Below, one piece after another: positions 1 through 64,000 of a stretch of DNA of 64,000 nucleotides (the first letter of the stretch is position 1; the number at the start of each line of letters is the position of its first letter). The translations under genes were made by a program, and so were the position numbers. The stretch comes from Pseudalkalibacillus berkeleyi. GTDB lineage: Bacteria > Bacillota > Bacilli > Bacillales > Fictibacillaceae. The DNA lies in contig NZ_JAKIJS010000001.1 of the NCBI RefSeq assembly GCF_021608225.1, positions 2,790,001 to 2,854,000 of the forward strand, read 5' to 3'. The notes beneath the pieces are model-generated. The model had not been told where the DNA came from. It did not search any database and was given only the letters and a program-made list of their open reading frames with translations.

Positions 1-750
1 AAGATCTGATTGAATTTTCTCGAGCTCTTTCTTTAAACCGAATTCACGGAAAAATTGCAAGCGTTCCTCTTGATTGTAGCCGACATACTTATCGCCATCT
101 TGTTCAACGATTTCTTTCGCGAAGCCGATAATATCTTTACCGAAATATCCGTCTTCCGGCATGGAAGCTTCTTTCCCTAATGCTTCTAAGTAACGCGCTT
201 CAAGCGAAAGGGCTAAATTATGAATTTGATTCCCTGCATCGTTAATATAATATTCTCTTGAAACATCATAACCTGCTTTATCTAGCAAATTACAAAGTGT
301 ATCACCAACCGCAGCGCCTCGAGCATGTCCTAAGTGAAGACTACCAGTCGGATTTGCTGAAACGAACTCGATTTGCACCTTTTTGTTGTTTCCAGTATTC
401 GTCGAACCGTATTCCTCTCCCGCTTCAACGATCGCTGGGATCAGCTTTGTTAGATACTGATTATCTAAATAAAAATTAATAAATCCTGGTCCAGCAATCT
501 CGATTTTTTCAATGGAAGCTTTCGTTTGGTCAAAGCTCGCGACCATTTCTTCTGCAATTTGTCGTGGTGCTTTCTTCGCAATGCGAGCTAGCTGCATTGC
601 CATGTTCGTCGCATAGTCTCCATGGTCTTTGTTTTTCGGAAGCTCAAGGATCACCTCTGGTAACTCTTCCTTTGATGCGAGACCGGCTTTCACAACTGAA
701 TCTGCTATTTCTTGCCTTAATAATTCTTTCACTTGTTCAACGATTGTCAT
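1..750 (-). CDS. argS: Arginyl-tRNA synthetase, N-terminal part (cut by window start)
   Basis: Charges tRNA(Arg) with arginine in the cytoplasm; class I aminoacyl-tRNA synthetase. About 250 residues are visible; the C-terminal part lies beyond base 1. The class I signature HLGHAR (a HIGH variant) is preceded by VSANPTGS, encoded around 322-360. The N-terminus [15 protein letters not shown] and the [16 protein letters not shown] block are typical of the ArgS additional domain. The ATG at 748-750 overlaps the stop of the upstream ywiB gene in an ATGA arrangement, so translation is probably coupled. The ywiB-argS order matches Bacillus subtilis. Confidence 0.97.
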
Positions 751-1184
751 GCTTTTTCCCCTTTCAGCCTAATGATCAATTCATGATATCCAGCCTCTTC
801 ACCTTGGAAGAGAACACGATAATTTAATGTCAGCTTACCTTCTCTTGTTCCATCATGCCAATTGAAATCAAGCGAATCCGTTTTTGTCGCAATTTGAATC
901 GGACCATACGGACTTTCATATGTACCTTCTTTTAGAGTATTCGCTGCAAACCATTGTTTCATGGAAACAGCACCACTTCGTATAATCGTAACATCTTCTT
1001 GCTTAATCTTTATCGTCGTTTGCACTTTATCGTTTTCATTCATTACTTCATCGTATCGGAGGTATACAGCGTCAGACTTTTCGAAAAGCGTTCCATCCGA
1101 ATGGAGCTCGGTATGATCCGTTTCACCTGCGTCCGTTACTTTTGTATGTAGCGATACTTTTACTGGAATCGATTTAGCATCCAC
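747..1184 (-). CDS. ywiB: DUF1934 beta-barrel protein YwiB
   Basis: DUF1934 family, a small calycin-like beta-barrel protein of unknown role that commonly precedes argS in Bacillus. About 145 residues. I place the start at the GTG at 1184 (GTG GAT GCT), four bases after the purine-rich AAGGGGTG. The GTG nine bases upstream (1193) lies inside that ribosome site. The stop overlaps argS (ATGA). The alternating beta-strand pattern ending in [13 protein letters not shown] is typical of the family. No catalytic residues are recognised. Confidence 0.88.
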
Positions 1185-1222
1185 ACTGTTCACCCCTTCT
1201 ATTCGTTAACTAACACATTATA

Positions 1223-1257
1223 TAAAAAAAGCGCTCCCTCTTTCAAGGCGAAGCGCA
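1223..1257 (-). terminator. Rho-independent terminator after the PAS kinase
   Basis: On the minus strand GCGCTTC pairs with a GGGAGCGC segment around a short loop, followed by seven T. It lies just after the kinase stop and separates the kinase from ywiB-argS. Confidence 0.8.
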
Positions 1258-1281
1258 TTTTCTATCATAAGGAAATATTTT

Positions 1282-3375
1282 CTATTGGATGCTCAACGGG
1301 AATAAAATATCGACGGTTGTCCCTTTGTTCACCTCACTGGAGAAATGAATTGAGCCTTGGTGGTCTTTAATAATTTTGAAGCTGACCATTAAACCTAAGC
1401 CCGTCCCCTTCTCTTTCGTTGTATAGAACGGTTCACCAAGCCTTGATAATCGATCCTCTGGAATTCCGGGTCCTTGGTCAGTGATTTGAATCAACAAGTG
1501 ATCTCCATCTTTTTTACAACTCAGTTTGATTGTCCCACCATCCGGCATAACCTCTATCGCATTTTTAATTAAATTAATGAAGACTTGCTTTAACTGATTT
1601 TCTTCACAATCAATTTGTTCGTGCTCATTCTCAATCTCCTCTACGAATTGAATGTTGTGCAAATTCGCTTGTCCTTCTAACAACTTCAGAACATGACGAA
1701 TCATGCTTCCAATTTCTTTCCTTTGGAAACTCACGCTTTGCGGCTTTGCTAGTACGAGAAGTTCACTAATGATTTGCTCAATCCGATCTAATTCAGATAA
1801 GACGATATTATAATATAACGCTTTTTCATCTAGGCCGTTTTCCATCATTTGAACAAAACCTTTAATGGAGGTAAGCGGGTTGCGAATTTCATGCGCTATA
1901 GCTGCTGCAAGTTCACCAACTACTGACAGCTTTTCGGAGCGTCTCAACAATTCTTCTGAGCGCTTCTCGTCCGTAATATCCCGCAAGATTCCGTACATGC
2001 CAACAATTTCTTTGTCCACTATCATCGGGAATCCGACTACGCGAACCGTAATCACTTCACCATCTTTTCTTTTCATTCTTTTTTCAAATTTAACCGTTTT
2101 GCCTTCGAAAATACTTTCATAGTTAGCTACGATTTGATCCTGATCTTCAGGTAACAAGAAATCTACATAATGTCGCCCGATTTGTTCTTTTGCAGTAAAC
2201 CCTGTAATTCTAACGATTGCAGGATTAATACTCGTCAATTCACCCTTCAAATTAATCGAATAAATACCATCTGGATTATGGAGGAACAAGGATCTGTAGC
2301 GCCGTTCACTTTTTTGAAGCGATCTTTTCGCTTGATTTTTCTCCGTTACATCACGAAAAACGGCTAATACATAAGTCTTTCCGTCTTCTTTAATTGGTAT
2401 GGCTTTCCCTTCCGTCTCGAGCACGTCTCCGTCAGGACGCACCACTTTCATCGGAAACATCTGTTCATTCCGTTTGCCTTGCATCACTTTTTGAATGCGT
2501 TGATTAGATTCCTTCTGATGATCGACATGTATATACTTTGAGATTTTTTCGCCGATTAATTGGCTTTTGTCCTCAACTCCTAGAAGGATCGCTGCCACAT
2601 CATTTACATAAATAATACGTTCTGAATCGTGTAAGCAAACTGGATCTGGAGAGTGATCGACAAGTTGTTGATATCGATGTTCCGACTCGAGTAAGGCTTC
2701 TTCTGTTTTTCTTAATGCTGAATTATTTCTTGCTATACAATACGCACCTGTCAGTTGCTCGTTTACATACATCGGTATATGGGTAAATTCAAATTCGAGT
2801 TCATCACCAGAACTGCTTTTCAACTGAACTTGTTGTGTTGCGATGTTTCCTTTATTGATTTCATCTATACAACGCTCCATTTGTAGATCTTTTGTACCCA
2901 CGTATGTTTTAAGAAATTTACCAAGGAGTTGCTCTCGATTGTATTGTAGGGCTTCTTGTCCAGAACGATTGATATCAACAATATTTCCATGGAGGTCTAT
3001 GATAAATATCGGGACATCATTTTCATAAAAGAGAGAGTCAAAACATTTGTCCTTCGATTCATTCTGCACTTTCTTAACGAGTAGATCCGTTCCACCACTT
3101 TTTGTCTTTGTTGCTAAGATTTTCACTTCAATTAAACGGTTCTCAACAGTTATGGATTCTGTAATGACCCATTCACCTTCGTTCATTTGAGCAACATTTA
3201 TATGAGAAAAGAATGGTTGAATTGGCTGATTCGTAATTGTTCCACCATACCATTCATTTATAGTCGGATTCGCATGAGTGATCACTCCATCCGCTCGGAC
3301 TCGGATAAAGCCATCTGATAACTGATCGATTAATGAGGGGTTCATTTCAATGGGAGCTGCTGAAGTCTTATGCAC
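1282..3375 (-). CDS. Multi-PAS soluble histidine kinase (sporulation KinA/KinE type)
   Basis: 697 residues, no membrane segment. About four PAS-like segments are visible (roughly residues 10-80, 105-220, 230-350, 360-475), followed by a HisKA dimerisation helix with the phospho-acceptor His495 in HEIRNPLTSIKGF. The HATPase domain has an N box (NLIKNAIEVMPDGG), G1 box (DQGPGIP) and G2 box (GTGLGLMVSF). No response regulator is adjacent, as is usual for the kinases feeding the Bacillus Spo0F-Spo0A phosphorelay, so a sporulation or developmental input kinase is likely (inference). A terminator follows. Which KinA-E member it corresponds to cannot be decided here. Confidence 0.88.
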   Translation of the reverse strand: MHKTSAAPIEMNPSLIDQLSDGFIRVRADGVITHANPTINEWYGGTITNQPIQPFFSHINVAQMNEGEWVITESITVENRLIEVKILATKTKSGGTDLLVKKVQNESKDKCFDSLFYENDVPIFIIDLHGNIVDINRSGQEALQYNREQLLGKFLKTYVGTKDLQMERCIDEINKGNIATQQVQLKSSSGDELEFEFTHIPMYVNEQLTGAYCIARNNSALRKTEEALLESEHRYQQLVDHSPDPVCLHDSERIIYVNDVAAILLGVEDKSQLIGEKISKYIHVDHQKESNQRIQKVMQGKRNEQMFPMKVVRPDGDVLETEGKAIPIKEDGKTYVLAVFRDVTEKNQAKRSLQKSERRYRSLFLHNPDGIYSINLKGELTSINPAIVRITGFTAKEQIGRHYVDFLLPEDQDQIVANYESIFEGKTVKFEKRMKRKDGEVITVRVVGFPMIVDKEIVGMYGILRDITDEKRSEELLRRSEKLSVVGELAAAIAHEIRNPLTSIKGFVQMMENGLDEKALYYNIVLSELDRIEQIISELLVLAKPQSVSFQRKEIGSMIRHVLKLLEGQANLHNIQFVEEIENEHEQIDCEENQLKQVFINLIKNAIEVMPDGGTIKLSCKKDGDHLLIQITDQGPGIPEDRLSRLGEPFYTTKEKGTGLGLMVSFKIIKDHQGSIHFSSEVNKGTTVDILFPLSIQ

Positions 3376-3469
3376 ATTACATTCCCCCTTTCTTCTGATA
3401 CTTATAAATTAGACCTTTTATGAGGAAATCCTGCTTGTAAAAAGTATGCAAACGTCGGGATGTGTCGTG

Positions 3470-3566
3470 ATTTGTGGAACTTCCCCTCTGATTCAGGGGA
3501 ATTCTCCTATGACTTGTGGAACTTCGCGTTTGACTTGTGGAACTTTGCGGCTCACTTGGGGAAAAT
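3470..3566. repeat. 21-bp phased array A1 (TTGTGGAACTTC family)
   Basis: Five degenerate copies of TTGTGGAACTTC. The GGAA cores start at 3476, 3498, 3518, 3539 and 3560, i.e. spacings of 22, 20, 21 and 21 bp. It lies between the speB terminator and the start of the PAS kinase. The same family recurs at 29890-29982. No open frame with a ribosome site covers it. Confidence 0.8.
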
Positions 3567-3595
3567 GATCATATGTTACTACGAAAATTATCACA

Positions 3596-3627
3596 TAAAA
3601 AGAGGATGAACAATTTGTCCATCCTCA
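3596..3627 (-). terminator. Terminator of speE-speB
   Basis: On the minus strand GAGGATG and CATCCTC form a stem followed by a T run, directly after the speB stop. Confidence 0.88.
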
Positions 3628-3633
3628 TCCTGA

Positions 3634-4506
3634 CTATTTCACCCAACCGAGTAGCATTTCTCGGATGAACTTACTTGCTGCAATTGGTGTTTGTTCTGAA
3701 TGGTCATATATTGGAGCAACTTCGACAAGATCAGCTCCAATGACATTCACTTCAGATTTTGCAATCAGCATAATCGCTTCTAATAATTCTTTAGAGGAGA
3801 TGCCGCCCGCTTCAGCTGTACCCGTTCCAGGTGCATGCGCTGGATCAAGCACGTCGATATCAATCGTCACATACACATTGCGACCAGACAGCTCTGGCAG
3901 AACTTCTTTCAACGGTTCTGCTACATCAAATTTCGCCATGTACATTCCTGATTCTTTCGCATATTGGAACTCTTCCTTCATTCCAGAGCGAATGCCAAAT
4001 GAGTAGACGTTTTCTGGTCCAATCAACTCACAAGCTTTACGAATTGGTGTCGAATGAGACAGTGGCTCTCCTTCATATTCCACGCGGAGATCAGCGTGAG
4101 CATCAATATGAATAATCGCGAAATCGTCATACTTCTTGTGAAGTGCCTTAAAGATCGGCCATGAAACGAGGTGCTCTCCACCAAGACCTAGCGGAAACTT
4201 CCCTGCCTCCAAAATATTATCGACGTAGTTTTCAATCATGTCGATACTTTTTTGAGGGTTTCCGAATGGTAACGGGATGTCTCCTGCATCGTAAAACTTC
4301 ACTTCTTCAAGCTCACGGTCCATATAAGGGCTATATTCTTCTAACCCGAGGGAAACTTCACGAATTTTTGCTGGACCAAATCGGGATCCTGGACGAAAGC
4401 TGACGGTCCAGTCCATTGGCATCCCGTAAATGACCACCTGGCTCTCTTCAAGGTTTGGGTGACTTTTTATAAAAACATTACCTGAGTAAGCTTCTTCAAA
4501 GCGCAT
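3634..4506 (-). CDS. speB: Agmatinase
   Basis: Hydrolyses agmatine to putrescine and urea in polyamine synthesis; Mn-dependent ureohydrolase. 290 residues, normal for the family. The binuclear metal motifs are present: GGEH (His112), DAHAD (Asp135, His137, Asp139) and TIDIDVLDPAHAPGTGT (Asp216, Asp218). The ATG is preceded by AGGAGGA with good spacing, 10 bases after the speE stop. The speE-speB order is as in Bacillus subtilis, where SpeE uses the putrescine made by SpeB. A terminator follows. Confidence 0.97.
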   Translation of the reverse strand: MRFEEAYSGNVFIKSHPNLEESQVVIYGMPMDWTVSFRPGSRFGPAKIREVSLGLEEYSPYMDRELEEVKFYDAGDIPLPFGNPQKSIDMIENYVDNILEAGKFPLGLGGEHLVSWPIFKALHKKYDDFAIIHIDAHADLRVEYEGEPLSHSTPIRKACELIGPENVYSFGIRSGMKEEFQYAKESGMYMAKFDVAEPLKEVLPELSGRNVYVTIDIDVLDPAHAPGTGTAEAGGISSKELLEAIMLIAKSEVNVIGADLVEVAPIYDHSEQTPIAASKFIREMLLGWVK

Positions 4507-4516
4507 AATCTTCCTC

Positions 4517-5344
4517 CTACTTAACTAAATCGCGCACAAATTTCGGTAACGCGAATGCTGCTGTGTGTAACTCTTTCGTGTAATACTTTGTATCAATCTC
4601 ATGGAACCGGTCTTCTTCAACCTTCAATGGATCGTGCTTTTTGGAACCGATCGTGAACGTCCAAAGACCGCTTGGATATGTCGGGATATTGGCTGTGTAA
4701 AGACGCGTGACCGGGAAGATTTCTTTCACATCACGGTTCACTTGTGTGATCAAATCCGCTTTAAACCAAGGGTTGTCCGTCTGTGCGACGAAAATGCCGT
4801 CTTCCTTCAATGCTTTTGAAATCCCCTCGTAAAATCCGCGTTCAAACAATTTCGCTGCAGGTCCTACTGGCTCAGTGGAATCGACCATGATGACATCATA
4901 CTCATTTTCGCTTTTCGCGATATGCATGAATCCATCGTCGACTTGTACGTCAACACGCGGATCGTCTAAATCACCTGCGATGCTCGGTAAATACTTTTTC
5001 GAGTATTCGATGACTTTCCCATCAATTTCAACTAAGACCGCTTTTTCTACAGATGGGTGCTTCAACACTTCTCGGATTACGCCGCCATCGCCACCACCCA
5101 CAACGAGTACGTGCTTCGGATTAGGGTGCGTAAACAAAGGTACGTGCGCGACCATTTCGTGGTAGACAAATTCATCCTTCTCGGTTGTCATGACCATTCC
5201 GTCCAATACGAGCATGTTGCCGAATTCTTCTGTTTCAATTACATCTAAGCGTTGGAAGTCTGTCTGTTCTGTATGGAGCGTTCGTTTAATTTTTGCCGTG
5301 ATTCCAAATCGCTCTGTTTGTTTCTCTGTATACCATAATTCCAT
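4517..5344 (-). CDS. speE: Spermidine synthase
   Basis: Transfers an aminopropyl group from decarboxylated S-adenosylmethionine to putrescine. About 275 residues. The Rossmann signature [17 protein letters not shown] and the catalytic block [10 protein letters not shown] are visible. I choose the ATG at 5344 (MELWYTEKQ), about six bases past GAGGTGA. The GTG at 5353 sits inside that ribosome site. First gene of the speE-speB operon, divergent from pbpG. Confidence 0.96.
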
Positions 5345-5617
5345 TTCTATCACCTCATCGGATATTCGTTCATCTTAATGTGAATTGTATCATAGCTAAT
5401 CGTTGATTCTCGAATGACCACTTTATAATCTGAAATGCAAAATACTATTGATTAGAACAAGAAAAGTATACTCGAATTTGCTCGTTTTGCAAGTTTATTT
5501 TTTTCCAGATTGCGTTGTATAATTGCACGTTTAGAAACGCCGAATCCCTCCCATACTAGTAAAAAAGAACACTAGGTTCGGAATGCAGTAATCCGTTTAC
5601 AAGGGAGGGGATTCTAA

Positions 5618-7684
5618 ATGGAGATTATCAAGGTTGAAGATTTAAGAAAGACGTGGAAATGGGCTTGGCTGTGGATTCGTACGTTACTATTATTCTCCTT
5701 ACCCGTTCTCGTATTAGGTTTAATCTTCCTTATCTATATTAACGTTCTTGGTCCCCCTCCGCTGAAGGTTCCGCAGACGACCGTTTTTTATGGAACGAAT
5801 AATGCGATTATTGGAGAACATGAGCCACTCGGTCAGAATCGTTTCTGGGTCAAGCTCGATGACGTTTCCCCTCATATTATCGATGCAACGATTGCAGTTG
5901 AGGACCGCCGATTTTACAATCATCACGGTTTTGACTATAAGCGGATTGCCGGAGCCCTTCTTGCTGATATTAAAGCGGGAGCGAAGGTCCAAGGGGCAAG
6001 TACAATCACTCAGCAATACTCTCGGAATCTATTTCTTGACCCCGATAAAACTTGGAGTCGTAAGCTGAAGGAAGCTGTGTATGCAGCAAGAATCGAAGCG
6101 AATTATACGAAAGAAGATATTCTCCAAGGTTATTTGAACACGATCTATTACGGACATGGAAACTACGGGGTAGAAGCAGCTTCCCAATATTATTTTGGTA
6201 AAACCGCTAAAGATCTAAGCCTTTCGGAATCTAGTTTGCTCGCAGGAATCCCGAAAGGTCCAACATACTATAGCCCGATTCGAAATTTAGACAATGCAAA
6301 GGACCGTCAGCAGATTGTCCTAGATGCAATGGTCGCAAATGGTGTCATCAATAAGAAACAAGCAGTTGAAGCCTACCGTACACCTGTTGAAATTATCGGA
6401 AAAGCTTCATTACCAGAAGAAGCTGCCTCTTACTTCCAGGATGAAGTTGAATACATTTTGAAAAACAAAGCAGGTCTCGATCCTGACCTCGTTCAACTTG
6501 GCGGATTTCATGTCTATACGACTCTCGACCCTAAGCTTCAGGAAAAAGCTGATCATTGGGTGGAACAGACGATACCCAATACATCAAGCATCCAAGTTGG
6601 TATGGTCGCATTGGATCCAAAAACAGGTGATGTTAAAGCAATGGTAGGTGGTAGGTCTTATAAAGATAGCTCTTACAACCGGGCTACCCAGGCAAGACGT
6701 GCTCCCGGTTCTACCTTCAAGCCATTTCTCTATACTGCTGCTCTGAAGAAAGGCTACACGCCATCTAGTTTGTTAAGAAGTGAACCGACAACTTTTTACG
6801 AAGGGGAAGAAAATCAGTACACCCCAGAAAATTTCGGGAATTATTATGCGAATGAAGAAATTACACTTGCCCAAGCCGTTGCGGTTTCTGATAACGTCTA
6901 TGCTGTGAAAACGAATATCTTCATCGGTACTGACGAGCTTGTGAAAACAGCAAAGGACCTCGGAATCAAAAGTGATTTGTCTCCTATTCCGTCTTTGGCA
7001 CTCGGAACGAAGCCAGTCGGCGTCTTAGAAATGGTGTCCGCTTATAGCGTGTTCGCCAATAACGGAGAACGCAGTGCGCCTCGCTTCATCAAAAAGATCG
7101 TCGATTACAAAGGGGATGTCGTTTATGAGCAAGGTGTTCAGAAGGAGAAAGTGATCGAACCAGAGTATGCTTTTGTGATGACAGATTTACTACGAGGTGT
7201 GTTCGACGAAAGGCTTAACGACTATACGCGCGTAACCGGTGCTTCGGTGAAAGGATTAATTGATCGTCCAACTGCTGGTAAAACGGGTTCTACAAACTAT
7301 GACAACTGGATCGTCGGGTATACACCACAGCTTGTAACAGGCGTTTGGACTGGGTACGACAAGGGAAAAACGCTACATGAATTTAATGATGTCCTCTACT
7401 CGAAAAATATTTGGGCGCACTTTATGAAGGATGCAATGGCCGATCGTCCAATCGCTCAATTTCCGAAGCCAGAAGGTGTCGTCGGCGTTTATGTAAATCC
7501 AGATAGCGGGTTACTCTCAAATGAACATTGTCCGCAAAAAAGGCTTTCCTATTACATTGCCGGAACAGAACCAACATCCTATTGTGAGGGACAAGCTACT
7601 GAAAACCCTGAAAAGATCACTACCCCTAAAGCGAAACAAAAACAAGGGATATTTAAGCGAATGTGGAACTGGCTGTTGAATTAG
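5618..7684 (+). CDS. pbpG: Class A penicillin-binding protein (PbpG-like)
   Basis: Bifunctional peptidoglycan glycosyltransferase/transpeptidase, 688 residues, one N-terminal membrane anchor (about 20-45). The GT51 domain shows EDRRFYNHHGFD (Glu95) and QGASTITQQ. The transpeptidase has the acylated serine in STFK (Ser365, Lys368), SDN (424-426) and KTGS (555-558). The start follows GGGAGGGG. Divergence from speE and about the same length as B. subtilis PbpG (YwhE) support the name; PbpG acts during sporulation there. I looked for a sigma-F promoter and could not make a convincing one. A TATAAT at 5518-5523 has only a weak -35. A 52-bp repeat array follows. Confidence 0.93.
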   Translation: MEIIKVEDLRKTWKWAWLWIRTLLLFSLPVLVLGLIFLIYINVLGPPPLKVPQTTVFYGTNNAIIGEHEPLGQNRFWVKLDDVSPHIIDATIAVEDRRFYNHHGFDYKRIAGALLADIKAGAKVQGASTITQQYSRNLFLDPDKTWSRKLKEAVYAARIEANYTKEDILQGYLNTIYYGHGNYGVEAASQYYFGKTAKDLSLSESSLLAGIPKGPTYYSPIRNLDNAKDRQQIVLDAMVANGVINKKQAVEAYRTPVEIIGKASLPEEAASYFQDEVEYILKNKAGLDPDLVQLGGFHVYTTLDPKLQEKADHWVEQTIPNTSSIQVGMVALDPKTGDVKAMVGGRSYKDSSYNRATQARRAPGSTFKPFLYTAALKKGYTPSSLLRSEPTTFYEGEENQYTPENFGNYYANEEITLAQAVAVSDNVYAVKTNIFIGTDELVKTAKDLGIKSDLSPIPSLALGTKPVGVLEMVSAYSVFANNGERSAPRFIKKIVDYKGDVVYEQGVQKEKVIEPEYAFVMTDLLRGVFDERLNDYTRVTGASVKGLIDRPTAGKTGSTNYDNWIVGYTPQLVTGVWTGYDKGKTLHEFNDVLYSKNIWAHFMKDAMADRPIAQFPKPEGVVGVYVNPDSGLLSNEHCPQKRLSYYIAGTEPTSYCEGQATENPEKITTPKAKQKQGIFKRMWNWLLN

Positions 7685-7702
7685 AAATAGCGGATATCCT
7701 TT

Positions 7703-7962
7703 GAGTGCTCGAGAATCGAGAAAACCTTATACGGAGCACCCATAGAGGGTTTATGAGTGCTCGGGAACCGAGAATACTGGATACGGAGCACTCAAAGAGG
7801 TGCTATGAGTGCTTGGGAGCAAGAGAAACGGTCTACGGAGCACTCAAAGAGGTGCTATGAGTGCTCGGGAGCGAGAGAAACAGTCTACGGAGCACTCAAA
7901 GACGTGCTATGAGTGCTTGGGAGCCGAGAAAACCGAATACGAAGCACCCAAAAGGTATCAAT
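7703..7962. repeat. Five tandem 52-bp units, each with an inverted repeat
   Basis: Units begin with GAGTGCTC or GAGTGCTT at 7703, 7755, 7807, 7859 and 7911, spaced exactly 52 bp. Each carries a distal complementary arm (GGAGCACTC in the central units, GGAGCACCC or GAAGCACCC in the outer ones), so each can fold as a hairpin. It fills most of the gap between pbpG and ywhD. The spacing is not a multiple of three, so it is not a protein repeat. Confidence 0.93.
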
Positions 7963-7998
7963 CGAATATTGACGACCGCATAAAGATTTCCACGTACG

Positions 7999-8034
7999 AA
8001 AAAGGGATTAGCCCTCGGAGGCCAATCCCTTTTT
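7999..8034 (+). terminator. Terminator downstream of pbpG and the 52-bp array
   Basis: AAAGGGATTaGCC pairs with GGCcAATCCCTTTTT around a short loop. Nearly symmetric, so it could also serve transcripts arriving from ywhD on the minus strand. The remaining 100 bases before ywhD show nothing I recognise. Confidence 0.8.
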
Positions 8035-8151
8035 CTGTCCTAGTAAATATGTGTGTAAAGATAAGATTACTTTCATTTTACTTTATTTTTCGACATACGC
8101 ACAGATATTTTTTACTTTGTTCAAAAATAATTCAAAAGATCCAAATGTCGG

Positions 8152-8703
8152 CTATACTTCTAGTGCTTTTTTAACATCTTCAGTTGCGCGATTCCAAAAT
8201 TCTTCATTATGATCGATCAAGAATTTTTTCAATAATGTCTTAGATTTATCATCCATTTGATCAGCTACTACTCGCTTTTTCAAGGCTTTATCCATATTAT
8301 TCACATGTTCTGGCATGCTCTTATAGCCTCGTCGTGCTTCTGCATCAACTTGCATTTCGCATGCACCTAAACCTGCATAGAATGGTCCTTCACTCCCGGA
8401 GTCAACCATAACCCAAACGAGCCAATATAACTTCGGATTCGGGGTATTTGCACGATCTGCAGTAAATTTAATACGCTTTTCAACCGAACTACGGGCATGC
8501 AGAGCACCCATATCGATGAAGACTTCTTCGTCTGTAGGGTCGACAAAGATCGGTGTTAAATTGTTCAAGGCAATTGTACCAACACCATAACCTCCGTGTC
8601 CGTCAGTAGAGTCTCCACTTAGTATCGTAAAGCCTTGTTTTTTCTTCGGCTTACTCTCCTCATTACCTTCATTGTTTTTATCGTTATCAAAGAGATTCTT
8701 CAC
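8152..8703 (-). CDS. ywhD: YwhD family protein
   Basis: 183 residues. The motif GYGVGTIALNNLTPIFVD and the later block YWLVWVMVDSG are typical of the YwhD family, conserved in Bacillaceae with no established function. The N-terminus is lysine/asparagine rich, with no signal peptide or membrane segment. The GTG start is nine bases after AGGAGG. In B. subtilis it also follows pbpG. Confidence 0.9.
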   Translation of the reverse strand: MKNLFDNDKNNEGNEESKPKKKQGFTILSGDSTDGHGGYGVGTIALNNLTPIFVDPTDEEVFIDMGALHARSSVEKRIKFTADRANTPNPKLYWLVWVMVDSGSEGPFYAGLGACEMQVDAEARRGYKSMPEHVNNMDKALKKRVVADQMDDKSKTLLKKFLIDHNEEFWNRATEDVKKALEV

Positions 8704-8825
8704 GAATCAAAACCTCCTACAATTGTTGGATATATTAATCTTTACGATTGAAGCAAGAAACGATGAAATGTATGGTTTTATCTTATCATATTATTCATTT
8801 GTTATGAATGATTGTGAATTTCCTC

Positions 8826-8857
8826 TTGCATCCGATTCGAAAAACGAATAATATAAT
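8826..8857 (+). promoter_or_regulatory. Possible promoter of the NCS2 permease
   Basis: TATAAT at 8852-8857 (or TAATAT at 8849-8854, 17 bp after a weak TTGCAT) lies inside the PurBox pair. The -35 match is poor, so only the -10 is convincing. Confidence 0.4.
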
Positions 8858-8886
8858 GGATGGTTATTATTAATGTTCGTATTTTG
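8839..8886 (+). promoter_or_regulatory. PurR-type PurBox pair
   Basis: AAAACGAATAAT (CGAA at 8845-8848) faces AATGTTCGTATTTT (TTCG at 8876-8879). Read on the other strand the second box is AAAATACGAACATT, a close match to the Bacillus PurBox. The cores are 27 bp apart, the spacing expected for two PurBoxes bound by PurR. The pair lies just upstream of the purine permease and covers its likely -10. Confidence 0.65.
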
Positions 8887-8899
8887 GGGGTCATTCTTT

Positions 8900-10210
8900 A
8901 TGTTATCGAATTTTTTCAAGCTAAAAGAAAACAAAACAACCTTTAAAACAGAAATCATCGCAGGTATTACGACGTTCTTGACGATGGTATATATCGTTGT
9001 CGTCAATCCAGGTATTTTAAGTGAAGCTGGTGCGCCATTTGATGCCGTATTCATGGCAACAATCATTGCAACCGTCATCGGTACTTTATGGATGGGGCTT
9101 TTCGCCAATTATCCGATCGCCATCGCACCTGGAATGGGATTGAATGCTTATTTCGCTTATTCGGTCGTTGGTGGTATGGGCATTTCATACGAGGTCGCTT
9201 TTGGAGCGGTGTTTATCTCAGGTATTTTATTCGTCATTCTTTCATTAACTCCTTTTCGAAAAAAATTAATCGAAGCGATTCCTTCGAATTTAAAGCATGG
9301 GATCACTGCAGGAATCGGACTTTTTATCGCGTTTATCGGCTTGCGTTTAACAGGGTTAGTCGTATCACACCCTGTAAACTTAGTCGCACTAGGTGATCTA
9401 CATTCCCCGACCGTTATATTAACGTTAGTCGGTCTTGCCATCACATTAATTCTAATGGCGTTAAACGTGCACGGGGCATTGTTCTTCGGAATTCTTGCAA
9501 CCGGTACGATTGCTTACTTTACTGGACAGCTTAGCTTTGAAAATGGGGTTGTTGCAGCTCCTTCAATGCCTGATGCGTTCATTTTCGGAAGTCCGATTAC
9601 TGCATTTACGGACATGTTCCAGTACGGACTTTATGCAGCGGTCTTCTCGTTCTTACTCGTTACGATCTTTGATACAACTGGTACGATGATCGGTGTAGCT
9701 GAACAAGCAGGTCTTATGAAAGGCAATAAAATGCCTCGCGCTCGTCAAGCACTTCTTGCTGACTCTGTTGCAACTTCTGTCGGTGCGATTTTCGGAACAA
9801 GTCCGACAAGCGCGTACATTGAATCGTCTTCAGGTGTGGCTGCAGGTGGACGAACTGGTTTGACCAACGTCGTCGTCGCCATTTTGTTTTTATTCGCGAT
9901 GTTCTTTGCCCCTCTTGTCGGGACCATTTCAGGACTTGCTGCGATTACCGCACCGACGTTAATCATTGTCGGGAGCTTCATGTTATCAAGTCTTGCGAAA
10001 ATTGATTGGAATACATTCGATGAATCATTTCCAGCTTTCCTGATTATTTTGACGATGCCACTCACATCAAGTATCGCTACTGGGATCGCACTCGGCTTTA
10101 TTTCTTACCCACTTTTGAAAATTGTTCGAGGGAAATGGCGTGAAGTTCACCCACTAGTCATGTTGTTCGCAGTATTGTTCTTCATCCAGCTTGCATTTGT
10201 ACCCCACTAA
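8900..10210 (+). CDS. NCS2-family purine permease (PbuG/PbuO type)
   Basis: 436-residue integral membrane protein of the AzgA-like NCS2 family, which takes up hypoxanthine, guanine or adenine with protons. The N-terminus LKENKTTFKTEIIAGITTFL and the blocks IAPGMGLNAYFAY and FDTTGTMIGVAEQAG are characteristic. I choose the ATG at 8900 behind GGGGGT rather than the in-frame upstream codon at 8873, which falls in the PurBox region. PurR control is suggested by the PurBox pair. The exact substrate, and PbuG versus PbuO, cannot be read from sequence. A terminator follows. Confidence 0.93.
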   Translation: MLSNFFKLKENKTTFKTEIIAGITTFLTMVYIVVVNPGILSEAGAPFDAVFMATIIATVIGTLWMGLFANYPIAIAPGMGLNAYFAYSVVGGMGISYEVAFGAVFISGILFVILSLTPFRKKLIEAIPSNLKHGITAGIGLFIAFIGLRLTGLVVSHPVNLVALGDLHSPTVILTLVGLAITLILMALNVHGALFFGILATGTIAYFTGQLSFENGVVAAPSMPDAFIFGSPITAFTDMFQYGLYAAVFSFLLVTIFDTTGTMIGVAEQAGLMKGNKMPRARQALLADSVATSVGAIFGTSPTSAYIESSSGVAAGGRTGLTNVVVAILFLFAMFFAPLVGTISGLAAITAPTLIIVGSFMLSSLAKIDWNTFDESFPAFLIILTMPLTSSIATGIALGFISYPLLKIVRGKWREVHPLVMLFAVLFFIQLAFVPH

Positions 10211-10217
10211 AGTTCAC

Positions 10218-10257
10218 ACAAAGGACTGACTCGATACGTCGAGTTGGTCCTTTTTTT
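10218..10257 (+). terminator. Terminator of the purine permease
   Basis: AAGGACtGACTCGA pairs with TCGAGTtgGTCCTT, followed by a T run. Confidence 0.9.
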
Positions 10258-10410
10258 CATACAAAAGACTCACTCATGACAATCCCATTACAAATATAAG
10301 GACGATCAACCTCTTCTTCTTCATAATTCTTGATTTCACATTCACACGCCGTTAATGATCGAACGTTAGGGTAAGTGATGAGAGAAAAAATGATTGAAGG
10401 AGATGAAAAT

Positions 10411-11250
10411 ATGGTTCAATCACATTTTAAAAAGGTAGCATTTATTCTGTTTTCATTAGCCATATTGGGTATGTTAATCGGATACGTACCTGAAAAAGCA
10501 AGTGCAGATGCGGAAGAGGAAAATGATGTTGAAAAAGTTGCTCACAGGGGAGCTGCTGGTTATGCGCCAGAAAATACAATGGCCGCTTTCGATAAAGCAG
10601 TTGAAATGGACTCAGATTATATTGAATTAGATGTGCAAATGAGTAAAGACGGTGAGCTTGTCGTCATTCACGATATAACTGTCGACCGTACGACAGATGG
10701 ATCTGGAAGAGTCGGAGACCTTACATATGATGAGCTTCGTAAACTAGATGCAGGAAGCTGGTACGGCGAAGCGTTTAAAGGTGAGCATCTCCCCACATTA
10801 GGCGAAGTATTAGATGCGTATGAAGGCGATATGAAGTTTCTCATTGAGTTGAAATCCCCTTCGTTATACCCTGGCATTGAAGAGAAAGTGAATGATGCCC
10901 TTGAAAAGAGGGACTTGGACGAGGCTGAAGAAGAATCCGTAATTGTGCAATCTTTCGACTTCCATTCGATGCAAATGTTCCACAAAATAAATGATGAAGT
11001 ACCAATCGGTGTTCTCACTTCAAACCCGAAGGATCTTACGGCACAATCACTAGAAATATTTAAAGAGTATGCCGATTATGTCAATCCGAGTAAAGATGAA
11101 GTCGACCGCGATCTCGTCAACCAAATTCATGAACTTGATATGGGCATCATGCCTTGGACAGTTCGAGCGAAAGAGGATGTACAACCCTTACTAGATGCAG
11201 GGGTTGATGGCATTATTACTGACTATCCTGACTATATTCCAGAAGACTGA
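10411..11250 (+). CDS. Secreted glycerophosphodiester phosphodiesterase
   Basis: Hydrolyses glycerophosphodiesters (deacylated phospholipids or teichoic acid) to glycerol-3-phosphate and an alcohol. About 279 residues from the ATG at 10411, which follows AAGGAGATG with good spacing. Upstream in-frame starts lack a ribosome site. A signal peptide (VAFILFSLAILGMLIG) ends at a plausible ASADA cleavage site near residue 34. GDPD residues: His45-Arg46 in AHRGAAGYAPENT, Glu72 and Asp74 in ELDVQM, His87 in VVIHD, and a later Glu in IELK. The phylogenetic place among GlpQ/YqiK-type enzymes is open. Confidence 0.93.
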   Translation: MVQSHFKKVAFILFSLAILGMLIGYVPEKASADAEEENDVEKVAHRGAAGYAPENTMAAFDKAVEMDSDYIELDVQMSKDGELVVIHDITVDRTTDGSGRVGDLTYDELRKLDAGSWYGEAFKGEHLPTLGEVLDAYEGDMKFLIELKSPSLYPGIEEKVNDALEKRDLDEAEEESVIVQSFDFHSMQMFHKINDEVPIGVLTSNPKDLTAQSLEIFKEYADYVNPSKDEVDRDLVNQIHELDMGIMPWTVRAKEDVQPLLDAGVDGIITDYPDYIPED

Positions 11251-11299
11251 CGCTAGCAGAAATTCAATCAGTTAGCACCTATTTCAACATTTGGTCATG

Positions 11300-11485
11300 C
11301 AATCTGATCATTTCAGCAGTTTATTCGATCATTTAGGCTGTTTATTCGATCATTTCAACAGTTTTTTCGATCATTTCAGGTGTTTATTCGATCATTTCAA
11401 CAGTTTTTTCGATCATTTCAGGTGTTTATTCGACCATTTCAACAGTTTATTCGATCATTTCAACAGTTTATTCGATCATTTTAGT
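11300..11485. repeat. 21-bp phased array B (TTCGATCATTT family), nine units
   Basis: GATCATTT (GACCATTT once) starts at 11306, 11327, 11348, 11369, 11390, 11411, 11432, 11453 and 11474, exactly 21 bp apart. Alternating flanks (CAACAG versus CAGGTG) give a partial 42-bp higher-order period. The array sits between the convergent GDPD and DUF1992 genes. The frame through it would give a seven-residue FDHF repeat, but it has only a TTG start and no ribosome site, so I treat it as non-coding. Confidence 0.93.
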
Positions 11486-11528
11486 AAAAAAGACCCAAAC
11501 GCGATATGCATTTTACACTTTAAATAGA

Positions 11529-11555
11529 AAAGGACTGCCCCGCGGCAGTCCTTCC
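11529..11555 (-). terminator. Terminator of the DUF1992 gene (possibly bidirectional)
   Basis: AAGGACTGCC and GGCAGTCCTT form a near-perfect stem with a very short loop. It abuts the minus-strand stop at 11557. Confidence 0.85.
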
Positions 11556-11556
11556 T

Positions 11557-11925
11557 TTATTTCTCTTTCAAATAATCTTCTAGTTTCACTTTTCGTTTTT
11601 GAGCAGTTGGAGGGCAGCTTAGGTTGTAATTGAAGATCTTCTTGTTGATTTCATCAACCGTTTTACGAATATTGTATTCGCTTGTGTAAGCGGATAGTTC
11701 TTCTTTCAATTTCTCAATTTCCTTGTCCATCTGGATCCATGGAGGCAAAATGTTATTGTTTTTCATCACTTTGTTTACGAGTGCATCCGGATTATAAGTT
11801 AAGTCGCCATCGAGGTTTAACGGCTTCCCTTTGCCTTTCAAATTGTCGAATGCACCCTCTTCTTCAGATCGTTTAATAATTTCTCCAATATGGTCCTGAT
11901 AAAAAAATTCGTCATTCTTTCCCAA
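11557..11925 (-). CDS. DUF1992 (DnaJC28-type) protein
   Basis: 122 residues. The core IGEIIKRSEEEGAFDNLKGKGKPLNL followed by NPDALVNKVMKNNNILPPW is the DUF1992 domain, named after human DNAJC28; its function in bacteria is unknown. Start is TTG about eight bases after AAGGAGGG. No signal peptide or membrane segment. Confidence 0.9.
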   Translation of the reverse strand: MGKNDEFFYQDHIGEIIKRSEEEGAFDNLKGKGKPLNLDGDLTYNPDALVNKVMKNNNILPPWIQMDKEIEKLKEELSAYTSEYNIRKTVDEINKKIFNYNLSCPPTAQKRKVKLEDYLKEK

Positions 11926-12036
11926 CTCTATCCCTCCTTAAAATCACTACACATAAAAAAACGTCCTTATAATAGTAATACGGGATAGACTGAGAAATTC
12001 CCCGCCTATTTTTTGGCAACTTTATGACGATAGCGA

Positions 12037-13086
12037 TTATAATTCGTCAAATCCGTTGTCATCTGACACTTTCGTATATTGTCTCGATTTTTGCTCGAAA
12101 AAGTCGCTCTTCCCTTCATTTACAGATTCATAGGCTTTGATCCATGGCATTGGGTTCTTTCGATGTTCAGGAAACGGCCGATCCGCTCCTAGTTGATTCA
12201 CTCGAATATTCGCCATGAACTTAATATAAGAATCTAATTCAGAAGAAGTAATACCTGGGAATCGATCACCTAAAATGTAGTTGCCCCATTTGATCTCTAA
12301 ATCTGCGGCTTTTTTAAATGTTTTCGTCACGAATTGCTTTGCTTCCCTTTCATCTAAGGAAAATTCAGCTATAACAGCATGATAAATTTTCGTAAAAAGG
12401 TGAACGTGTAGCTGCTCATCGCGATTTATATAGTTAATCATCGTGGAAGTGGAGACCATTTTCTGGTTTCTTGCTAAGTTGTAGAAGAAACTGAACCCTG
12501 AATAAAAGTTCAAGCCCTCCAACACGACATCATAAACAATTGATTCTAGGAACGTTTCAGGCGTCGGGTTGTTCACAAACGCCTCGTACCCTTCAATAAT
12601 AAATTCATTGCGTTCTCTCAAGACTGAATCATGCTTCCAATATTCGAAAATTTCATCCTGCTTCCCTTTATCGACAAGACTTGATAGCACATAGGAATAA
12701 GACTGGTTATGAACGACTTCTTGAAAACCAAGCACAGTCATTAATGCAGTTAAGCTTGAATCAGTTAAATAGTTTGCGACTCGACTTGCGTAGTCAGTCT
12801 GAATACTGTCTAAAAACGCTAACAGTCCGATGATCTTGTTGAAAGCTTCCTTCTCATCAATAGACAGCTCACCGTATTGCTTCCGATCGCTCGCCATATT
12901 AATTTCAAATGGCGTCCAAAAGTTTGAGAGCATTTGTTTATACAACGGATATGCCCATGAGTAGCGAACGTCGTCCCAGTTCAATACGTTTGAGCTCTGT
13001 CCGTTCAAAATAGCTGTTGAAGCATTCGTAGCTTCAGGAACATATAGCTTTCGTTCTGATAAGGGTTGGCTAGCATTAGCTTTCAC
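12037..13086 (-). CDS. nrdB: Class I ribonucleotide reductase, beta (radical) subunit
   Basis: Makes and holds the metal/tyrosyl radical needed by the alpha subunit to reduce ribonucleotides. About 350 residues. Metal ligands are visible in order (numbered from the GTG at 13095): Asp96 (FLDSIQ), Glu126 and His129 (EVVH), Glu193 (LEGLNFY), Glu227 and His230 (EQLH). The radical Tyr133 is four residues after His129. The GTG at 13086 follows AAGGATGTGATTCTT with better spacing than the GTG at 13095; both overlap the end of nrdA. No nrdI lies nearby, so an NrdA/NrdB-like rather than NrdE/NrdF system is favoured, but the subclass is not certain. Confidence 0.94.
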   Translation of the reverse strand: MKANASQPLSERKLYVPEATNASTAILNGQSSNVLNWDDVRYSWAYPLYKQMLSNFWTPFEINMASDRKQYGELSIDEKEAFNKIIGLLAFLDSIQTDYASRVANYLTDSSLTALMTVLGFQEVVHNQSYSYVLSSLVDKGKQDEIFEYWKHDSVLRERNEFIIEGYEAFVNNPTPETFLESIVYDVVLEGLNFYSGFSFFYNLARNQKMVSTSTMINYINRDEQLHVHLFTKIYHAVIAEFSLDEREAKQFVTKTFKKAADLEIKWGNYILGDRFPGITSSELDSYIKFMANIRVNQLGADRPFPEHRKNPMPWIKAYESVNEGKSDFFEQKSRQYTKVSDDNGFDEL

Positions 13087-15304
13087 AAGAATCACATCCT
13101 TCTAAGTCTTCATGAGAGGTCGATCTCACATAATACGTCGTCTTCAAACCGAATTTCCAAGCTGAGATGTGTAAGTCAAGAAGCTCTTTCGCTTTAACGG
13201 TATTGCGTACATACAAGTTAAACGATACAGATTGGTCAATATGACGTTGTCGCGCAGCATTTTGTCGAATGCTCCACTTTTGATCAATATCGAACGCACT
13301 CTTATAGAACCACGTCGTTTCTGGTGATAAATCCGGTGCGGTGACTGGAATTTTGGAATTCTTCTTCTCCTCGGAATATTGCTTTTTAAAAATCGGGTCT
13401 ATGCTCGCGGTCGATCCAGCGATAATACTTGTCGATGCGTTCGGCGCGACAGCCAGTAACCAACCATTTCGTATCCCAGACGTACGAACCTTTTCGGCTA
13501 GTTCGTTCCATTTTGCACCCTCATACACTCTATCTTTAAAATACCGGCCATTATGCCAATCACTATCTTTAAAAGCGGGATAAGCACCCTTCTCTTCTGC
13601 TAAAGATTGACTGGCTTGGATCGTGAGGAAGTTGATTTTTTCATACAACTCATCAGCAAGTTGAACCGCTTCCTCAGATTCCCAGCGTATACCTTTCGTC
13701 GCAAGGAGATGATGCCATCCGAATGTACCAAGACCGATTGCACGGTATTTCTCATTTGTCATCACAGCTTGTTTCACTTCAATTTTATCCTTATTCAGTT
13801 CAATGACGTTATCAAGCATTCGGACCTGAATTGGAACGACCCGCTCAAGTACATGATCTTTCATAACCGTAGCGAGTGAGAGGCTTGAAAGGTTGCAAAC
13901 GACAAAATCACCTGGCGTTTTTGTAATGATAATTTTACCGTCCTTCGTTATTTCCTCTTCAACGGTCGTAGCGGATTGATTTTGGGTGATTTCTGTACAA
14001 AGATTTGTACAGTAGATGATGCCTTCATGTCGATTGTTGTTCATCCGATTAACCGTATCCTTGTAAAACATGAATGGACCGCCTGTTTCTAGCTGACTGA
14101 TCATGATTCGCTTCATGATTTCAATTGCAGGGACGCTTTCTTTGGATAAGAGTGGGTGCTGCACACACTGCTCATACCGATCTCGAAAACTTCCTGCCCC
14201 CTTTTGTTCATCATAAAAATCATCTAGCTCAAAGCCCATCAGCTTCTTCACCTCATGAGGGTCGAACAAGTACCAATCTTCACGACGTTCCACTTTTTCC
14301 ATGAACAAATCTGGGATGACAATTCCTGTAAAAAGATCGTGTGTACGTTGACGCTCATCACCGTTATTCAGTTTCGCATCAAGGAACGCGAATATATCCT
14401 TACCGAAGACTGGATAATAAACGGACACCGCTCCATTCCGTTGTCCAAGCTGATCGACGTTCACTGCAGTCGTATTGAGCTGCTTCATCCAAGCGATGAT
14501 CCCAGAAGACGTATTTTTATACCCTTTGATATCCGAGCCTTTACTACGGATCTTACCTAAATAAACCCCAATACCACCACCAGCCTTGCTCAGTGTTGCA
14601 ATGTCCGTGTTAGAATCATAGATTCCTCGCAAACTATCATCGACTGTGTCTATAAAACAGGAACTAAGCTGCCCATGCGCCTTACCCGCATTTGCAAGTG
14701 TCGGTGTCGCTACAGTCATATACAAGTTTGATAGCGCCCAATATGCTTCTTTAACGAGTGGCAGACGTTTCTCCTTAGGCTCTGGCATCATTAATGTCAT
14801 CGCAATGACCATCCATCTTTCTTGCGGTAATTCATATAAGTTTCGCTCGTAATCTCTTGCCATATAACGATCGGCTAACATCCGGATTCCAGCGTACGTA
14901 AACAAGTGATCTCTACTTGGGTTGATCACTTCCTGAAGTTCATCCACTTCACTTTTTGAATAAGTATTGAGCAGGCTTCGGTCAAACAACCCTTTTTCAA
15001 TTAATCGTTCAAGTAAATCGTAAAAATGATCGTACGGCTTCGACAGTCCTCTATTGATGCATGCTTCTTCATAAATCGATTGCAAGTAAATACGCGCGCA
15101 AACGTACGTCCAATCAGGCTCCTCCTGTGTAATACGGGATAATCCTTCCAGAAGAATCGTATTGATTTGAGATGAAGGATCCTTCATGTCTTGTTGAATG
15201 GAGGATTTTTCAATCAGACTTTCAATATTTAAATGCGGAAATTCCGTCTTTAACGTCTCCGCCAGCATAGTAATCGGGTCATCCGTTTTCATTGTCGTTG
15301 TCAT
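13076..15304 (-). CDS. nrdA: Class I ribonucleotide reductase, alpha (catalytic) subunit
   Basis: Reduces ribonucleotides to deoxyribonucleotides. 742 residues. Redox cysteines Cys216 (LSSCFIDT) and Cys470 (VVCNLSS), active-site Cys436 and Glu438 (NLCTEI), the adjacent tyrosines in TTYYVRST, and the C-terminal shuttle pair CDSC are all present. No clear N-terminal ATP cone is seen, so overall activity control by dATP may be missing (inference). The ATG follows AAAGGAGGAAATAGT. The leader carries an adenosylcobalamin riboswitch and two NrdR boxes, so this B12-independent enzyme is expected to be shut off when B12 is available. Confidence 0.95.
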   Translation of the reverse strand: MTTTMKTDDPITMLAETLKTEFPHLNIESLIEKSSIQQDMKDPSSQINTILLEGLSRITQEEPDWTYVCARIYLQSIYEEACINRGLSKPYDHFYDLLERLIEKGLFDRSLLNTYSKSEVDELQEVINPSRDHLFTYAGIRMLADRYMARDYERNLYELPQERWMVIAMTLMMPEPKEKRLPLVKEAYWALSNLYMTVATPTLANAGKAHGQLSSCFIDTVDDSLRGIYDSNTDIATLSKAGGGIGVYLGKIRSKGSDIKGYKNTSSGIIAWMKQLNTTAVNVDQLGQRNGAVSVYYPVFGKDIFAFLDAKLNNGDERQRTHDLFTGIVIPDLFMEKVERREDWYLFDPHEVKKLMGFELDDFYDEQKGAGSFRDRYEQCVQHPLLSKESVPAIEIMKRIMISQLETGGPFMFYKDTVNRMNNNRHEGIIYCTNLCTEITQNQSATTVEEEITKDGKIIITKTPGDFVVCNLSSLSLATVMKDHVLERVVPIQVRMLDNVIELNKDKIEVKQAVMTNEKYRAIGLGTFGWHHLLATKGIRWESEEAVQLADELYEKINFLTIQASQSLAEEKGAYPAFKDSDWHNGRYFKDRVYEGAKWNELAEKVRTSGIRNGWLLAVAPNASTSIIAGSTASIDPIFKKQYSEEKKNSKIPVTAPDLSPETTWFYKSAFDIDQKWSIRQNAARQRHIDQSVSFNLYVRNTVKAKELLDLHISAWKFGLKTTYYVRSTSHEDLEGCDSCES

Positions 15305-15376
15305 ACTATTTCCTCCTTTAATTAGAAAGCTTTGTTCGTTAATCCAAAATCAACATCAGAACTGAACAAAGGCAAA

Positions 15377-15403
15377 ATAAAAAACCACTCGAATGGAGTG
15401 GTT
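15377..15403 (-). terminator. Expression-platform terminator of the nrdAB leader
   Basis: On the minus strand AACCACTC and GAGTGGTT form an 8-bp stem followed by TTTTTATTTTG, between the cobalamin aptamer and nrdA. It is the probable OFF switch when cobalamin is bound. Confidence 0.85.
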
Positions 15404-15502
15404 GAAACGGAGACGGTTATATGACATTCGAAGCGACATTGCAAAAATTGAAAAGAAGCCGCTCGAAAGACGCCCACGCTTCAACCCTCAATCCCCGAAG
15501 AA

Positions 15503-15707
15503 TTGAAACACTCAAGCTATGGGCAGGTCTACTGACTTATGCTTCTTCCTACTAGGAGCCTTCCCATATAAGCACCTTTTTCAAGACTGACTTATACAGT
15601 GGTCTTCTCCGTTCGTCCACAATTACAGTTGCGGGGACAGCTCTGGCTTTGCACCAGATTCCCTATTAAGCCTCCATTAGAGAGGCACCCAACGCTCAAA
15701 TATTCAA
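15503..15707 (-). ncRNA. Adenosylcobalamin (B12) riboswitch aptamer
   Basis: Read on the minus strand the conserved B12-box elements occur in order: GGTGCC, AATAGGGAATC, GGTGCAAAGCC, GCTGTCCCCGCAACTGTAA, TGGGAAGG, then AAGTCAGTAGACCTGCC closing the core (the 3' core is at 15521-15540). A P1 helix can form between TTGAA...GAGC and GCTT...TTCAA. A terminator hairpin lies between the aptamer and nrdA. Rfam cobalamin class by recognition of the motif; ligand preference was not tested. About 100 bases between aptamer and terminator may hold the antiterminator. Confidence 0.93.
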
Positions 15708-15717
15708 TATATTGTGT
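15702..15717 (-). promoter_or_regulatory. NrdR box 2
   Basis: On the minus strand ACACAATATATTGAAT, close to the NrdR consensus (ACAC-AT-rich-TTGTGT). It is 32 bp from box 1, three helical turns, the usual NrdR spacing. It overlaps the expected transcription start of the riboswitch leader. Confidence 0.7.
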
Positions 15718-15718
15718 T

Positions 15719-15756
15719 GTTTATATAAACTTCTCACTAAATGTGGTGTTTGTCAA
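15719..15756 (-). promoter_or_regulatory. Likely nrdAB promoter region
   Basis: On the minus strand TTGACA (15756-15751) is followed by TTTATATAAA (15729-15720) between the NrdR boxes. The spacer of 21-23 bp is longer than ideal, so the exact -10 is uncertain. Confidence 0.4.
15734..15749 (-). promoter_or_regulatory. NrdR box 1
   Basis: On the minus strand ACACCACATTTAGTGA, a degenerate NrdR box 32 bp start-to-start from box 2. NrdR represses reductase operons in response to dATP/ATP. Confidence 0.65.
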
Positions 15757-15883
15757 TGATTAATCCATATTCTTTGATACTCTTTATTGTTGATTTCGGT
15801 ATAGGATAATTGCTTTCAACCAACATAGATAAAAAAGGTTCAGTAAATCTTCTACGTTTGAATTTCAAAGAAATCAACATTAA

Positions 15884-15931
15884 CAAAGGGCTGTCAGAAG
15901 CTCAGTTTTCACTGAAATTCTTACAGCCTCT
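15884..15931 (-). terminator. Terminator of ywfO-ywgA
   Basis: On the minus strand GGCTGT-AGAA-TCAGT pairs with ACTGA-TTCT-ACAGCC, a long stem with small bulges, just past the ywgA stop. The T run is weak (CCCTTTG). Confidence 0.7.
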
Positions 15932-15936
15932 TTCCT

Positions 15937-16446
15937 TTAATTCATAATGGTTTGTTTTTTCAGATCGTCAATATAGCGGAAGGCTTCTTGGATTTCTTCA
16001 TCTGTGTACTTTTGTTTTTGTTTGACGGTCTGTACCTTCTCAACAATTTCTTCATTCGTCATATGGTCGAAATATAGAATCGTAGAGATTAGCTCTAAAA
16101 TGCGTGACGGTTGCTCATTCATCGAGGTTACACAAGATTGGAGTGGTCCTAGATCCAAGTCAAAGTGCTTTAGAAATTGCTCACCTTGTTCCGTCAGCAC
16201 ATAACGATATTGGTAATAGCCTGAAACTTTTTCTTTCGTTTCTTCTATGAATCCGAGGTTACATAATTCTTCGACACGGAGTGTCAGCTCTTCTGAATAA
16301 GGTCCGTAGAAATGAAATTGATATTTTTCCCCAAATGGAAACTCTAACTTCTTTGCAATGTAGACAATCTTTTGAAGCTTCTTACGACCCACAACTTCCC
16401 TCGCATAATTAAATAGTGCTATCAACCGCGCATGATGCTCAAGCAC
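15937..16446 (-). CDS. ywgA: YwgA family protein
   Basis: 169 residues. The N-terminus (LIALFNYAREVVGRKKLQKI, then FPFGEKYQFHFYGPYSEEL) resembles the YwgA family, with a winged-helix-like fold shared with antitoxin-type SocA/Panacea domains. Function is unknown. GTG start about ten bases after GGAGG. It lies 13 bases after ywfO and is probably co-transcribed, as in B. subtilis where the genes are near each other. Confidence 0.85.
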   Translation of the reverse strand: MLEHHARLIALFNYAREVVGRKKLQKIVYIAKKLEFPFGEKYQFHFYGPYSEELTLRVEELCNLGFIEETKEKVSGYYQYRYVLTEQGEQFLKHFDLDLGPLQSCVTSMNEQPSRILELISTILYFDHMTNEEIVEKVQTVKQKQKYTDEEIQEAFRYIDDLKKQTIMN

Positions 16447-16459
16447 GATGAATCCCCTC

Positions 16460-17752
16460 CTAAATATCTAATATCTCACTTATTTTTCTCTTTAAGTCTT
16501 GATCATCAATTTGTTCGATTAAATCTGCTGGGTAATAAAGCTTATGATCGGTCCGTTTCTTCCCAGAGATTGCTTCTACAACGGTCGACTCTCTAGAAAG
16601 CTCGCGGTATTCCCCTTTTTTCGTTAATAAGTGGATTGGTAATCGCTCTTCTTCTTCACCCGGACGGTAAAAGTCGTACGGAAGGTCTGATGATGAATCG
16701 ACAATCAAGTAATAATCAGGATCTATGCCCGCTTTGATGAAATACGTATATAACTGATGCCAATCTTCCATTTGTACGTTCGGATTGAACTCCATGTATT
16801 TAAACAACCGTCTGTTCAAAAATCGCTCGCAAAGATCGCTCAGAATAGGATCGTCTTCCTCTTGCCAAGCTTGAAAGTAATATTGAATAATGCCCTCATC
16901 GAGCTTTATGTAATCATCTAGCTCGACCTTTTCCTTGAAAAGTGAAATGAAGTGCACCGGCTCCAACTTAAACGTATACCCTTCTTCAAATAGGGACTTC
17001 GCACGATGTAATATTTTGGATAAAATAACTTCTGCACTGCGTGTAACCGGATGAAAATAGACTTGCCAATACATTTGATAGCGACTCATAATATAGTCTT
17101 CAACCGCATGCATGCCACTTTGTTTAATGACGACTTGATCTTCTTGCGGTCTCATAACCCTCAGGATCCGTTCAATATCGAACTGACCATAACTCACTCC
17201 TGTAAAATAAGCGTCGCGTAACAAGTAATCCATACGATCCGCATCGATTTGACTTGAAATCATACTTACGACTAACTTATTTGCATACGTCTTCGCAATG
17301 ACTTCAGACACTTTTTGCGGAAAGTCATCATCTACTCTTTTTAAAACTTCATTCACTTCTGTATCGCCAAGAATGATTGCCCTTGTGAATTCTTCATGAT
17401 CAAGACGAAAAACTTTTTCAAATGAATGGGAATATGGACCATGTCCAACATCATGCAATAATGCAGCTGTCAAACAGAGAATACGTTCCTCATCGTCCCA
17501 ATGGGGTCGGTTCTGGAAGATCTCTACAATCCTTCTGACAATCTCATAAACACCTAATGAATGGCTGAATCGACTGTGCTCAGCACCATGAAACGTCAAG
17601 AAAGTCGTCCCTAATTGGCGAACCCTTCTTAACCGTTGAAATTCTTTCGTTCCAATCAAGTCCCAAATAATGCGATCTCGCACATGGATGTACCGATGGA
17701 CAGGATCTTTAAATACCTTTTCTTCATCTAATTGCTGCTGCATGTAGCTCAT
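16460..17752 (-). CDS. ywfO: HD-domain phosphohydrolase YwfO
   Basis: 430 residues. HD signature at HDVGHGPYSHSFE with an upstream His in FHGAEHSRFSHSLG, the dNTPase-like arrangement. Homologues of this family act on (deoxy)nucleoside triphosphates; substrate here is inferred only. The ATG is some 13 bases after AAAGGGG, a rather long spacing. First gene of the ywfO-ywgA unit. Confidence 0.9.
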   Translation of the reverse strand: MSYMQQQLDEEKVFKDPVHRYIHVRDRIIWDLIGTKEFQRLRRVRQLGTTFLTFHGAEHSRFSHSLGVYEIVRRIVEIFQNRPHWDDEERILCLTAALLHDVGHGPYSHSFEKVFRLDHEEFTRAIILGDTEVNEVLKRVDDDFPQKVSEVIAKTYANKLVVSMISSQIDADRMDYLLRDAYFTGVSYGQFDIERILRVMRPQEDQVVIKQSGMHAVEDYIMSRYQMYWQVYFHPVTRSAEVILSKILHRAKSLFEEGYTFKLEPVHFISLFKEKVELDDYIKLDEGIIQYYFQAWQEEDDPILSDLCERFLNRRLFKYMEFNPNVQMEDWHQLYTYFIKAGIDPDYYLIVDSSSDLPYDFYRPGEEEERLPIHLLTKKGEYRELSRESTVVEAISGKKRTDHKLYYPADLIEQIDDQDLKRKISEILDI

Positions 17753-17835
17753 TGTCCGAAATGTACCCCTTTCATCATGCGAATCCTGTATATGTGCTTG
17801 TTCTGCTATAAAAATTATTGGTCACATGGATGTAA

Positions 17836-17947
17836 TGTCTAGCTTCAGCACCCAGTCACTTGGATCACTTCAGTCCTCCTGCGGCGGCGACAGCCTCCTC
17901 GCGGACTTCCAGTGACCTTCGTGACTAAGCGGGGCGCTTCCGCTTTT
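17836..17947 (-). repeat. Dispersed Bacillaceae repeat, copy 1
   Basis: Read on the minus strand it starts GAAAAGCGGAAGCGCC and ends GGGTGCTGAAGCTAGACA. About 80 bp are nearly identical to 52897-53075 on the plus strand. Elements with these ends are frequent in Bacillus intergenic regions (from memory). The rest of the ywfO to symporter gap (17753-18135) shows nothing else I recognise. Confidence 0.8.
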
Positions 17948-18135
17948 CTACTTTTGTAAGTATGTTAACTGTTTTTTGATTCGGCAATAGTTAATTATAT
18001 ATTCTTCAAAAGAAGAAGAAAACCTCTTGAAAAATTCTTCAATGACTTTCTATTATGCCTGAAGCGGAATGAAGCGGGGTAAAAATATTTTAAGGTCTTG
18101 TTAAATGTCGTGTTTGCTAACATCCCTTTTGCATC

Positions 18136-18165
18136 AAAAAAGGGCTATCCATTATGGATAGCCCC
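18136..18165 (-). terminator. Terminator of the dicarboxylate symporter
   Basis: GGGCTATCCA and TGGATAGCCC form a 10-bp perfect stem followed by TTTTTT on the minus strand. Confidence 0.95.
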
Positions 18166-18186
18166 TTGAAATAATCTGATTATTAC

Positions 18187-19425
18187 TTACGCATCTACTT
18201 TAGGTGCGGATCCCCCATGCTTTTCTTCCGTTCTTGCAACGATGACTGCACATGATGCATCACCTGTGATGTTGACTGCAGTACGCGTCATATCAAGAAG
18301 TCTGTCCACACCAAGGACAAGTCCTATTGCTTCGACTGGTAGTCCAACTTGATTGAGTACCATTGCAAGCATAATCAGCCCGACACCAGGGACACCTGCT
18401 GTACCGATACTTGCAAGCACAGCTGTAAGAACAACTGTAACCAAATCAGCCATTGATAAATCAATTGCATAAACTTGTGCGATAAAGACTGTTGCAACAC
18501 CTTGCATGATTGCTGTACCGTCCATGTTTATCGTTGCACCCAACGGCTGTACGAAACTACTAACTTGTTTCGGTACTTTCAGGTTTTCTTGAGCTGTCTT
18601 CATAGAGACGGGTAGCGTACCACTACTACTTGACGTACTAAAGGCAACTGACATTGCTGGCGCGAAACCTTTGAAGAACGCAATTGGATTCATTTTACCT
18701 AGTGTTGAAACTGCAGTACCATACGTGATTACTGCATGAAGCAACAAGGCTAATACGACAGTTCCGAAATAGAGTCCCATTGCTTGCAGTGCATCTAGTC
18801 CAAAACCTCCGACTGCTGAAGCGATCAAGGCAAAAGCACCATAAGGCGCAAGAAGCATGACAATGTTGACAAGGTACATGAGTATATCATTACCTTCTTC
18901 AAGGATGCGATGAACCGTTTTTGTTTTCTCTCCAAGTACAGCTACTGCAAAACCGACAAAGATTGCAAACGCGATAATTTGAAGCATATCACCCTTCGCC
19001 ATTGAATCAATCGGGTTCGTCGGTATAATGTTTAACAATGTTTCTACGACTGGCGGAGCTTCCTCGCCTCCATCAAAACTTGCTTGTTCAGTATCAAATC
19101 CACCACCTGCACCAGGCTGGATTAGTGTTCCAAGTGATAAAGCGATTACAAGAGCAATCGAGGTTGTCACTAAGAAATAACCGATCGTCTTCCCACCGAT
19201 ACGACCAAGCTTCTTGGGATCTCCAATACCTGCTGCACCAAGTGCAATAGAAAAGAAAACAATTGGTACAACTAGCATTTTAATCAGATTCAAGAATAAT
19301 TTTCCAACAGGACCGAAAATGTATTTGTCCAATACACTAAATGCATCGGGTGAAAAAATATTAAGTAATAGTCCAACAATAATACCTAAAACTAGCCCGA
19401 TGATAATTTTTATGCTTAGTTTCAT
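18187..19425 (-). CDS. Dicarboxylate/amino acid:cation symporter (DAACS/GltP type)
   Basis: 412-residue membrane protein that imports glutamate/aspartate or C4-dicarboxylates with protons or sodium. Family signatures: the serine-rich loop STSSSSGTLPVS, NMDGTAIMQGVATVFIAQ, and GTAGVPGVGLIML. Hydrophobic segments run the whole length. Substrate specificity is not determinable here. Own terminator. The upstream gap 19426-19740 is AT-rich, with no element recognised. Confidence 0.92.
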   Translation of the reverse strand: MKLSIKIIIGLVLGIIVGLLLNIFSPDAFSVLDKYIFGPVGKLFLNLIKMLVVPIVFFSIALGAAGIGDPKKLGRIGGKTIGYFLVTTSIALVIALSLGTLIQPGAGGGFDTEQASFDGGEEAPPVVETLLNIIPTNPIDSMAKGDMLQIIAFAIFVGFAVAVLGEKTKTVHRILEEGNDILMYLVNIVMLLAPYGAFALIASAVGGFGLDALQAMGLYFGTVVLALLLHAVITYGTAVSTLGKMNPIAFFKGFAPAMSVAFSTSSSSGTLPVSMKTAQENLKVPKQVSSFVQPLGATINMDGTAIMQGVATVFIAQVYAIDLSMADLVTVVLTAVLASIGTAGVPGVGLIMLAMVLNQVGLPVEAIGLVLGVDRLLDMTRTAVNITGDASCAVIVARTEEKHGGSAPKVDA

Positions 19426-19746
19426 AGTTCTCCTCCTATTAAATATACGTTTTTTGCATTTTTCTATCGATTATTCTCTAATGATTTTTGAAAATTGTCA
19501 AATGTAAATATAAAACAGCGCGTATCTTTATGCAGGTTTAGTTTGGTAAAGCACTGATATGTAAGCGTTTGTAAGATTATTCCTTGCTATAAAATAGCAG
19601 AAATTTTTTATCAATTTATATGCATTTTTTATTCAAAAACGGAGATTTTCGACAAAGACCCCTTGTTTGTTTACCCGAAATTACGCTAGAGTATGCAAAG
19701 AAAATTCGACAAAATGAAACCTGCAGATTTGAATTCATTCAGGACA

Positions 19747-19755
19747 TGCTATAAT
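19747..19755 (+). promoter_or_regulatory. Extended -10 promoter of lipL
   Basis: TGCTATAAT, an extended -10 with no strong -35, 32 bases before the lipL start. Confidence 0.6.
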
Positions 19756-19786
19756 AGAACGGTTGAAGATTAAAAGGAGATTAAGC

Positions 19787-20632
19787 ATGATGGAAGAAAA
19801 AAGCAAACAATTACTCGCTCAACCTAAATGGAGAATCATCGATCAAACGACTTTAGGTGACTCATTCCACGCACTTCAATCGTTTGCAATGGATGACACC
19901 TTATGTAGCACAATTGGGTCTGATGAATCTCCACCGACCGTTAGAGCATGGGTTCATCAAAAAACTGTCGTACTTGGTATTCAAGATAGTCGCCTCCCAA
20001 ACCTTAGAGACGGTGTGAACTTTCTTAAATCTCAAGGTTATAACGTTATTGTTCGAAATTCTGGAGGTCTAGCCGTTGTGCTCGATGATGGCGTATTGAA
20101 CTTATCTTTAATTCTCTCTGAAAAAAAGAACAAGATCGATATCGATCAAGGCTATGACGCTATGGTCTATTTAACTCAAAAAATGCTCAACACCTATGGG
20201 TTGAGCTTTGATACGAAAGAAATTAGCACCTCTTACTGCCCAGGAAAATTCGACTTAAGTATAAATGGCAAAAAATTTGCCGGAATATCACAACGTCGAT
20301 TAAGAGGTGGTATGGCCGTACAGATTTATTTATGTGCGACCGGATCAGGATCTGATCGTGCTGCACTTATAAGAGACTTTTATGAAGTAGCAAAAAGTAA
20401 TGACAGTACAAAGTTCACTTATCCAACTGTCGATCCTAACGTAATGGCATCCTTATCGGAGCTTGCTGGACAGACAATTTCTGTAAGTGACTTAATGCGA
20501 GATGTGCTTATGTATTTGAAAGATCAAGATGCAGACTTAATAGCTTCTCAGCTATCCATAAATGAAATTAATCAATATGACTTCTACTTAAAAAGAGTGA
20601 TTGATCGAAATAATAAAGCACTGGAGCTGTAA
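19787..20632 (+). CDS. lipL: Octanoyl-[GcvH]:protein N-octanoyltransferase
   Basis: Transfers octanoyl or lipoyl groups from GcvH to E2 subunits in the Bacillus lipoate relay. About 281 residues from the ATG at 19787 behind AAAAGGAG; an upstream in-frame ATG at 19763 has no ribosome site. The BPL/LplA fold is shown by [17 protein letters not shown], and the catalytic cysteine lies in [13 protein letters not shown] (about Cys151). Neighbourhood with pta and hemQ resembles B. subtilis. A terminator follows at 20819-20848. Confidence 0.92.
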
Positions 20633-20767
20633 AATTTCCGAGTTCACTTGTGAGGTGCAAATCACAAGTTAGATTACATAATATTCGTGTATTGATTCAC
20701 AGTATAATTCACAACGAAAAAAGCTCCTTGAAGCCTTTCTTTTCTATAAGTTATTCTAGAATATATA

Positions 20768-20797
20768 TGGGCTTGTGCAAAGTATGCACAAGCCCAT
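20768..20797. other. Perfect hairpin between convergent genes
   Basis: TGGGCTTGTGC and GCACAAGCCCA form an 11-bp perfect stem with a 7-base loop, with no T run on either side. It could be a factor-assisted terminator or an RNA stabiliser. Confidence 0.55.
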
Positions 20798-20818
20798 TCC
20801 CCTTCTCTCTTACCAAGA

Positions 20819-20848
20819 ATAAACCTCACATCAAAAGAGAGGTTTTTG
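20819..20848 (+). terminator. Terminator of lipL
   Basis: AAACCTC pairs with GAGGTTTTT across a loop of about ten bases. Confidence 0.6.
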
Positions 20849-20893
20849 AGCTCTGTGAATCAAGATTATTCGAGTCATGACAAGCATGTGATA

Positions 20894-21343
20894 CTACTTC
20901 TCCAAATAATTCTTCAACCCATATAAATCCTTGGCGCAAATTTTTCGGAATGTACCTGTCATTAGTTTACTAACCAGTTTTGCAATTCCAGTCATCCCTT
21001 TAATTTCACCGTGTAAAGTAACCTCTGTAGTGTTTCCTATTTCTTCAATTGAAAATGTATAAAAATGCTCCCCTTTACCGCTTGTCCCCTTTGAACCGTC
21101 TACATAAAGTTGAATTTTATTATTTTCCAGACCCGTTACTTTAAATACTTCCGTTGCTTCTTGCCCCATCATTTTCCTTGTTTCTTTCCATCCACTTCCA
21201 ACTTGCATAGGACCTTCATCCAATCGCTCTATTCGAACTAATCCTTGCATCCAATGCTTTGCTGAATCCAAATCCAACAAGCCTTGATATACTTTTTCTC
21301 TCGGAACATTAATGGTTTCTTTCGTTTCAAATTGAATACTCAT
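20894..21343 (-). CDS. SRPBCC-family protein
   Basis: 149 residues. N-terminus FETKETINVPREKVYQGLLD and the alternating strands with C-terminal helix fit the START/polyketide-cyclase (SRPBCC) lipid-binding fold. No catalytic residues recognised; ligand unknown. No signal peptide. Stands alone between lipL and pta. Confidence 0.8.
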   Translation of the reverse strand: MSIQFETKETINVPREKVYQGLLDLDSAKHWMQGLVRIERLDEGPMQVGSGWKETRKMMGQEATEVFKVTGLENNKIQLYVDGSKGTSGKGEHFYTFSIEEIGNTTEVTLHGEIKGMTGIAKLVSKLMTGTFRKICAKDLYGLKNYLEK

Positions 21344-21557
21344 ACCATTTTTCCTCCACTCACTTTTTAACTCCTTAATTGGAAAACGTGTTTGGTATAC
21401 ACCGAAAAACTATGTAATTTGAATTCAAAAATTGTTTTATTAATGAAATACTACGGCAAAATTACAAAAAAATCCTCCTTTTTAGGAAATCTTCTTGTGA
21501 AAACATAATAATAAACTCCCATATCTGGTAACAGGTTAGTTTCAAGGCGAGAAAATC

Positions 21558-21606
21558 GTAAAAAACACCCCCGAAAGTTAGATTTTCTACTCTAACTTTC
21601 GGGGGT
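21558..21606 (-). terminator. Strong terminator downstream of pta
   Basis: CCCCCGAAAGTTAGA and TCTAACTTTCGGGGG form a 15-bp perfect stem with an 8-base loop, followed on the minus strand by TGTTTTTT. It is about 110 bases past the pta stop. The rest of the 21344-21719 gap shows no other feature. Confidence 0.9.
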
Positions 21607-21719
21607 AAGTACCTTTTCAATGTGAAATCCAGTGCGTTTTGCTATGATATTTAATGGTTTGGGACTCTGAAGTAATCCCGTTTAAAGATCTCCAGAGCGT
21701 TTTTAAACTCATTTCTTTT

Positions 21720-22691
21720 TTATAAGGCTTGCATCGCTGTAATTAACGAGAGCTTGTATACATCATCTGCGTTACAGCCTCTTGAAAGATCATTGACTGG
21801 CTTATTTAAACCTTGTAAAACAGGTCCAATTGCGTCAAACCCGCCTAGACGTTGAACCATTTTATAGCCTATGTTCCCCGCTTCAAGACTTGGGAATACA
21901 AACACGTTTGCTCTGCCACGTAGTGGTGAGTCTGGTGCTTTCTTTGCTGCAACCTCCGGTACGAACGCTGCGTCGAATTGAAGCTCTCCGTCAACTGGAA
22001 AGTCCGCATTCGATTCATGTAGCAACTCAACAGCATCTATGACTTTCTGTGTTTCTCCTGATTTTGCCGACCCTTTTGTTGAAAAGCTTAGCATCCCTAC
22101 CTTAGGATCAATACCAAAGATTCTTGCCGTTGCTGCACTTGTTGCTGCAATCTCAGATAAATCAGAAGCTGAAGGATTGATATTGATTGCACAATCTGCA
22201 AAAATATAGCGTTCGTCCTCTTTCACCATTAAGAAAGCTCCTGAAGTACGCTTGATGCCATCCTTCGTTTTAATGATTTGTAGCGCTGGACGGACCGTAT
22301 TAGCTGTTGAATGAACAGCCCCACTTACGAGACCTGCTGCTTGATCTGTATAGACAAGCATCGTTCCAAAGTAATTCACATCTTGGAGTATTTCACGAGC
22401 CTCTTCCGTGTTGACTTTACCTTTTCTCCGCTCAACAAATGTTTCAACGAGCTGATCAAATTGCTGATAGGATTTCGGTGAGATCACCTCAACGAGATCA
22501 AGGTCCACACCTTTTGATGTTAACGCAGCTTTTATGACATCCTCTTCACCTAGTAGTATCGGTTTGATAATTTTATCTTCAGCAAGGCGTGCCGCTGCAT
22601 CCAAAATCCTTTCGTCCTCCCCTTCTGGAAAAACGATGGAAGGATACTTCGCTTTAAGATTTTGTTCCATTGCCGTAAACATGTTACCCAT
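21720..22691 (-). CDS. pta: Phosphate acetyltransferase
   Basis: Interconverts acetyl-CoA and acetyl phosphate in overflow metabolism. 323 residues, the short Bacillus form. Family blocks: IVFPEGEDERILDAAARL, GAVHSTANTVRPALQI, KVGMLSFSTKGSAKS and FPSLEAGNIGYK. The ATG follows AAAGGAGG. A cre-like site and a weak promoter upstream suggest CcpA activation as known in B. subtilis. A strong hairpin ends the transcript. Confidence 0.97.
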   Translation of the reverse strand: MGNMFTAMEQNLKAKYPSIVFPEGEDERILDAAARLAEDKIIKPILLGEEDVIKAALTSKGVDLDLVEVISPKSYQQFDQLVETFVERRKGKVNTEEAREILQDVNYFGTMLVYTDQAAGLVSGAVHSTANTVRPALQIIKTKDGIKRTSGAFLMVKEDERYIFADCAININPSASDLSEIAATSAATARIFGIDPKVGMLSFSTKGSAKSGETQKVIDAVELLHESNADFPVDGELQFDAAFVPEVAAKKAPDSPLRGRANVFVFPSLEAGNIGYKMVQRLGGFDAIGPVLQGLNKPVNDLSRGCNADDVYKLSLITAMQAL

Positions 22692-22781
22692 GTCTATGAC
22701 CTCCTTTTCTACTGCATATATCGATCGAGCAAATTGCTCTGTCCTGTCATATAAAAATACCTACTCCTTATTTCATTTCCT

Positions 22782-22810
22782 ACAATACTCCTTTTTAACC
22801 CTATACGAAA
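22782..22810 (-). promoter_or_regulatory. Possible pta promoter
   Basis: TATTGT (22787-22782) preceded 17 bp upstream by a poor -35, TTTCGT. A start near 22775 would place the cre site at about -55. Confidence 0.35.
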
Positions 22811-22823
22811 CCAAAAAGATAAG

Positions 22824-22837
22824 AGTAAGCGTTTTCG
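22824..22837 (-). promoter_or_regulatory. CcpA cre-like site upstream of pta
   Basis: On the minus strand CGAAAACGCTTACT matches the catabolite response element (TGWAARCGNTWNCW) at all but the first base. Confidence 0.6.
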
Positions 22838-23022
22838 CTCTTAAAGTTTTAACTTTCGTAATTGTTTTAACATTCATCTCTATTCATCTTGTCAGTTGAT
22901 TTTCGCTATAGGGTACTCACTTACAATCAACATAACCCTCCTTAAAATGAAACTTGTTTTCGTATCAAACGTATTAGAGGTAGAATGTAGTTAGCATCTA
23001 ATTATTTTAATAGGAGGGGTAC

Positions 23023-23802
23023 ATGATGTCTTTCGTGAATCGAATGTTAGCTAGTGTTGGTGTTGGCGCTGCCGTAGTCGATACAAAGTTGAAGGAAAAT
23101 ACTTTCCAAGCAGGTGGCAATATTCAAGGAGTCGTTGAAGTTCAAGGTGGAAAAGTGGATCAAAACATTGATGATATTTATATTTATCTCATGACAGAAT
23201 ACCTTCGGGAAGTTGATGATCGTACGGTAACTGAAACACATGTACTTGGTAAATATCATGTTGCAGATAGCTTCACGGTAACCGCAAATGAAAGCATGGA
23301 AATCCCGTTTGAGATTCCTCTTTCACATGACGTACCTTTATCTATGGGTAAAACACCTATTTGGTTGAAAACTGCGCTAGACATTAAACAAGCTGTGGAT
23401 CCTACTGATCATGATTACATCACAGTTATACCTAATGAGTTAGTTGATCGCATCTTTACTGCTGTTGAACAGCTTGGATTTCGACTACGGAAGTCATCCT
23501 GCCTGCACGTGAAAGGACACATGCAACGCAATCATCCATTCGTCCAAGAGTTTGAATATGTACCGACATCAGGACCTTTCCAAGGTGAGTTGGATGAAAT
23601 CGAGCTGATCATTTATCCTGATCAAAATCACGTACAGCTTATGATTGAAGTCGATAAACGAGGAAAAGGGCTTTTCGGATTTCTAGAGGATGCACTCGAC
23701 CTCGATGAACAAAAATCGATGATGAATATCTCAAGAGCGGAAACAGAAGATGTACAATCGTTGAAGGATATGTTCGAAAACCACATTCGTTCATATATGT
23801 AA
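23023..23802 (+). CDS. spo0M: Sporulation-control protein Spo0M
   Basis: 259 residues, arrestin-like beta-sandwich (SpoOM family). The N-terminus MSFVNRMLASVGVGAAVVDT and the block IDDIYIYLMTEYLREVDD are characteristic. In B. subtilis Spo0M affects sporulation and cell division. AGGAGGGG lies five bases before the first ATG (23023) and eight before the second (23026); the latter may be used. I did not find a convincing sigma-H promoter. A terminator follows. Confidence 0.92.
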   Translation: MMSFVNRMLASVGVGAAVVDTKLKENTFQAGGNIQGVVEVQGGKVDQNIDDIYIYLMTEYLREVDDRTVTETHVLGKYHVADSFTVTANESMEIPFEIPLSHDVPLSMGKTPIWLKTALDIKQAVDPTDHDYITVIPNELVDRIFTAVEQLGFRLRKSSCLHVKGHMQRNHPFVQEFEYVPTSGPFQGELDEIELIIYPDQNHVQLMIEVDKRGKGLFGFLEDALDLDEQKSMMNISRAETEDVQSLKDMFENHIRSYM

Positions 23803-23816
23803 GATACCTCATACAG

Positions 23817-23848
23817 AAGACTGCCTTATTAAGGCGGTCTTTTTTGTT
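23817..23848 (+). terminator. Terminator of spo0M
   Basis: AAGACtGCCTT and AAGGCgGTCTT with a 3-base loop, followed by T6. Confidence 0.9.
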
Positions 23849-24046
23849 TATGATATGTTAATTCATGTTGTTGATTTTAAATAGCATAAGGCGGACGTTT
23901 TCCGTTCATTTCAACTTCGTTTCTTCCCCACTCTTTTCGAGCTCTTCATTAATTAGGCTACGTTTTTTAGAATAACCGTGTTTTGTGATATGATAGTAAC
24001 GGTGTAAAAACAGAACATATACGTATAAATGATAAAGGAGTGTCTA

Positions 24047-24796
24047 ATGATGAGCGAAGCAGCTAAGACATTAGATGGTTGGTATTGCCTACACGATTTT
24101 CGTACGATGAATTGGACTGCATGGAAGTCTCTATCAAGCGATGAGCGTGAGCATGCGATCCAAGAACTACTTACATTTCTAGAAAAATGGGAAGTGACCG
24201 AGGCTCAGGAAAAAGGCAGCCACGCTTTCTATTCAATCGTTGGACAGAAAGCCGACTTCATGATGATGTTACTTCGTCCTACGATGCAAGAGCTTAACGA
24301 GATTGAAAATGCCTTCAATAAAACGACATTTGCTGAATATACGATTCCAACGTACTCTTACGTTTCCGTCGTAGAACTGAGCAACTATATGGCTTCTAAA
24401 GATGTTGACCCTGAGACAGACCCAATGATTCAAGGTCGCTTGAAGCCGACTCTTCCGAAGTGGGAGCATATCTGCTTCTATCCAATGGACAAGCGTCGTG
24501 AAGGTAACGATAACTGGTACATGCTTTCTATGGAAGAACGTCGCGACATGATGCGCAGTCACGGCATGATCGGCCGCGGCTATGCAGGTAAGGTGAAGCA
24601 GATCATCACAGGTTCTGTCGGTTTCGATGATTGGGAGTGGGGCGTAACACTATTTGCGAATGACGTCCTTCAATTCAAGAAACTCGTATACGAAATGCGC
24701 TTTGATGAAGTAAGTGCACGCTTTGGTGAATTTGGATCCTTCTACGTAGGTAACATCCTACCGAAGGAAAAAGTAAGTTCATTCCTAAACGTGTAA
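24047..24796 (+). CDS. hemQ: Coproheme decarboxylase
   Basis: Last enzyme of the coproporphyrin-dependent heme pathway, converting coproheme to heme b with peroxide. 249 residues from the ATG at 24047 behind AAAGGAG; the codon at 24029 lacks a ribosome site. Catalytic Tyr145 in CFYPMDKRR and proximal His172 in [13 protein letters not shown] are present, as is the N-terminal [13 protein letters not shown] block. Its own terminator follows. Confidence 0.96.
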
Positions 24797-24810
24797 TATT
24801 GGTAGATACG

Positions 24811-24847
24811 AACTCAGCCCTCCAACTGGAGGGCTGAGTTTTTTTAG
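24811..24847 (+). terminator. Terminator of hemQ
   Basis: AACTCAGCCCTCC and GGAGGGCTGAGTT, 13-bp stem, then T7. Confidence 0.96.
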
Positions 24848-24956
24848 TATTACGTATAAGCGAAGTTTCATTATGTGAAAACGGTATTGCTCAGCATTGA
24901 TTACGGATTCACGCATATAGATAGTAAGTGAAAGCCTACTTAACGGGGGTGTCATC

Positions 24957-25388
24957 ATGGGAGTAGTAAAGGCGACTCAAGAAGATATCAAAACACTCGC
25001 GAGACTAATGCGGGCCGAAGCTGAAGGTGAAGGAAAGCTCGGAATGCTCATGGTTGGTAATGTCGGGGTCAATCGAGTGAAAGTACGATGTCTTGATTTT
25101 AAAAACATTAATACGATCCCGAACATGGTTTTTCAATCTCCTGGAGGATTTGAAGCTACCCAGAAGGGTTACTTTTATCAACGTGCTCGCAAAAGCGAAA
25201 TTAAGTTAGCGAAAAAAGCAATCAATGGTGAACGGTTCCACCCTGCTTCTTATGCATTATGGTTCTTCAAGCCAGGAGGAAGTTGTCCTGCACAGTGGTT
25301 TAATCAATGGAATGCTGGCCGCTATCAATCTCATTGTTTTTATAAACCTACTGAATCAGATTGTGCAGGCGTTTATTCAACCTATTAG
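24957..25388 (+). CDS. cwlJ: Spore cortex-lytic hydrolase CwlJ
   Basis: 143 residues, Hydrolase_2 (SleB/CwlJ) domain with the catalytic glutamate in RAEAEGE and the block GNVGVNRVK. No signal peptide, as expected for CwlJ, which is made in the mother cell and sits in the coat to degrade cortex during germination. Start follows GGGGGTG. A weak sigma-E-like arrangement (GCATT, 15 bp, CATATAGAT near 24897-24922) precedes it. Followed closely by gerQ, its known coat partner. Confidence 0.93.
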   Translation: MGVVKATQEDIKTLARLMRAEAEGEGKLGMLMVGNVGVNRVKVRCLDFKNINTIPNMVFQSPGGFEATQKGYFYQRARKSEIKLAKKAINGERFHPASYALWFFKPGGSCPAQWFNQWNAGRYQSHCFYKPTESDCAGVYSTY

Positions 25389-25526
25389 TCTGACTCCAGC
25401 TTTCCATCAATATGTTCGTTCCATTCCTACTATATCAATCCACCTCATATTAGTAGTCATAAGTTAAACGAGCGTTGAGTATATCTGTTTAATAGGGAGT
25501 ACTACTTGAAGATGAGGAGGTTTGTT

Positions 25527-25952
25527 ATGAACTATCCCAATTATCGCCAAAACCAAGGCGGAATGATGCAAGGAATGCCTGGTATGCCAGGCATGCAGGG
25601 AATGCAAGGCATGATGGGTGGTGGAATGCCTGGTGGTTTTCCATCTGGATTTCCAGGATCATCACAAATGAACGGGCAGCTTCCAGTTGAACAGTCCTAT
25701 ATTGAAAATATCCTTCGACTCAATCGAGGTAAAGTTGGTACTTTTTATATGACGTTTGACGGAAATCCGAAGTGGCCTGCAAAGATCTTTAAAGGTGTGA
25801 TTGAAGCTGCTGGACGGGATCACATTATCATCAGTGATCCTGAAACAAAAAAACGATACCTGCTGTTAATGGTTTATTTGGATTACGTAACCTTTGATGA
25901 GGAAATCGACTACTTCGATCAAGGTCAAATGGCAACCTACTCCCCACGATAA
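25527..25952 (+). CDS. gerQ: Spore coat protein GerQ
   Basis: About 141 residues from the ATG at 25527, which follows AGGAGG by six bases; an in-frame ATG at 25512 overlaps that ribosome site. Residues 10-50 are Gly/Met/Pro repeats (GMPGMPGMQGMQGM), then the conserved GerQ domain (EQSYIENILRLNRGKVGTFY). In B. subtilis GerQ is needed to place CwlJ in the coat and is cross-linked by transglutaminase. The cwlJ-gerQ pair is conserved. Confidence 0.93.
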   Translation: MNYPNYRQNQGGMMQGMPGMPGMQGMQGMMGGGMPGGFPSGFPGSSQMNGQLPVEQSYIENILRLNRGKVGTFYMTFDGNPKWPAKIFKGVIEAAGRDHIIISDPETKKRYLLLMVYLDYVTFDEEIDYFDQGQMATYSPR

Positions 25953-26010
25953 AGAGGCGGGAAATCGACTGATCCCTTAACTGGCATCTATGATACCTTC
26001 TAAAAACGAC

Positions 26011-26056
26011 AAAAAGTGTCTGATCCCATGAAGATAAGGGATTCAGACACTTTTTC
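26011..26056. terminator. Bidirectional terminator between gerQ and ywdK
   Basis: AAAAAGTGTCTGA-TCCC pairs with GGGA-TCAGACACTTTTT; A and T runs on both sides allow use in both directions. Confidence 0.92.
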
Positions 26057-26059
26057 ACA

Positions 26060-26431
26060 TTATACCTTTAATATGGCTATAACAATGAGCAACCAGCTGA
26101 TGATAAATGCCAGTCCTCCAAATGGTGTAATGATGCCGAGCTTTGAAATGCCACTTACACTAAGGACATATAAGCTACCTGAAAACAGGATAATTCCGAT
26201 CATCATTGTCCAACCAGCCCAGCTCAACATGGATGAGGTCGGAAACTTGTCTGCTAAGAAAGCAATAACAAAGAGTCCAAGTGAGTGGAATATGTGATAT
26301 TGCACACCCGTTTTGAATACATCCATCATTTTTGCTGATAATTTGGATTCGAGTCCGTGTGCACCAAATGCACCTAAAACAACTGAGAGACCTGCGTTAA
26401 TAGCACCTAACAGAATGAATAACTTAAACAT
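26060..26431 (-). CDS. ywdK: DUF423 membrane protein YwdK
   Basis: 123 residues, about four hydrophobic helices. The start MFKLFILLGAINAGLSVVLGAFGAHGLE is the DUF423 signature. Function unknown. The next minus-strand gene upstream is rsoA; the bidirectional terminator follows. Confidence 0.9.
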   Translation of the reverse strand: MFKLFILLGAINAGLSVVLGAFGAHGLESKLSAKMMDVFKTGVQYHIFHSLGLFVIAFLADKFPTSSMLSWAGWTMMIGIILFSGSLYVLSVSGISKLGIITPFGGLAFIISWLLIVIAILKV

Positions 26432-26501
26432 ACGTATGCTCCTTACTTGAATCTTGTACTAGCTTCATCTTAAATCATCCTGTTAACCATTGCCAACCTT
26501 T

Positions 26502-26786
26502 TCACGAGAGCTTCTCTGAATTGTCATTTTTCAAGTTTTGTAAAATGCTCCTGCCTTCCTTTGATTTTTGCAGCATGTCAGCTAAAGACGGAACCCTTTT
26601 TAACTCATAGGTTTGGACAGCCTCCATGATCTTTAATTTCACTTCTTGCTCAACATCCTCTTGATACTTTTTTTCTATCGAGTGGATCGAATGCTTAATT
26701 TTAGGATCTAAGCGCTTTAACAACTGTTCCATTGCTTGCGAATCATTTCTTTGCGCGTTTCGAACGAGTTCGTCTAGACTTCTCAT
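26502..26786 (-). CDS. rsoA: RsoA-like co-sigma factor
   Basis: 94 residues from the ATG at 26786 behind AGAGGGG. The N-terminal helices (SLDELVRNAQRNDSQAMEQL, then a KYQEDVEQEVKLKIMEAV stretch) resemble sigma-70 region 2 as in B. subtilis RsoA (YvrHa), which works with SigO to bind core polymerase and open DNA. Lies at the end of sigO-yvrJ-rsoA; overlaps yvrJ by about 44 bases. Confidence 0.75.
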   Translation of the reverse strand: MRSLDELVRNAQRNDSQAMEQLLKRLDPKIKHSIHSIEKKYQEDVEQEVKLKIMEAVQTYELKRVPSLADMLQKSKEGRSILQNLKNDNSEKLS

Positions 26787-26949
26787 CTTCATTCCCCTCT
26801 TCAATGTGGTCCCCAATCTCCTGCATTGTACTTTCTAAGCTAACAAGACGCCTTTCTAATTGGAACAACAGATACAGCGCAACAACTGCCGGAAACCCTA
26901 TGTTTGAAATGAGATTAAACCACCCTACTACACTAGCTCCCTCTAGCAT
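26743..26949 (-). CDS. yvrJ: YvrJ-family small membrane protein
   Basis: 68 residues from the ATG at 26949, eight bases after GGAGAG. One membrane helix (NLISNIGFPAVVALYLLFQLERRL), then an acidic coiled segment and a basic tail (SRRTRSKRAKK). YvrJ proteins often accompany sigO/rsoA. The gene overlaps both neighbours, indicating translational coupling. Confidence 0.8.
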   Translation of the reverse strand: MLEGASVVGWFNLISNIGFPAVVALYLLFQLERRLVSLESTMQEIGDHIEEGNEDEKSRRTRSKRAKK

Positions 26950-27463
26950 GCTGATCACTCTCCATCCATGTTCTGATTTCATTTAACGCTCGCCTATGTG
27001 CTTTGGAAATAGATTGTGGGGAGACACATAAAGCCTCTGCAATCCTCCTGAGCTTCCAATTCTTCTGATAATGTAGATGGATCACTTTTTGTTGCAGGTC
27101 TGTTAAATTCTTAATCCCCTTCATCAGAACTGGGCACTCGATTTCACTTTTTTCAAATTTGTTCATCAGATAATCCTCACCCACAACGCTTTCAAAAGCT
27201 TCGGGTAAAGATTGAAATTGATTCCTACGAAGCTTTCTTATTGTATTAATAGTTTGAAAGTAAATGAACTTAGACATATAGTGAATAAATCTGCATTCAA
27301 AACAAAATTGTTGGAAGCGGTGATTGAGCTCCGTGTACCCGTCGATCGTGGGTGAATGAATGAACTGCAGCATGTCCTCCCTATCTTCATCCCGATCCAT
27401 AAAGGCTGTTAACAAATCTCTCTGTTTCTGAATTTGTCTTAATAAATGTTTGGCTTCTCTCAT
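26933..27463 (-). CDS. sigO: SigO-like sigma factor
   Basis: 176 residues. The C-terminal region-4 HTH is clear (LTDLQQKVIHLHYQKNWKLRRIAEALCVSPQSISKAHRRAL); the N-terminal half is helical and lacks an obvious complete region 2. In B. subtilis SigO (YvrI) needs RsoA as a separate region-2 subunit, and both are present here. An anti-sigma gene like rsiO or an oxdC target is not in the neighbourhood. Start follows AGGGAGG. Confidence 0.82.
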   Translation of the reverse strand: MREAKHLLRQIQKQRDLLTAFMDRDEDREDMLQFIHSPTIDGYTELNHRFQQFCFECRFIHYMSKFIYFQTINTIRKLRRNQFQSLPEAFESVVGEDYLMNKFEKSEIECPVLMKGIKNLTDLQQKVIHLHYQKNWKLRRIAEALCVSPQSISKAHRRALNEIRTWMESDQHARGS

Positions 27464-27548
27464 TTTTGCTTCCCTCCTTTATCTATAAAGCAATAGAATC
27501 TCCATAAAAAACAACCGAAAAGCGAACGTTTGTTCTTGTTTAAATTAT

Positions 27549-27594
27549 AAAAAAGCGAACACCCTTTTGCCATAAGGCTTTTAGAGTGTTCTTC
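27549..27594 (-). terminator. Terminator downstream of ywdI
   Basis: On the minus strand GAACACTCTAAAAGCC and GGCAAAAGGGTGTTC pair with an inner mismatch region, then GCTTTTTT. About 210 bases past the ywdI stop. The intervening 27600-27806 shows no gene. Confidence 0.6.
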
Positions 27595-27806
27595 CATCGT
27601 GTCTAATGTCCTATTTTTCCCAAGTTTGGTTTGATCAGGTGTTCACATTATCCGGGAAATAATTTTGTGAATCACATCATTAATTAAAAGAGAACATGCG
27701 AAATAGCCGTTAAGGTTTGCCCAAACGACCTCCATTTATGGGAGCGACACTCGATTTTTTCCGAACAATAACTTACAAGTGCCCTCCCGTTTTCTATATG
27801 AACTTG

Positions 27807-28085
27807 TTAGAAATCAAAGATCGAATCTCCGTTCACATCATCATCTTCTTTTAAACGCTTAGTGGATATGTTTTGCACAGGCGTAGGATTGTTTGTTTTA
27901 TTTTGGACCGTACGTATAGTAGACGGCTTATCATCCTTTACCTCCATCAACAAATCACAATAAGCCTTAATCGCTGACAGCTCATCACGAACTGAGCTAG
28001 AAGATGCGTTCTCATCCACCTCTTCTTTTATTTTCTCAAGGCGGTCAATCATTTTCTGTACAACTATGCTGGACTTTATACTCAA
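27807..28085 (-). CDS. ywdI: YwdI-like protein (DUF5327)
   Basis: 92 residues. The N-terminal half is a helical segment (VVQKMIDRLEKIKEEVDE ... RDELSAIKAYCDLLME) as in B. subtilis YwdI; the rest is polar and low complexity. Function unknown. Location near gerQ-ywdK matches the B. subtilis ywd cluster. Confidence 0.75.
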   Translation of the reverse strand: MSIKSSIVVQKMIDRLEKIKEEVDENASSSSVRDELSAIKAYCDLLMEVKDDKPSTIRTVQNKTNNPTPVQNISTKRLKEDDDVNGDSIFDF

Positions 28086-28206
28086 GAGAATCCCTCTTCC
28101 TTTACTTCATACTACTATCATTATAAAGGGCTTCTCCCGCAAAGAAAAGTTATCGTGTGGATTGTATTCCCTTCGCTTGATCAGGCTCAAGGTCTTACCG
28201 ATGGAT

Positions 28207-28425
28207 TTACGATGTGTCCCAAAGCACATTCCTCTTCAGTCGGTAGATACCATTCACACTAAAATTCGGCCTCAAACTTTCTAACAGTTTGCACACCTGC
28301 TTTTGTACACGATCAGGGATGTATGTCTTTGCGTCCGATCGGTTCCATTCATGGTGTTTGGTTCGAACTACATGAATAATGGCTAACCACATTACCAAAC
28401 AATACGTAACCAAATCGCTCATCAT
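28207..28425 (-). CDS. Hypothetical small membrane protein
   Basis: About 72 residues from the ATG at 28425 (or 28422), right after AAGGGGA. One N-terminal hydrophobic helix (LVTYCLVMWLAIIHVV), then a basic tail. I do not recognise a family. Same strand as ywdI, about 120 bases upstream of it. Confidence 0.45.
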   Translation of the reverse strand: MMSDLVTYCLVMWLAIIHVVRTKHHEWNRSDAKTYIPDRVQKQVCKLLESLRPNFSVNGIYRLKRNVLWDTS

Positions 28426-28466
28426 ATTTCCCCTTACCCCTTTCTCCCTCACAAAATAGTATTTGT

Positions 28467-28504
28467 GTTCCGAAGCTGATCACACACCTCCTTGGATTCG
28501 GAAC
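28467..28504. other. Inverted repeat enclosing a ribosome-site-like sequence
   Basis: GTTCCGAA and TTCGGAAC, 8-bp arms, 22-base loop. On the minus strand the loop holds AAGGAGGTG. The surrounding gap 28426-28711 has no gene I can support. Confidence 0.45.
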
Positions 28505-28711
28505 TTAACATTTTATTCGTCTATGGATAAAAGTATACGAAAAGCTCGTCTCAATGTTTGTCACAATCTGGTAGTTGGGTGCAAGAAATTATCTACAAAA
28601 AACTTTTCGATTTGCTACTTCAAGTCAAAGTTATTGGTTCTAAAGTTGAAAGTACTTCAAAATCGCATCGGATTAACACAAGTTAAGACGTAATATCGGT
28701 TATGATTCCCA

Positions 28712-28768
28712 TAAAAAAAGAATTGCCAAGTACAAACGGCTCAAAACCGCACGTACTCGACAATTCCC
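28712..28768 (-). terminator. Terminator of the DUF1499 gene
   Basis: GAATTGtCgAGTAC pairs with GTACTtGgCAATTC, with an inner GGTTTTGAGCC hairpin, then T7 on the minus strand. Confidence 0.9.
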
Positions 28769-28783
28769 TCTTTGATTTTTTCC

Positions 28784-29149
28784 TTATAGTTGATTAATAA
28801 ATTGCTGCCTGATCTTTTCCATTCTTTTACGATTGACGCCAAAATCTGAATATCCTTTACGAGAAGCGGAACGCACCTCGATGACTTTATTTTCTGTATC
28901 GAATAAAAATTCTACATCATCTGTAAACCTGAACACTTTAGACTTACACTCCACATGAATATAGTCTGGCTCTTCTTCGACGATTTTTGTTCGTTTCATT
29001 TTTTTCAATACATTGACAAGCGTTGCTAACGCATGCTGTGACGACCCATTGTATGAGATGGGTGAAATATAATGGGATTCCTTTTCCGTTTGAGATGAAA
29101 CACAGTTTGGAGAGGATGGACATTCCTTTAATTGACGCTTGTTCGTCAT
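28784..29149 (-). CDS. DUF1499 family protein
   Basis: 121 residues from the ATG at 29149 behind GGAGGAG. The CPSSPNCVSS start and EPDYIHVECKSKVFRFTDDVEF block are typical of DUF1499. Function unknown; no signal peptide. Single-gene unit with its own terminator. Confidence 0.9.
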   Translation of the reverse strand: MTNKRQLKECPSSPNCVSSQTEKESHYISPISYNGSSQHALATLVNVLKKMKRTKIVEEEPDYIHVECKSKVFRFTDDVEFLFDTENKVIEVRSASRKGYSDFGVNRKRMEKIRQQFINQL

Positions 29150-29262
29150 ACTAATCTCCTCCTTCTCTCTTTCTATTCCCCGTTTCACCTGATTTCATAA
29201 CAAAGAAAGCTCAGCGAAGGCTGAGCCTTAGTTGCAACTGTACTGTGAATGTAACCTTTCAT

Positions 29263-29712
29263 CTATTCAGTTATGATCAGTATCATCAACTCAAAACCAT
29301 CAAGTTTCATAGGAACAGAAATTACTTTTTCATCTGCTGTAAAAGAAACCGTGTCCACCACTCTAGGCGTAGTAATATCGATGGTAATGTTTTCAGTAGA
29401 TAAATGCGTCGCGATGTTTCCTGCAAGAATATTTCCTAGCTCCCCCATAAATGAATCAAGCATTTCTCCTTCAAATGGCATGCCGAACATTTTGTTGCCA
29501 CATTCTCCGAACAATTCACGAGATCCAAGAAATAGTAAAGTGCCATTGATTTCTTTTTCCAAGCCAATCGCGACACCAGCCTGATTTAAGTTTACGGAAT
29601 CATAACTGCTTTGTGGCTTTCCAACTTCACAATCCATTGGAAGGACAGTCTTCACCACGTTAATCGTACCATTCAGTAAATTAGTCATATGTTCAGTTGC
29701 TGCAATCCCCAT
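29263..29712 (-). CDS. CheX-type chemotaxis phosphatase
   Basis: About 149 residues from the ATG at 29712 behind GGGGGAT. The segment SFMGELGNILAGNIAT carries the ExxN motif of the CheC/CheX/FliY family, which dephosphorylates CheY-P. Dimerising strands follow. No chemotaxis gene lies nearby, so a partner could be another response regulator (inference). Confidence 0.8.
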   Translation of the reverse strand: MGIAATEHMTNLLNGTINVVKTVLPMDCEVGKPQSSYDSVNLNQAGVAIGLEKEINGTLLFLGSRELFGECGNKMFGMPFEGEMLDSFMGELGNILAGNIATHLSTENITIDITTPRVVDTVSFTADEKVISVPMKLDGFELMILIITE

Positions 29713-29889
29713 CTTCAACGATCCCCCAAGAAACCACACAAATATTTACCTTTATATCGACAATAAACGAACGAATTGAAGAAAAAACTGAAAAAGATTT
29801 TGTTTGTAGGCTGGTTGTGGACGCCTATTAAGATAAAAGTGAATGTAATGATCAAATATTTGTTCTTGTTCTACCTTCTCAGGCTTCTC

Positions 29890-29982
29890 AGGTGAAATTC
29901 CCGCTCACTCGGGGAACTTCTGCTCTTGCTTGTGGAACTTCTAAGCTTACTCGGGGAACTTTCGCCTTTTCTTAGGGAAAAT
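29890..29982. repeat. 21-bp phased array A2 (TTGTGGAACTTC family)
   Basis: GGAA cores at 29913, 29934, 29955 and 29976, exactly 21 bp apart, within CGGGGAACTT or TGTGGAACTT; a degenerate fifth unit precedes. Same family and similar placement (after a terminator, before a minus-strand gene) as 3470-3566. The rest of 29713-30023 shows nothing else. Confidence 0.8.
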
Positions 29983-30023
29983 AATATAAATTTACTACCT
30001 AAAAACAGTCAATCTAATAAAGA

Positions 30024-30053
30024 AAAAACTACTGAGCGCGCTCAGTAGTTTCC
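30024..30053 (-). terminator. Terminator of the DsbA/FrnE gene
   Basis: AAACTACTGAGC and GCTCAGTAGTTT, 12-bp stem, then a T run on the minus strand. Confidence 0.93.
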
Positions 30054-30063
30054 TTATTCATCA

Positions 30064-30708
30064 TTAACAACCATTAATGTCGCAGCTGAGTCCTTCTTCT
30101 GTCGTGTTTTCAGCTTTTTGTTGTTTTTCAATTTCTGAATCAATAATTTGCGTGAGCCGATCTGCTGGATATAGCCCTTGTAACTTACGATCACCGATAA
30201 AGAATGTCGGTACTGCCCGGATATCTTGCTCAGCAGCTTCATTTAGTGCTGCCTTATGAACATCCTTATATTTTCTTGATTCTATCGCTTCTCGGAATTC
30301 CTCTGAATCTAATCCAACTTCTTTGGCAAGCTCGACAAGTACATCCACATTACCAAGGTCTTTCCCTTCTACGAAAAAGGCTTTGAGCATGCGGTGATTG
30401 TATTCATTCGCTTTATCCTTCCCTTTCGCAAACTGAAAACCTTCGAATGCAAGGTGGGTCCGTGGTTGTACGGGTGGGAAATTCATCTCCACACCAAGCT
30501 TTTCTGATAACGGCTTAACAGAATGCTTCCACGCGTTTTGTATATAATCTGAATCGGGATCTATTGGTGGGACCGGTTCAGGTCGCAGTTCAAACGGCTT
30601 CCATTCAACTTCTATATCCTTACCTGCCATTGCTTCTTGTAGCGGAGCCTCCGCTAAATAGCAAAATGGTCAAACATAATCTGAATAGATCTGTACTTTT
30701 AAAGACAT
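30064..30708 (-). CDS. DsbA/FrnE-family oxidoreductase with in-frame TGA at the first catalytic Cys (candidate selenoprotein)
   Basis: Thioredoxin-fold thiol oxidoreductase of the DsbA/FrnE (YwbO-like) family, 214 codons. The ATG at 30706-30708 follows AAGGAGG by nine bases. Codon 13 (30670-30672) is TGA; the protein reads MSLKVQIYSDYV, then TGA, then PFCYLAEAPLQ. Family members have VCPFC here, so TGA replaces exactly the first Cys of CxxC. The remaining 201 codons are intact, with a VPTFFIG cis-Pro loop, the motif LAFEGFQFAK and a C-terminal SCDINGC. The ATG after the TGA (30630) has no ribosome site, so restart is unlikely. A SECIS-like hairpin follows. Selenocysteine insertion is my favoured reading; a recent nonsense mutation is the alternative. 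Confidence 0.85.
30640..30656 (-). promoter_or_regulatory. SECIS-like hairpin after the TGA codon
   Basis: On the minus strand TAGCGG-AGGCT-CCGCTA folds as a 6-bp stem with a 5-base loop (or 7 bp with loop GGC). It begins 13 bases after the TGA and a loop G lies 20-21 bases after it. As I recall, bacterial SECIS models want a small loop with an early G some 16-37 bases past UGA; this fits. Lies wholly in coding sequence. Confidence 0.6.
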
Positions 30709-30818
30709 TTAACAATTCCTCCTTCTTGCTTATTTTATAATTGTAAAAGGAAAATACTTTCAAGCCAATTTATTTGCCTAATTTGGTAAAGCGATAAGCT
30801 GTAGTCCGGCGTTTTTCA

Positions 30819-30855
30819 TAAAAAAAGACTAGCTCAAACAAACGAGCTAGCCTTC
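30819..30855 (-). terminator. Terminator of wrbA
   Basis: GGCTAGCTC and GAGCTAGTC with a loop of about eight, followed by T7 on the minus strand. Confidence 0.92.
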
Positions 30856-30867
30856 TCAATTCGAACT

Positions 30868-31497
30868 TTATCTTAATGTTTTCAGTGCGCCTGCTACTTT
30901 CGCAACGCGTGCTCCAAGTCTTCCAGCCATTGTCATGTCGACTTCCTTCGGCTGCTCGCCACCTTCAGGTCCTGCAACCGTTGAAGCGGAGTAAGGAGAT
31001 CCACCAACTGCATCTGACGTTAACTGTTCAGGATTTTCACCGTAAGGGAGACCGACAAAGATCATACCGAAATGCATGAAAGGTACGAATGAAGTCAATG
31101 CAGTTGTTTCTTGACCACCATGGATGGAACCAGTGCTTGTGAATACAGCCGTTGCTTTCCCCTCAAGTTCTCCGTTCATCCAAAGGCCACCAGCAGAATC
31201 TAAGTATTGCTTCATTTGTGCAGGCATGGAACCATAGCGTGTCGGAATGCCCCAGATAATACCGTCCGCCCATTTAAGATCTTCATGTGTTGCAACAGGA
31301 ATATCAGATTGCATTTCTTGCGCTTTTACATAATATTCATTCTCAGACATGGCTTTCTCTACTTCAGCGAACTCTTTGATACGAACAATTTTCACTTCCA
31401 CATCGTCTACTTTTCTAACACCTTCTGCGACTGCCTGTGCCATGTGATAAACGTGTCCAAATGCGCTATAATACGGAATTAAAATTTTCGTTGCCAT
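30868..31497 (-). CDS. wrbA: NAD(P)H:quinone oxidoreductase, WrbA type
   Basis: 209 residues, flavodoxin-like FMN protein reducing quinones by two electrons. Family blocks: ILIPYYSAFGHVYHMA, GIIWGIPTRYGSMPAQMK and STGSIHGGQETT. An MhqR-type operator lies 95 bases upstream and the mhqR-like gene follows in the upstream direction, so induction by quinones or electrophiles is likely (inference from B. subtilis MhqR). Confidence 0.94.
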   Translation of the reverse strand: MATKILIPYYSAFGHVYHMAQAVAEGVRKVDDVEVKIVRIKEFAEVEKAMSENEYYVKAQEMQSDIPVATHEDLKWADGIIWGIPTRYGSMPAQMKQYLDSAGGLWMNGELEGKATAVFTSTGSIHGGQETTALTSFVPFMHFGMIFVGLPYGENPEQLTSDAVGGSPYSASTVAGPEGGEQPKEVDMTMAGRLGARVAKVAGALKTLR

Positions 31498-31591
31498 TTT
31501 AATCTCTCCTTTTCATTTAACCTCGTCTCTTATCCCATTCCCAACTCACTTGCTGATTAATCTCTTTTCGTAAAATAATCCTATTTTCGAG

Positions 31592-31609
31592 TATCTTTAA
31601 TTCGAGATA
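31592..31609. promoter_or_regulatory. MhqR-type operator upstream of wrbA
   Basis: TATCTTTAATTCGAGATA, imperfect palindrome resembling the B. subtilis MhqR box (TATCTCGAATTCGAGATA type). Confidence 0.65.
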
Positions 31610-31664
31610 ATAAGGTAAAGAAAACTTGGCAGATCCAAGCCTATGCGCTTAACGTGCCAAGAAA

Positions 31665-32099
31665 TTAAGAATGCTCTGAATCGGCGTACTTCCCAAGCTT
31701 TTTTAGAATCGGTATGATGAGCTGCTTCTCTTCTTCTGTTATGCCTTCCATTGCTTGCTTAAGGACTTTATGGTGGGGCGGAAATATTTCTTCCATTCGT
31801 TTTTTCCCTTGCTCAGACAAGTAAGCATGAGTGATCCGGCGGTCATTTGGACATGCTTTTCTTTCTAAGTGCCCTTTTTCTTCTAACTTATCGACGACAT
31901 ACGTAATGCTGCCACTTGCTAGCAGAATTTTTTCTCCAATTTTCTGAAGTGGATGTGGACCCTTATGATAAAGTAATTCCATCACCGCAAATTCCGTTGG
32001 ATTAAGTCCGTAGCTTTGGATATCTTTGCGAGCTACCTCCATCATAGATTGAGAAGCTTTCGAAAGTACGACAAATAGCTCTAATGATGTGTCCTTCAT
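31665..32099 (-). CDS. mhqR: MarR-family regulator, MhqR-like
   Basis: 144 residues, winged helix. The segments LNPTEFAVMELLYHKG, KILLASGSITYVVDKLE and KACPNDRRITHAYL are near-identical to B. subtilis MhqR, the repressor of quinone-detoxifying genes. An operator-like palindrome precedes its own start, implying autoregulation, and a second precedes wrbA. Confidence 0.88.
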   Translation of the reverse strand: MKDTSLELFVVLSKASQSMMEVARKDIQSYGLNPTEFAVMELLYHKGPHPLQKIGEKILLASGSITYVVDKLEEKGHLERKACPNDRRITHAYLSEQGKKRMEEIFPPHHKVLKQAMEGITEEEKQLIIPILKKLGKYADSEHS

Positions 32100-32119
32100 G
32101 ATCCATTACTCCCTCAATT

Positions 32120-32137
32120 TATCTCGAATTCAAGATA
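32120..32137. promoter_or_regulatory. MhqR-type operator upstream of mhqR
   Basis: TATCTCGAATTCAAGATA, one mismatch from a perfect palindrome, 21 bases before the mhqR start. Confidence 0.7.
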
Positions 32138-32177
32138 ATTATAGCGCTCACTATTTTTAAAGTCAAATAAGATGTAA

Positions 32178-32200
32178 GGGATGACATTTAAGCCATCCCC
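32178..32200 (-). terminator. Weak terminator of the TRAP permease gene
   Basis: GGGATGGC and GTCATCCC form a stem 20 bases past the stop; the T run is poor. Confidence 0.45.
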
Positions 32201-32220
32201 CTATTCACCTTATGAGATTA

Positions 32221-34206
32221 TTATGCGCCAGCTGATTGTGGCTCTGTTTCCTTACCTTTAATAAAGTACTGGAGGGCGAATAATGCAATAAATACGCCTA
32301 GACCGATAAAGTCTGTACTTCCCTCTGGATAAATAAGCATGATACCTGCCCCTAGAGCAACGATACGCTCTGTCCAGTGCGTTTTTCTCAGCCAATAACC
32401 GATCATTGCTGCACCAATAGCGATCATACCTGTTAGTGAAGTGAAGACGATCCAAAGGATTTCTGTCCATGTCGTGTCGATCATCATCAATTCAGGTGAA
32501 TAGACGAAAATGTACGGTATGATGAAGGCTGCTATGGCTAGCTTGGCCGAATTGACCCCGGTTCGCAGAGGTTCTCCCCCTGACACCCCCGAAGCTGCAA
32601 AGGCTGCTAACGCAACTGGTGGTGTAATATCGGCTATAATTCCGAAATAGAAAACAAACATATGAGCGGAGAGCACCGGTATGTCTAGTGCGATCAACGC
32701 AGGCGCTGCAATCGTCGCCGTAATAACATAGTTCGCTGTTGTTGGTGACCCCATTCCTAAGATCAGGGATGCAATCATCGTGAACAATAGCGTCAAGAAT
32801 AATATGTCATTAGACAAGGCGATGAGACCGCCAGCCATCTTAAGCCCTAATCCAGTAATCGTTACAACCCCGACGATCATACCTGCAGCTGCTGTCGCAG
32901 TCGCAACACCGATTGCTGTACGAGCACCATTGATTAACGCATCTGCATAATCTTTCGGCTTCATTCTTGTTTCTTTATTAATAGAACCAACGACAATTGC
33001 TGAAACGATCGACCATAGTGCCGCCTTCGTTACACTCATTCCTGACATTAACAGGATTACGACGACAAAGATTGGTGCAAGGAGGTAGATCTTCTTAAGT
33101 ACCTCTAATCGATTTGGCATTTCACTTTCTTTAAGTCCACGTAAACCAATCTTCTTCGCTTGGAAATGGGTCATAATCCAGATTCCTGTAAAATACAGTA
33201 ACGCTGGAATGGTGGCAGCCTTAGCAATTTCCCAGTATGTGATGCCACCACCGATGAACTCTACCATCAAGAAAGCAGCTGCACCCATAATCGGAGGCAT
33301 TAATTGTCCACCCGTAGAAGCTGCTGCTTCAACTGCACCTGCAAATTCCCTACGGTATCCGAGACGTTTCATCATCGGAATTGTGAAGGAACCTGATGTT
33401 ACAACGTTTGCAACAGAACTCCCTGAAATGGTTCCTTGCAAAGCACTTGAGAAGATCGCAACTTTCGCTGGTCCTCCAGTCCGTTTACCTGCAATTGCTA
33501 CAGCTAAATCATTAAAGTATTGACCAACACCCGTTTTAATTAAGAAGGCTCCGAATAATAAGAATAAGAAAATAAAGGTCGATGATACTTTAAGTGGCGT
33601 ACCTAAGATCCCTTCTGTCGTAAAGAACATCGTTCGAATAATTCGGTCAATGCCTATCCCCTTATGGGCCAAAAATCCTGGCATGATCGGTCCTAAATAT
33701 GCGTACGAAAGGAACACGGCAGCAATAATAGTAATCGGCAGACCGACAACTCGCCTTGTTGCCTCTAGAACGAGAACAATCGCCAATGCCCCGACTATTA
33801 AGTCCGTTAGTTCAAGACGTGCTACTCGCATGACAAGTTGATCTATATTGAGTGGCCAATACAGACCGACCACGACACTGAGTGACGCGAGTAATCCGTC
33901 TACCCATGTAATTTGAAAACGCCCTTTTCTCCCTTTCATTTTCGCCTTTTTCGATGCTGGAAAGAGTAAGAAGGCCAATGATAAAGCAAACCCTAAGTGA
34001 ATCGATCGGTGAATTTGAGGTGAGAAACGATCGATTGTCGATGTGTACAATTGATAAAGAGAAAAGCACAGCAGCCCTATCGTGACGATCCATCCGATGA
34101 TGCCGGTTAGCTTCCGGTACCCTGCTTCAGGATCGAACTTTGACATAAGTTGGTCTAATTCTTCATCTGATAGTTGTTGATCTTTCTTTAATCCTTTTTC
34201 ATCCAT
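32221..34206 (-). CDS. TRAP transporter fused permease (DctM-DctQ fusion)
   Basis: 661 residues with many membrane helices; a 4TM small-permease-like part and the 12TM large DctM-like part in one chain. Motifs SGSSVANVVTSGSFTIPMMK and GMGSPTTANYVI are typical of the TAXI-TRAP permeases. The ATG at 34206 is nine bases after AAGGAG; the ATG at 34215 touches it. Overlaps the DUF1850 gene by eight bases. Works with the TAXI binding protein to import an organic acid or amino acid using an ion gradient. Confidence 0.92.
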   Translation of the reverse strand: MDEKGLKKDQQLSDEELDQLMSKFDPEAGYRKLTGIIGWIVTIGLLCFSLYQLYTSTIDRFSPQIHRSIHLGFALSLAFLLFPASKKAKMKGRKGRFQITWVDGLLASLSVVVGLYWPLNIDQLVMRVARLELTDLIVGALAIVLVLEATRRVVGLPITIIAAVFLSYAYLGPIMPGFLAHKGIGIDRIIRTMFFTTEGILGTPLKVSSTFIFLFLLFGAFLIKTGVGQYFNDLAVAIAGKRTGGPAKVAIFSSALQGTISGSSVANVVTSGSFTIPMMKRLGYRREFAGAVEAAASTGGQLMPPIMGAAAFLMVEFIGGGITYWEIAKAATIPALLYFTGIWIMTHFQAKKIGLRGLKESEMPNRLEVLKKIYLLAPIFVVVILLMSGMSVTKAALWSIVSAIVVGSINKETRMKPKDYADALINGARTAIGVATATAAAGMIVGVVTITGLGLKMAGGLIALSNDILFLTLLFTMIASLILGMGSPTTANYVITATIAAPALIALDIPVLSAHMFVFYFGIIADITPPVALAAFAASGVSGGEPLRTGVNSAKLAIAAFIIPYIFVYSPELMMIDTTWTEILWIVFTSLTGMIAIGAAMIGYWLRKTHWTERIVALGAGIMLIYPEGSTDFIGLGVFIALFALQYFIKGKETEPQSAGA

Positions 34207-34714
34207 GAATATCATCTCCTTTCAGCCGCTGCCATAGACTGATCGGCCGAACTTTCAAACGGATCCAAGTGCCGGGTTCAATCCAGTCTTTCAACTGTAT
34301 TTGCTTTTGACCAACCTTTAACGAATGGTCTGCAATAACTTGTCCCGTTCGCAAGTCGACGTGCGAAAATACACGATTCATATCGGTGATGTAATATACA
34401 CCATCTTTTACTATGAACTTCTCTTCACCAGTTGCATTCGACGGCATGCCTATTGCAAAATTTTCATAAGCTAGATCAGTTTGAACGATCTCACTTAGAT
34501 TGTTCACTTCATAATACTCGATTACAGGTGTTCGATGAACGGAATGGGTATACTCGACTTCAAATTCTGTACCATGCTCGACATCCGTATAGACAAGAAC
34601 ATCTCCGCTGTTTTCATATTCGATGGAAAGCACTTGCCCGTATGGGACGTAGGTCAATCCAATAAGCGTGAAACCTAATACACTAATTATGATTAATACT
34701 TGATACCGTTTCAT
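34199..34714 (-). CDS. DUF1850 protein of the TRAP operon
   Basis: 171 residues from the ATG at 34714. One N-terminal membrane or signal helix (YQVLIIISVLGFTLIGLTYV), then a beta-rich extracytoplasmic part with HSVHRTPVIEYYEV, the DUF1850 core. DUF1850 genes are regularly found between TAXI and permease genes; role unknown. Translationally coupled to the permease. Confidence 0.87.
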   Translation of the reverse strand: MKRYQVLIIISVLGFTLIGLTYVPYGQVLSIEYENSGDVLVYTDVEHGTEFEVEYTHSVHRTPVIEYYEVNNLSEIVQTDLAYENFAIGMPSNATGEEKFIVKDGVYYITDMNRVFSHVDLRTGQVIADHSLKVGQKQIQLKDWIEPGTWIRLKVRPISLWQRLKGDDIHG

Positions 34715-34756
34715 AGGGAACACCTAATATTCATTCGTCATGATAAGCAAAAACAA

Positions 34757-34841
34757 AGTGTCAGACTCCTCCTGAACAACATATCGGTCAGAACCATTCG
34801 GTTACCTCAATGTTGTAATGAGCGGAGAGAGTCAGACACTT
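34757..34841 (-). terminator. Intercistronic hairpin between TAXI and DUF1850 genes
   Basis: Outer arms GTGTCTGACTC and GAGTCTGACAC-like (one A-A mismatch), inner arms ACAACAT and ATGTTGT, then TTTGTTTTTG on the minus strand. Probably a partial terminator allowing more binding protein than permease. Confidence 0.7.
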
Positions 34842-34866
34842 AAGGGTTAACCCCGTGAATTTGCGA

Positions 34867-35838
34867 TTATTTTAAACCTTTTTCTTTATAGTATTTTTCA
34901 GCTCCAGGATGAAGGTCGATTCCGACACCGTTCAATGCATTTTCAGCACTGATCTTTTCACCTTTTGCGTGCTTGATGTCACCAACATTATCGAAAAATG
35001 CTTTCGTCAAGTTGTAGACAGCATCTTCACTTAAGTCTTTACGTACTACAAGCATAGCAAGTACGGCAACTGTGTTGACTTCTTCTTCAAGCTGATAAGT
35101 TCCAGATGGAATTGTATCTTGTGCATAGTATGGATACTTTTCGCTTAATTCCTTCGCTTTATCATCAGCAATCGGAAGGATACGAACAGGCTTCAATGCT
35201 GATAGACCTTCAATTGCACCCGTTGGCGCACCAGAAGTGATGAATGCTGCATCTAGTTCGCCGTCTTGAAGCAATTCAGCAGACTCATCAAATGGTAAGT
35301 TCTTTACTTCGATATCATCCGTAGAAATACCGTGTACTTCTAGAATTTGTTTTGCATTTTCAGCTGTTCCACTACCAATGTCACCAATTGAAACACTCTT
35401 GCCTTTTAGGTCTTCAACAGATTTAATGTCACTATTTTTCATGACAACAATTTGGATCGTTTCAGGATAAAGTGTACCAATAGCTTGTACATTATCAGAC
35501 TTTGCGTCTTTAAACATCATTTTTCCTTCTACTGCATAGCTTGCAATATCCGTTTGCGTAAATGCTAAGTCCGCATCACCGTCTTGTAGTGTTTGAATAT
35601 TTTCTACAGAAGCACCTGACGCTTGCGCGCTAATCGACTTTTCTGTATTCTTTGACATGATTTCTGCGATTTCACCACCAAGTGGGAAATATGTACCACC
35701 TGTCCCACCAGTTAGCATGCTTACTTCTTCTGGATCCGCTTCAGCTTCTCCGCCTCCGCCTAGAGATCCACACCCTGCTAAAACAAGTGTAAACGCTAAC
35801 ATTAACACGAAACTTAATGAAAACACATTCCGTTTCAT
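34867..35838 (-). CDS. TAXI-family TRAP solute-binding lipoprotein
   Basis: 323 residues from the ATG at 35838, seven bases after AAAGGGGGAG. Signal peptide with lipobox LVLAGC, so a membrane-anchored receptor. The motif TGGTGGTYFPLGGEIAEIM and QASGASVENIQ are characteristic of the TAXI (TRAP-associated extracytoplasmic immunogenic) family; glutamate-like or organic acid ligands are usual. First gene of the TAXI-DUF1850-permease operon. Confidence 0.94.
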   Translation of the reverse strand: MKRNVFSLSFVLMLAFTLVLAGCGSLGGGGEAEADPEEVSMLTGGTGGTYFPLGGEIAEIMSKNTEKSISAQASGASVENIQTLQDGDADLAFTQTDIASYAVEGKMMFKDAKSDNVQAIGTLYPETIQIVVMKNSDIKSVEDLKGKSVSIGDIGSGTAENAKQILEVHGISTDDIEVKNLPFDESAELLQDGELDAAFITSGAPTGAIEGLSALKPVRILPIADDKAKELSEKYPYYAQDTIPSGTYQLEEEVNTVAVLAMLVVRKDLSEDAVYNLTKAFFDNVGDIKHAKGEKISAENALNGVGIDLHPGAEKYYKEKGLK

Positions 35839-35921
35839 TACCAAACTCCCCCTTTTACAAAATAAATAACGACCTTATTTTATCACAATAAAGCATAGAA
35901 GAATAGGGAAAAACTCTCAAA

Positions 35922-36323
35922 TTATCTGATTTTTTCCGCTACTTCTACTTGCCAATCCGACAAACGTGGTCGTTTTCTTACCGTCTGTTCTGGAAAAACA
36001 AAAGTCCATGGCATTGAAGCGCCACTAGGTACCTGCACTTGTTTCAGCTGAAAATTCGCTTCCGCAACAACCCCTCTTGTATGTTCACGATAAATAAGGG
36101 ATAGGTTTTCAGCTGTGAACGTTTCTTCTAATCCGTTTTGAATCAGAACCATTGCAAGGATTGAACCTTGATGATTAAGAGCTACATTAATAGGCGTCCA
36201 GGATAGCTCCCCATTCACAACAGGATGACTTTGATGTAATTGTTCAATCGACTCTCGATCACGGGGGGCAATTGCTTTCTCCCATGCTGGGTCGAACAGT
36301 AAACGCTCTTCCATGCCCCTCAT
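35922..36323 (-). CDS. SLAP-domain protein
   Basis: About 133 residues from the ATG at 36323 (AGAGAGG four bases before); 36314 is also possible, and the frame stays open up to 36398. The stretch LLFDPAWEKAIAPRDRESIE and WTFVFPEQTV fit the SLAP (S-layer-associated) domain seen in Bacillus. No signal peptide seen, so cytoplasmic unless the longer start is used. Function unknown. Confidence 0.65.
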   Translation of the reverse strand: MRGMEERLLFDPAWEKAIAPRDRESIEQLHQSHPVVNGELSWTPINVALNHQGSILAMVLIQNGLEETFTAENLSLIYREHTRGVVAEANFQLKQVQVPSGASMPWTFVFPEQTVRKRPRLSDWQVEVAEKIR

Positions 36324-36503
36324 CAAACCTCTCTTTAGCACAATACTTTTATGATACATGCTAATGAACGGATTAACAAATTCGTAAAGAACACACATTC
36401 TACCAAAACCACCTGTTAGTAGTAATATGAGTTATTCAACGAATTTTTATCATAAATAAAGGTGAAAAAGGAGTGACCATTTTTTATGGTCCTCCCGTTT
36501 TGC

Positions 36504-38855
36504 CTAGCCTATTTCCATTTCAAGTTCTTCTATCCGTTTTTCTAGGTACTTCGTATCTTTCTGTGCGTGGAAGGTTTCTGCATTTTCAACAATTACGGAT
36601 GTGTTGTATTCAGGTATTCCCGCATGCTTTTCATATACCCCTTTTGGAATCAATACGTTTCCTTCAGGCCAATGAACTTGTATATTTCCAGATTTCACAT
36701 CGACAAATCGTGCTTTCCCGTGGAACAAACCGTGCTTATTATAAACGACAACTGCATCTCCTTGAAGAATGCCATGTTTTTGACCATCGCCTTCATTCAT
36801 AAGCACGTCGTAACGATCCGCCTCGTTGAATGGATCCTTTTCTGCGTAAATCATTGAGTTGAACTGCTTACCACGTCTTGTCGTTACATAAAAATGTCCT
36901 TCTGCTTGCCGTAGCTCGGGGATATCCATCGCTATCAAGTTCCCTTTTCCATCAGGTGTCGGACAAACCCCGTCTTCACAAAGCCATGCGCCACCCCATT
37001 GGAAGACGTCACCCTTGTTCTTTAAATTTTGAACACCTTCATAATTTGGTGCAGCCTTTGCCATTTCTTCACGAACTTCAAATGCATCTTTAAAATCTAT
37101 TAAATGCTGCTCTTCAGGTTTGACTCTTTTCGCAAGGTCAACGTAAATTTCCCACTCGGACCGGGCTTCTTCAATTCTAGGTCCTTTTATTTCTGGTGAA
37201 AAATAAACCATACGCTCAGTCGAAGTTGATGTCCCTCCGCCAGGTTGTTCATAACGTGTCATCGCTGGAAGCACGACTACCGCTTCCTTGGCATCAACAA
37301 AGGTCGATGTATTGAAAATGATATCTTGATGCACCCGAACATCGACGTTTTCAAGACACGCTTTCACAAAATCAGGATTAGGCATCGTTTCAAGGAAGTT
37401 ACCTCCTGACATATAGTAGAGTTTCAACTTCCGTTCATGATCCTCTGGGAGTAAAGCATTTTCTAACGATATACCAACGATATCCCCTTGCCATCTTGGA
37501 ATTTTAAAGTTCCAAACCTGTTCAACTCGCTCGACGTTGGCCTCGTCAAAACCTCCTCCTGGGAGAACAAACGGATCAGCGCCCATTTCACCCGATCCTT
37601 GTACACCAGAGTGTCCACGAATCGGCATGACCCCACAATACTCTCTACCTAGGAATCCTCTTAACAGTGCCAGGTTTGCGACTTGAGAAACATTGTCTGT
37701 TCCGAAGCGATGCTGCGTTAGTCCCATTGACCAAACAAATACAGCAGACTTCGATTTTGCGAGTAAAATTGCGAGTTCTTCCATTCTCGATTTTGATAGA
37801 CCTGATGACTTTTCTAGTGTTTCCCAGTCATAGGACTCTACTTTTTCTTTCAGCTTTTCGAATCCGTTAACATGCTCAGCGACGAACGCATGGTTGATTG
37901 CTGAACCTTGCTCGCGTTCTTCCATCTCAAACCAATGCTTCATAATTCCATGCATGAAAGCAATATCGCCACCAATGTTCACTTGATAAACATCGTCAGC
38001 AATCTTCGTCCCGAACAAAGCTGATTCAGGAATGGATGGAATCCAGTAATTGTCCATAGAAGGCTCATAATAAGGGTTTATGATGATGATTTTCGTACCT
38101 TTTCGTTTAGCTGCATACATGTATTTCGTTGAAACGGGCTGGTTATTAGCCGCAACAGAACCCCAGAAAACGAGTACATCGGTGCCAATCCAATCTTTAT
38201 AATTACAGCTTGATGCGCCAATACCTAGTGAGCGACTAAGCGCAGTTTTTGAAGGTGAATGACAAATGCGGGAAGCATTATCAATATTGTTCGTCCCTAG
38301 ATAGCGTGCAACCTTTGCAGCTGTGTAATACGATTCATTCGTAATACCTCGTGAGGTGAGGTAAAAACCGTATTGCTTCGGGTCAAGTGCCTTCATTTTA
38401 TCTGCGACGATATTCAGCGCATCATCCCATGAAAGGCGACTGAACTTCTTTTCCCCTGGCTTTCGAATGAGTGGATACGGAATGCGACCAAGCTTACGTA
38501 ACTCAGTACTGCTTTTCTTTCGTAGTACGTCAATGTCTGCATGGACGACTTCAGGTTTCATGGCAGGCATCGTGTTAAGCCGAAGTACATTTAGGCGGGT
38601 TGTACATAAATGTGGACCTTGCAACGTTTGGTCTTGTAACCCCGATACGCCAAGTGCACAGCCATCACAAACTCCTTGGGTCAATATTCTTGTTGCATAC
38701 GGGAGGTTGTCCTTATTCTCCCAAGCGACTTTTGCTGTATCGCGTATATGCTTTGGTTTGATTTTACCTAATCCGAACGGAACCTTACTGACCCAAAGAG
38801 ATGGATCAAGGTCTTTTGCTAGTTTCATTGGGCCTGTGTGTTTTGTTTTTCCCAC
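36504..38855 (-). CDS. FdhF/YdeP-family molybdopterin oxidoreductase
   Basis: 783 residues from the GTG at 38855, after GGAAGGGGAA; the TTG at 38897 has no ribosome site. N-terminal cysteines CDGC ... LC fit the reduced Fe-S motif of the YdeP branch. The molybdenum ligand is Cys198 in SRICHSPSKTAL, a cysteine not selenocysteine. Middle blocks WGSVAANNQP and MPIRGHSGVQGSGEMG and the C-terminal MopB-like barrel are typical. Relative of formate dehydrogenases; substrate unproven. No fdhD or electron-transfer subunit next to it. Confidence 0.9.
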   Translation of the reverse strand: MGKTKHTGPMKLAKDLDPSLWVSKVPFGLGKIKPKHIRDTAKVAWENKDNLPYATRILTQGVCDGCALGVSGLQDQTLQGPHLCTTRLNVLRLNTMPAMKPEVVHADIDVLRKKSSTELRKLGRIPYPLIRKPGEKKFSRLSWDDALNIVADKMKALDPKQYGFYLTSRGITNESYYTAAKVARYLGTNNIDNASRICHSPSKTALSRSLGIGASSCNYKDWIGTDVLVFWGSVAANNQPVSTKYMYAAKRKGTKIIIINPYYEPSMDNYWIPSIPESALFGTKIADDVYQVNIGGDIAFMHGIMKHWFEMEEREQGSAINHAFVAEHVNGFEKLKEKVESYDWETLEKSSGLSKSRMEELAILLAKSKSAVFVWSMGLTQHRFGTDNVSQVANLALLRGFLGREYCGVMPIRGHSGVQGSGEMGADPFVLPGGGFDEANVERVEQVWNFKIPRWQGDIVGISLENALLPEDHERKLKLYYMSGGNFLETMPNPDFVKACLENVDVRVHQDIIFNTSTFVDAKEAVVVLPAMTRYEQPGGGTSTSTERMVYFSPEIKGPRIEEARSEWEIYVDLAKRVKPEEQHLIDFKDAFEVREEMAKAAPNYEGVQNLKNKGDVFQWGGAWLCEDGVCPTPDGKGNLIAMDIPELRQAEGHFYVTTRRGKQFNSMIYAEKDPFNEADRYDVLMNEGDGQKHGILQGDAVVVYNKHGLFHGKARFVDVKSGNIQVHWPEGNVLIPKGVYEKHAGIPEYNTSVIVENAETFHAQKDTKYLEKRIEELEMEIG

Positions 38856-39139
38856 AAGAATTCCCCTTCCTTCAGCACCTATATGGCTGAATGACAATCT
38901 ATATTGATAGAGCCTTTTTAAACATACTTTAATAATTTAATAGTAGTATGAAAGCGATATCAATTCAACATTCCTTATAAAGAATCATTATTTCAATGCC
39001 ATGAAGTGATTTACAAAATAGAGAAGTAGTATAATCTCATTAAATAGCCGCAATATGTATATGAGAAGCTTCTACAGAGGAATCACGAATTATGATGTTG
39101 AATGTAATAGGTAGACAATTATAGAAGGGGTTAGAACGT

Positions 39140-40618
39140 ATGAGAAAAAGCTATAAATTACGCAACGATGATTGGTCAGAGAAGGCAACTGTCTTCGATC
39201 TCCAAAAGGTAATGAATAATGGCGAGCTTACTTCCTTACAGTTAGTGAGTCGCTGCCTAGAAAATATAGCCAAGCACAACCATAGTGGAGCAAACTTAAA
39301 CGCAGTGTTAGAGGTAAACCCAGAAGCCTTGCAAATCGCGGAGACATTGGATGCAGAGCGGAAAATCAGAGGTATGAGAGGTCCTCTTCACGGCATCCCT
39401 GTTTTATTAAAGGATAATATCGAAACAGCAGATCGGATGCATACGAGTGCAGGATCGCTCGCCTTATCCGATCACTATGCGAGCGAGGATGCTACAATCG
39501 TACAAAAATTACGCCAAGCAGGAGCAGTCATCATAGGAAAGGCGAACATGACGGAGTGGGCGAACTTCATGAGTATGTCTATGAAAAATGGATATAGCTC
39601 ACGAGGAGGGCAAGTTCTTAACCCTTATGGAAGTGAATTCGATGTCGGTGGTTCGAGCTCTGGTTCAGCTGTTGGAGTCGCAGCACATTTCGCTACACTG
39701 TCTGTCGGGACTGAAACTTCAGGCTCTATTTTGAGTCCGGCAAGCCAGAACAACGTTGTAGGTATAAAGCCAACCGTTGGACTAATAAGTCGTACCGGAA
39801 TCATCCCCCTATCTCATAGCCAAGATACAGCTGGTCCAATGGCTAAATCGGTTACCGATGCCGCAATCTTACTTGGCTCGATGACTGGACAAGACGACCA
39901 GGATATGATTACCCAGACTAGTATCGAGAGAAGCTTTCGTGATTTTACAATTTATCTAAATGCGCATGCGCTACAAGGGGCTCGAATCGGAATCTGTCGT
40001 AGCCTTTACATAGATATTTTACCCGAACCACAACGAATCGTGATGGAAAATGAAATTGAAAGATTAAAGGAAGCAGGCGCGATCATTATTGAGCTTGAAT
40101 CTGTTTCTCCTATGGAAATGGACGAACAATGGGATTTCAACGTATTACTTTATGAGTTCAAGTCAGATTTGAATGCCTATTTACAAAAATGTCATCCTTC
40201 CTTACCTGTTCATTCATTATCTGACGTCATTCAATTCAATGAACAAAACGAGGACAGCGCGTTAAAGTATGGTCAAGATATCTTGATTCAGTCGAACGAG
40301 ACTTCTGGAACGATGACAGAATCCGCGTATTTGGAAAGCCGATTGAGAGACCTACAGCTGTCGAGGACACGCGGAATCGATGTCGTCATGGAAGAGCATC
40401 AATTGAATGCCCTGCTGTTTCCGAATTCGAATGGAGCAGGCGTACCAGCTAAGGCGGGTTACCCTTCAATTACTGTACCTGGTGGATTTACAAGTGACGG
40501 CCAGCCAGTCGGTGTCACGTTTACCGGAAAAGCGTATACAGAATCAACGTTAATTGCCCTAGGATATGCGTATGAACAACTGACAAAGCATCGGAAAGCA
40601 CCTAGATTGAAAGCTTAG
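39140..40618 (+). CDS. Amidase (amidase signature family)
   Basis: 492 residues. Catalytic triad region: Lys in PVLLKDNIET, the glycine/serine stretch DVGGSSSGSAVG, and nucleophile Ser in VGTETSGSI. Hydrolyses amides; GatA-like fold, but no GatB/GatC neighbours, so a stand-alone amidase. Start follows GAAGGGG. Its stop overlaps the stop of the convergent cysteine dioxygenase gene by three bases. Confidence 0.92.
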   Translation: MRKSYKLRNDDWSEKATVFDLQKVMNNGELTSLQLVSRCLENIAKHNHSGANLNAVLEVNPEALQIAETLDAERKIRGMRGPLHGIPVLLKDNIETADRMHTSAGSLALSDHYASEDATIVQKLRQAGAVIIGKANMTEWANFMSMSMKNGYSSRGGQVLNPYGSEFDVGGSSSGSAVGVAAHFATLSVGTETSGSILSPASQNNVVGIKPTVGLISRTGIIPLSHSQDTAGPMAKSVTDAAILLGSMTGQDDQDMITQTSIERSFRDFTIYLNAHALQGARIGICRSLYIDILPEPQRIVMENEIERLKEAGAIIIELESVSPMEMDEQWDFNVLLYEFKSDLNAYLQKCHPSLPVHSLSDVIQFNEQNEDSALKYGQDILIQSNETSGTMTESAYLESRLRDLQLSRTRGIDVVMEEHQLNALLFPNSNGAGVPAKAGYPSITVPGGFTSDGQPVGVTFTGKAYTESTLIALGYAYEQLTKHRKAPRLKA

Positions 40619-41181
40619 CTTTGGGCCGACTTTTGTAGCTTGTATTCCCTGATCTTTTGCTTGATGTCTTCAGGCCACCAAGCTCCACAATCATCTGACA
40701 CGACACATGCTGCACATGTTTCAATATCATAAACCACCATCCCTGTGATCGGTGGTGAATAAAGGTGCAAGGTGACTAGATCCGATTTTGCTGGGTCGGT
40801 CATCTTGTGCACCCCTTTTTTCGGAGCAAAGAACAGCCTGCCGCTTTTCTTATATTCGGAAAAAAGTTCTACAGGGAGTTCATCCCCCTTCACTTCATAC
40901 ACTGTGTTTCTAGATATACCATTCATCACCTGAATCCAACCATAAGAATCTCCGTGGTCATGCGGAGCACATTCAATATCTGACCAATTCATGACTAGCA
41001 TTTCGACATTTTCGTCTTGATAAAGAAGCTTTCTATAATAGGGCTTGCCTTTTGGATCTTTCAAATACGGAACTAATTCTTCATACTGGACATCGAGTTC
41101 TTCTAAAGCCCCTTTTAACGACTCTTTTGAGGTGGATTGAATTTGTCCGAAAATCCCTTCTATACGTTTTAATATTTCCAT
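40615..41181 (-). CDS. Cysteine dioxygenase family protein
   Basis: 188 residues, cupin. Metal ligands: the two His in APHDHG and a later His in VTLHLYSPP. Oxidises cysteine or a related thiol to the sulfinic acid with Fe(II). Convergent with the amidase, upstream neighbour is the EamA exporter on the same strand, 20 bases away, so they may be co-transcribed. Confidence 0.88.
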   Translation of the reverse strand: MEILKRIEGIFGQIQSTSKESLKGALEELDVQYEELVPYLKDPKGKPYYRKLLYQDENVEMLVMNWSDIECAPHDHGDSYGWIQVMNGISRNTVYEVKGDELPVELFSEYKKSGRLFFAPKKGVHKMTDPAKSDLVTLHLYSPPITGMVVYDIETCAACVVSDDCGAWWPEDIKQKIREYKLQKSAQS

Positions 41182-41202
41182 TCGTATCCTCCATCCTGTT
41201 TG

Positions 41203-42129
41203 TCAACTCTTGTTCTTCCACATCAAACGGTGTACAAACATCAGCAATTGCCCATTCACTAAAATGACTCCTACTATAATCATAAGACCACCTAGAACAC
41301 TTATGATGAATATTTTCTCATTGAGCAAGAGCACTGCTGCAATCAATGTGGCTATCGGTTCCAAATACAGAAAAACTGAAACCTGGGAAGCATCGAGAAC
41401 ATCCAATGCTTTCGCCCAATACCAGTAAGCAACTCCTGAAACGAATATTCCGAGGAACAATAAATGGGACCACTCACTAATCGAGAGTAGCGTCAGTTTG
41501 GTCCACCCTTTGTTACGAATGATAAATGGGGTCGTCAATATGAAACCTATTGTGCTCATGTAAAAAGTAAGTACAAGTGGCGGAATAGGTACACTCAACT
41601 TTTTCAATAATACGGAATAAACCGCCCAATTCAAGGTACTTAAAATCATAAGAAGATAACCGATATTCAAAGATAGGTTGAATGAGCCACCCGTACCTTT
41701 CGTTGTGACCATAAGCACACCGAAGACCGCTACCGTCATCCCAATCGCTTTGCGGAAAGTCATTTTTTCATGAAGGAATAGCATCGCAAGTATGACGGTG
41801 AATATGGGTGAAAAAGAAATGAGCCACCCTGCAGATGAAGCATCGATCGTCATGAGTGCCGTAGCCTGAAACACTTGATGGATGAAAACCCCTAATATGC
41901 CAAGAACGATTAAATGCGGAATGTAGGATAGGGGTATTCTCAGTTTTTCACCTAACGCAATCATGAGTACGAATAAGAATAATGAACCGATCCCAAAACG
42001 AAGGACGAGCAATGTAAAAGGATCGAGTTTATCCAATACTGCTTTCGTAGAGACAAACGAAACTCCCCAGAATGTAATCGACATGGTTGCATATAGGGAT
42101 GATGCAAGCTTCATTTTGTATGGAATCAT
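41203..42129 (-). CDS. EamA-family (DMT) transporter
   Basis: 308 residues, ten hydrophobic helices in two EamA halves. FWGVSFVSTKAVLDKLDP in the first and YLEPIATLIAAVLLLNEK in the second are typical. Exporter of small metabolites, perhaps amino acids such as cysteine given the dioxygenase next door (inference). ATG behind GAGGAG. Confidence 0.9.
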   Translation of the reverse strand: MIPYKMKLASSLYATMSITFWGVSFVSTKAVLDKLDPFTLLVLRFGIGSLFLFVLMIALGEKLRIPLSYIPHLIVLGILGVFIHQVFQATALMTIDASSAGWLISFSPIFTVILAMLFLHEKMTFRKAIGMTVAVFGVLMVTTKGTGGSFNLSLNIGYLLMILSTLNWAVYSVLLKKLSVPIPPLVLTFYMSTIGFILTTPFIIRNKGWTKLTLLSISEWSHLLFLGIFVSGVAYWYWAKALDVLDASQVSVFLYLEPIATLIAAVLLLNEKIFIISVLGGLMIIVGVILVNGQLLMFVHRLMWKNKS

Positions 42130-42219
42130 GACGTGTTCTCCTCAAATAAGTCCTATAAGACCATCCTATGCCTGTCCATCCGAGGCATGTCTAAATCATA
42201 AGAACAAATCGAGGAAATA

Positions 42220-42249
42220 AAAAAAGGACTGAATGAAATAGTCAGTCCC
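42220..42249 (-). terminator. Terminator of iadA
   Basis: GGACTGA and TTCAGTCC, stem with an 8-base loop, then T7 on the minus strand. Confidence 0.88.
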
Positions 42250-42256
42250 CCTTTAG

Positions 42257-43435
42257 CTATTCAAAAGTCCCTTTCACAACCGCTACTTTGTCTTTTACCA
42301 TCAGGGTTCCTTTTGCAAATACCGTGTTGATGATAAGAGAGTCTTTATCTAAGATGACGATATCTGCGTCATTTCCCTTTTTGATACGACCTTTTTGTTT
42401 CAGCTTAAGGATATGCGCTGGCGTAGAGGTGACGACTTGAATCGCTGTTTCTAGTGGAATACCCTCATCTAACACCGCATCGCGCACTTCTTTAAATAAG
42501 CTCGACACCTTTCCTAGCTTTAATCCTTTTAATTCGCCATTTGCATCAAACTCAGGTAAGCTCGCTTGACCGTCAGAGGTGAAGGAGATTTGTTCAATCG
42601 GCACACCCGCATCAAGCATGCGTTTAAGACCTGAACTACACTTCACTTCTCCTTCCTCAAGGAATTTTGGAATCGTACTGGTCGTAAAGTCGACGTATCC
42701 ACCCTTTTTTGCATAAGTAATACCAGCTTCGAACAATTTTCCGTTTCTATTGATATGGGTAGGATAAAATTGTTTGATTGGGATATCGGTCGTTTCGACA
42801 ACTTCCTCTAATAAATTCAGGCAGTCTGGACTGTCTCCCACATGGACATTTACGATGCCCGATTTACCTGATAAGAGACCTCCTAAACGAGCTGCAGAAG
42901 CGATTTTCGCCATTTCTTCAACAGTCGGCTGGGATGATCGGTGGTCTGAAATCGCAATTTCTCCAGCTCCGATCACTTTGTCGACGAGTATGATGTCATC
43001 TTCAATTTTACCGGTTAGCGTTTTTACGGGAACTTGATAGGACCCCGTTTGGACAAAGCAAGTAATCCCTTCTTCTTCAAGTCCTCTCGCCTTTGCGATT
43101 AAGCTCGTCATCGTCCTCGTTGTACCATCAGTTCCGATGACTCCGATCACTGTCGTAATACCAGATAATGTAGCATCCGTCAGCATGAGTTCAGGCGTTC
43201 TTGTTTTGTAGCTGCCTTCTCCACCGCCACCTATGATATGTACGTGAGAATCAATGAACCCAGGAACTATCAAATGACCTTCCGCATCTATTACCTCCAC
43301 ATGCTCTCTGAAAAAATCGCCTTGCAAATCGATTCGATCATCTATGAATCCGATTTTGTTATCGACGATTAGAAGATCCTTTTTCCCAAGATATTCTGGC
43401 GCATATATCTCAGCATTTTGAATTAAAGTTAGCAT
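42257..43435 (-). CDS. iadA: Beta-aspartyl (isoaspartyl) dipeptidase
   Basis: 392 residues, amidohydrolase fold. Metal ligands: DSHVHI near residue 65, VHVGD, THINR and catalytic Asp in FTSDGQAS. C-terminal block GNDADIVILD. Cleaves isoaspartyl dipeptides arising from damaged proteins. Starts behind a 20-bp repeat array and ends at its own terminator. Confidence 0.93.
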   Translation of the reverse strand: MLTLIQNAEIYAPEYLGKKDLLIVDNKIGFIDDRIDLQGDFFREHVEVIDAEGHLIVPGFIDSHVHIIGGGGEGSYKTRTPELMLTDATLSGITTVIGVIGTDGTTRTMTSLIAKARGLEEEGITCFVQTGSYQVPVKTLTGKIEDDIILVDKVIGAGEIAISDHRSSQPTVEEMAKIASAARLGGLLSGKSGIVNVHVGDSPDCLNLLEEVVETTDIPIKQFYPTHINRNGKLFEAGITYAKKGGYVDFTTSTIPKFLEEGEVKCSSGLKRMLDAGVPIEQISFTSDGQASLPEFDANGELKGLKLGKVSSLFKEVRDAVLDEGIPLETAIQVVTSTPAHILKLKQKGRIKKGNDADIVILDKDSLIINTVFAKGTLMVKDKVAVVKGTFE

Positions 43436-43487
43436 GATGGAAGCCTCTTTTCATGTGAAGTAGCCTTTTTCTGGGATCAAAATTTCG

Positions 43488-43582
43488 TTTTTCTAGATAA
43501 TTTCCAATTTTTCTAGATAAAATCTGTTTTTTCTAGATAATTTCTTGTTTTTCTAGATAACTCCTATTTTTTCTAGATAACA
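43488..43582. repeat. 20-bp phased array C (TTTTTCTAGATAA family), five units
   Basis: CTAGATA begins at 43494, 43514, 43534, 43554 and 43574, exactly 20 bp apart, each in a TTTTTCTAGATAA context; the 7-8 bases between differ. Lies between the MOSC gene (ends 43588) and iadA. Confidence 0.92.
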
Positions 43583-43587
43583 GCGCT

Positions 43588-44283
43588 TTATGCCCTTTCG
43601 ATAGAGTCTCCTACACGTATCTCACCCGTTTTCTTGACCGATGCATACACGCCGAAGATATTTTTGTTTTCTTTTACAACGGTTTTGAGCACATTTGCGT
43701 CTATTTCTTTCGTAATTGAATCAACATTGACATAAGAACATCGTTCACAGCCCTTTTCAATCTTCAAAACAACATCGTTGATCGTAAGCTCTTCCCCGAT
43801 CCATTGTTCTTCTAAAAATGGCGTATCTTTTTCAAAATCAATGATCAAATTGGGACGAAATCGGAGCATATCCAGCTGTTCACGCTTCGATAACTCCTTC
43901 ATTTTCTCTAGTGAAGAGGTGCTTGCAATCAGAAGCGGATATTCCCAGTAGCTCGTTTGCCCCTCTGCGATGTTCATTGAAGCTAATGTAACGTGGAGCC
44001 CTGCCTTATCTGAAAAGTGAGAATCAACCTCTTCTAATTTTTCGCTTGAAAAAATGTTTTCGTTTTCTGAAATCGAAAGTGTACCGTTTGATTTCAGATT
44101 CACACCATAATTAAGTAAGAACGGATACTTAGGTATGGTTAGATAGTCACCGGGCTGACCTTTCTTCTCCCATGCAAATATATGATCACCTTCGACACCA
44201 TGAGTATGTATACGTACTGCTTCCATATATTCACCTTGCATCGATTTAACTGGATAACGAACGATTTGTTTTACTTTCGCCAA
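43588..44283 (-). CDS. MOSC-domain protein
   Basis: About 231 residues from a TTG at 44283 that follows GGAGGGG; the ATG at 44298 lies inside or before that site. MOSC N-terminal beta-barrel (IVRYPVKSMQGEYME) and the sulfur-carrying cysteine in KGCERCSYVNVDS. MOSC proteins transfer sulfur or handle molybdenum cofactor; whether it serves the FdhF/YdeP enzyme is open. Confidence 0.87.
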   Translation of the reverse strand: MAKVKQIVRYPVKSMQGEYMEAVRIHTHGVEGDHIFAWEKKGQPGDYLTIPKYPFLLNYGVNLKSNGTLSISENENIFSSEKLEEVDSHFSDKAGLHVTLASMNIAEGQTSYWEYPLLIASTSSLEKMKELSKREQLDMLRFRPNLIIDFEKDTPFLEEQWIGEELTINDVVLKIEKGCERCSYVNVDSITKEIDANVLKTVVKENKNIFGVYASVKKTGEIRVGDSIERA

Positions 44284-44352
44284 ATGAATCCCCTCCATTC
44301 CACTTCTCTATTAATATATACAAAGGATCGGTATGCAAATCCTTTTTCATAT

Positions 44353-44388
44353 TAAAAAAAGCGATTACGTTTTTGAGTAATCGCTCCC
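44353..44388 (-). terminator. Terminator of the small basic protein gene
   Basis: AGCGATTAC and GTAATCGCT stem, then T7 on the minus strand. Confidence 0.93.
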
Positions 44389-44396
44389 TTATACGA

Positions 44397-44582
44397 TTAG
44401 AAAATCTCACCGATCAACCTTCCTAAACCTCTTAGCATCCAATAACTGATTCTTAGAGGCAAAAGAATCAACTCAGGTATCCAGAACATGACATCTACAA
44501 GTAAATCTGAAAATGTATAACGACCTTTACCTTTTCTAGCTTTTCTCGTCCTTGCCTTCTTTCTGTTCCACCATTCTTTCAT
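44397..44582 (-). CDS. Small basic membrane protein
   Basis: 61 residues from the ATG at 44582, seven bases after GGGAGG. A strongly basic start (MKEWWNRKKARTRKARKG) followed by a hydrophobic helix pair (LLVDVMFWIPELILLPLRI). No family recognised. Bounded by terminators on both sides. Confidence 0.7.
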   Translation of the reverse strand: MKEWWNRKKARTRKARKGKGRYTFSDLLVDVMFWIPELILLPLRISYWMLRGLGRLIGEIF

Positions 44583-44601
44583 GTATTTGCCTCCCATAAA
44601 C

Positions 44602-44634
44602 TAAAAAAAGAGACTGACTCCTAAGCCAGCCCCT
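44602..44634 (-). terminator. Terminator of the YczE-like gene
   Basis: GGCTGGCT and AGTCAGTC pair with two wobble pairs, then TCTTTTTTT on the minus strand. Confidence 0.78.
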
Positions 44635-44639
44635 TCCTA

Positions 44640-45251
44640 TCATGTTTGTAGTCGTTGTTGAAATTTGTGGACGCGTGGCGCAAATAACTGTACGAGCGGG
44701 CCAATCGTAAACGTTACAATCAGAGTACCTAACCCAATCGGTCCACTGAAGAAAAAGGCGGCGACAAGTGCAGATAGCTCTCCAATCGTTTTGGCTACAC
44801 CCATACTCACGCCAAGTCGTTCTTGAATCGCAAGCATCAATTTATCAATTGGAATGAGCGGAAACTTCGCTTGTAAGTAAACAGCTATACCAAACGAAAG
44901 TATAATCACTCCGATTATAAATACCGCAATCTGTTCCCATAAATCGCTTGCTTGATATGTGTCAAATACGACGAGAAGCCACCCGTCTATAAATACCCCA
45001 GCAAGGAATATTGTAAAAACAGCGAGAAAGTCTGGTCGTGTTTTCAGAAGAATCGCGTTTAGACCGATGAGGACGATTCCGACAATGAAGACCCAGCTCC
45101 CAACTGTCAAACCAACTGTTTTAGAAAGTCCTACATTGAGGGCATCCCAAGCTCCAGTCCCTAGTTCTGCTTTTATCGTTAAACTTACACCGAATGAAAT
45201 TAAACTCAGTCCAAGTACAAAGCTAATTAACCGTACGATGAATGATTTCAT
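44640..45251 (-). CDS. YczE/YyaS/YitT-family membrane protein
   Basis: 203 residues, five or six helices. The FGVSLTIKAELGTGAWDALNVGL block is the family mark. Role unknown (YczE in B. subtilis affects surfactin regulation by an unclear route). Confidence 0.87.
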   Translation of the reverse strand: MKSFIVRLISFVLGLSLISFGVSLTIKAELGTGAWDALNVGLSKTVGLTVGSWVFIVGIVLIGLNAILLKTRPDFLAVFTIFLAGVFIDGWLLVVFDTYQASDLWEQIAVFIIGVIILSFGIAVYLQAKFPLIPIDKLMLAIQERLGVSMGVAKTIGELSALVAAFFFSGPIGLGTLIVTFTIGPLVQLFAPRVHKFQQRLQT

Positions 45252-45317
45252 GTTGTTGTTCCTCCATAGTAAAATTCATCTATCCATCATACCACGTTCT
45301 ATGTTTATAGTGAATTG

Positions 45318-45824
45318 TCAGTTTCTTGCATTTCGAAGTCGGATCATCGAAAAGTTTAGAGTGGAGCCCAATACCTCCTCCTTCACTTTATGAAGAGTAG
45401 GAACTAACCTTAATTCTACTCCTTCATTTAACAACATTTTAGTTAAACTATTCAGACGATCCACACGCCTCGGCTCAACAATTGAGCGCGAAGTATAATA
45501 TCCAGCATTTTCGTCGAAACATGAAAAGGATTGAGCTGAAAACGTGTATTGATATAAAGCAACATCTTCTAATCGGTAAAACCAATCCGCTTCTATTACG
45601 ATGACCATTCTCGTATTGAGTTGAAATGCTTCAACATCCTGTTCCGTTGTTCCTCCCCCTTTCCAATACGCAATCCTTGGACATTGTCTTGGAAAATAAT
45701 AAAGCGGTCGATGTGTTTCATCGATCGCCCAAACCATTGGAGGCTCGTCAGGAAATGATGGAGACAATCGGGGTTCAAACCGTTTAATAGTAGCGTCTTC
45801 GCTGTAATGAAAATAGTTTGTCAC
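45318..45824 (-). CDS. DUF6886-type protein
   Basis: 168 residues. Start NYFHYSEDATIKRFEPR and the block PPMVWAIDETHRPLYYFPRQCPR fit a conserved Bacillus family I recall as DUF6886. GTG start overlaps the upstream phosphatase stop (GTGA), so coupled. Function unknown. Confidence 0.75.
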   Translation of the reverse strand: MTNYFHYSEDATIKRFEPRLSPSFPDEPPMVWAIDETHRPLYYFPRQCPRIAYWKGGGTTEQDVEAFQLNTRMVIVIEADWFYRLEDVALYQYTFSAQSFSCFDENAGYYTSRSIVEPRRVDRLNSLTKMLLNEGVELRLVPTLHKVKEEVLGSTLNFSMIRLRNARN

Positions 45825-46414
45825 TCATCTCGACCTTCAATAAAAGATAAGTGATTCGTACAGTTCAACAGCTTCATATCACAGGATTGATCTGTAAATT
45901 CGACAATTGATAATGAGGTATTGTCTAGTCGGCATTTTTCAAATCGCTGTTCGAGCAAATACACAAACATATCATTCAAGAAGGCACCATGACTTACGAC
46001 AATTACCTTTTGTCCTTCGTGTTTCGAACGTATTTCTTCAATAAAACCTCCTGCTCTTTCAATTACGGCGTCTGTTTTTTCAATATTAAGGTTACGGTCT
46101 TTCCAGCCTGGTCCAAACTGTGCTACACGTTCTTCTTCCGTTGTTCCTTCCATGTCACCAAACGATATTTCTCTTAGCCTCTCATCAGGCTTCACCTGAA
46201 TATCAAGGACTTCGGCTACTGCTTCAGCCGTCGTCTTCGCTCGACTTAAGTCACTCGTATAAATGGCATCCCACTTTTCGCCACTAAATCTACGTCCTAG
46301 AGCTTTCGCTTGTAACATCCCTTCTTCATTCAAAGGAACGTCAGACTGACCTTGTGCTCTTCTTTCTAAATTCCAATCCGTAACCCCATGACGGATAAAA
46401 GCAATTGTTGTCAT
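45821..46414 (-). CDS. Histidine phosphatase family protein
   Basis: About 197 residues from the ATG at 46414 (46417 also possible) behind GAGGAGG. The phosphohistidine motif IRHGVTDWN and the second His in VVSHGAFLNDM are present; phosphoglycerate mutase-like (PhoE type). Substrate unknown. Operon with the DUF6886 gene. Confidence 0.88.
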   Translation of the reverse strand: MTTIAFIRHGVTDWNLERRAQGQSDVPLNEEGMLQAKALGRRFSGEKWDAIYTSDLSRAKTTAEAVAEVLDIQVKPDERLREISFGDMEGTTEEERVAQFGPGWKDRNLNIEKTDAVIERAGGFIEEIRSKHEGQKVIVVSHGAFLNDMFVYLLEQRFEKCRLDNTSLSIVEFTDQSCDMKLLNCTNHLSFIEGRDE

Positions 46415-46505
46415 CATACATCCTCCTCTAGAAAAAATGCGAGATTCCCTATATTCCATAAAGGAAGGGCGACCTCCTGCAACATGTCAAAAAAACAGTC
46501 AAAAA

Positions 46506-46533
46506 AAAGAAAAACTGCAGTCACCTGCAGCTC
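46506..46533 (-). terminator. Terminator of the diguanylate cyclase
   Basis: CTGCAG-GTGA-CTGCAG hairpin followed by TTTTTC on the minus strand, 14 bases past the stop. Confidence 0.75.
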
Positions 46534-46546
46534 TGTTTTTAAGTTA

Positions 46547-47620
46547 TTATCCCGTCATCACTTGGTTCTTCCCGTTTCGCTTTGCATCGTACAATAAGGA
46601 ATCCGCTTTTTCAAAAAATACTTCCTTGCCACTTTTTGCTTCATATTCTTGGAGTCCTATACTCACCGTCACACTCTCACCTTCTAGGACCCGGTAAGAT
46701 ATGCTTTCGATCTTCCTTCGAATCTCTTCGACCAATCCAATCGTTTTTTCCATAGGCTTACCTACAAAGAGGACGATGAATTCCTCTCCTCCATATCGGG
46801 CTGCAAAGTCATCCGCTGTGATTTCGTTTTTAATTAAATCCGAAATTTCCTTCAATACTTCATCCCCAGCACGGTGTCCGTATGTATCGTTAACCCGCTT
46901 GAAGTTATCAATGTCGAAGATTGCCATCTGAATGGAAAAATGAAACTGCGCATGATGAGCTAACAATTCATCCATAAATTGATGGAAGGAAATTTGGTTA
47001 TACATACCTGTCAAAGAGTCTGTCTTTGTCAGCTTCTCCATTAGCGTGTTTTTCACGAGCAACTCTTGCTGAGCAACGATTGATTGACGGTAATGCCCGG
47101 CTAACTCTAGTCCACGCTCCATAATACCAATAACTGCAATGGCCGCTATGATCAACATCGCCATCATCGTAAATTGATCGATAATGCTAATACCTGTCCT
47201 AAGCACAGGTTGGACTAACGTGAGTAAGCTATAACTTACAATGGTCGCTGCTGTCGAAAAGATGATTATATTTCTCCTGAAATATGCACCTGAAACAAGG
47301 ATGGGCAGAAATAGGGCAGAACGAAGGATGATAATATCCGGGCGACTATAAATAAAATTGAGTGCAATAAACAAACCAGCAAGTACAATAATCAAGTCGA
47401 TATGTTTGCTCATCCTTTTCACACTTAACTCGCTGAATAGCACAAATATCAAACCAAATCCACTCGGAATAAGGACGTAATAAATTAAGTACTCACCCAA
47501 TGGTACAGCTGTGAAATTGTAATTAATCAGTTTAATAATGAATGCAAGTCCGATGACAACCCAGTAGACGTTTAGGATTTTCCGATTTAACTTTTTGCTG
47601 TCGAGACCTGAATGCCCCAT
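46547..47620 (-). CDS. Membrane diguanylate cyclase (GGDEF)
   Basis: 357 residues from the ATG at 47620 behind AGGTGGGG. About six N-terminal helices, then a GGDEF domain with GGEEF in RYGGEEFIVLF and the block FDIDNFKRVNDTYGHRAGDE. The inhibitory I-site Arg (RxxD) position is Thr (TADD), so no product inhibition expected. No EAL domain, so synthesis of cyclic di-GMP only. Likely co-transcribed with ctaM (stop 15 bases upstream). Confidence 0.92.
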   Translation of the reverse strand: MGHSGLDSKKLNRKILNVYWVVIGLAFIIKLINYNFTAVPLGEYLIYYVLIPSGFGLIFVLFSELSVKRMSKHIDLIIVLAGLFIALNFIYSRPDIIILRSALFLPILVSGAYFRRNIIIFSTAATIVSYSLLTLVQPVLRTGISIIDQFTMMAMLIIAAIAVIGIMERGLELAGHYRQSIVAQQELLVKNTLMEKLTKTDSLTGMYNQISFHQFMDELLAHHAQFHFSIQMAIFDIDNFKRVNDTYGHRAGDEVLKEISDLIKNEITADDFAARYGGEEFIVLFVGKPMEKTIGLVEEIRRKIESISYRVLEGESVTVSIGLQEYEAKSGKEVFFEKADSLLYDAKRNGKNQVMTG

Positions 47621-47635
47621 TGCCCACCCCACCTG

Positions 47636-48169
47636 TTAATAATATGGAGAAATCATGATGTACACCAATACTCCTGTAAGGCTGACATAAAGCCATAATG
47701 GCATGGTCCACCTTGCAATCTTCCGGTGCTTTTCCACTTGCATCGTTAAACCACGTACTAGTGATAACAATGCCAGCGGTACAATGACTGCCGCAAGAAT
47801 GATATGGGTAATCAAAATAAAGTAATAAATATATTTCAGCGGGCCCTCTCCACCAAAAGAAGTTGATTCCGCTAAGTAATGGTACGATACATATGAAATC
47901 AAGAATAGTGCGGTACTCGTAAATGCCGCAAAAATGAACCTACGATGTAACGCGATATTTTTTCGCAAAATAAACCACAAAGCTGCTAGTAAAAAGACGA
48001 AAGTGAAGCTATTAAACACCGCATTTAGCAAAGGTAAGATTGTTATATCAAACCCTGTCTCACCCTGATACTCTGGTAAAAAGAACAAGACGACAACAAG
48101 TGCGTTAATGACAATTGATAATAAAACGACGATGCCTGTATAACTTTTTTGAGATTTTTGTGCTACCAT
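47636..48169 (-). CDS. ctaM: DUF420 membrane protein (CtaM/YozB)
   Basis: 177 residues, five hydrophobic helices. Histidines in ALHRRFIFAA, VSYHYLAES and VEKHRKIARW are typical of DUF420, known as CtaM, needed for aa3-type oxidase assembly in staphylococci. No oxidase genes nearby. Upstream of the diguanylate cyclase. Confidence 0.87.
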   Translation of the reverse strand: MVAQKSQKSYTGIVVLLSIVINALVVVLFFLPEYQGETGFDITILPLLNAVFNSFTFVFLLAALWFILRKNIALHRRFIFAAFTSTALFLISYVSYHYLAESTSFGGEGPLKYIYYFILITHIILAAVIVPLALLSLVRGLTMQVEKHRKIARWTMPLWLYVSLTGVLVYIMISPYY

Positions 48170-48392
48170 AATTGGTTCCTCTCCTATACATTAAGTCCTT
48201 AAATAAGAATATAGGATGTTCACCACTATCGGCAACTATGTAACCAATAATCCACAAAACCGTCATACCTATATCCTCCAGCCAGATAAAATGAAGTCCG
48301 ACAAGGAGGCCACAATTCGAACATTTAGAAACATGTAACTTTATACCTAGTTCTATTTCTCGATTTATATCCGTAAACCCTTTAAATTTGTA

Positions 48393-48424
48393 CAAAAAGA
48401 CACCAAAAGTTTTTTGGTGTCTTT
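48393..48424 (-). terminator. Terminator of the FUSC-like exporter
   Basis: AAAGACACCAAAA and TTTTGGTGTCTTT stem overlapping the stop codon of the gene, then a T run. Confidence 0.92.
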
Positions 48425-49451
48425 AGCTCAGCTTCTCTCTTGAACAGATTTTATCAAGATCCTCTAACACATCTTCCAAAGCTAGCAATTCATAAATAAT
48501 CGCGACCCGAACAGAAAGATGTTTCTTTGCACTTTTTTGGTCAGTATATATTCTTCTTTCCCTTTCAGAAGCGAAAAGTGCATCAAGTTCCTCAATTAAC
48601 GCAATATGATCTGCTTCTATACGATGGGCGGGATCTTTCAAAATGGCACCTATAGAATCTACGGCTTTCATGATGACCTCTACTTTTTCTGGACTAAGTT
48701 TTGCATGATCTAAGTTCAAATAAAGTAAATTAGCAAAATGATAAAGGATTTTTTGATAATATTCGAGCTTTTTCATGAGAATTCCGAATTCACGTATCTC
48801 CTTCAAATTATGTCGGCGGTATTTCCACTCCTCGCGTTGATATTGCGAAAGTGAAAAGGTTCGCTCCATTTCTTGACTTAAAGTTCTATACTCGGTTTGT
48901 AGCTCTCGATGTGAGCCTCCCTTTACAAAACGACTTAACAGGGTTCCTGATCGTTCATATAGCTGGTCGACCTTTTCTCTCACCATCTCGTGATAATGAG
49001 GTGGTAGAATTAAATAGTTTATAACGGTTGAAACGACAAGTCCGATGAGCGTTGTAGATAATCTCACGACAAACGATGTGAAGAATTGATCCTCCGTTTC
49101 TGCAATCATCGCAACCGCTGTCAAGGTTGCCACGAGCATCCCCGCATCCAAACGTAATTTATGACAAGTAAGTAATGTTAATGTTGCTGCCAACGCGTAT
49201 GTAAGAGAACTTGGTCCTAAGAAAAATTCGAAGCCCATCGCAAAAGCCGCTCCGATCATCGCAGCGGGGAATCGAATCATCCCTTTTTTGATAGAATCTG
49301 AAGCGGTCGGCTCTACAGTTACGATTGCTGTAATGACAGCAAAGAGAACAGGTAATTGAAGCAGGTTACAAATTAGCGCAGTAACAAATGCAGCTAGACC
49401 TGTTTTGATTACACGTCCTCCTACCCATTTTTGAATGTTGAGTTTCTTCAT
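48423..49451 (-). CDS. Aromatic acid exporter family membrane protein (FUSC-like)
   Basis: 342 residues from the ATG at 49451 (GGTGATG before); 49475 is also in frame. Five or six N-terminal helices (TGLAAFVTALICNLLQLP and TAVAMIAETEDQFFTSF), then a cytoplasmic helical domain. YqjA/ArAE_1 type. Substrate unknown. Confidence 0.87.
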   Translation of the reverse strand: MKKLNIQKWVGGRVIKTGLAAFVTALICNLLQLPVLFAVITAIVTVEPTASDSIKKGMIRFPAAMIGAAFAMGFEFFLGPSSLTYALAATLTLLTCHKLRLDAGMLVATLTAVAMIAETEDQFFTSFVVRLSTTLIGLVVSTVINYLILPPHYHEMVREKVDQLYERSGTLLSRFVKGGSHRELQTEYRTLSQEMERTFSLSQYQREEWKYRRHNLKEIREFGILMKKLEYYQKILYHFANLLYLNLDHAKLSPEKVEVIMKAVDSIGAILKDPAHRIEADHIALIEELDALFASERERRIYTDQKSAKKHLSVRVAIIYELLALEDVLEDLDKICSREKLS

Positions 49452-49518
49452 AACATCACCACTGACATTGCTCATTTCCTTCTATTGTATCAATTGGTGA
49501 TGGGTAATTCTACATGAG

Positions 49519-50292
49519 CTATTTCCGTTCTTGTACTTTACGTACTGTCGTTGTGACCAGTTTCCGAGGCATGAATCGAATCATGAATGAAAGTAGCTTA
49601 TTTTGTGTCCCTGGAATAATCAAGGTCTTTCCATCCATAAACGCTTTATAAGCAATATCCGCAACTTGATCTGCGCTCATAACCCCGCCGTCGAGCAGCT
49701 TGGAATCTTCCATACGCGCCCGTTGTTGAAAACCTGTCTCAGTAGGTCCCGGGCACAGAATAGAGACCGATACACCTGTTCCTTTCAATTCATTTTCTAA
49801 TGCTTCTGAGAAAGACAGCACATAAGCCTTTGTCGCGTAGTAAGTAGCCATAAGTGGTCCTGGTTGGAATGCAGCTGTCGAAGCAACATTCAAAATTTTT
49901 CCTGACTTCTGATTGATCATTGTCGGCACAACACGTTTCGTCAATTCTGTTAGTGCCATCATATTAACCATCATCATTTCTTGTTCTTGGGCCCAATCAA
50001 TCGTGTGGAATTCACCATACAACCCGAAACCGGCATTATTGACAAGCATTTCTATTTGAATCTTACGCTTTTCGATTTCATCCATAACGTGTTCAACAGC
50101 TGTTGACTCCCCTAAATCTGCTAAAATCACTACTGTTTTAATGGCATACTTTCCTTCTAACTCTTTAGCAAGATTTTCAAGCTTTTGTTTAGATCGGGCA
50201 ACAAGAACAAGATGATGTCCATCCTTTGCAAAATGATGCGCTAATTTTAAGCCTATACCACCCGAAGCACCTGTAATCATTACAGCTTTCAT
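49519..50292 (-). CDS. SDR-family oxidoreductase
   Basis: 257 residues, classical short-chain dehydrogenase. NAD(P) motif GASGGIG, NNAG, catalytic Ser in NVASTAAF, and YYATK. N-terminal ARSKQK suggests NADP. YqjQ-like; substrate unknown. Confidence 0.91.
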   Translation of the reverse strand: MKAVMITGASGGIGLKLAHHFAKDGHHLVLVARSKQKLENLAKELEGKYAIKTVVILADLGESTAVEHVMDEIEKRKIQIEMLVNNAGFGLYGEFHTIDWAQEQEMMMVNMMALTELTKRVVPTMINQKSGKILNVASTAAFQPGPLMATYYATKAYVLSFSEALENELKGTGVSVSILCPGPTETGFQQRARMEDSKLLDGGVMSADQVADIAYKAFMDGKTLIIPGTQNKLLSFMIRFMPRKLVTTTVRKVQERK

Positions 50293-50532
50293 CTATCATC
50301 AACCTCTTCCGTTTATTCGTTTAACTGTTTAAACATATAATAATAAAGGACGGTATATTAGTCAAATCAACACACTTGAGTATAAGGTCTTAGTAAAGGA
50401 GACCCACGCCTGATCTGACAACAAAATTAATTCAAAAAGATTGCAAATTTCGTTAAAATAAGAGTTCCATAGCGTCCTAAAATATGACAAAATAAGTAGA
50501 GATGAATAGCTTTTAAGGGTGAGGGTGTAATC

Positions 50533-51678
50533 ATGTATTGTTCTAATTGCGGAAATCCATTTCAATCAAATATTTCATTCTGTGATACGTGCGGTGCAAA
50601 ACGAACGGCTACAGTTGACCCCTCTTTAAATCAGCGAAAAAGATGGCACTGGCTTCTTCCCTCGTTATCATTCTTAATAATTGTGTTCAGCCTGGCTGGT
50701 TATTTTTATAGCGAGCATTATAAAACGTCAGCTGCAATTCAAGATTTTAAAGATGGAGAAAAAGCAGCTTTAGACGGTGATTATGAAAAATCTCGTAAAA
50801 AATTTGAATCTGCATTAGAAAAACGCCCTCTCTTCCCATCGGCAAAAGAGAACTTGAAACTCGTTGAAACAGCTATACAAATTCGAGAAAGATTACAAAT
50901 CTCCAGTAATCATATGAAAGAACAAGAATTTGAGAAAGCTTCTGAACAAATTCAGCATGCAGAAGACAAGCTGTCGGCATATAACGGAAAGCTGCCGACT
51001 CAAATTAATCAAAAGATCGTATCTGCAAAAAATAGTTTAGTAACTTCTGAAATACGGCGTGATATGGGAGGAAAATCGACACTCGAAGATCTTGAGCCGT
51101 TGCTAACAAAAGCTGACGCGTTAAAATCTCCAGAAGCGGAAGAGATCTCAAAGAAAATCCGTTCAAAAATCGCTGAAATTGCTTATGCACAGGCGAATGA
51201 CTTTCTGACAGACCACCAATTCTCGGCAGCCCTTGCTTCTGTAAAAAAAGGACTATACCACGAACCGAAGAGTAAAAAGCTTCTCAGTTTAAAGACGACC
51301 ATACATAATGAAAAAGTAGAGTTTGAACAAGCCGAGCAAAAGCGAATTGAACAAGCAATCGTTGCTGCAGCTGAAGAGAAGGAACATAATTTGAATAACG
51401 CTATAGAGCTTGTTTCAATTAAAGCAAAGCTCAACCACCTTGGTGACATTGAAGTATCTGGAACGGTGAAAAGTAAAGCTACCGTACCACTCAGCTCAGT
51501 CAGTATTTCCTATACACTAGTCGATTCCAAAGGAAAGAAATACGCTGAAAATGAAGTGGTGATTGATTCAGACATTTTATACCCAAATGAATCTGGCACC
51601 TTCGAGCACAAACACCACCTAGTGGATCAAGAACTGAAAGTGACATTCAACGAAGCAAGATGGCGTTTAAGTAGATAA
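50533..51678 (+). CDS. Zinc-ribbon membrane protein with TPR-like region
   Basis: 381 residues. N-terminal zinc ribbon (CSNCGNPF ... CDTCGAKR), one membrane helix (about 39-60), then an extracytoplasmic part with two or three TPR-like helical repeats (ALDGDYEKSRKKFESALEK; DFLTDHQFSAALASVKKGL) and a C-terminal beta domain of FxLYD type (VSISYTLVDSKGKKYAENEVV). Upstream partner of the HtrA-like protease 67 bases on. The architecture suggests a stress or envelope sensor; unproven. Confidence 0.85.
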   Translation: MYCSNCGNPFQSNISFCDTCGAKRTATVDPSLNQRKRWHWLLPSLSFLIIVFSLAGYFYSEHYKTSAAIQDFKDGEKAALDGDYEKSRKKFESALEKRPLFPSAKENLKLVETAIQIRERLQISSNHMKEQEFEKASEQIQHAEDKLSAYNGKLPTQINQKIVSAKNSLVTSEIRRDMGGKSTLEDLEPLLTKADALKSPEAEEISKKIRSKIAEIAYAQANDFLTDHQFSAALASVKKGLYHEPKSKKLLSLKTTIHNEKVEFEQAEQKRIEQAIVAAAEEKEHNLNNAIELVSIKAKLNHLGDIEVSGTVKSKATVPLSSVSISYTLVDSKGKKYAENEVVIDSDILYPNESGTFEHKHHLVDQELKVTFNEARWRLSR

Positions 51679-51744
51679 TGCACTTGAGTCATCCTTTAAC
51701 TCGGGTGTCAAAGTCAGTATATTTCTGGAAGTAGGTGTCACGCA

Positions 51745-52896
51745 TTGTACCCTCGAAAACTCATGTCCATCCTCATTACGTCCCTCATCCTCTTAGTGGG
51801 TATTGCAGGGGCTTTTGTCATTAACAATTACTATAGCCATTATACGGTAGAAGCTACCTCTTCTATTGGAGATGCACACAATGAGAAAAGGAACGCCCCT
51901 TCTGTTGAGAGAGATTTGAAGTCAATCATTCATGAAAGTCAAAAGGGCGTCGTGCAGCTCGATGTGGAAAGTGACGCTGGAAAGAGCGTTGGCTCAGGAT
52001 TTCTTTATAACGAAAATGGAGATATCGTTACAAATGCACATGTCGTCACAGGTGCGAAGAAAATTACTGTGCGTACAGCTGATGCCCAACAGTATGAAGG
52101 GAAATTAATTGGTATTGGCGAATCGACAGATGTTGCTGTTGTTAGGGTTCTAGATTTACAAGGTCAAAGCCCACTCCCTGTTATGGAAGACCATGTTGCA
52201 GATATAGGGGATGAAATCATTGCGCTTGGTAGCCCGTTAGGATTACAAAACTCTGTGACGACTGGTATTATTAGCGGACTGGATCGTGATTTTGCGCTCG
52301 ATCATTATACATATTCAGGTGTCTATCAAATCTCCGCTCCAATTGCACCTGGAAATAGCGGTGGTCCATTAATTAATAAAAGCACGGGGGAAGTTATGGC
52401 AATTAATTCAGCTGGAACTGAAGAAGGATCAATCGGCTTCAGTATTCCGATGAAAGATGTCTATGACCAACTCCTAGAATGGTCAAAACATCCTGAAAAC
52501 CTATCAAAAAAAGATCAAGAACCGAATACAGACCACGATGTAACACCTAAGCTTAATGCTGAAGACAGCGAATACCTAGTTAAATATTTTTATGATAGTC
52601 TCGTAATCGGGGATTATGTAACAGCTTATTCACTACTCGGTAGTGAGTGGCAGAAAAATACACCATATGAGAAATTTAGAAAGAGCTACATTCAAACGAT
52701 TGATATTACGATTAATCAAATTAAAAGCGAGCCTTCAAAAGAAGAAAACACGATGAAAGTAACGATTATTATAGATGCACTAGAACGTAAGAAGGACCGG
52801 GAAACGAAAACATATGTCTACAAGTGCTCCTATACGATCAGTTATGAAAACAATCAGTTAAAGATCATCAGTGGTCAAACCACTAAAATTGAATAA
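51745..52896 (+). CDS. HtrA-like trypsin-fold protease with C-terminal NTF2-like domain
   Basis: 383 residues, TTG start behind AGGTGT (51745) or the ATG at 51763. One N-terminal helix anchors it outside the membrane. Catalytic triad: His99 (TNAHVV), Asp129 (STDVAVV), Ser205 (GNSGGP). No PDZ domain; the C-terminus (about 270-383) looks like an NTF2/SnoaL-type fold. Pairs with the zinc-ribbon protein. Confidence 0.9.
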   Translation: MYPRKLMSILITSLILLVGIAGAFVINNYYSHYTVEATSSIGDAHNEKRNAPSVERDLKSIIHESQKGVVQLDVESDAGKSVGSGFLYNENGDIVTNAHVVTGAKKITVRTADAQQYEGKLIGIGESTDVAVVRVLDLQGQSPLPVMEDHVADIGDEIIALGSPLGLQNSVTTGIISGLDRDFALDHYTYSGVYQISAPIAPGNSGGPLINKSTGEVMAINSAGTEEGSIGFSIPMKDVYDQLLEWSKHPENLSKKDQEPNTDHDVTPKLNAEDSEYLVKYFYDSLVIGDYVTAYSLLGSEWQKNTPYEKFRKSYIQTIDITINQIKSEPSKEENTMKVTIIIDALERKKDRETKTYVYKCSYTISYENNQLKIISGQTTKIE

Positions 52897-53075
52897 GAAA
52901 AGCGCAAGCGCCCAGACTTACACAGGATGTGTTGACTTCGACGTTCACTACAGGACGTAGTGGTTCTTAGTCGAAGATCATATAACAATAAGGTCACTGG
53001 AAGTCCGACGAGGAGGCTGTAGCCGCCGCAGGAGTGCTGAAGTGATCCAAGTGACTGGGTGCTGAAGCTAGACAA
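52897..53075 (+). repeat. Dispersed Bacillaceae repeat, copy 2
   Basis: Starts GAAAAGCGCAAGCGCCC right after the protease stop and ends GCTGAAGCTAGACAA. The right half is nearly identical to copy 1 at 17836-17947; this copy carries about 70 extra bases, including CACTAC-aggac-GTAGTG. Confidence 0.8.
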
Positions 53076-53118
53076 TTCATCTCTGCGTCCCAAACAAAAA
53101 CGCTTTCTTTACTAAACA

Positions 53119-53152
53119 AAGGGTGGTCCCATTTCCAACGGGCCACCCTCTT
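53119..53152. terminator. Hairpin before the nucleotidase gene
   Basis: GGGTGGtCCC and GGGcCACCC with an 8-base loop; weak T runs. Could terminate the zinc-ribbon/HtrA transcript. Confidence 0.5.
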
Positions 53153-53160
53153 GCTATAAT
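53152..53160 (+). promoter_or_regulatory. Extended -10 promoter of the nucleotidase-flavoprotein pair
   Basis: TGCTATAAT with no clear -35, 40 bases before the gene start. Confidence 0.5.
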
Positions 53161-53199
53161 TTGTGTAAACTTATGTAATGGTATAAAGGAGTTTTACGC

Positions 53200-53748
53200 A
53201 TGAAAACGCTATTGATCGATATGGATTCTGTCATTTGTGACTTGATGACCGAATGGCATAGCAGATACAACAAAGATTATAACGATAACCTGAGCGTTCA
53301 AGACCTTGCGTGTTGGAATAGCGAGAAATATGTAAAGGAAGCATGTGGTAGTAAAATCTATGATTATCTTGATGAACCCGGACTTTTTATTAACCTCAAA
53401 CCATTGCCTCATGCAATTGAAGTTCTAGGACGTCTATCTGAAAAACATGACATTCTCATCGTAACGAGTAGCAGAACGTATGCTTACACTGAGAAAGAGA
53501 AATGGGTTGAGAAGCATCTTCCTTTCATAGGATCACGTAACTTAATTTTCACACATAGAAAAGAAATGGTCATAGGTGATGTGCTCTTCGACGATGCACC
53601 GCATAACTTAAATGCATTTAAAGAAACAGGAAGAATGTCAATCGCAATGGATTATCCATATAACCGAAATGTAAAAGTAGATCGCGTGTCGAATTGGTTA
53701 GAATTTGAGAAGTGGATTGAAAAATTCGAAATGGGTGAACAAATTTGA
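53200..53748 (+). CDS. 5'(3')-deoxyribonucleotidase-type HAD phosphatase
   Basis: 182 residues. HAD motifs: LIDMDSVICD (nucleophile and acid Asp), TSSR, and IGDVLFDDAPHN. Dephosphorylates deoxynucleoside monophosphates in the NT5C family; exact substrate unproven. Overlaps the next gene (TTGA). Confidence 0.87.
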   Translation: MKTLLIDMDSVICDLMTEWHSRYNKDYNDNLSVQDLACWNSEKYVKEACGSKIYDYLDEPGLFINLKPLPHAIEVLGRLSEKHDILIVTSSRTYAYTEKEKWVEKHLPFIGSRNLIFTHRKEMVIGDVLFDDAPHNLNAFKETGRMSIAMDYPYNRNVKVDRVSNWLEFEKWIEKFEMGEQI

Positions 53749-54674
53749 TAACGAAGGATATTCTCATTATTGGTGGTGGACCTGCAGGCATATCTGCGTC
53801 TATATGGTGTCAGCGGTTGGACCTAGATTATTTGTTGATTGAAGAGAATGACGAATTAGGTGGTCAGCTGAAAGATATTCACAATCGAATCATCGACTAT
53901 CCAGGTAAAATATATGAAAATGGTATGGTCCTCCAGCATCAATTTACAGACCACGTTAAGGAATTAGATTGCAAGTATCATTTAAAAATATCAATCAAAT
54001 CTTTAGATCATGAAAGCCGGACTGTGCTTCTTAACGATGGCGATGGAGAAATGTACATTAAATACAAATATATTATTTTTGCTACAGGTACATCTGTGCG
54101 CAGACTTGAAATTCCAGGTGAACAAGAAATGATTTTACGTGGTGAAATCTATTCAGCCACAAAAGACCGTCACCGATTCCAAGAAAAGAATGTCGTTGTG
54201 GTTGGTGGAGGCGATCGAGCATTTGAGGGCGCTTTATTACTCGCGGAAAGTGGTGCAAATGTCTTTCTCGTGCATCGTTCAAAAAGTTTCAGAGCACGAG
54301 AAGCGTTCAAAAATCCGGTGCGCGCACACTCTAAAATAACAGTCCTGGAAGACACGGTTGTACGAAAAATATATCACGGTGACAAAGGAATCACTGGATT
54401 GGATTTATTTAATCTCCTTGATCAAAGTACAAGCCACATAATAGCTGAGGGTGTTTTTATTCGAATTGGGGTACAGCCGAATACCCGGTATTTGAAAAAA
54501 CATGTTCACGTTGATGAAGAAAATTATGTCGTCGTCAATAACTGTCAACAAACAAGTGACAGTTCAATTTATGCGATTGGGGACGTTTGTACACACCCTG
54601 TATTTTCAAGCATCTCATCTGCTACATCCCAAGGCATGATTGCCGCTAAACATCTTTCACTTAGACTATCGTAG
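53745..54674 (+). CDS. Thioredoxin-reductase-like flavoprotein lacking CxxC
   Basis: 309 residues, TTG start overlapping the nucleotidase stop, behind GGGTGA. FAD motif IIGGGPAGISAS, NADP motif VVVGGGDRAFEGALLLAESG, and C-terminal IYAIGDVC. Where thioredoxin reductase has its redox CATC, this protein has YSATKD, so it cannot be a classical TrxB; a ferredoxin/flavodoxin reductase or other NAD(P)H dehydrogenase role is likely. Confidence 0.85.
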   Translation: MITKDILIIGGGPAGISASIWCQRLDLDYLLIEENDELGGQLKDIHNRIIDYPGKIYENGMVLQHQFTDHVKELDCKYHLKISIKSLDHESRTVLLNDGDGEMYIKYKYIIFATGTSVRRLEIPGEQEMILRGEIYSATKDRHRFQEKNVVVVGGGDRAFEGALLLAESGANVFLVHRSKSFRAREAFKNPVRAHSKITVLEDTVVRKIYHGDKGITGLDLFNLLDQSTSHIIAEGVFIRIGVQPNTRYLKKHVHVDEENYVVVNNCQQTSDSSIYAIGDVCTHPVFSSISSATSQGMIAAKHLSLRLS

Positions 54675-54701
54675 ATTGTGGAATAAGAGAATTTTTCATA
54701 A

Positions 54702-54775
54702 TGCTCAGAAGACGGCGACTCCAGCGGGAAAAGCAACAGACTGAAGACCCCACAGAGCGAGGAAGCTAAGGAACT
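54702..54775 (+). repeat. Second Bacillaceae-type intergenic repeat (single copy here)
   Basis: GACTCCAGCGGGAAAAGCAA followed by AGACCCCACAGAGCGAGGAAGC matches, from memory, a common Bacillus intergenic element. Only one copy in this window. Confidence 0.45.
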
Positions 54776-54803
54776 TCAACTGTTAATATGGTTGTTCTCC
54801 ATC

Positions 54804-54858
54804 AAAAATGGGTTGGATCCGTTGAGCTTATCACTCTACGGCCAACCCATTTCTTTAT
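54804..54858. terminator. Bidirectional terminator between flavoprotein and hflC
   Basis: AAATGGGTTGG and CCAACCCATTT with inner CCGT and ACGG pairing; A and T runs on both sides. Confidence 0.88.
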
Positions 54859-54906
54859 TCAATATATTTTCTCATGATTGGAGCCGTTGCACATTAAAGT
54901 ACGAAC

Positions 54907-55839
54907 TTACTCCAAGTACCCCATGAGTAACCGTGCATATGGTGAATCTTTTGGTAGAATAATCAATGTTTCGTCATCAATTGTCTTTTTATAAGAGTTT
55001 AATGTACGATACAACGAATAGAACTCGCGGTCCTTACTAAAGGATTGGTTATAAATATTGGCAGCTTCTTTTTCACCCTGAGCACGAATTTTCTCCGCCT
55101 CTGCTTGTGCCTTCGCTAATAACTGCTTCACTTCTTTATCAGTGTTCGCTATAATTCGGTTTTTCTCAGCATCCCCTTGTGATAAATACTGCTGTGCCTT
55201 CGTTTCCCGCTCAGATATCATTCGTAAGAATACAGACTCCTCATTTTCATCTGGAAGGTCTGTACGTTTCATACGTACATCTTTAACAATAATTCCAAAA
55301 TTATCTCTATTTAACAAAGTGTTTACTTTCTTCGTTACACGTTCGTTTATGCTTCCCCGTGAAGAGTTTTCATCATTAATAATTTCATCATAATTCAATT
55401 TACCAAGCTCAGAACGGAATATGGAGAAGATGAATTCAGCCATTTTCGCTTCTGCATTTTCAGTCGTACGCAGGTTAGAAATCATTTTCTTCGGATCATC
55501 AATTCGCCAAACTGCATAGTTATCGATAATGATTCGTTTCTTATCCTTTGTGTTGATTTCTGCCTTCGTGACATCATACATCATTTGATATTTTGGTAAA
55601 GTAGAAACGGTTTGGATGAATGGAACCTTATAGCTTAATCCCGGCTCATCAACAATTTTAACAACTTCTCCAAACTGACGGATTACACGGTATTCATTTT
55701 CTTTTACAATAAAAAGATTACTAATGATAAACGCTAAAAGGAGGAGAGTGATGACCCCAAAAATGATTGGTTTCTTATGTCTATTCCAATTGAACGACCT
55801 TTTCTGCTCATTGATGTCATAAATGTTATTATCACTCAT
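54907..55839 (-). CDS. hflC: HflC, SPFH-family regulator of FtsH
   Basis: 310 residues; one N-terminal membrane helix (PIIFGVITLLLLAFIISNLFIV), then the SPFH/band-7 domain (KENEYRVIRQFGEVVKIVDEPGLSYKVPFI) and a coiled tail. Forms a membrane complex with HflK that modulates the FtsH protease. Overlaps hflK by eight bases. Confidence 0.92.
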   Translation of the reverse strand: MSDNNIYDINEQKRSFNWNRHKKPIIFGVITLLLLAFIISNLFIVKENEYRVIRQFGEVVKIVDEPGLSYKVPFIQTVSTLPKYQMMYDVTKAEINTKDKKRIIIDNYAVWRIDDPKKMISNLRTTENAEAKMAEFIFSIFRSELGKLNYDEIINDENSSRGSINERVTKKVNTLLNRDNFGIIVKDVRMKRTDLPDENEESVFLRMISERETKAQQYLSQGDAEKNRIIANTDKEVKQLLAKAQAEAEKIRAQGEKEAANIYNQSFSKDREFYSLYRTLNSYKKTIDDETLIILPKDSPYARLLMGYLE

Positions 55840-56788
55840 TCTTTTTATCCCCCTCTTGTGCCGGAGCAGGCTTCGCCTCTGCAGGACGAATTGGTAAGTA
55901 TTTTAACGTGCCGCCTTCATCACTCATAATGTAAATTTCAGCTTCTGCTAATACTTCATCAAGCGTTTCTAGGACTAGGCGTTCCCTTGTTATCTCTGGT
56001 TGTTTCGTAAATTCAGAGTACAATGCATTAAATGTTGCAACGTCCCCACGTGCCTTCTCAATCCGGGCAGCCTTATCACCTTCAGCTCGGGACATGACTG
56101 CATCCTTCTCACCTTCGGCTTCTTCTTTTTGTTTATTTGAATATTTCTTCGCTTCGTTTATTTTCGTATTCATTGTTTCACGCGCATCAGTAACCTTCGT
56201 AAATGCACGTCGGACTTCTTTATTAGGTAGATCGACATCTTGAAGCTTTACAGCTAAAATAGAAACCCCGATATCATACTCTTCGATTAGTTTAACTAAT
56301 AAATCTCTAACTTCTGCTTCAATTTCTGCTTTTCCAGATGTCAATGATTCGTCAATCGTAGATGTCCCGATAATCCCTCTTAATGATGCTGAAGTAGCAT
56401 TATAAAGAATTTGCTTCGGATCATTTGTTGCGTACAAAAACGCTTTCGGATCCGTGATTTTCCATTGTACAACCATATCAGCTAGTACAATATTTTCATC
56501 CCCTGTAATCATCTTCGTATCCTCTGGAAACTCTTTTGTCACTTCTCCATCGACTTCTTCATAGCCGAATTGCAAACTGAATGTTTCCTTTGAGAATTTT
56601 CGTACGTTTTGAACCGGCCATGGCATCTTGAAATGTAGACCAGATGTAATAATCCCTTCCTCCACCTGACCAAACGTTTCAATAACCGCTTGTTCGGATT
56701 CATCTACAGTGTAAACACTTGTGAATAATGCTGCAGCAACTAACAACCCAAGTGGTATGAAGATAATTAATTTCATTGTGCGATTCAC
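55832..56788 (-). CDS. hflK: HflK, SPFH-family regulator of FtsH
   Basis: 318 residues from the GTG at 56788 behind AAAGGGGG; the TTG at 56797 lies too close to that site. One N-terminal helix (KLIIFIPLGLLVAAALFTSV), then a band-7 domain (SEQAVIETFGQVEEGIITSG). Shorter N-terminus than the proteobacterial form (no Gly-rich region). Not present in B. subtilis, so a lineage-variable gene. Confidence 0.9.
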   Translation of the reverse strand: MNRTMKLIIFIPLGLLVAAALFTSVYTVDESEQAVIETFGQVEEGIITSGLHFKMPWPVQNVRKFSKETFSLQFGYEEVDGEVTKEFPEDTKMITGDENIVLADMVVQWKITDPKAFLYATNDPKQILYNATSASLRGIIGTSTIDESLTSGKAEIEAEVRDLLVKLIEEYDIGVSILAVKLQDVDLPNKEVRRAFTKVTDARETMNTKINEAKKYSNKQKEEAEGEKDAVMSRAEGDKAARIEKARGDVATFNALYSEFTKQPEITRERLVLETLDEVLAEAEIYIMSDEGGTLKYLPIRPAEAKPAPAQEGDKKNE

Positions 56789-56904
56789 TTGTTGCAACCC
56801 CCTTTATATACTTCCTTATTGATTTATACGTTCATAAGACCGTTTGGTTTCGTAAAAATTTTAATAGTAAATGAATGTAACACTTCTAATAAAAATCTTT
56901 TCAT

Positions 56905-56938
56905 GAAAAAACTACCTCAGAATTGTTCGAGGTAGTTG
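56905..56938 (-). terminator. Terminator of the penicillin acylase
   Basis: AACTACCTC and GAGGTAGTT stem followed by a T run on the minus strand. Confidence 0.9.
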
Positions 56939-56978
56939 AATTTACACATGACCTATGAACCTATTTAAGTATAGCACA

Positions 56979-59378
56979 CTAGTTACTCGGTACTAGCTTG
57001 AGTTGGTGTCCATTTTCGTAGTCACGTTTGTTTATGCTAGTTGTGTGGTAGGTTCCGTTCGCCCAGTCTAACACTTGATCATCGTACCAGGTGCTTAACA
57101 CATGCCCTGACTGCCCTGGGCCTACAATATTTTGGCTTTGTTCAATGTTGGCAAGATCGACGATCGTTCTCCACGCTGCCCCGTGGTTGACCTTCCCAGT
57201 CTTTTTGCTCCATCCAGCTGCCATGACGGTTACTCGACTCCCCCCTACCTCCACTTCATTGGGATTGAATAACAATTGTAAGGGCGAAGTAGAGCCTAGC
57301 GGATGTTCAAATAATAAGGAGTGATATTTCCCCCAGCGCCAATCTTCTATATCCTTTCCTTGAAGAGTCGTAGCTTCTGATACAGCTTGTTGAAATGCTT
57401 TCGTAGCTACTTCTGTAATTCCACCTGCCTCTTTCATCCAAATACTTGATTTTCCTTGGTCAGCACCTCGAATCAATTCATCCACGACTTGCGCTCGACC
57501 ATCAAAAAACTTCATCATTTTAGGATCAATTTGTTTTTCAAATAATTGATCACTGATCGCATACATCCATAAATGAAACAATAGAGGAGCGCCAGATTCT
57601 TTACGGTCTATATAATCCCATTTTCCAACAAGTCTATAGGCTTGTTGTTCTCGCTCACTGAGATTTAATGGATCCATTTTAGGTAAAAGGATTTTCACCA
57701 TTTCTTCGGCTTGCAAATTGTACTTATCCATCTGTAGCTCTTTCATCTCTTGCGTTTTCAACGGACCAATACCCGACAAAATCTCCACTATTCTTTCTTG
57801 TCGATAGGGTTGTGCCCAAGTGTGGGTAATATGGTAAGGGTAGTCATCATCAACGATTTTATTATTTGCGGTGGCAATGTAACCTTTACTCGGATTGACA
57901 ATCGTCGGAAGCTCTTCCCAAGGTACAAAGCCTTCCCATTCATATTCACCTGTCCAACCAGGGACGGGTAGTAAGCTATCACCCTTGCTCCGAATCGGAA
58001 TCAATCCATTTGCTCGATAAGCGATATCCCCGTCTACAGAAGCAAATACAAAGTTTTGAGCAGGGGTATGAAAATACGTCAGAGCCTCTTTAAAAGAAGA
58101 CCAATCATCTGCCTGGTTCATCCGAAGCACTGCTTCTAGCTCAGTAGAGGGTTGTAGAGCTGTCCATTTTAATGCTAAAGCTGTATCCTCTTCCTTGTAT
58201 CGAGCAAATTCCGAAATGATTGGACCATGGCGTGTAATCGTTACTTGATGGTCTACTGTTGCACCATCCTTCACCTTGATAGGTTCTTTGATGATTTCAG
58301 CCTCTTCCCATTCATTTTTATACAAGAATTGATCGGGTTTATTCGGATTTCGCTTCTCAATATATAAATCCTGAACATCGGGTCCTACGTTCGTCACGCC
58401 CCAAGCAATCTGTTCATTGTGTCCGACGATGATCCCTGGAATACCTGCAAAAATAACACCACTTACGTTTAAACGATCTGTTTTCAAATGTGTTTCGTAC
58501 CAGATGGAGGGCGTACCTAATCCAAGGTGTGGATCATTTGCTAGGATAGGAAGGCCACTCTCGGTTTTCTGTCCCGATACAACCCAATTGTTACTGCCAT
58601 TAAAAGGATCAGGAATAACAGCACTAGCTAGCGATTCTTCGATGTTGACTGGATTATTTTTCGCTTCTGATATAATCATCGCACCGTCGTCTGGATAGGC
58701 AGGAAATAATTCCAATGCTTTTTCTTCAGGAAAGTTTTGAACCAAATAATGTCGAAATGCTTGTCCTTCCCAATGGCCACCAAGGTCAAAGGCCATGTAT
58801 TTGGCGATCGTAAGGGAATCTACTGGACTCCACTTCTTCGGTTCAAAATCTAGTATCGTGTATTCTGGTGGGAGTTTGTTCTTATCAATCGCTTCTTTTA
58901 TGTAAGCATTGACGCCATCGGTGTACCAATTTAATACGTTACGGGCTTCTTCTGAATATTGATCTAGTGAACGTTCGGCTGCTCGCCTCAGACCTAGCGT
59001 TCTGAAGAAACGATCTCGATCAAGTGTGGCTTCTCCAATCACTTCACTTAATTGGCCTGATGCAAGCCGTCTACTCAAATCCATCTGGAATAAGCGGTCC
59101 TGGGCGGTAACGTATCCTTGAGCAGTATATAAATCTCTTGGGGAGTTAGCTTCGATATGAGGCGTTCCCGACTTGTCCCGAATAACCGATACTGGCTCGT
59201 TAATTCCAGCCAGAACAATCTCCCCTTTTGTTTCTGGGAGGCTACGTTGAAGAATATAAATGACTACGGAAGAAAGAATTAAAACGAAGATAAGAATAAT
59301 AATGAAACCAATCGTAAACCCTCTTCGAAGCTTATTGCTCCGACTGGTCTTATACGCTCTTTCAATCACCTTTTCCAT
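56979..59378 (-). CDS. Penicillin acylase family protein
   Basis: 799 residues. N-terminal membrane helix (21-43), then the acylase alpha part; the beta part starts at the Ntn nucleophile Ser262 in FNGSNNWVVSG, so autocatalytic cleavage is expected. Further marks: ANDPHLGL and the GHNEQIAWGVTNVG block. May cleave acyl-homoserine lactones, penicillins or other N-acyl compounds; substrate not inferable. Signal-anchored, so external. Confidence 0.92.
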   Translation of the reverse strand: MEKVIERAYKTSRSNKLRRGFTIGFIIILIFVLILSSVVIYILQRSLPETKGEIVLAGINEPVSVIRDKSGTPHIEANSPRDLYTAQGYVTAQDRLFQMDLSRRLASGQLSEVIGEATLDRDRFFRTLGLRRAAERSLDQYSEEARNVLNWYTDGVNAYIKEAIDKNKLPPEYTILDFEPKKWSPVDSLTIAKYMAFDLGGHWEGQAFRHYLVQNFPEEKALELFPAYPDDGAMIISEAKNNPVNIEESLASAVIPDPFNGSNNWVVSGQKTESGLPILANDPHLGLGTPSIWYETHLKTDRLNVSGVIFAGIPGIIVGHNEQIAWGVTNVGPDVQDLYIEKRNPNKPDQFLYKNEWEEAEIIKEPIKVKDGATVDHQVTITRHGPIISEFARYKEEDTALALKWTALQPSTELEAVLRMNQADDWSSFKEALTYFHTPAQNFVFASVDGDIAYRANGLIPIRSKGDSLLPVPGWTGEYEWEGFVPWEELPTIVNPSKGYIATANNKIVDDDYPYHITHTWAQPYRQERIVEILSGIGPLKTQEMKELQMDKYNLQAEEMVKILLPKMDPLNLSEREQQAYRLVGKWDYIDRKESGAPLLFHLWMYAISDQLFEKQIDPKMMKFFDGRAQVVDELIRGADQGKSSIWMKEAGGITEVATKAFQQAVSEATTLQGKDIEDWRWGKYHSLLFEHPLGSTSPLQLLFNPNEVEVGGSRVTVMAAGWSKKTGKVNHGAAWRTIVDLANIEQSQNIVGPGQSGHVLSTWYDDQVLDWANGTYHTTSINKRDYENGHQLKLVPSN

Positions 59379-59399
59379 TCTTTCTCCCCTTCCACCTGT

Positions 59400-60239
59400 T
59401 TATTCTGATTTCACACTATGACGTAACATACACGCTCGCTTCAATTGTTCAGTTAAATGAATTTGAGGTATGTGATCTTCGATTAACTTTCCGGTTTCTT
59501 GAATGAGAACCTCAAGTTTTTTTACTGAATTTTTTTTGTCAGGACTTGTTACTATTTCTGTTATACGTTCTACGTAACAATTTGGTTTCAATACCATCCT
59601 ATCTACTGTTTCTGAGAGCCATTTCAATCCTGGGTGATGAATATACGTGTCATTAAGTGCGTGTAGAGCAATCAAATTCTTACTGCAAACGTCTATGATC
59701 GTTTTTTGTAGAAATAATGAATCGTCTCTATGTACAAGTGCTTCGCGATTTTGCCAAGGACCTCCAAATTCAAATGCACGCTCAATTAATCTCGCTTTCA
59801 AACGCTGTGGATACGGGTAAATCTCTTTGACTTTCTGATTAAACATTTCCTCCCCTTTATACGGTTTACCATCAGCTATCGCAGCAATTAGACACTGTTT
59901 TGTCATTGAAAGATCACCTAATTTCAACTCTTCGATAAATTGATCGACTGTTTCCATTAGGAAGCTACTTATTTCAAATTTAGTACCATCAACGATGTAC
60001 GATTCGGACCACTCTAAGTCTTCATATGGATGGAAATTAATGATTTTACCACCAACTCTATTAATCGGTTCCAACCTATCCTCATCGAGAGGAGGTTCTT
60101 TCCATAGTAAAAATAATTCGATATCAGAGAACTGGTCTTCCCAGCCCTTCGAAACCGATCCCCCTAAGAAAACAACCTCTAACTTAGGGTTATGTTTGTA
60201 ATCGTTCGCCATTTTTCGTGCTTGTTCTCTTAATGTCAT
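59400..60239 (-). CDS. Nucleotidyltransferase-domain protein
   Basis: 279 residues from the ATG at 60239, seven bases after TTAGGAG; the longer frame (to 60389) has no ribosome site. Core motif FLGGSVSKGWEDQFSDIELFL is the GS...DxE pattern of the minimal nucleotidyltransferase fold (second Asp as Glu), followed by a helical substrate-binding part. Aminoglycoside-nucleotidyltransferase-like; real substrate unknown. Confidence 0.8.
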   Translation of the reverse strand: MTLREQARKMANDYKHNPKLEVVFLGGSVSKGWEDQFSDIELFLLWKEPPLDEDRLEPINRVGGKIINFHPYEDLEWSESYIVDGTKFEISSFLMETVDQFIEELKLGDLSMTKQCLIAAIADGKPYKGEEMFNQKVKEIYPYPQRLKARLIERAFEFGGPWQNREALVHRDDSLFLQKTIIDVCSKNLIALHALNDTYIHHPGLKWLSETVDRMVLKPNCYVERITEIVTSPDKKNSVKKLEVLIQETGKLIEDHIPQIHLTEQLKRACMLRHSVKSE

Positions 60240-60495
60240 ATACATTCTCCTAATAATATTGCGTTCATTACAGATGATATCAAAATTTTCCGAAAAAAAC
60301 TGTCGTATTTTGGTAAAATGTTGAAAAAGTAATCTAGAATGACATGATGCATAGATACCTCTTGAGTCCTCTATCATGTATACCCCCACTATGGCGGGAG
60401 AAGATTAGAACATATATGAATAGCAACCAAATTTTACCCCTGTCCTTATTTCTGATAAATTTATTCTAGAGACTACACTTTAAGGGAGTGTCAAC

Positions 60496-61596
60496 ATGCT
60501 GGGCTGGTATAACACAACACTTGAATATGTTACCGATCTTGATTTCTGGATCGATATCGGAATTGCGCTTGCCATTTTTATTGGCTTTGTTTTATTTCGC
60601 AAATTGTTTACGAAATATATATTCAAACTCATCTCGAGGACGACTGATAAATCTTCTACTCAAGTACTACATAAAATATTACTCGCATTTGAACGACCGT
60701 TATATGTTTTTTTCATTTTTCTAGGACTATATATGGCCTATCAATCGTTAGAAATCAGTCGTGAAGTCTATCAAGTACCTTCACGTCTCTACCGTTCATC
60801 GGTCATTTTAGTCATCACATGGGGGCTCGTCAACCTATCTTCCTCCTCATCGATTTTGTTCAATCGATTTCAACATCGGTTAGATCTACAAGTCGATCAA
60901 ATTTTGATTCCTTTCATTTCAAGGGTGTTGAAATTCGTCATCGTTGCAGTAAGTATTAGTGTACTTGCGCAGGAATGGGGATATAACGTAAATGGATTCG
61001 TAGCTGGACTGGGGATAGGTGGACTCGCATTCGCTCTTGCAGCGAAAGAGTCATTGTCCAATCTTTTCGGCGGAATTGTCATCATCATCGAACGTCCTTT
61101 CTCAATCGGTGATTGGATTCAAACGCCTTCTGTTGATGGTATTGTAGAAGACATCAACTTCCGAAGTACGAAGGTTCGTACGTTTGCAGATGCACTCGTG
61201 ACGGTACCAAATGCCAATATCTCAAATGAGGCAATCACAAACTGGACAAGAATGCGTAAGCGTCGAGTGTTCTTCAATCTAGGTGTCACTTACACAACAC
61301 CGAAAGACAAGCTTGAAACGTGCGTGAAACAAATCAAGACATTATTAACAGAGCATAAAGAAGTGCACCCGGAATTTATCGAAGTGCGATTTGATAAATA
61401 CAATGATAGCAGTTTAGATATTCTGATTTACTTCTATACGAAAACTACTGCATGGATTAACTACCTTGAAGTGAAGGAAGACATCAACTATAGAATCATG
61501 GAAATCCTTGATCGAGAAGGTGTTTCTGTTGCATTCCCAAGCAGAAGTATTTATATGGAAAAAGAAGATACAGCTGAATCGGGTGAAAAAGAATGA
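60496..61596 (+). CDS. MscS-family mechanosensitive channel
   Basis: 366 residues. Three or four N-terminal helices, then the MscS core with the glycine/alanine pore helix (GLGIGGLAFALAAKESLSNLFGG) and the beta domain RPFSIGDWIQ. Releases solutes on osmotic downshock. Overlaps the GNAT gene (ATGA). Confidence 0.93.
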   Translation: MLGWYNTTLEYVTDLDFWIDIGIALAIFIGFVLFRKLFTKYIFKLISRTTDKSSTQVLHKILLAFERPLYVFFIFLGLYMAYQSLEISREVYQVPSRLYRSSVILVITWGLVNLSSSSSILFNRFQHRLDLQVDQILIPFISRVLKFVIVAVSISVLAQEWGYNVNGFVAGLGIGGLAFALAAKESLSNLFGGIVIIIERPFSIGDWIQTPSVDGIVEDINFRSTKVRTFADALVTVPNANISNEAITNWTRMRKRRVFFNLGVTYTTPKDKLETCVKQIKTLLTEHKEVHPEFIEVRFDKYNDSSLDILIYFYTKTTAWINYLEVKEDINYRIMEILDREGVSVAFPSRSIYMEKEDTAESGEKE

Positions 61597-62465
61597 AACT
61601 AACGATTCGTCCTTTCGAAGATGAACGTGATATGGATTTACAGTATGCATTCTGGGAATCTGTCACAGCAGATCTTCCGTATGCATGGAAGCCGACATTA
61701 TCACCGATCCACTTTAAAGATCAAAAGAAATTCGATCCGAAGACGCGTTGTTTCGCATTCGATGGGGATGAGTTAGTAGGACATATGGGATTTACAGGTG
61801 AAGGGAAATTTGTTTCATTAGGTTACCCATGGGTACGTGAAGGTTACGAAGGTGTGCTTCAGGAAGAAATGTTTGAACGGATTCATGGATATGCTGTGAG
61901 CTCAGATTATGGCGCTGAAATGATTGCACAAAGATTTCGATCCCAATGGAAAGATCAAATCGCTTTTTTCAAAAGTAAAGGGTTTGAAGAAACGGGGCGT
62001 TCACCCATTTATGGTAGACCCGTTACAACAAATGACCTGCCGAGGGACGGTAATGATTATCAAGTAGCTGTGGAGACTGGTTTCAATATTGAGACCTTCG
62101 TTTCGGTAGCGGAGCAAAACGATGCCACAACTGAACAGGACCTCACCTTTTATCGATCCTATTATAATTCTGTCGATTTTGACTTTGCAGTAGCTTGTAA
62201 TCTTGAAAATACGACTGTTGCCTATTTCGGGGTGACGGTTCGAAAAGATACGGGTTATTCTGAAATCATTGCTTTTACCAATGCACAAGGTGATAGCAAA
62301 ACCTTCCGAGAAGGTTTGTCGGAAGTCATGCGTGAGCTTACTAGAAGAGGTGCAAAAGAAGTCGGCATCTATGAAGCTTCAGCACCGGAAAAAGAGGATC
62401 TAACCGACTTTAACTTCAAGCAAATTACGGAAGACGTCATGCTGATGAAGAAGGTTAATCATTGA
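61593..62465 (+). CDS. GNAT-family acetyltransferase (two-domain)
   Basis: 290 residues, long enough for two GNAT-like halves: residues 1-140 (IRPFEDERDMDLQYAFWES, YAVSSDYGAEMIAQRF) and 150-290. The central acetyl-CoA loop is not canonical in either half. Coupled to mscS by an ATGA overlap. A strong hairpin follows. Confidence 0.78.
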   Translation: MKLTIRPFEDERDMDLQYAFWESVTADLPYAWKPTLSPIHFKDQKKFDPKTRCFAFDGDELVGHMGFTGEGKFVSLGYPWVREGYEGVLQEEMFERIHGYAVSSDYGAEMIAQRFRSQWKDQIAFFKSKGFEETGRSPIYGRPVTTNDLPRDGNDYQVAVETGFNIETFVSVAEQNDATTEQDLTFYRSYYNSVDFDFAVACNLENTTVAYFGVTVRKDTGYSEIIAFTNAQGDSKTFREGLSEVMRELTRRGAKEVGIYEASAPEKEDLTDFNFKQITEDVMLMKKVNH

Positions 62466-62467
62466 TT

Positions 62468-62504
62468 TTGAAAGCGACCCATTTATGGGTCGCTTTCATC
62501 TTTT
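62468..62504. terminator. Bidirectional terminator between GNAT and DUF2188 genes
   Basis: GAAAGCGACCCA and TGGGTCGCTTTC, 12-bp perfect stem with a TTTA loop. Confidence 0.92.
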
Positions 62505-62508
62505 CATA

Positions 62509-62727
62509 TTATCCATTCGTCGAGTATTTACTTACGTCCTCAATTTCGCCATTTTCTCTATGAAGTACGACTTGGCTTGGCCGCGCTTCGTCTGCTAATT
62601 TTCTCGCCTCATCTGTTGCGATGTCTTTCTTATCAAAGGTTTTTTCTGCGTGATCTCTGCCTTCAATCTTGATATCCCATTTGTTCTTTTCTTCATTTGG
62701 AACTACATGAAATATTTTTGCTTCCAC
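62509..62727 (-). CDS. DUF2188 family protein
   Basis: 72 residues. FHVVPNEEKNKWDIKIEG and the ARPSQVVLHRENGEIED block are the DUF2188 signature. Start behind AAGGAGG. Function unknown, common in spore formers. Confidence 0.88.
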   Translation of the reverse strand: MEAKIFHVVPNEEKNKWDIKIEGRDHAEKTFDKKDIATDEARKLADEARPSQVVLHRENGEIEDVSKYSTNG

Positions 62728-62846
62728 GATTTATTCCTCCTTAAATGATTTGTGTAAATCATATACCCGGATTGTAAATTTTTACACATCGTATACGAGT
62801 GAATCATCCTCTTTTCGGTGAAAGTAACGATACGGAGGTGAACATT

Positions 62847-62969
62847 TTGAAGAAAAAGAAGAAAGATCCAACAACGATCGGATTACCGTCCTCTCAACCG
62901 GAAGGACAAGGAACGGGATATGAAAAAGGTGCTGGTCTAGATTCAGCGCGAAAAAAGAAGAAGAAATAG
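62847..62969 (+). CDS. Lysine-rich 40-residue protein
   Basis: TTG start six bases after GGAGGTG. Peptide starts MKKKKKDPTTIG and ends SARKKKKK, with a Gly/Gln/Glu centre. Both ends are runs of lysine. No family recognised; the composition resembles minor small acid-soluble spore proteins, but the sequence does not match one I know. Confidence 0.6.
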   Translation: MKKKKKDPTTIGLPSSQPEGQGTGYEKGAGLDSARKKKKK

Positions 62970-63082
62970 ATTATATCGGGGCATGTATTCATTTCGGTGC
63001 CCCACAACATATTAATTGGAATAAGCTTCACTCATATCGGGTACATAAGAAATAAGAAGCTATGAAGATATTGGAGGCATAT

Positions 63083-64000
63083 ATGCGGTCTTTTCCTAAG
63101 CCAAGAGTGGTTGTAAGTAAATGTTTAGAGTTCGAAGCTTGCCGATATAACGGCGATGTATTGAAAGACAGAACGATTCAAACCCTTATCCCTTACGTAG
63201 AATTTATTCCAATTTGTCCTGAAGTAGAAATTGGGCTCGGGACACCTAGAGAAACCGTCAGACTTGTTTCAGTGGGCAACGAAACGAAGATGATTCAACC
63301 TTCGACAAAAATTGATTTAACAGCCGATATGCAAAGCTTCACAAGGTCATTTTTCGAGTCCTTATCAGATGTAGATGGTTTCATTCTAAAGAATCGTTCT
63401 CCAAGCTGTGGAACGAGAGATGTAAGAATCTATACTGGTGTTGAAAAAGCCCCTGTTAAGGAGAAAGGCAGTGGTCTGTTTGGTGGTATGGTGTTAGAAG
63501 CGTTTGGAAAATTAGCTGTTGAAGAAGAAGGACGTTTAACAAACTTTACGATTAGAGAGCATTTCCTCACCAAACTATATACGTTAGCAGCATTCCGTGA
63601 ATTAAAAAGTAATCCGACGATTCAAGCGCTCATACAATTTCAATCAGAAAACAAATACCTTTTCATGGCTTATAACCAAACACGCATGAAAAACATGGGA
63701 CGAATTATCGCAAAACATAAGAATTTCGACTCTATTGAGGAAGTATATTCGGAATATGAGCAACAGCTCTATCTCCTATTTCAAAAAGCAGCGAGATATA
63801 CTTCTAACATTAACGTTTGCCAGCATATCATGGGGTACTTTTCTGATAACATTTCGAAAAACGAGAAAGATCACTTTATACATTTACTTGAAAGGTATAA
63901 AGACAAGAAAATACCACTTAGCAATTTATTGACCATCTTAAAATCCTGGGTATATCGCTTTGACAATGAGTACTTACTACAACAATCCTTTTTTGAGCCC
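63083..64000 (+). CDS. DUF523/DUF1722 protein, N-terminal part (cut by window end)
   Basis: 306 codons visible, no stop before 64000. ATG behind TTGGAGG. DUF523 part: SKCLEFEACRYNGD, CPEVEIGLGTPRE and LKNRSPSCG. The later part (EHFLTKLYTLAAFRELK, NKYLFMAYNQTRMKNMG) is DUF1722, as in E. coli YbgA. Function unknown; the cysteine spacing suggests a metal or Fe-S role. Confidence 0.87.
   Translation, partial: MRSFPKPRVVVSKCLEFEACRYNGDVLKDRTIQTLIPYVEFIPICPEVEIGLGTPRETVRLVSVGNETKMIQPSTKIDLTADMQSFTRSFFESLSDVDGFILKNRSPSCGTRDVRIYTGVEKAPVKEKGSGLFGGMVLEAFGKLAVEEEGRLTNFTIREHFLTKLYTLAAFRELKSNPTIQALIQFQSENKYLFMAYNQTRMKNMGRIIAKHKNFDSIEEVYSEYEQQLYLLFQKAARYTSNINVCQHIMGYFSDNISKNEKDHFIHLLERYKDKKIPLSNLLTILKSWVYRFDNEYLLQQSFFEP

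Follow-up and report, generated by a model that had tools for sequence, protein, structure and literature searches.

A predicted selenocysteine-containing FrnE-type oxidoreductase of the DsbA family in Pseudalkalibacillus berkeleyi and other Bacillales

In a stretch of 64,000 nucleotides of the Pseudalkalibacillus berkeleyi genome (hereafter the window), the minus-strand gene at 30708-30064 is almost certainly a genuine selenoprotein gene, predicted from its sequence to encode a FrnE-type member of the DsbA family with selenocysteine (Sec) at residue 13. An earlier note, made from the DNA letters, had proposed this FrnE/DsbA gene as a candidate selenoprotein gene, and its proposal is supported by a conserved TGA codon, a hairpin downstream of it and a complete set of sel genes in the genome.

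Results

The gene and its product

The frnE/dsbA-like gene (30708-30064, minus strand) has 214 codons if TGA is read as Sec, and its translation is MSLKVQIYSDYV-U-PFC...SCDINGC. By eye, a ribosome binding site, aaggagga, lies upstream at 30724-30717 (minus strand); the gene then begins with ATG at 30708-30706 and runs through 12 sense codons (ATG included) to an in-frame TGA at 30672-30670 (minus strand), i.e. residue 13, the first Cys position of the CPFC motif. CCA TTT TGC follows directly, and the catalytic motif thus reads VUPFC, with UPFC at residues 13-16. From the TGA, 201 sense codons lead to a TAA at 30066-30064; the last of them form a C-terminal CXXXXC tail, CDINGC (30067..30084, minus strand), a motif with a role proposed for FrnE of Deinococcus radiodurans. 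An intrinsic-terminator-like hairpin of 14 pairs with a T-rich tail lies behind the stop, at 30054-30023 (minus strand). The arrangement described in the earlier note, i.e. ribosome site, ATG, 12 codons, TGA and then PFC, with 201 intact codons after the TGA up to a stop and a terminator, is therefore present as claimed. In the genus, AGGAGG lies upstream of six of seven frnE genes and AAGGGG upstream of the remaining one, L014 (by eye). A wrbA-like neighbour adjoins frnE in six of the seven genus loci fetched, including the window's own; the exception is L016, where a search of the 1.5-kb flank found no wrbA.

The gene product matches the Pfam family PF01323 (DSBA) at 3.8e-33, with 115.3 bits against a cut-off of 25.6 and U in the UxxC motif. 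When solved structures were searched with a profile of 20 relatives, FrnE came first (5cnw, 6e-25); this and other PDB entries named FrnE protein we take to be the D. radiodurans protein. Structures of 2-hydroxychromene-2-carboxylate isomerase rank below FrnE in the same search (2imd, 4.1e-11), and this identity was rejected. An AlphaFold2 model of the product has a mean pLDDT of 90.6, with values below 50 for residues 204-214, and in it residue 13 directly precedes the first helix (14-18), as expected of the catalytic residue of a thioredoxin fold. No signal peptide was recognized by eye at the N-terminus, MSLKVQIYSDYV. The protein is thus closest to FrnE, has an N-terminal UPFC, lacks a signal peptide and ends in a CDINGC tail, all of which places it in the FrnE subfamily. 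As far as the available text of PMC8945050 goes, it is like D. radiodurans FrnE (DR_0659) in its CP(W/F)C-type site, its predicted cytoplasmic location and a C-terminal CXXXXC present in many members; that protein, however, has Cys where the Sec position lies here, and its solved chain has 260 residues as against 214.

None of the NCBIfam models reached its cut-off with the gene product, and therefore automated annotation probably truncates TGA-type frnE genes or flags them as broken. The DsbG-like Rcas_1661 family (seleno)lipoprotein model, NF041057, which shares the thioredoxin fold and is listed as a UxxC selenoprotein family, was rejected at 38.5 bits against a cut-off of 190. In its own genome, the gene was found to have no other full-length homologue, but only a match of 22% identity over query residues 95-179.

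TGA and Cys forms among homologues

An frnE gene was found in seven of eight genomes of the genus, the window's own included, and all seven carry TGA at the catalytic codon; in the eighth no orthologue was found. The six other orthologues are 68-83% identical to the window's gene, and their frames are open otherwise. A pattern of Cys and no hairpin in relatives of the same species, with other decay in this copy, which the earlier note had set against its own proposal, was not seen at the level of the genus: six of six other orthologues have TGA in open frames. Across 34 genomes of the family, a match at 1e-50 was obtained in 31, with TGA in 12 (seven of the window's genus and five of a sister genus, Fictibacillus), and the family loci L187 and L188 are Cys forms without the hairpin.

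Altogether 109 frnE genes were collected, 28 with TGA (the window's own included) and 81 with Cys at the catalytic codon. Of these genes, 31 came from the genus and family searches and 78 of a possible 80 from a genome collection. L056 and L062 were left out as lying on the same contigs as L017 (G004) and L018 (G003), and L032 as being the same gene as L018, whereas L038 and L120 as well as L037 and L112 were kept though identical as proteins. Hosts of the TGA form are Bacillota, four Planctomycetota MAGs, one Acidobacteriota MAG and a record named Pseudomonas sp. ISL-84. In the frnE tree, the gene of the latter (L084) clusters with Bacillus pinisoli, and judging from this the record is perhaps mislabelled or a mixed assembly. 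An order-wide draw of 150 genomes gave a match at 1e-55 in 30 and 27 further loci that were read, 13 with TGA and 14 with Cys, counts that overlap with those of the 109 genes because three of the 13 TGA loci match genes of that set over 54 nt.

Of the 28 TGA genes, 15 encode a CX4C pair among their last 25 residues, and the tail Cys pair is therefore not essential to the Sec form. On a quick frnE tree, nine changes of the Sec label are needed, four of which are forced by starred branches; the tree gives no direction of change between Sec and Cys, since it was rooted arbitrarily and contains one very long row, L019. In G045 and G051, a Sec-type copy of frnE was seen beside a Cys-type one. In Bacillus sp. 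CECT 9360 (G183), a TGA copy and a Cys copy share a contig (L186, L163), and L059 (G051) represents this same contig, with 48 identical nt from the catalytic codon. Another genome, G100, has two TGA-type copies (L185, L165), with a second TGA inside the L185 match.

The SECIS-like hairpin

Bacterial SECIS elements (bSECIS) are hairpins that follow closely on the 3' side of the UGA and whose apical loop begins with a G. In the window, a SECIS-like hairpin of 17 nt, TAGCGGA-GGC-TCCGCTA, lies at 30656-30640 (minus strand) and can form seven pairs with the loop GGC or six pairs with the loop AGGCT; it starts 13 nt after the TGA, just where a hairpin of 6-7 bp had been described in the earlier note. 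The 45-nt stretch containing it folds at -13.2 kcal/mol (z -2.17; three of 200 shuffles as good), which, taken alone, is modest support.

Comparison across homologues is more telling. The core GCGG-N5-CCGC, 18 nt from the T of TGA, occurs in all 28 TGA forms as against six of 81 Cys forms (Fisher 1.6e-20, n=109, a p-value that, like the other one given below, overstates because the genes compared are related), and so the hairpin does go with the TGA form. Two of these six Cys genes are one and the same gene of Fictibacillus phosphorivorans (L038, L120); the core can occur without Sec, since it is found in the four other Cys forms. In each of the 28 TGA genes, the four core pairs are formed and the apical loop is GGC, GGT or GTT. 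The codons that make up the stem are equally uniform, with Ala encoded by GCG, Glu by GAG and Pro by CCG in 28 of 28 TGA genes, whereas among Cys genes with the same amino acid at the site these codons are used in 16 of 53, 22 of 67 and 26 of 53 cases, respectively. With the core invariant among the 28 TGA genes, there is hardly any compensatory change to count and stem covariation is thus uninformative. In the order-wide draw of 150 genomes, the strict hairpin was present in 12 of 13 TGA loci and none of 14 Cys loci; the thirteenth TGA locus, L169, differs by one base, and by eye a G-U pair is still possible there.

These patterns bear on two other readings of the TGA. The codon could act as a true stop, after which translation would resume from Met27 (ATG 30630) and yield a 188-aa protein without the active site. 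An ORF from this ATG does exist (30630-30064) and would probably be picked by automated annotation, but by eye no good ribosome site precedes it, as had been said of the post-TGA ORF in the earlier note, protein-level conservation covers both the motif around the TGA and the 12 codons upstream of it, and the hairpin codons are fixed in TGA forms only; we regard such a restart as very improbable. Even less credit is due to a nonsense mutation or sequencing error that would have turned an ordinary Cys-type frnE into a pseudogene. Such an origin would fit with Cys at the catalytic codon of 81 of the 109 collected genes, yet the same TGA is present in seven genus genomes and many others, in frames otherwise open and with the hairpin at a fixed offset. 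A chance TGA is excluded because the codon occurs in seven of eight genus genomes and in 28 of 109 genes, all 28 of which have the hairpin core at the same offset.

Selenocysteine machinery and its co-occurrence with the TGA form

All four genes that the earlier note had suggested looking for, selA, selB, selC and selD, are present in the genome. selA is found at E 5e-167, selB with 353 bits against a cut-off of 242, and the tRNA-Sec (selC) with 59.9 bits against a gathering score of 47, ARAGORN also reporting tRNA-SeC(tca); selD (L010:11028-12080) itself has an in-frame TGA, in SKGGUGCKIG, and the four genes are grouped within about 10 kb. This TGA of selD (GGUGCKIG) recurs in ten of ten sel clusters fetched from relatives (L147-L156). 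By eye, an inverted repeat like GGTC-N5-GACC follows the TGA of selD. Three matches similar to formate dehydrogenase alpha subunits were found in the genome, none with a TGA and none over the model's cut-off.

Between selB and selD (L010:7546-10993), the cluster of the window's genome also contains genes for a GT4 glycosyltransferase and a PhnDEC-type ABC transporter. The glycosyltransferase weakly matches SenB, a selenosugar synthase (87.7 bits, with the cut-off at 300), and the PhnD-type binding protein also matches a model for a putative selenate transporter (184 against 250). This GT4-PhnD-PhnE-PhnC set is present in eight of the ten family sel clusters fetched (L147-L153, L156); no such set was found in the selB-selD interval of L154 and L155. 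From these matches, the genes may serve selenium uptake and a selenosugar step.

Outside the family, selA was found over cut-off in 17 of 17 TGA genomes, as against nine of 31 genomes that yielded Cys forms only and in which an unlisted TGA copy is possible (Fisher 1.2e-6, kinship ignored). This test drew on 50 of the 80 collection loci, i.e. all 16 TGA loci outside the family, 33 Cys loci taken by rank (L058-L104) and L120, which was picked for its hairpin; L091 was left out, and L061 lies in a TGA genome. Inside the family selA is without discriminating power, because it is present in 32 of 34 genomes. Alkalihalobacillus sp. YIM B00296 (G004), with an estimated contamination of 5%, has selA and tRNA-Sec over cut-off twice each, which reflects either a mixed assembly or a further sel cluster.

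Two exceptions are telling. In Pseudalkalibacillus salsuginis (G003; L018/L062), frnE keeps both TGA and hairpin, and in its 20-contig draft, estimated to be 99% complete, neither selA nor selB over cut-off nor a tRNA-Sec over the gathering score was found; this is either a recent loss of the sel cluster or a contig missing from the assembly. Conversely, in Fictibacillus phosphorivorans (L038/L120) the catalytic codon is TGT and the hairpin is still there with one changed loop base, AGCGGAAGCTCCGCT, which from the sequence looks like a recent Sec-to-Cys change, in this presumed direction, that left a fossil-like hairpin behind. Sec and Cys versions in Fictibacillus can be closely related, L038 and L042, for instance, being alike in 176 of 210 residues.

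That frnE can outlive the machinery, as the sister species P. salsuginis suggests, raises the question of whether the gene is a relic in the window's organism as well, with the machinery present but read-through of frnE now poor. We consider this hardly credible, as its own genome (G000) has the gene with hairpin and ribosome site intact, along with intact machinery genes. A reading of TGA as Trp was rejected in view of the Sec genes in the genome and of Cys at this codon in homologues.

Discussion

As a selenoprotein gene, frnE would operate as follows. SelB loaded with Sec-tRNA(Sec) would recognize and bind the hairpin that closely follows the UGA and would insert selenocysteine at residue 13, giving a presumably cytoplasmic FrnE-type disulfide oxidoreductase of the DsbA family with the active site UPFC. 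The selenolate of Sec13 would be the attacking residue, linking enzyme and substrate in a mixed selenenylsulfide that Cys16 would by analogy resolve, and the C-terminal CXXXXC pair would then probably reset the active site, as has been proposed for D. radiodurans FrnE. Both this catalytic cycle and the substrates of Sec-FrnE are thus pictured by analogy. In the available text on the D. radiodurans protein, FrnE acts as an isomerase and a reductase, its active site is proposed to be regenerated by the C-terminal CXXXXC, and a mutant with disrupted frnE shows sensitivity to cadmium as well as diamide (PMC8945050).

A more far-reaching idea is that Sec-FrnE acts as a three-part relay of Sec13, Cys16 and the CX4C pair and is also a main reason why Pseudalkalibacillus-type bacteria keep the Sec machinery. 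Besides SelD, frnE is the only selenoprotein found in its own genome among the genes looked at. Against such a role, however, G001 has selA and selB without a match to frnE, and many genomes of the family with a Cys-type FrnE keep selA. We therefore find the idea, taken as a whole, unlikely.

The kind of protein is already known, with DsbA-like UxxC selenoproteins described in the literature from 2006 or earlier; in their available text, PMC13188914, PMC9312934, PMC1794560 and PMC2398784 list such proteins, and a survey of 2016 counts 45 of them in 41 organisms (PMC5029168). With these the window's protein shares the Pfam family PF01323, the position of Sec in UxxC and bacterial Sec decoding. 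The members named in the available parts of these publications are deltaproteobacterial, clostridial, marine and Asgard ones, with FrnE of Bacillales not among them, and a paper of 2006 mentions three selenoproteins of three families in Bacillales that are unnamed in its main text, whereas its supplementary lists may name some. Supplementary lists aside, our literature search, which covered sources in part, found no report of a Bacillales or FrnE selenoprotein. As to newness, then, the reading of the earlier note as a selenoprotein stands, but DsbA-like UxxC selenoproteins as such already appear in reviews; the additions made here are the FrnE subgroup, its distribution across Bacillales and the Sec/Cys pairs with hairpin relics.

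Overall, the complete set of selenocysteine genes is seen here in Bacillus-like bacteria, together with a predicted Sec in an enzyme's active site. For a Cys member of the same family, D. radiodurans FrnE, structures and assays are available, so that what Sec offers over Cys could be measured directly. The Sec and Cys versions in Fictibacillus, the fossil-like hairpin of one of them and a Pseudalkalibacillus apparently without the machinery would moreover form a natural series for studying how selenoproteins are gained and lost.
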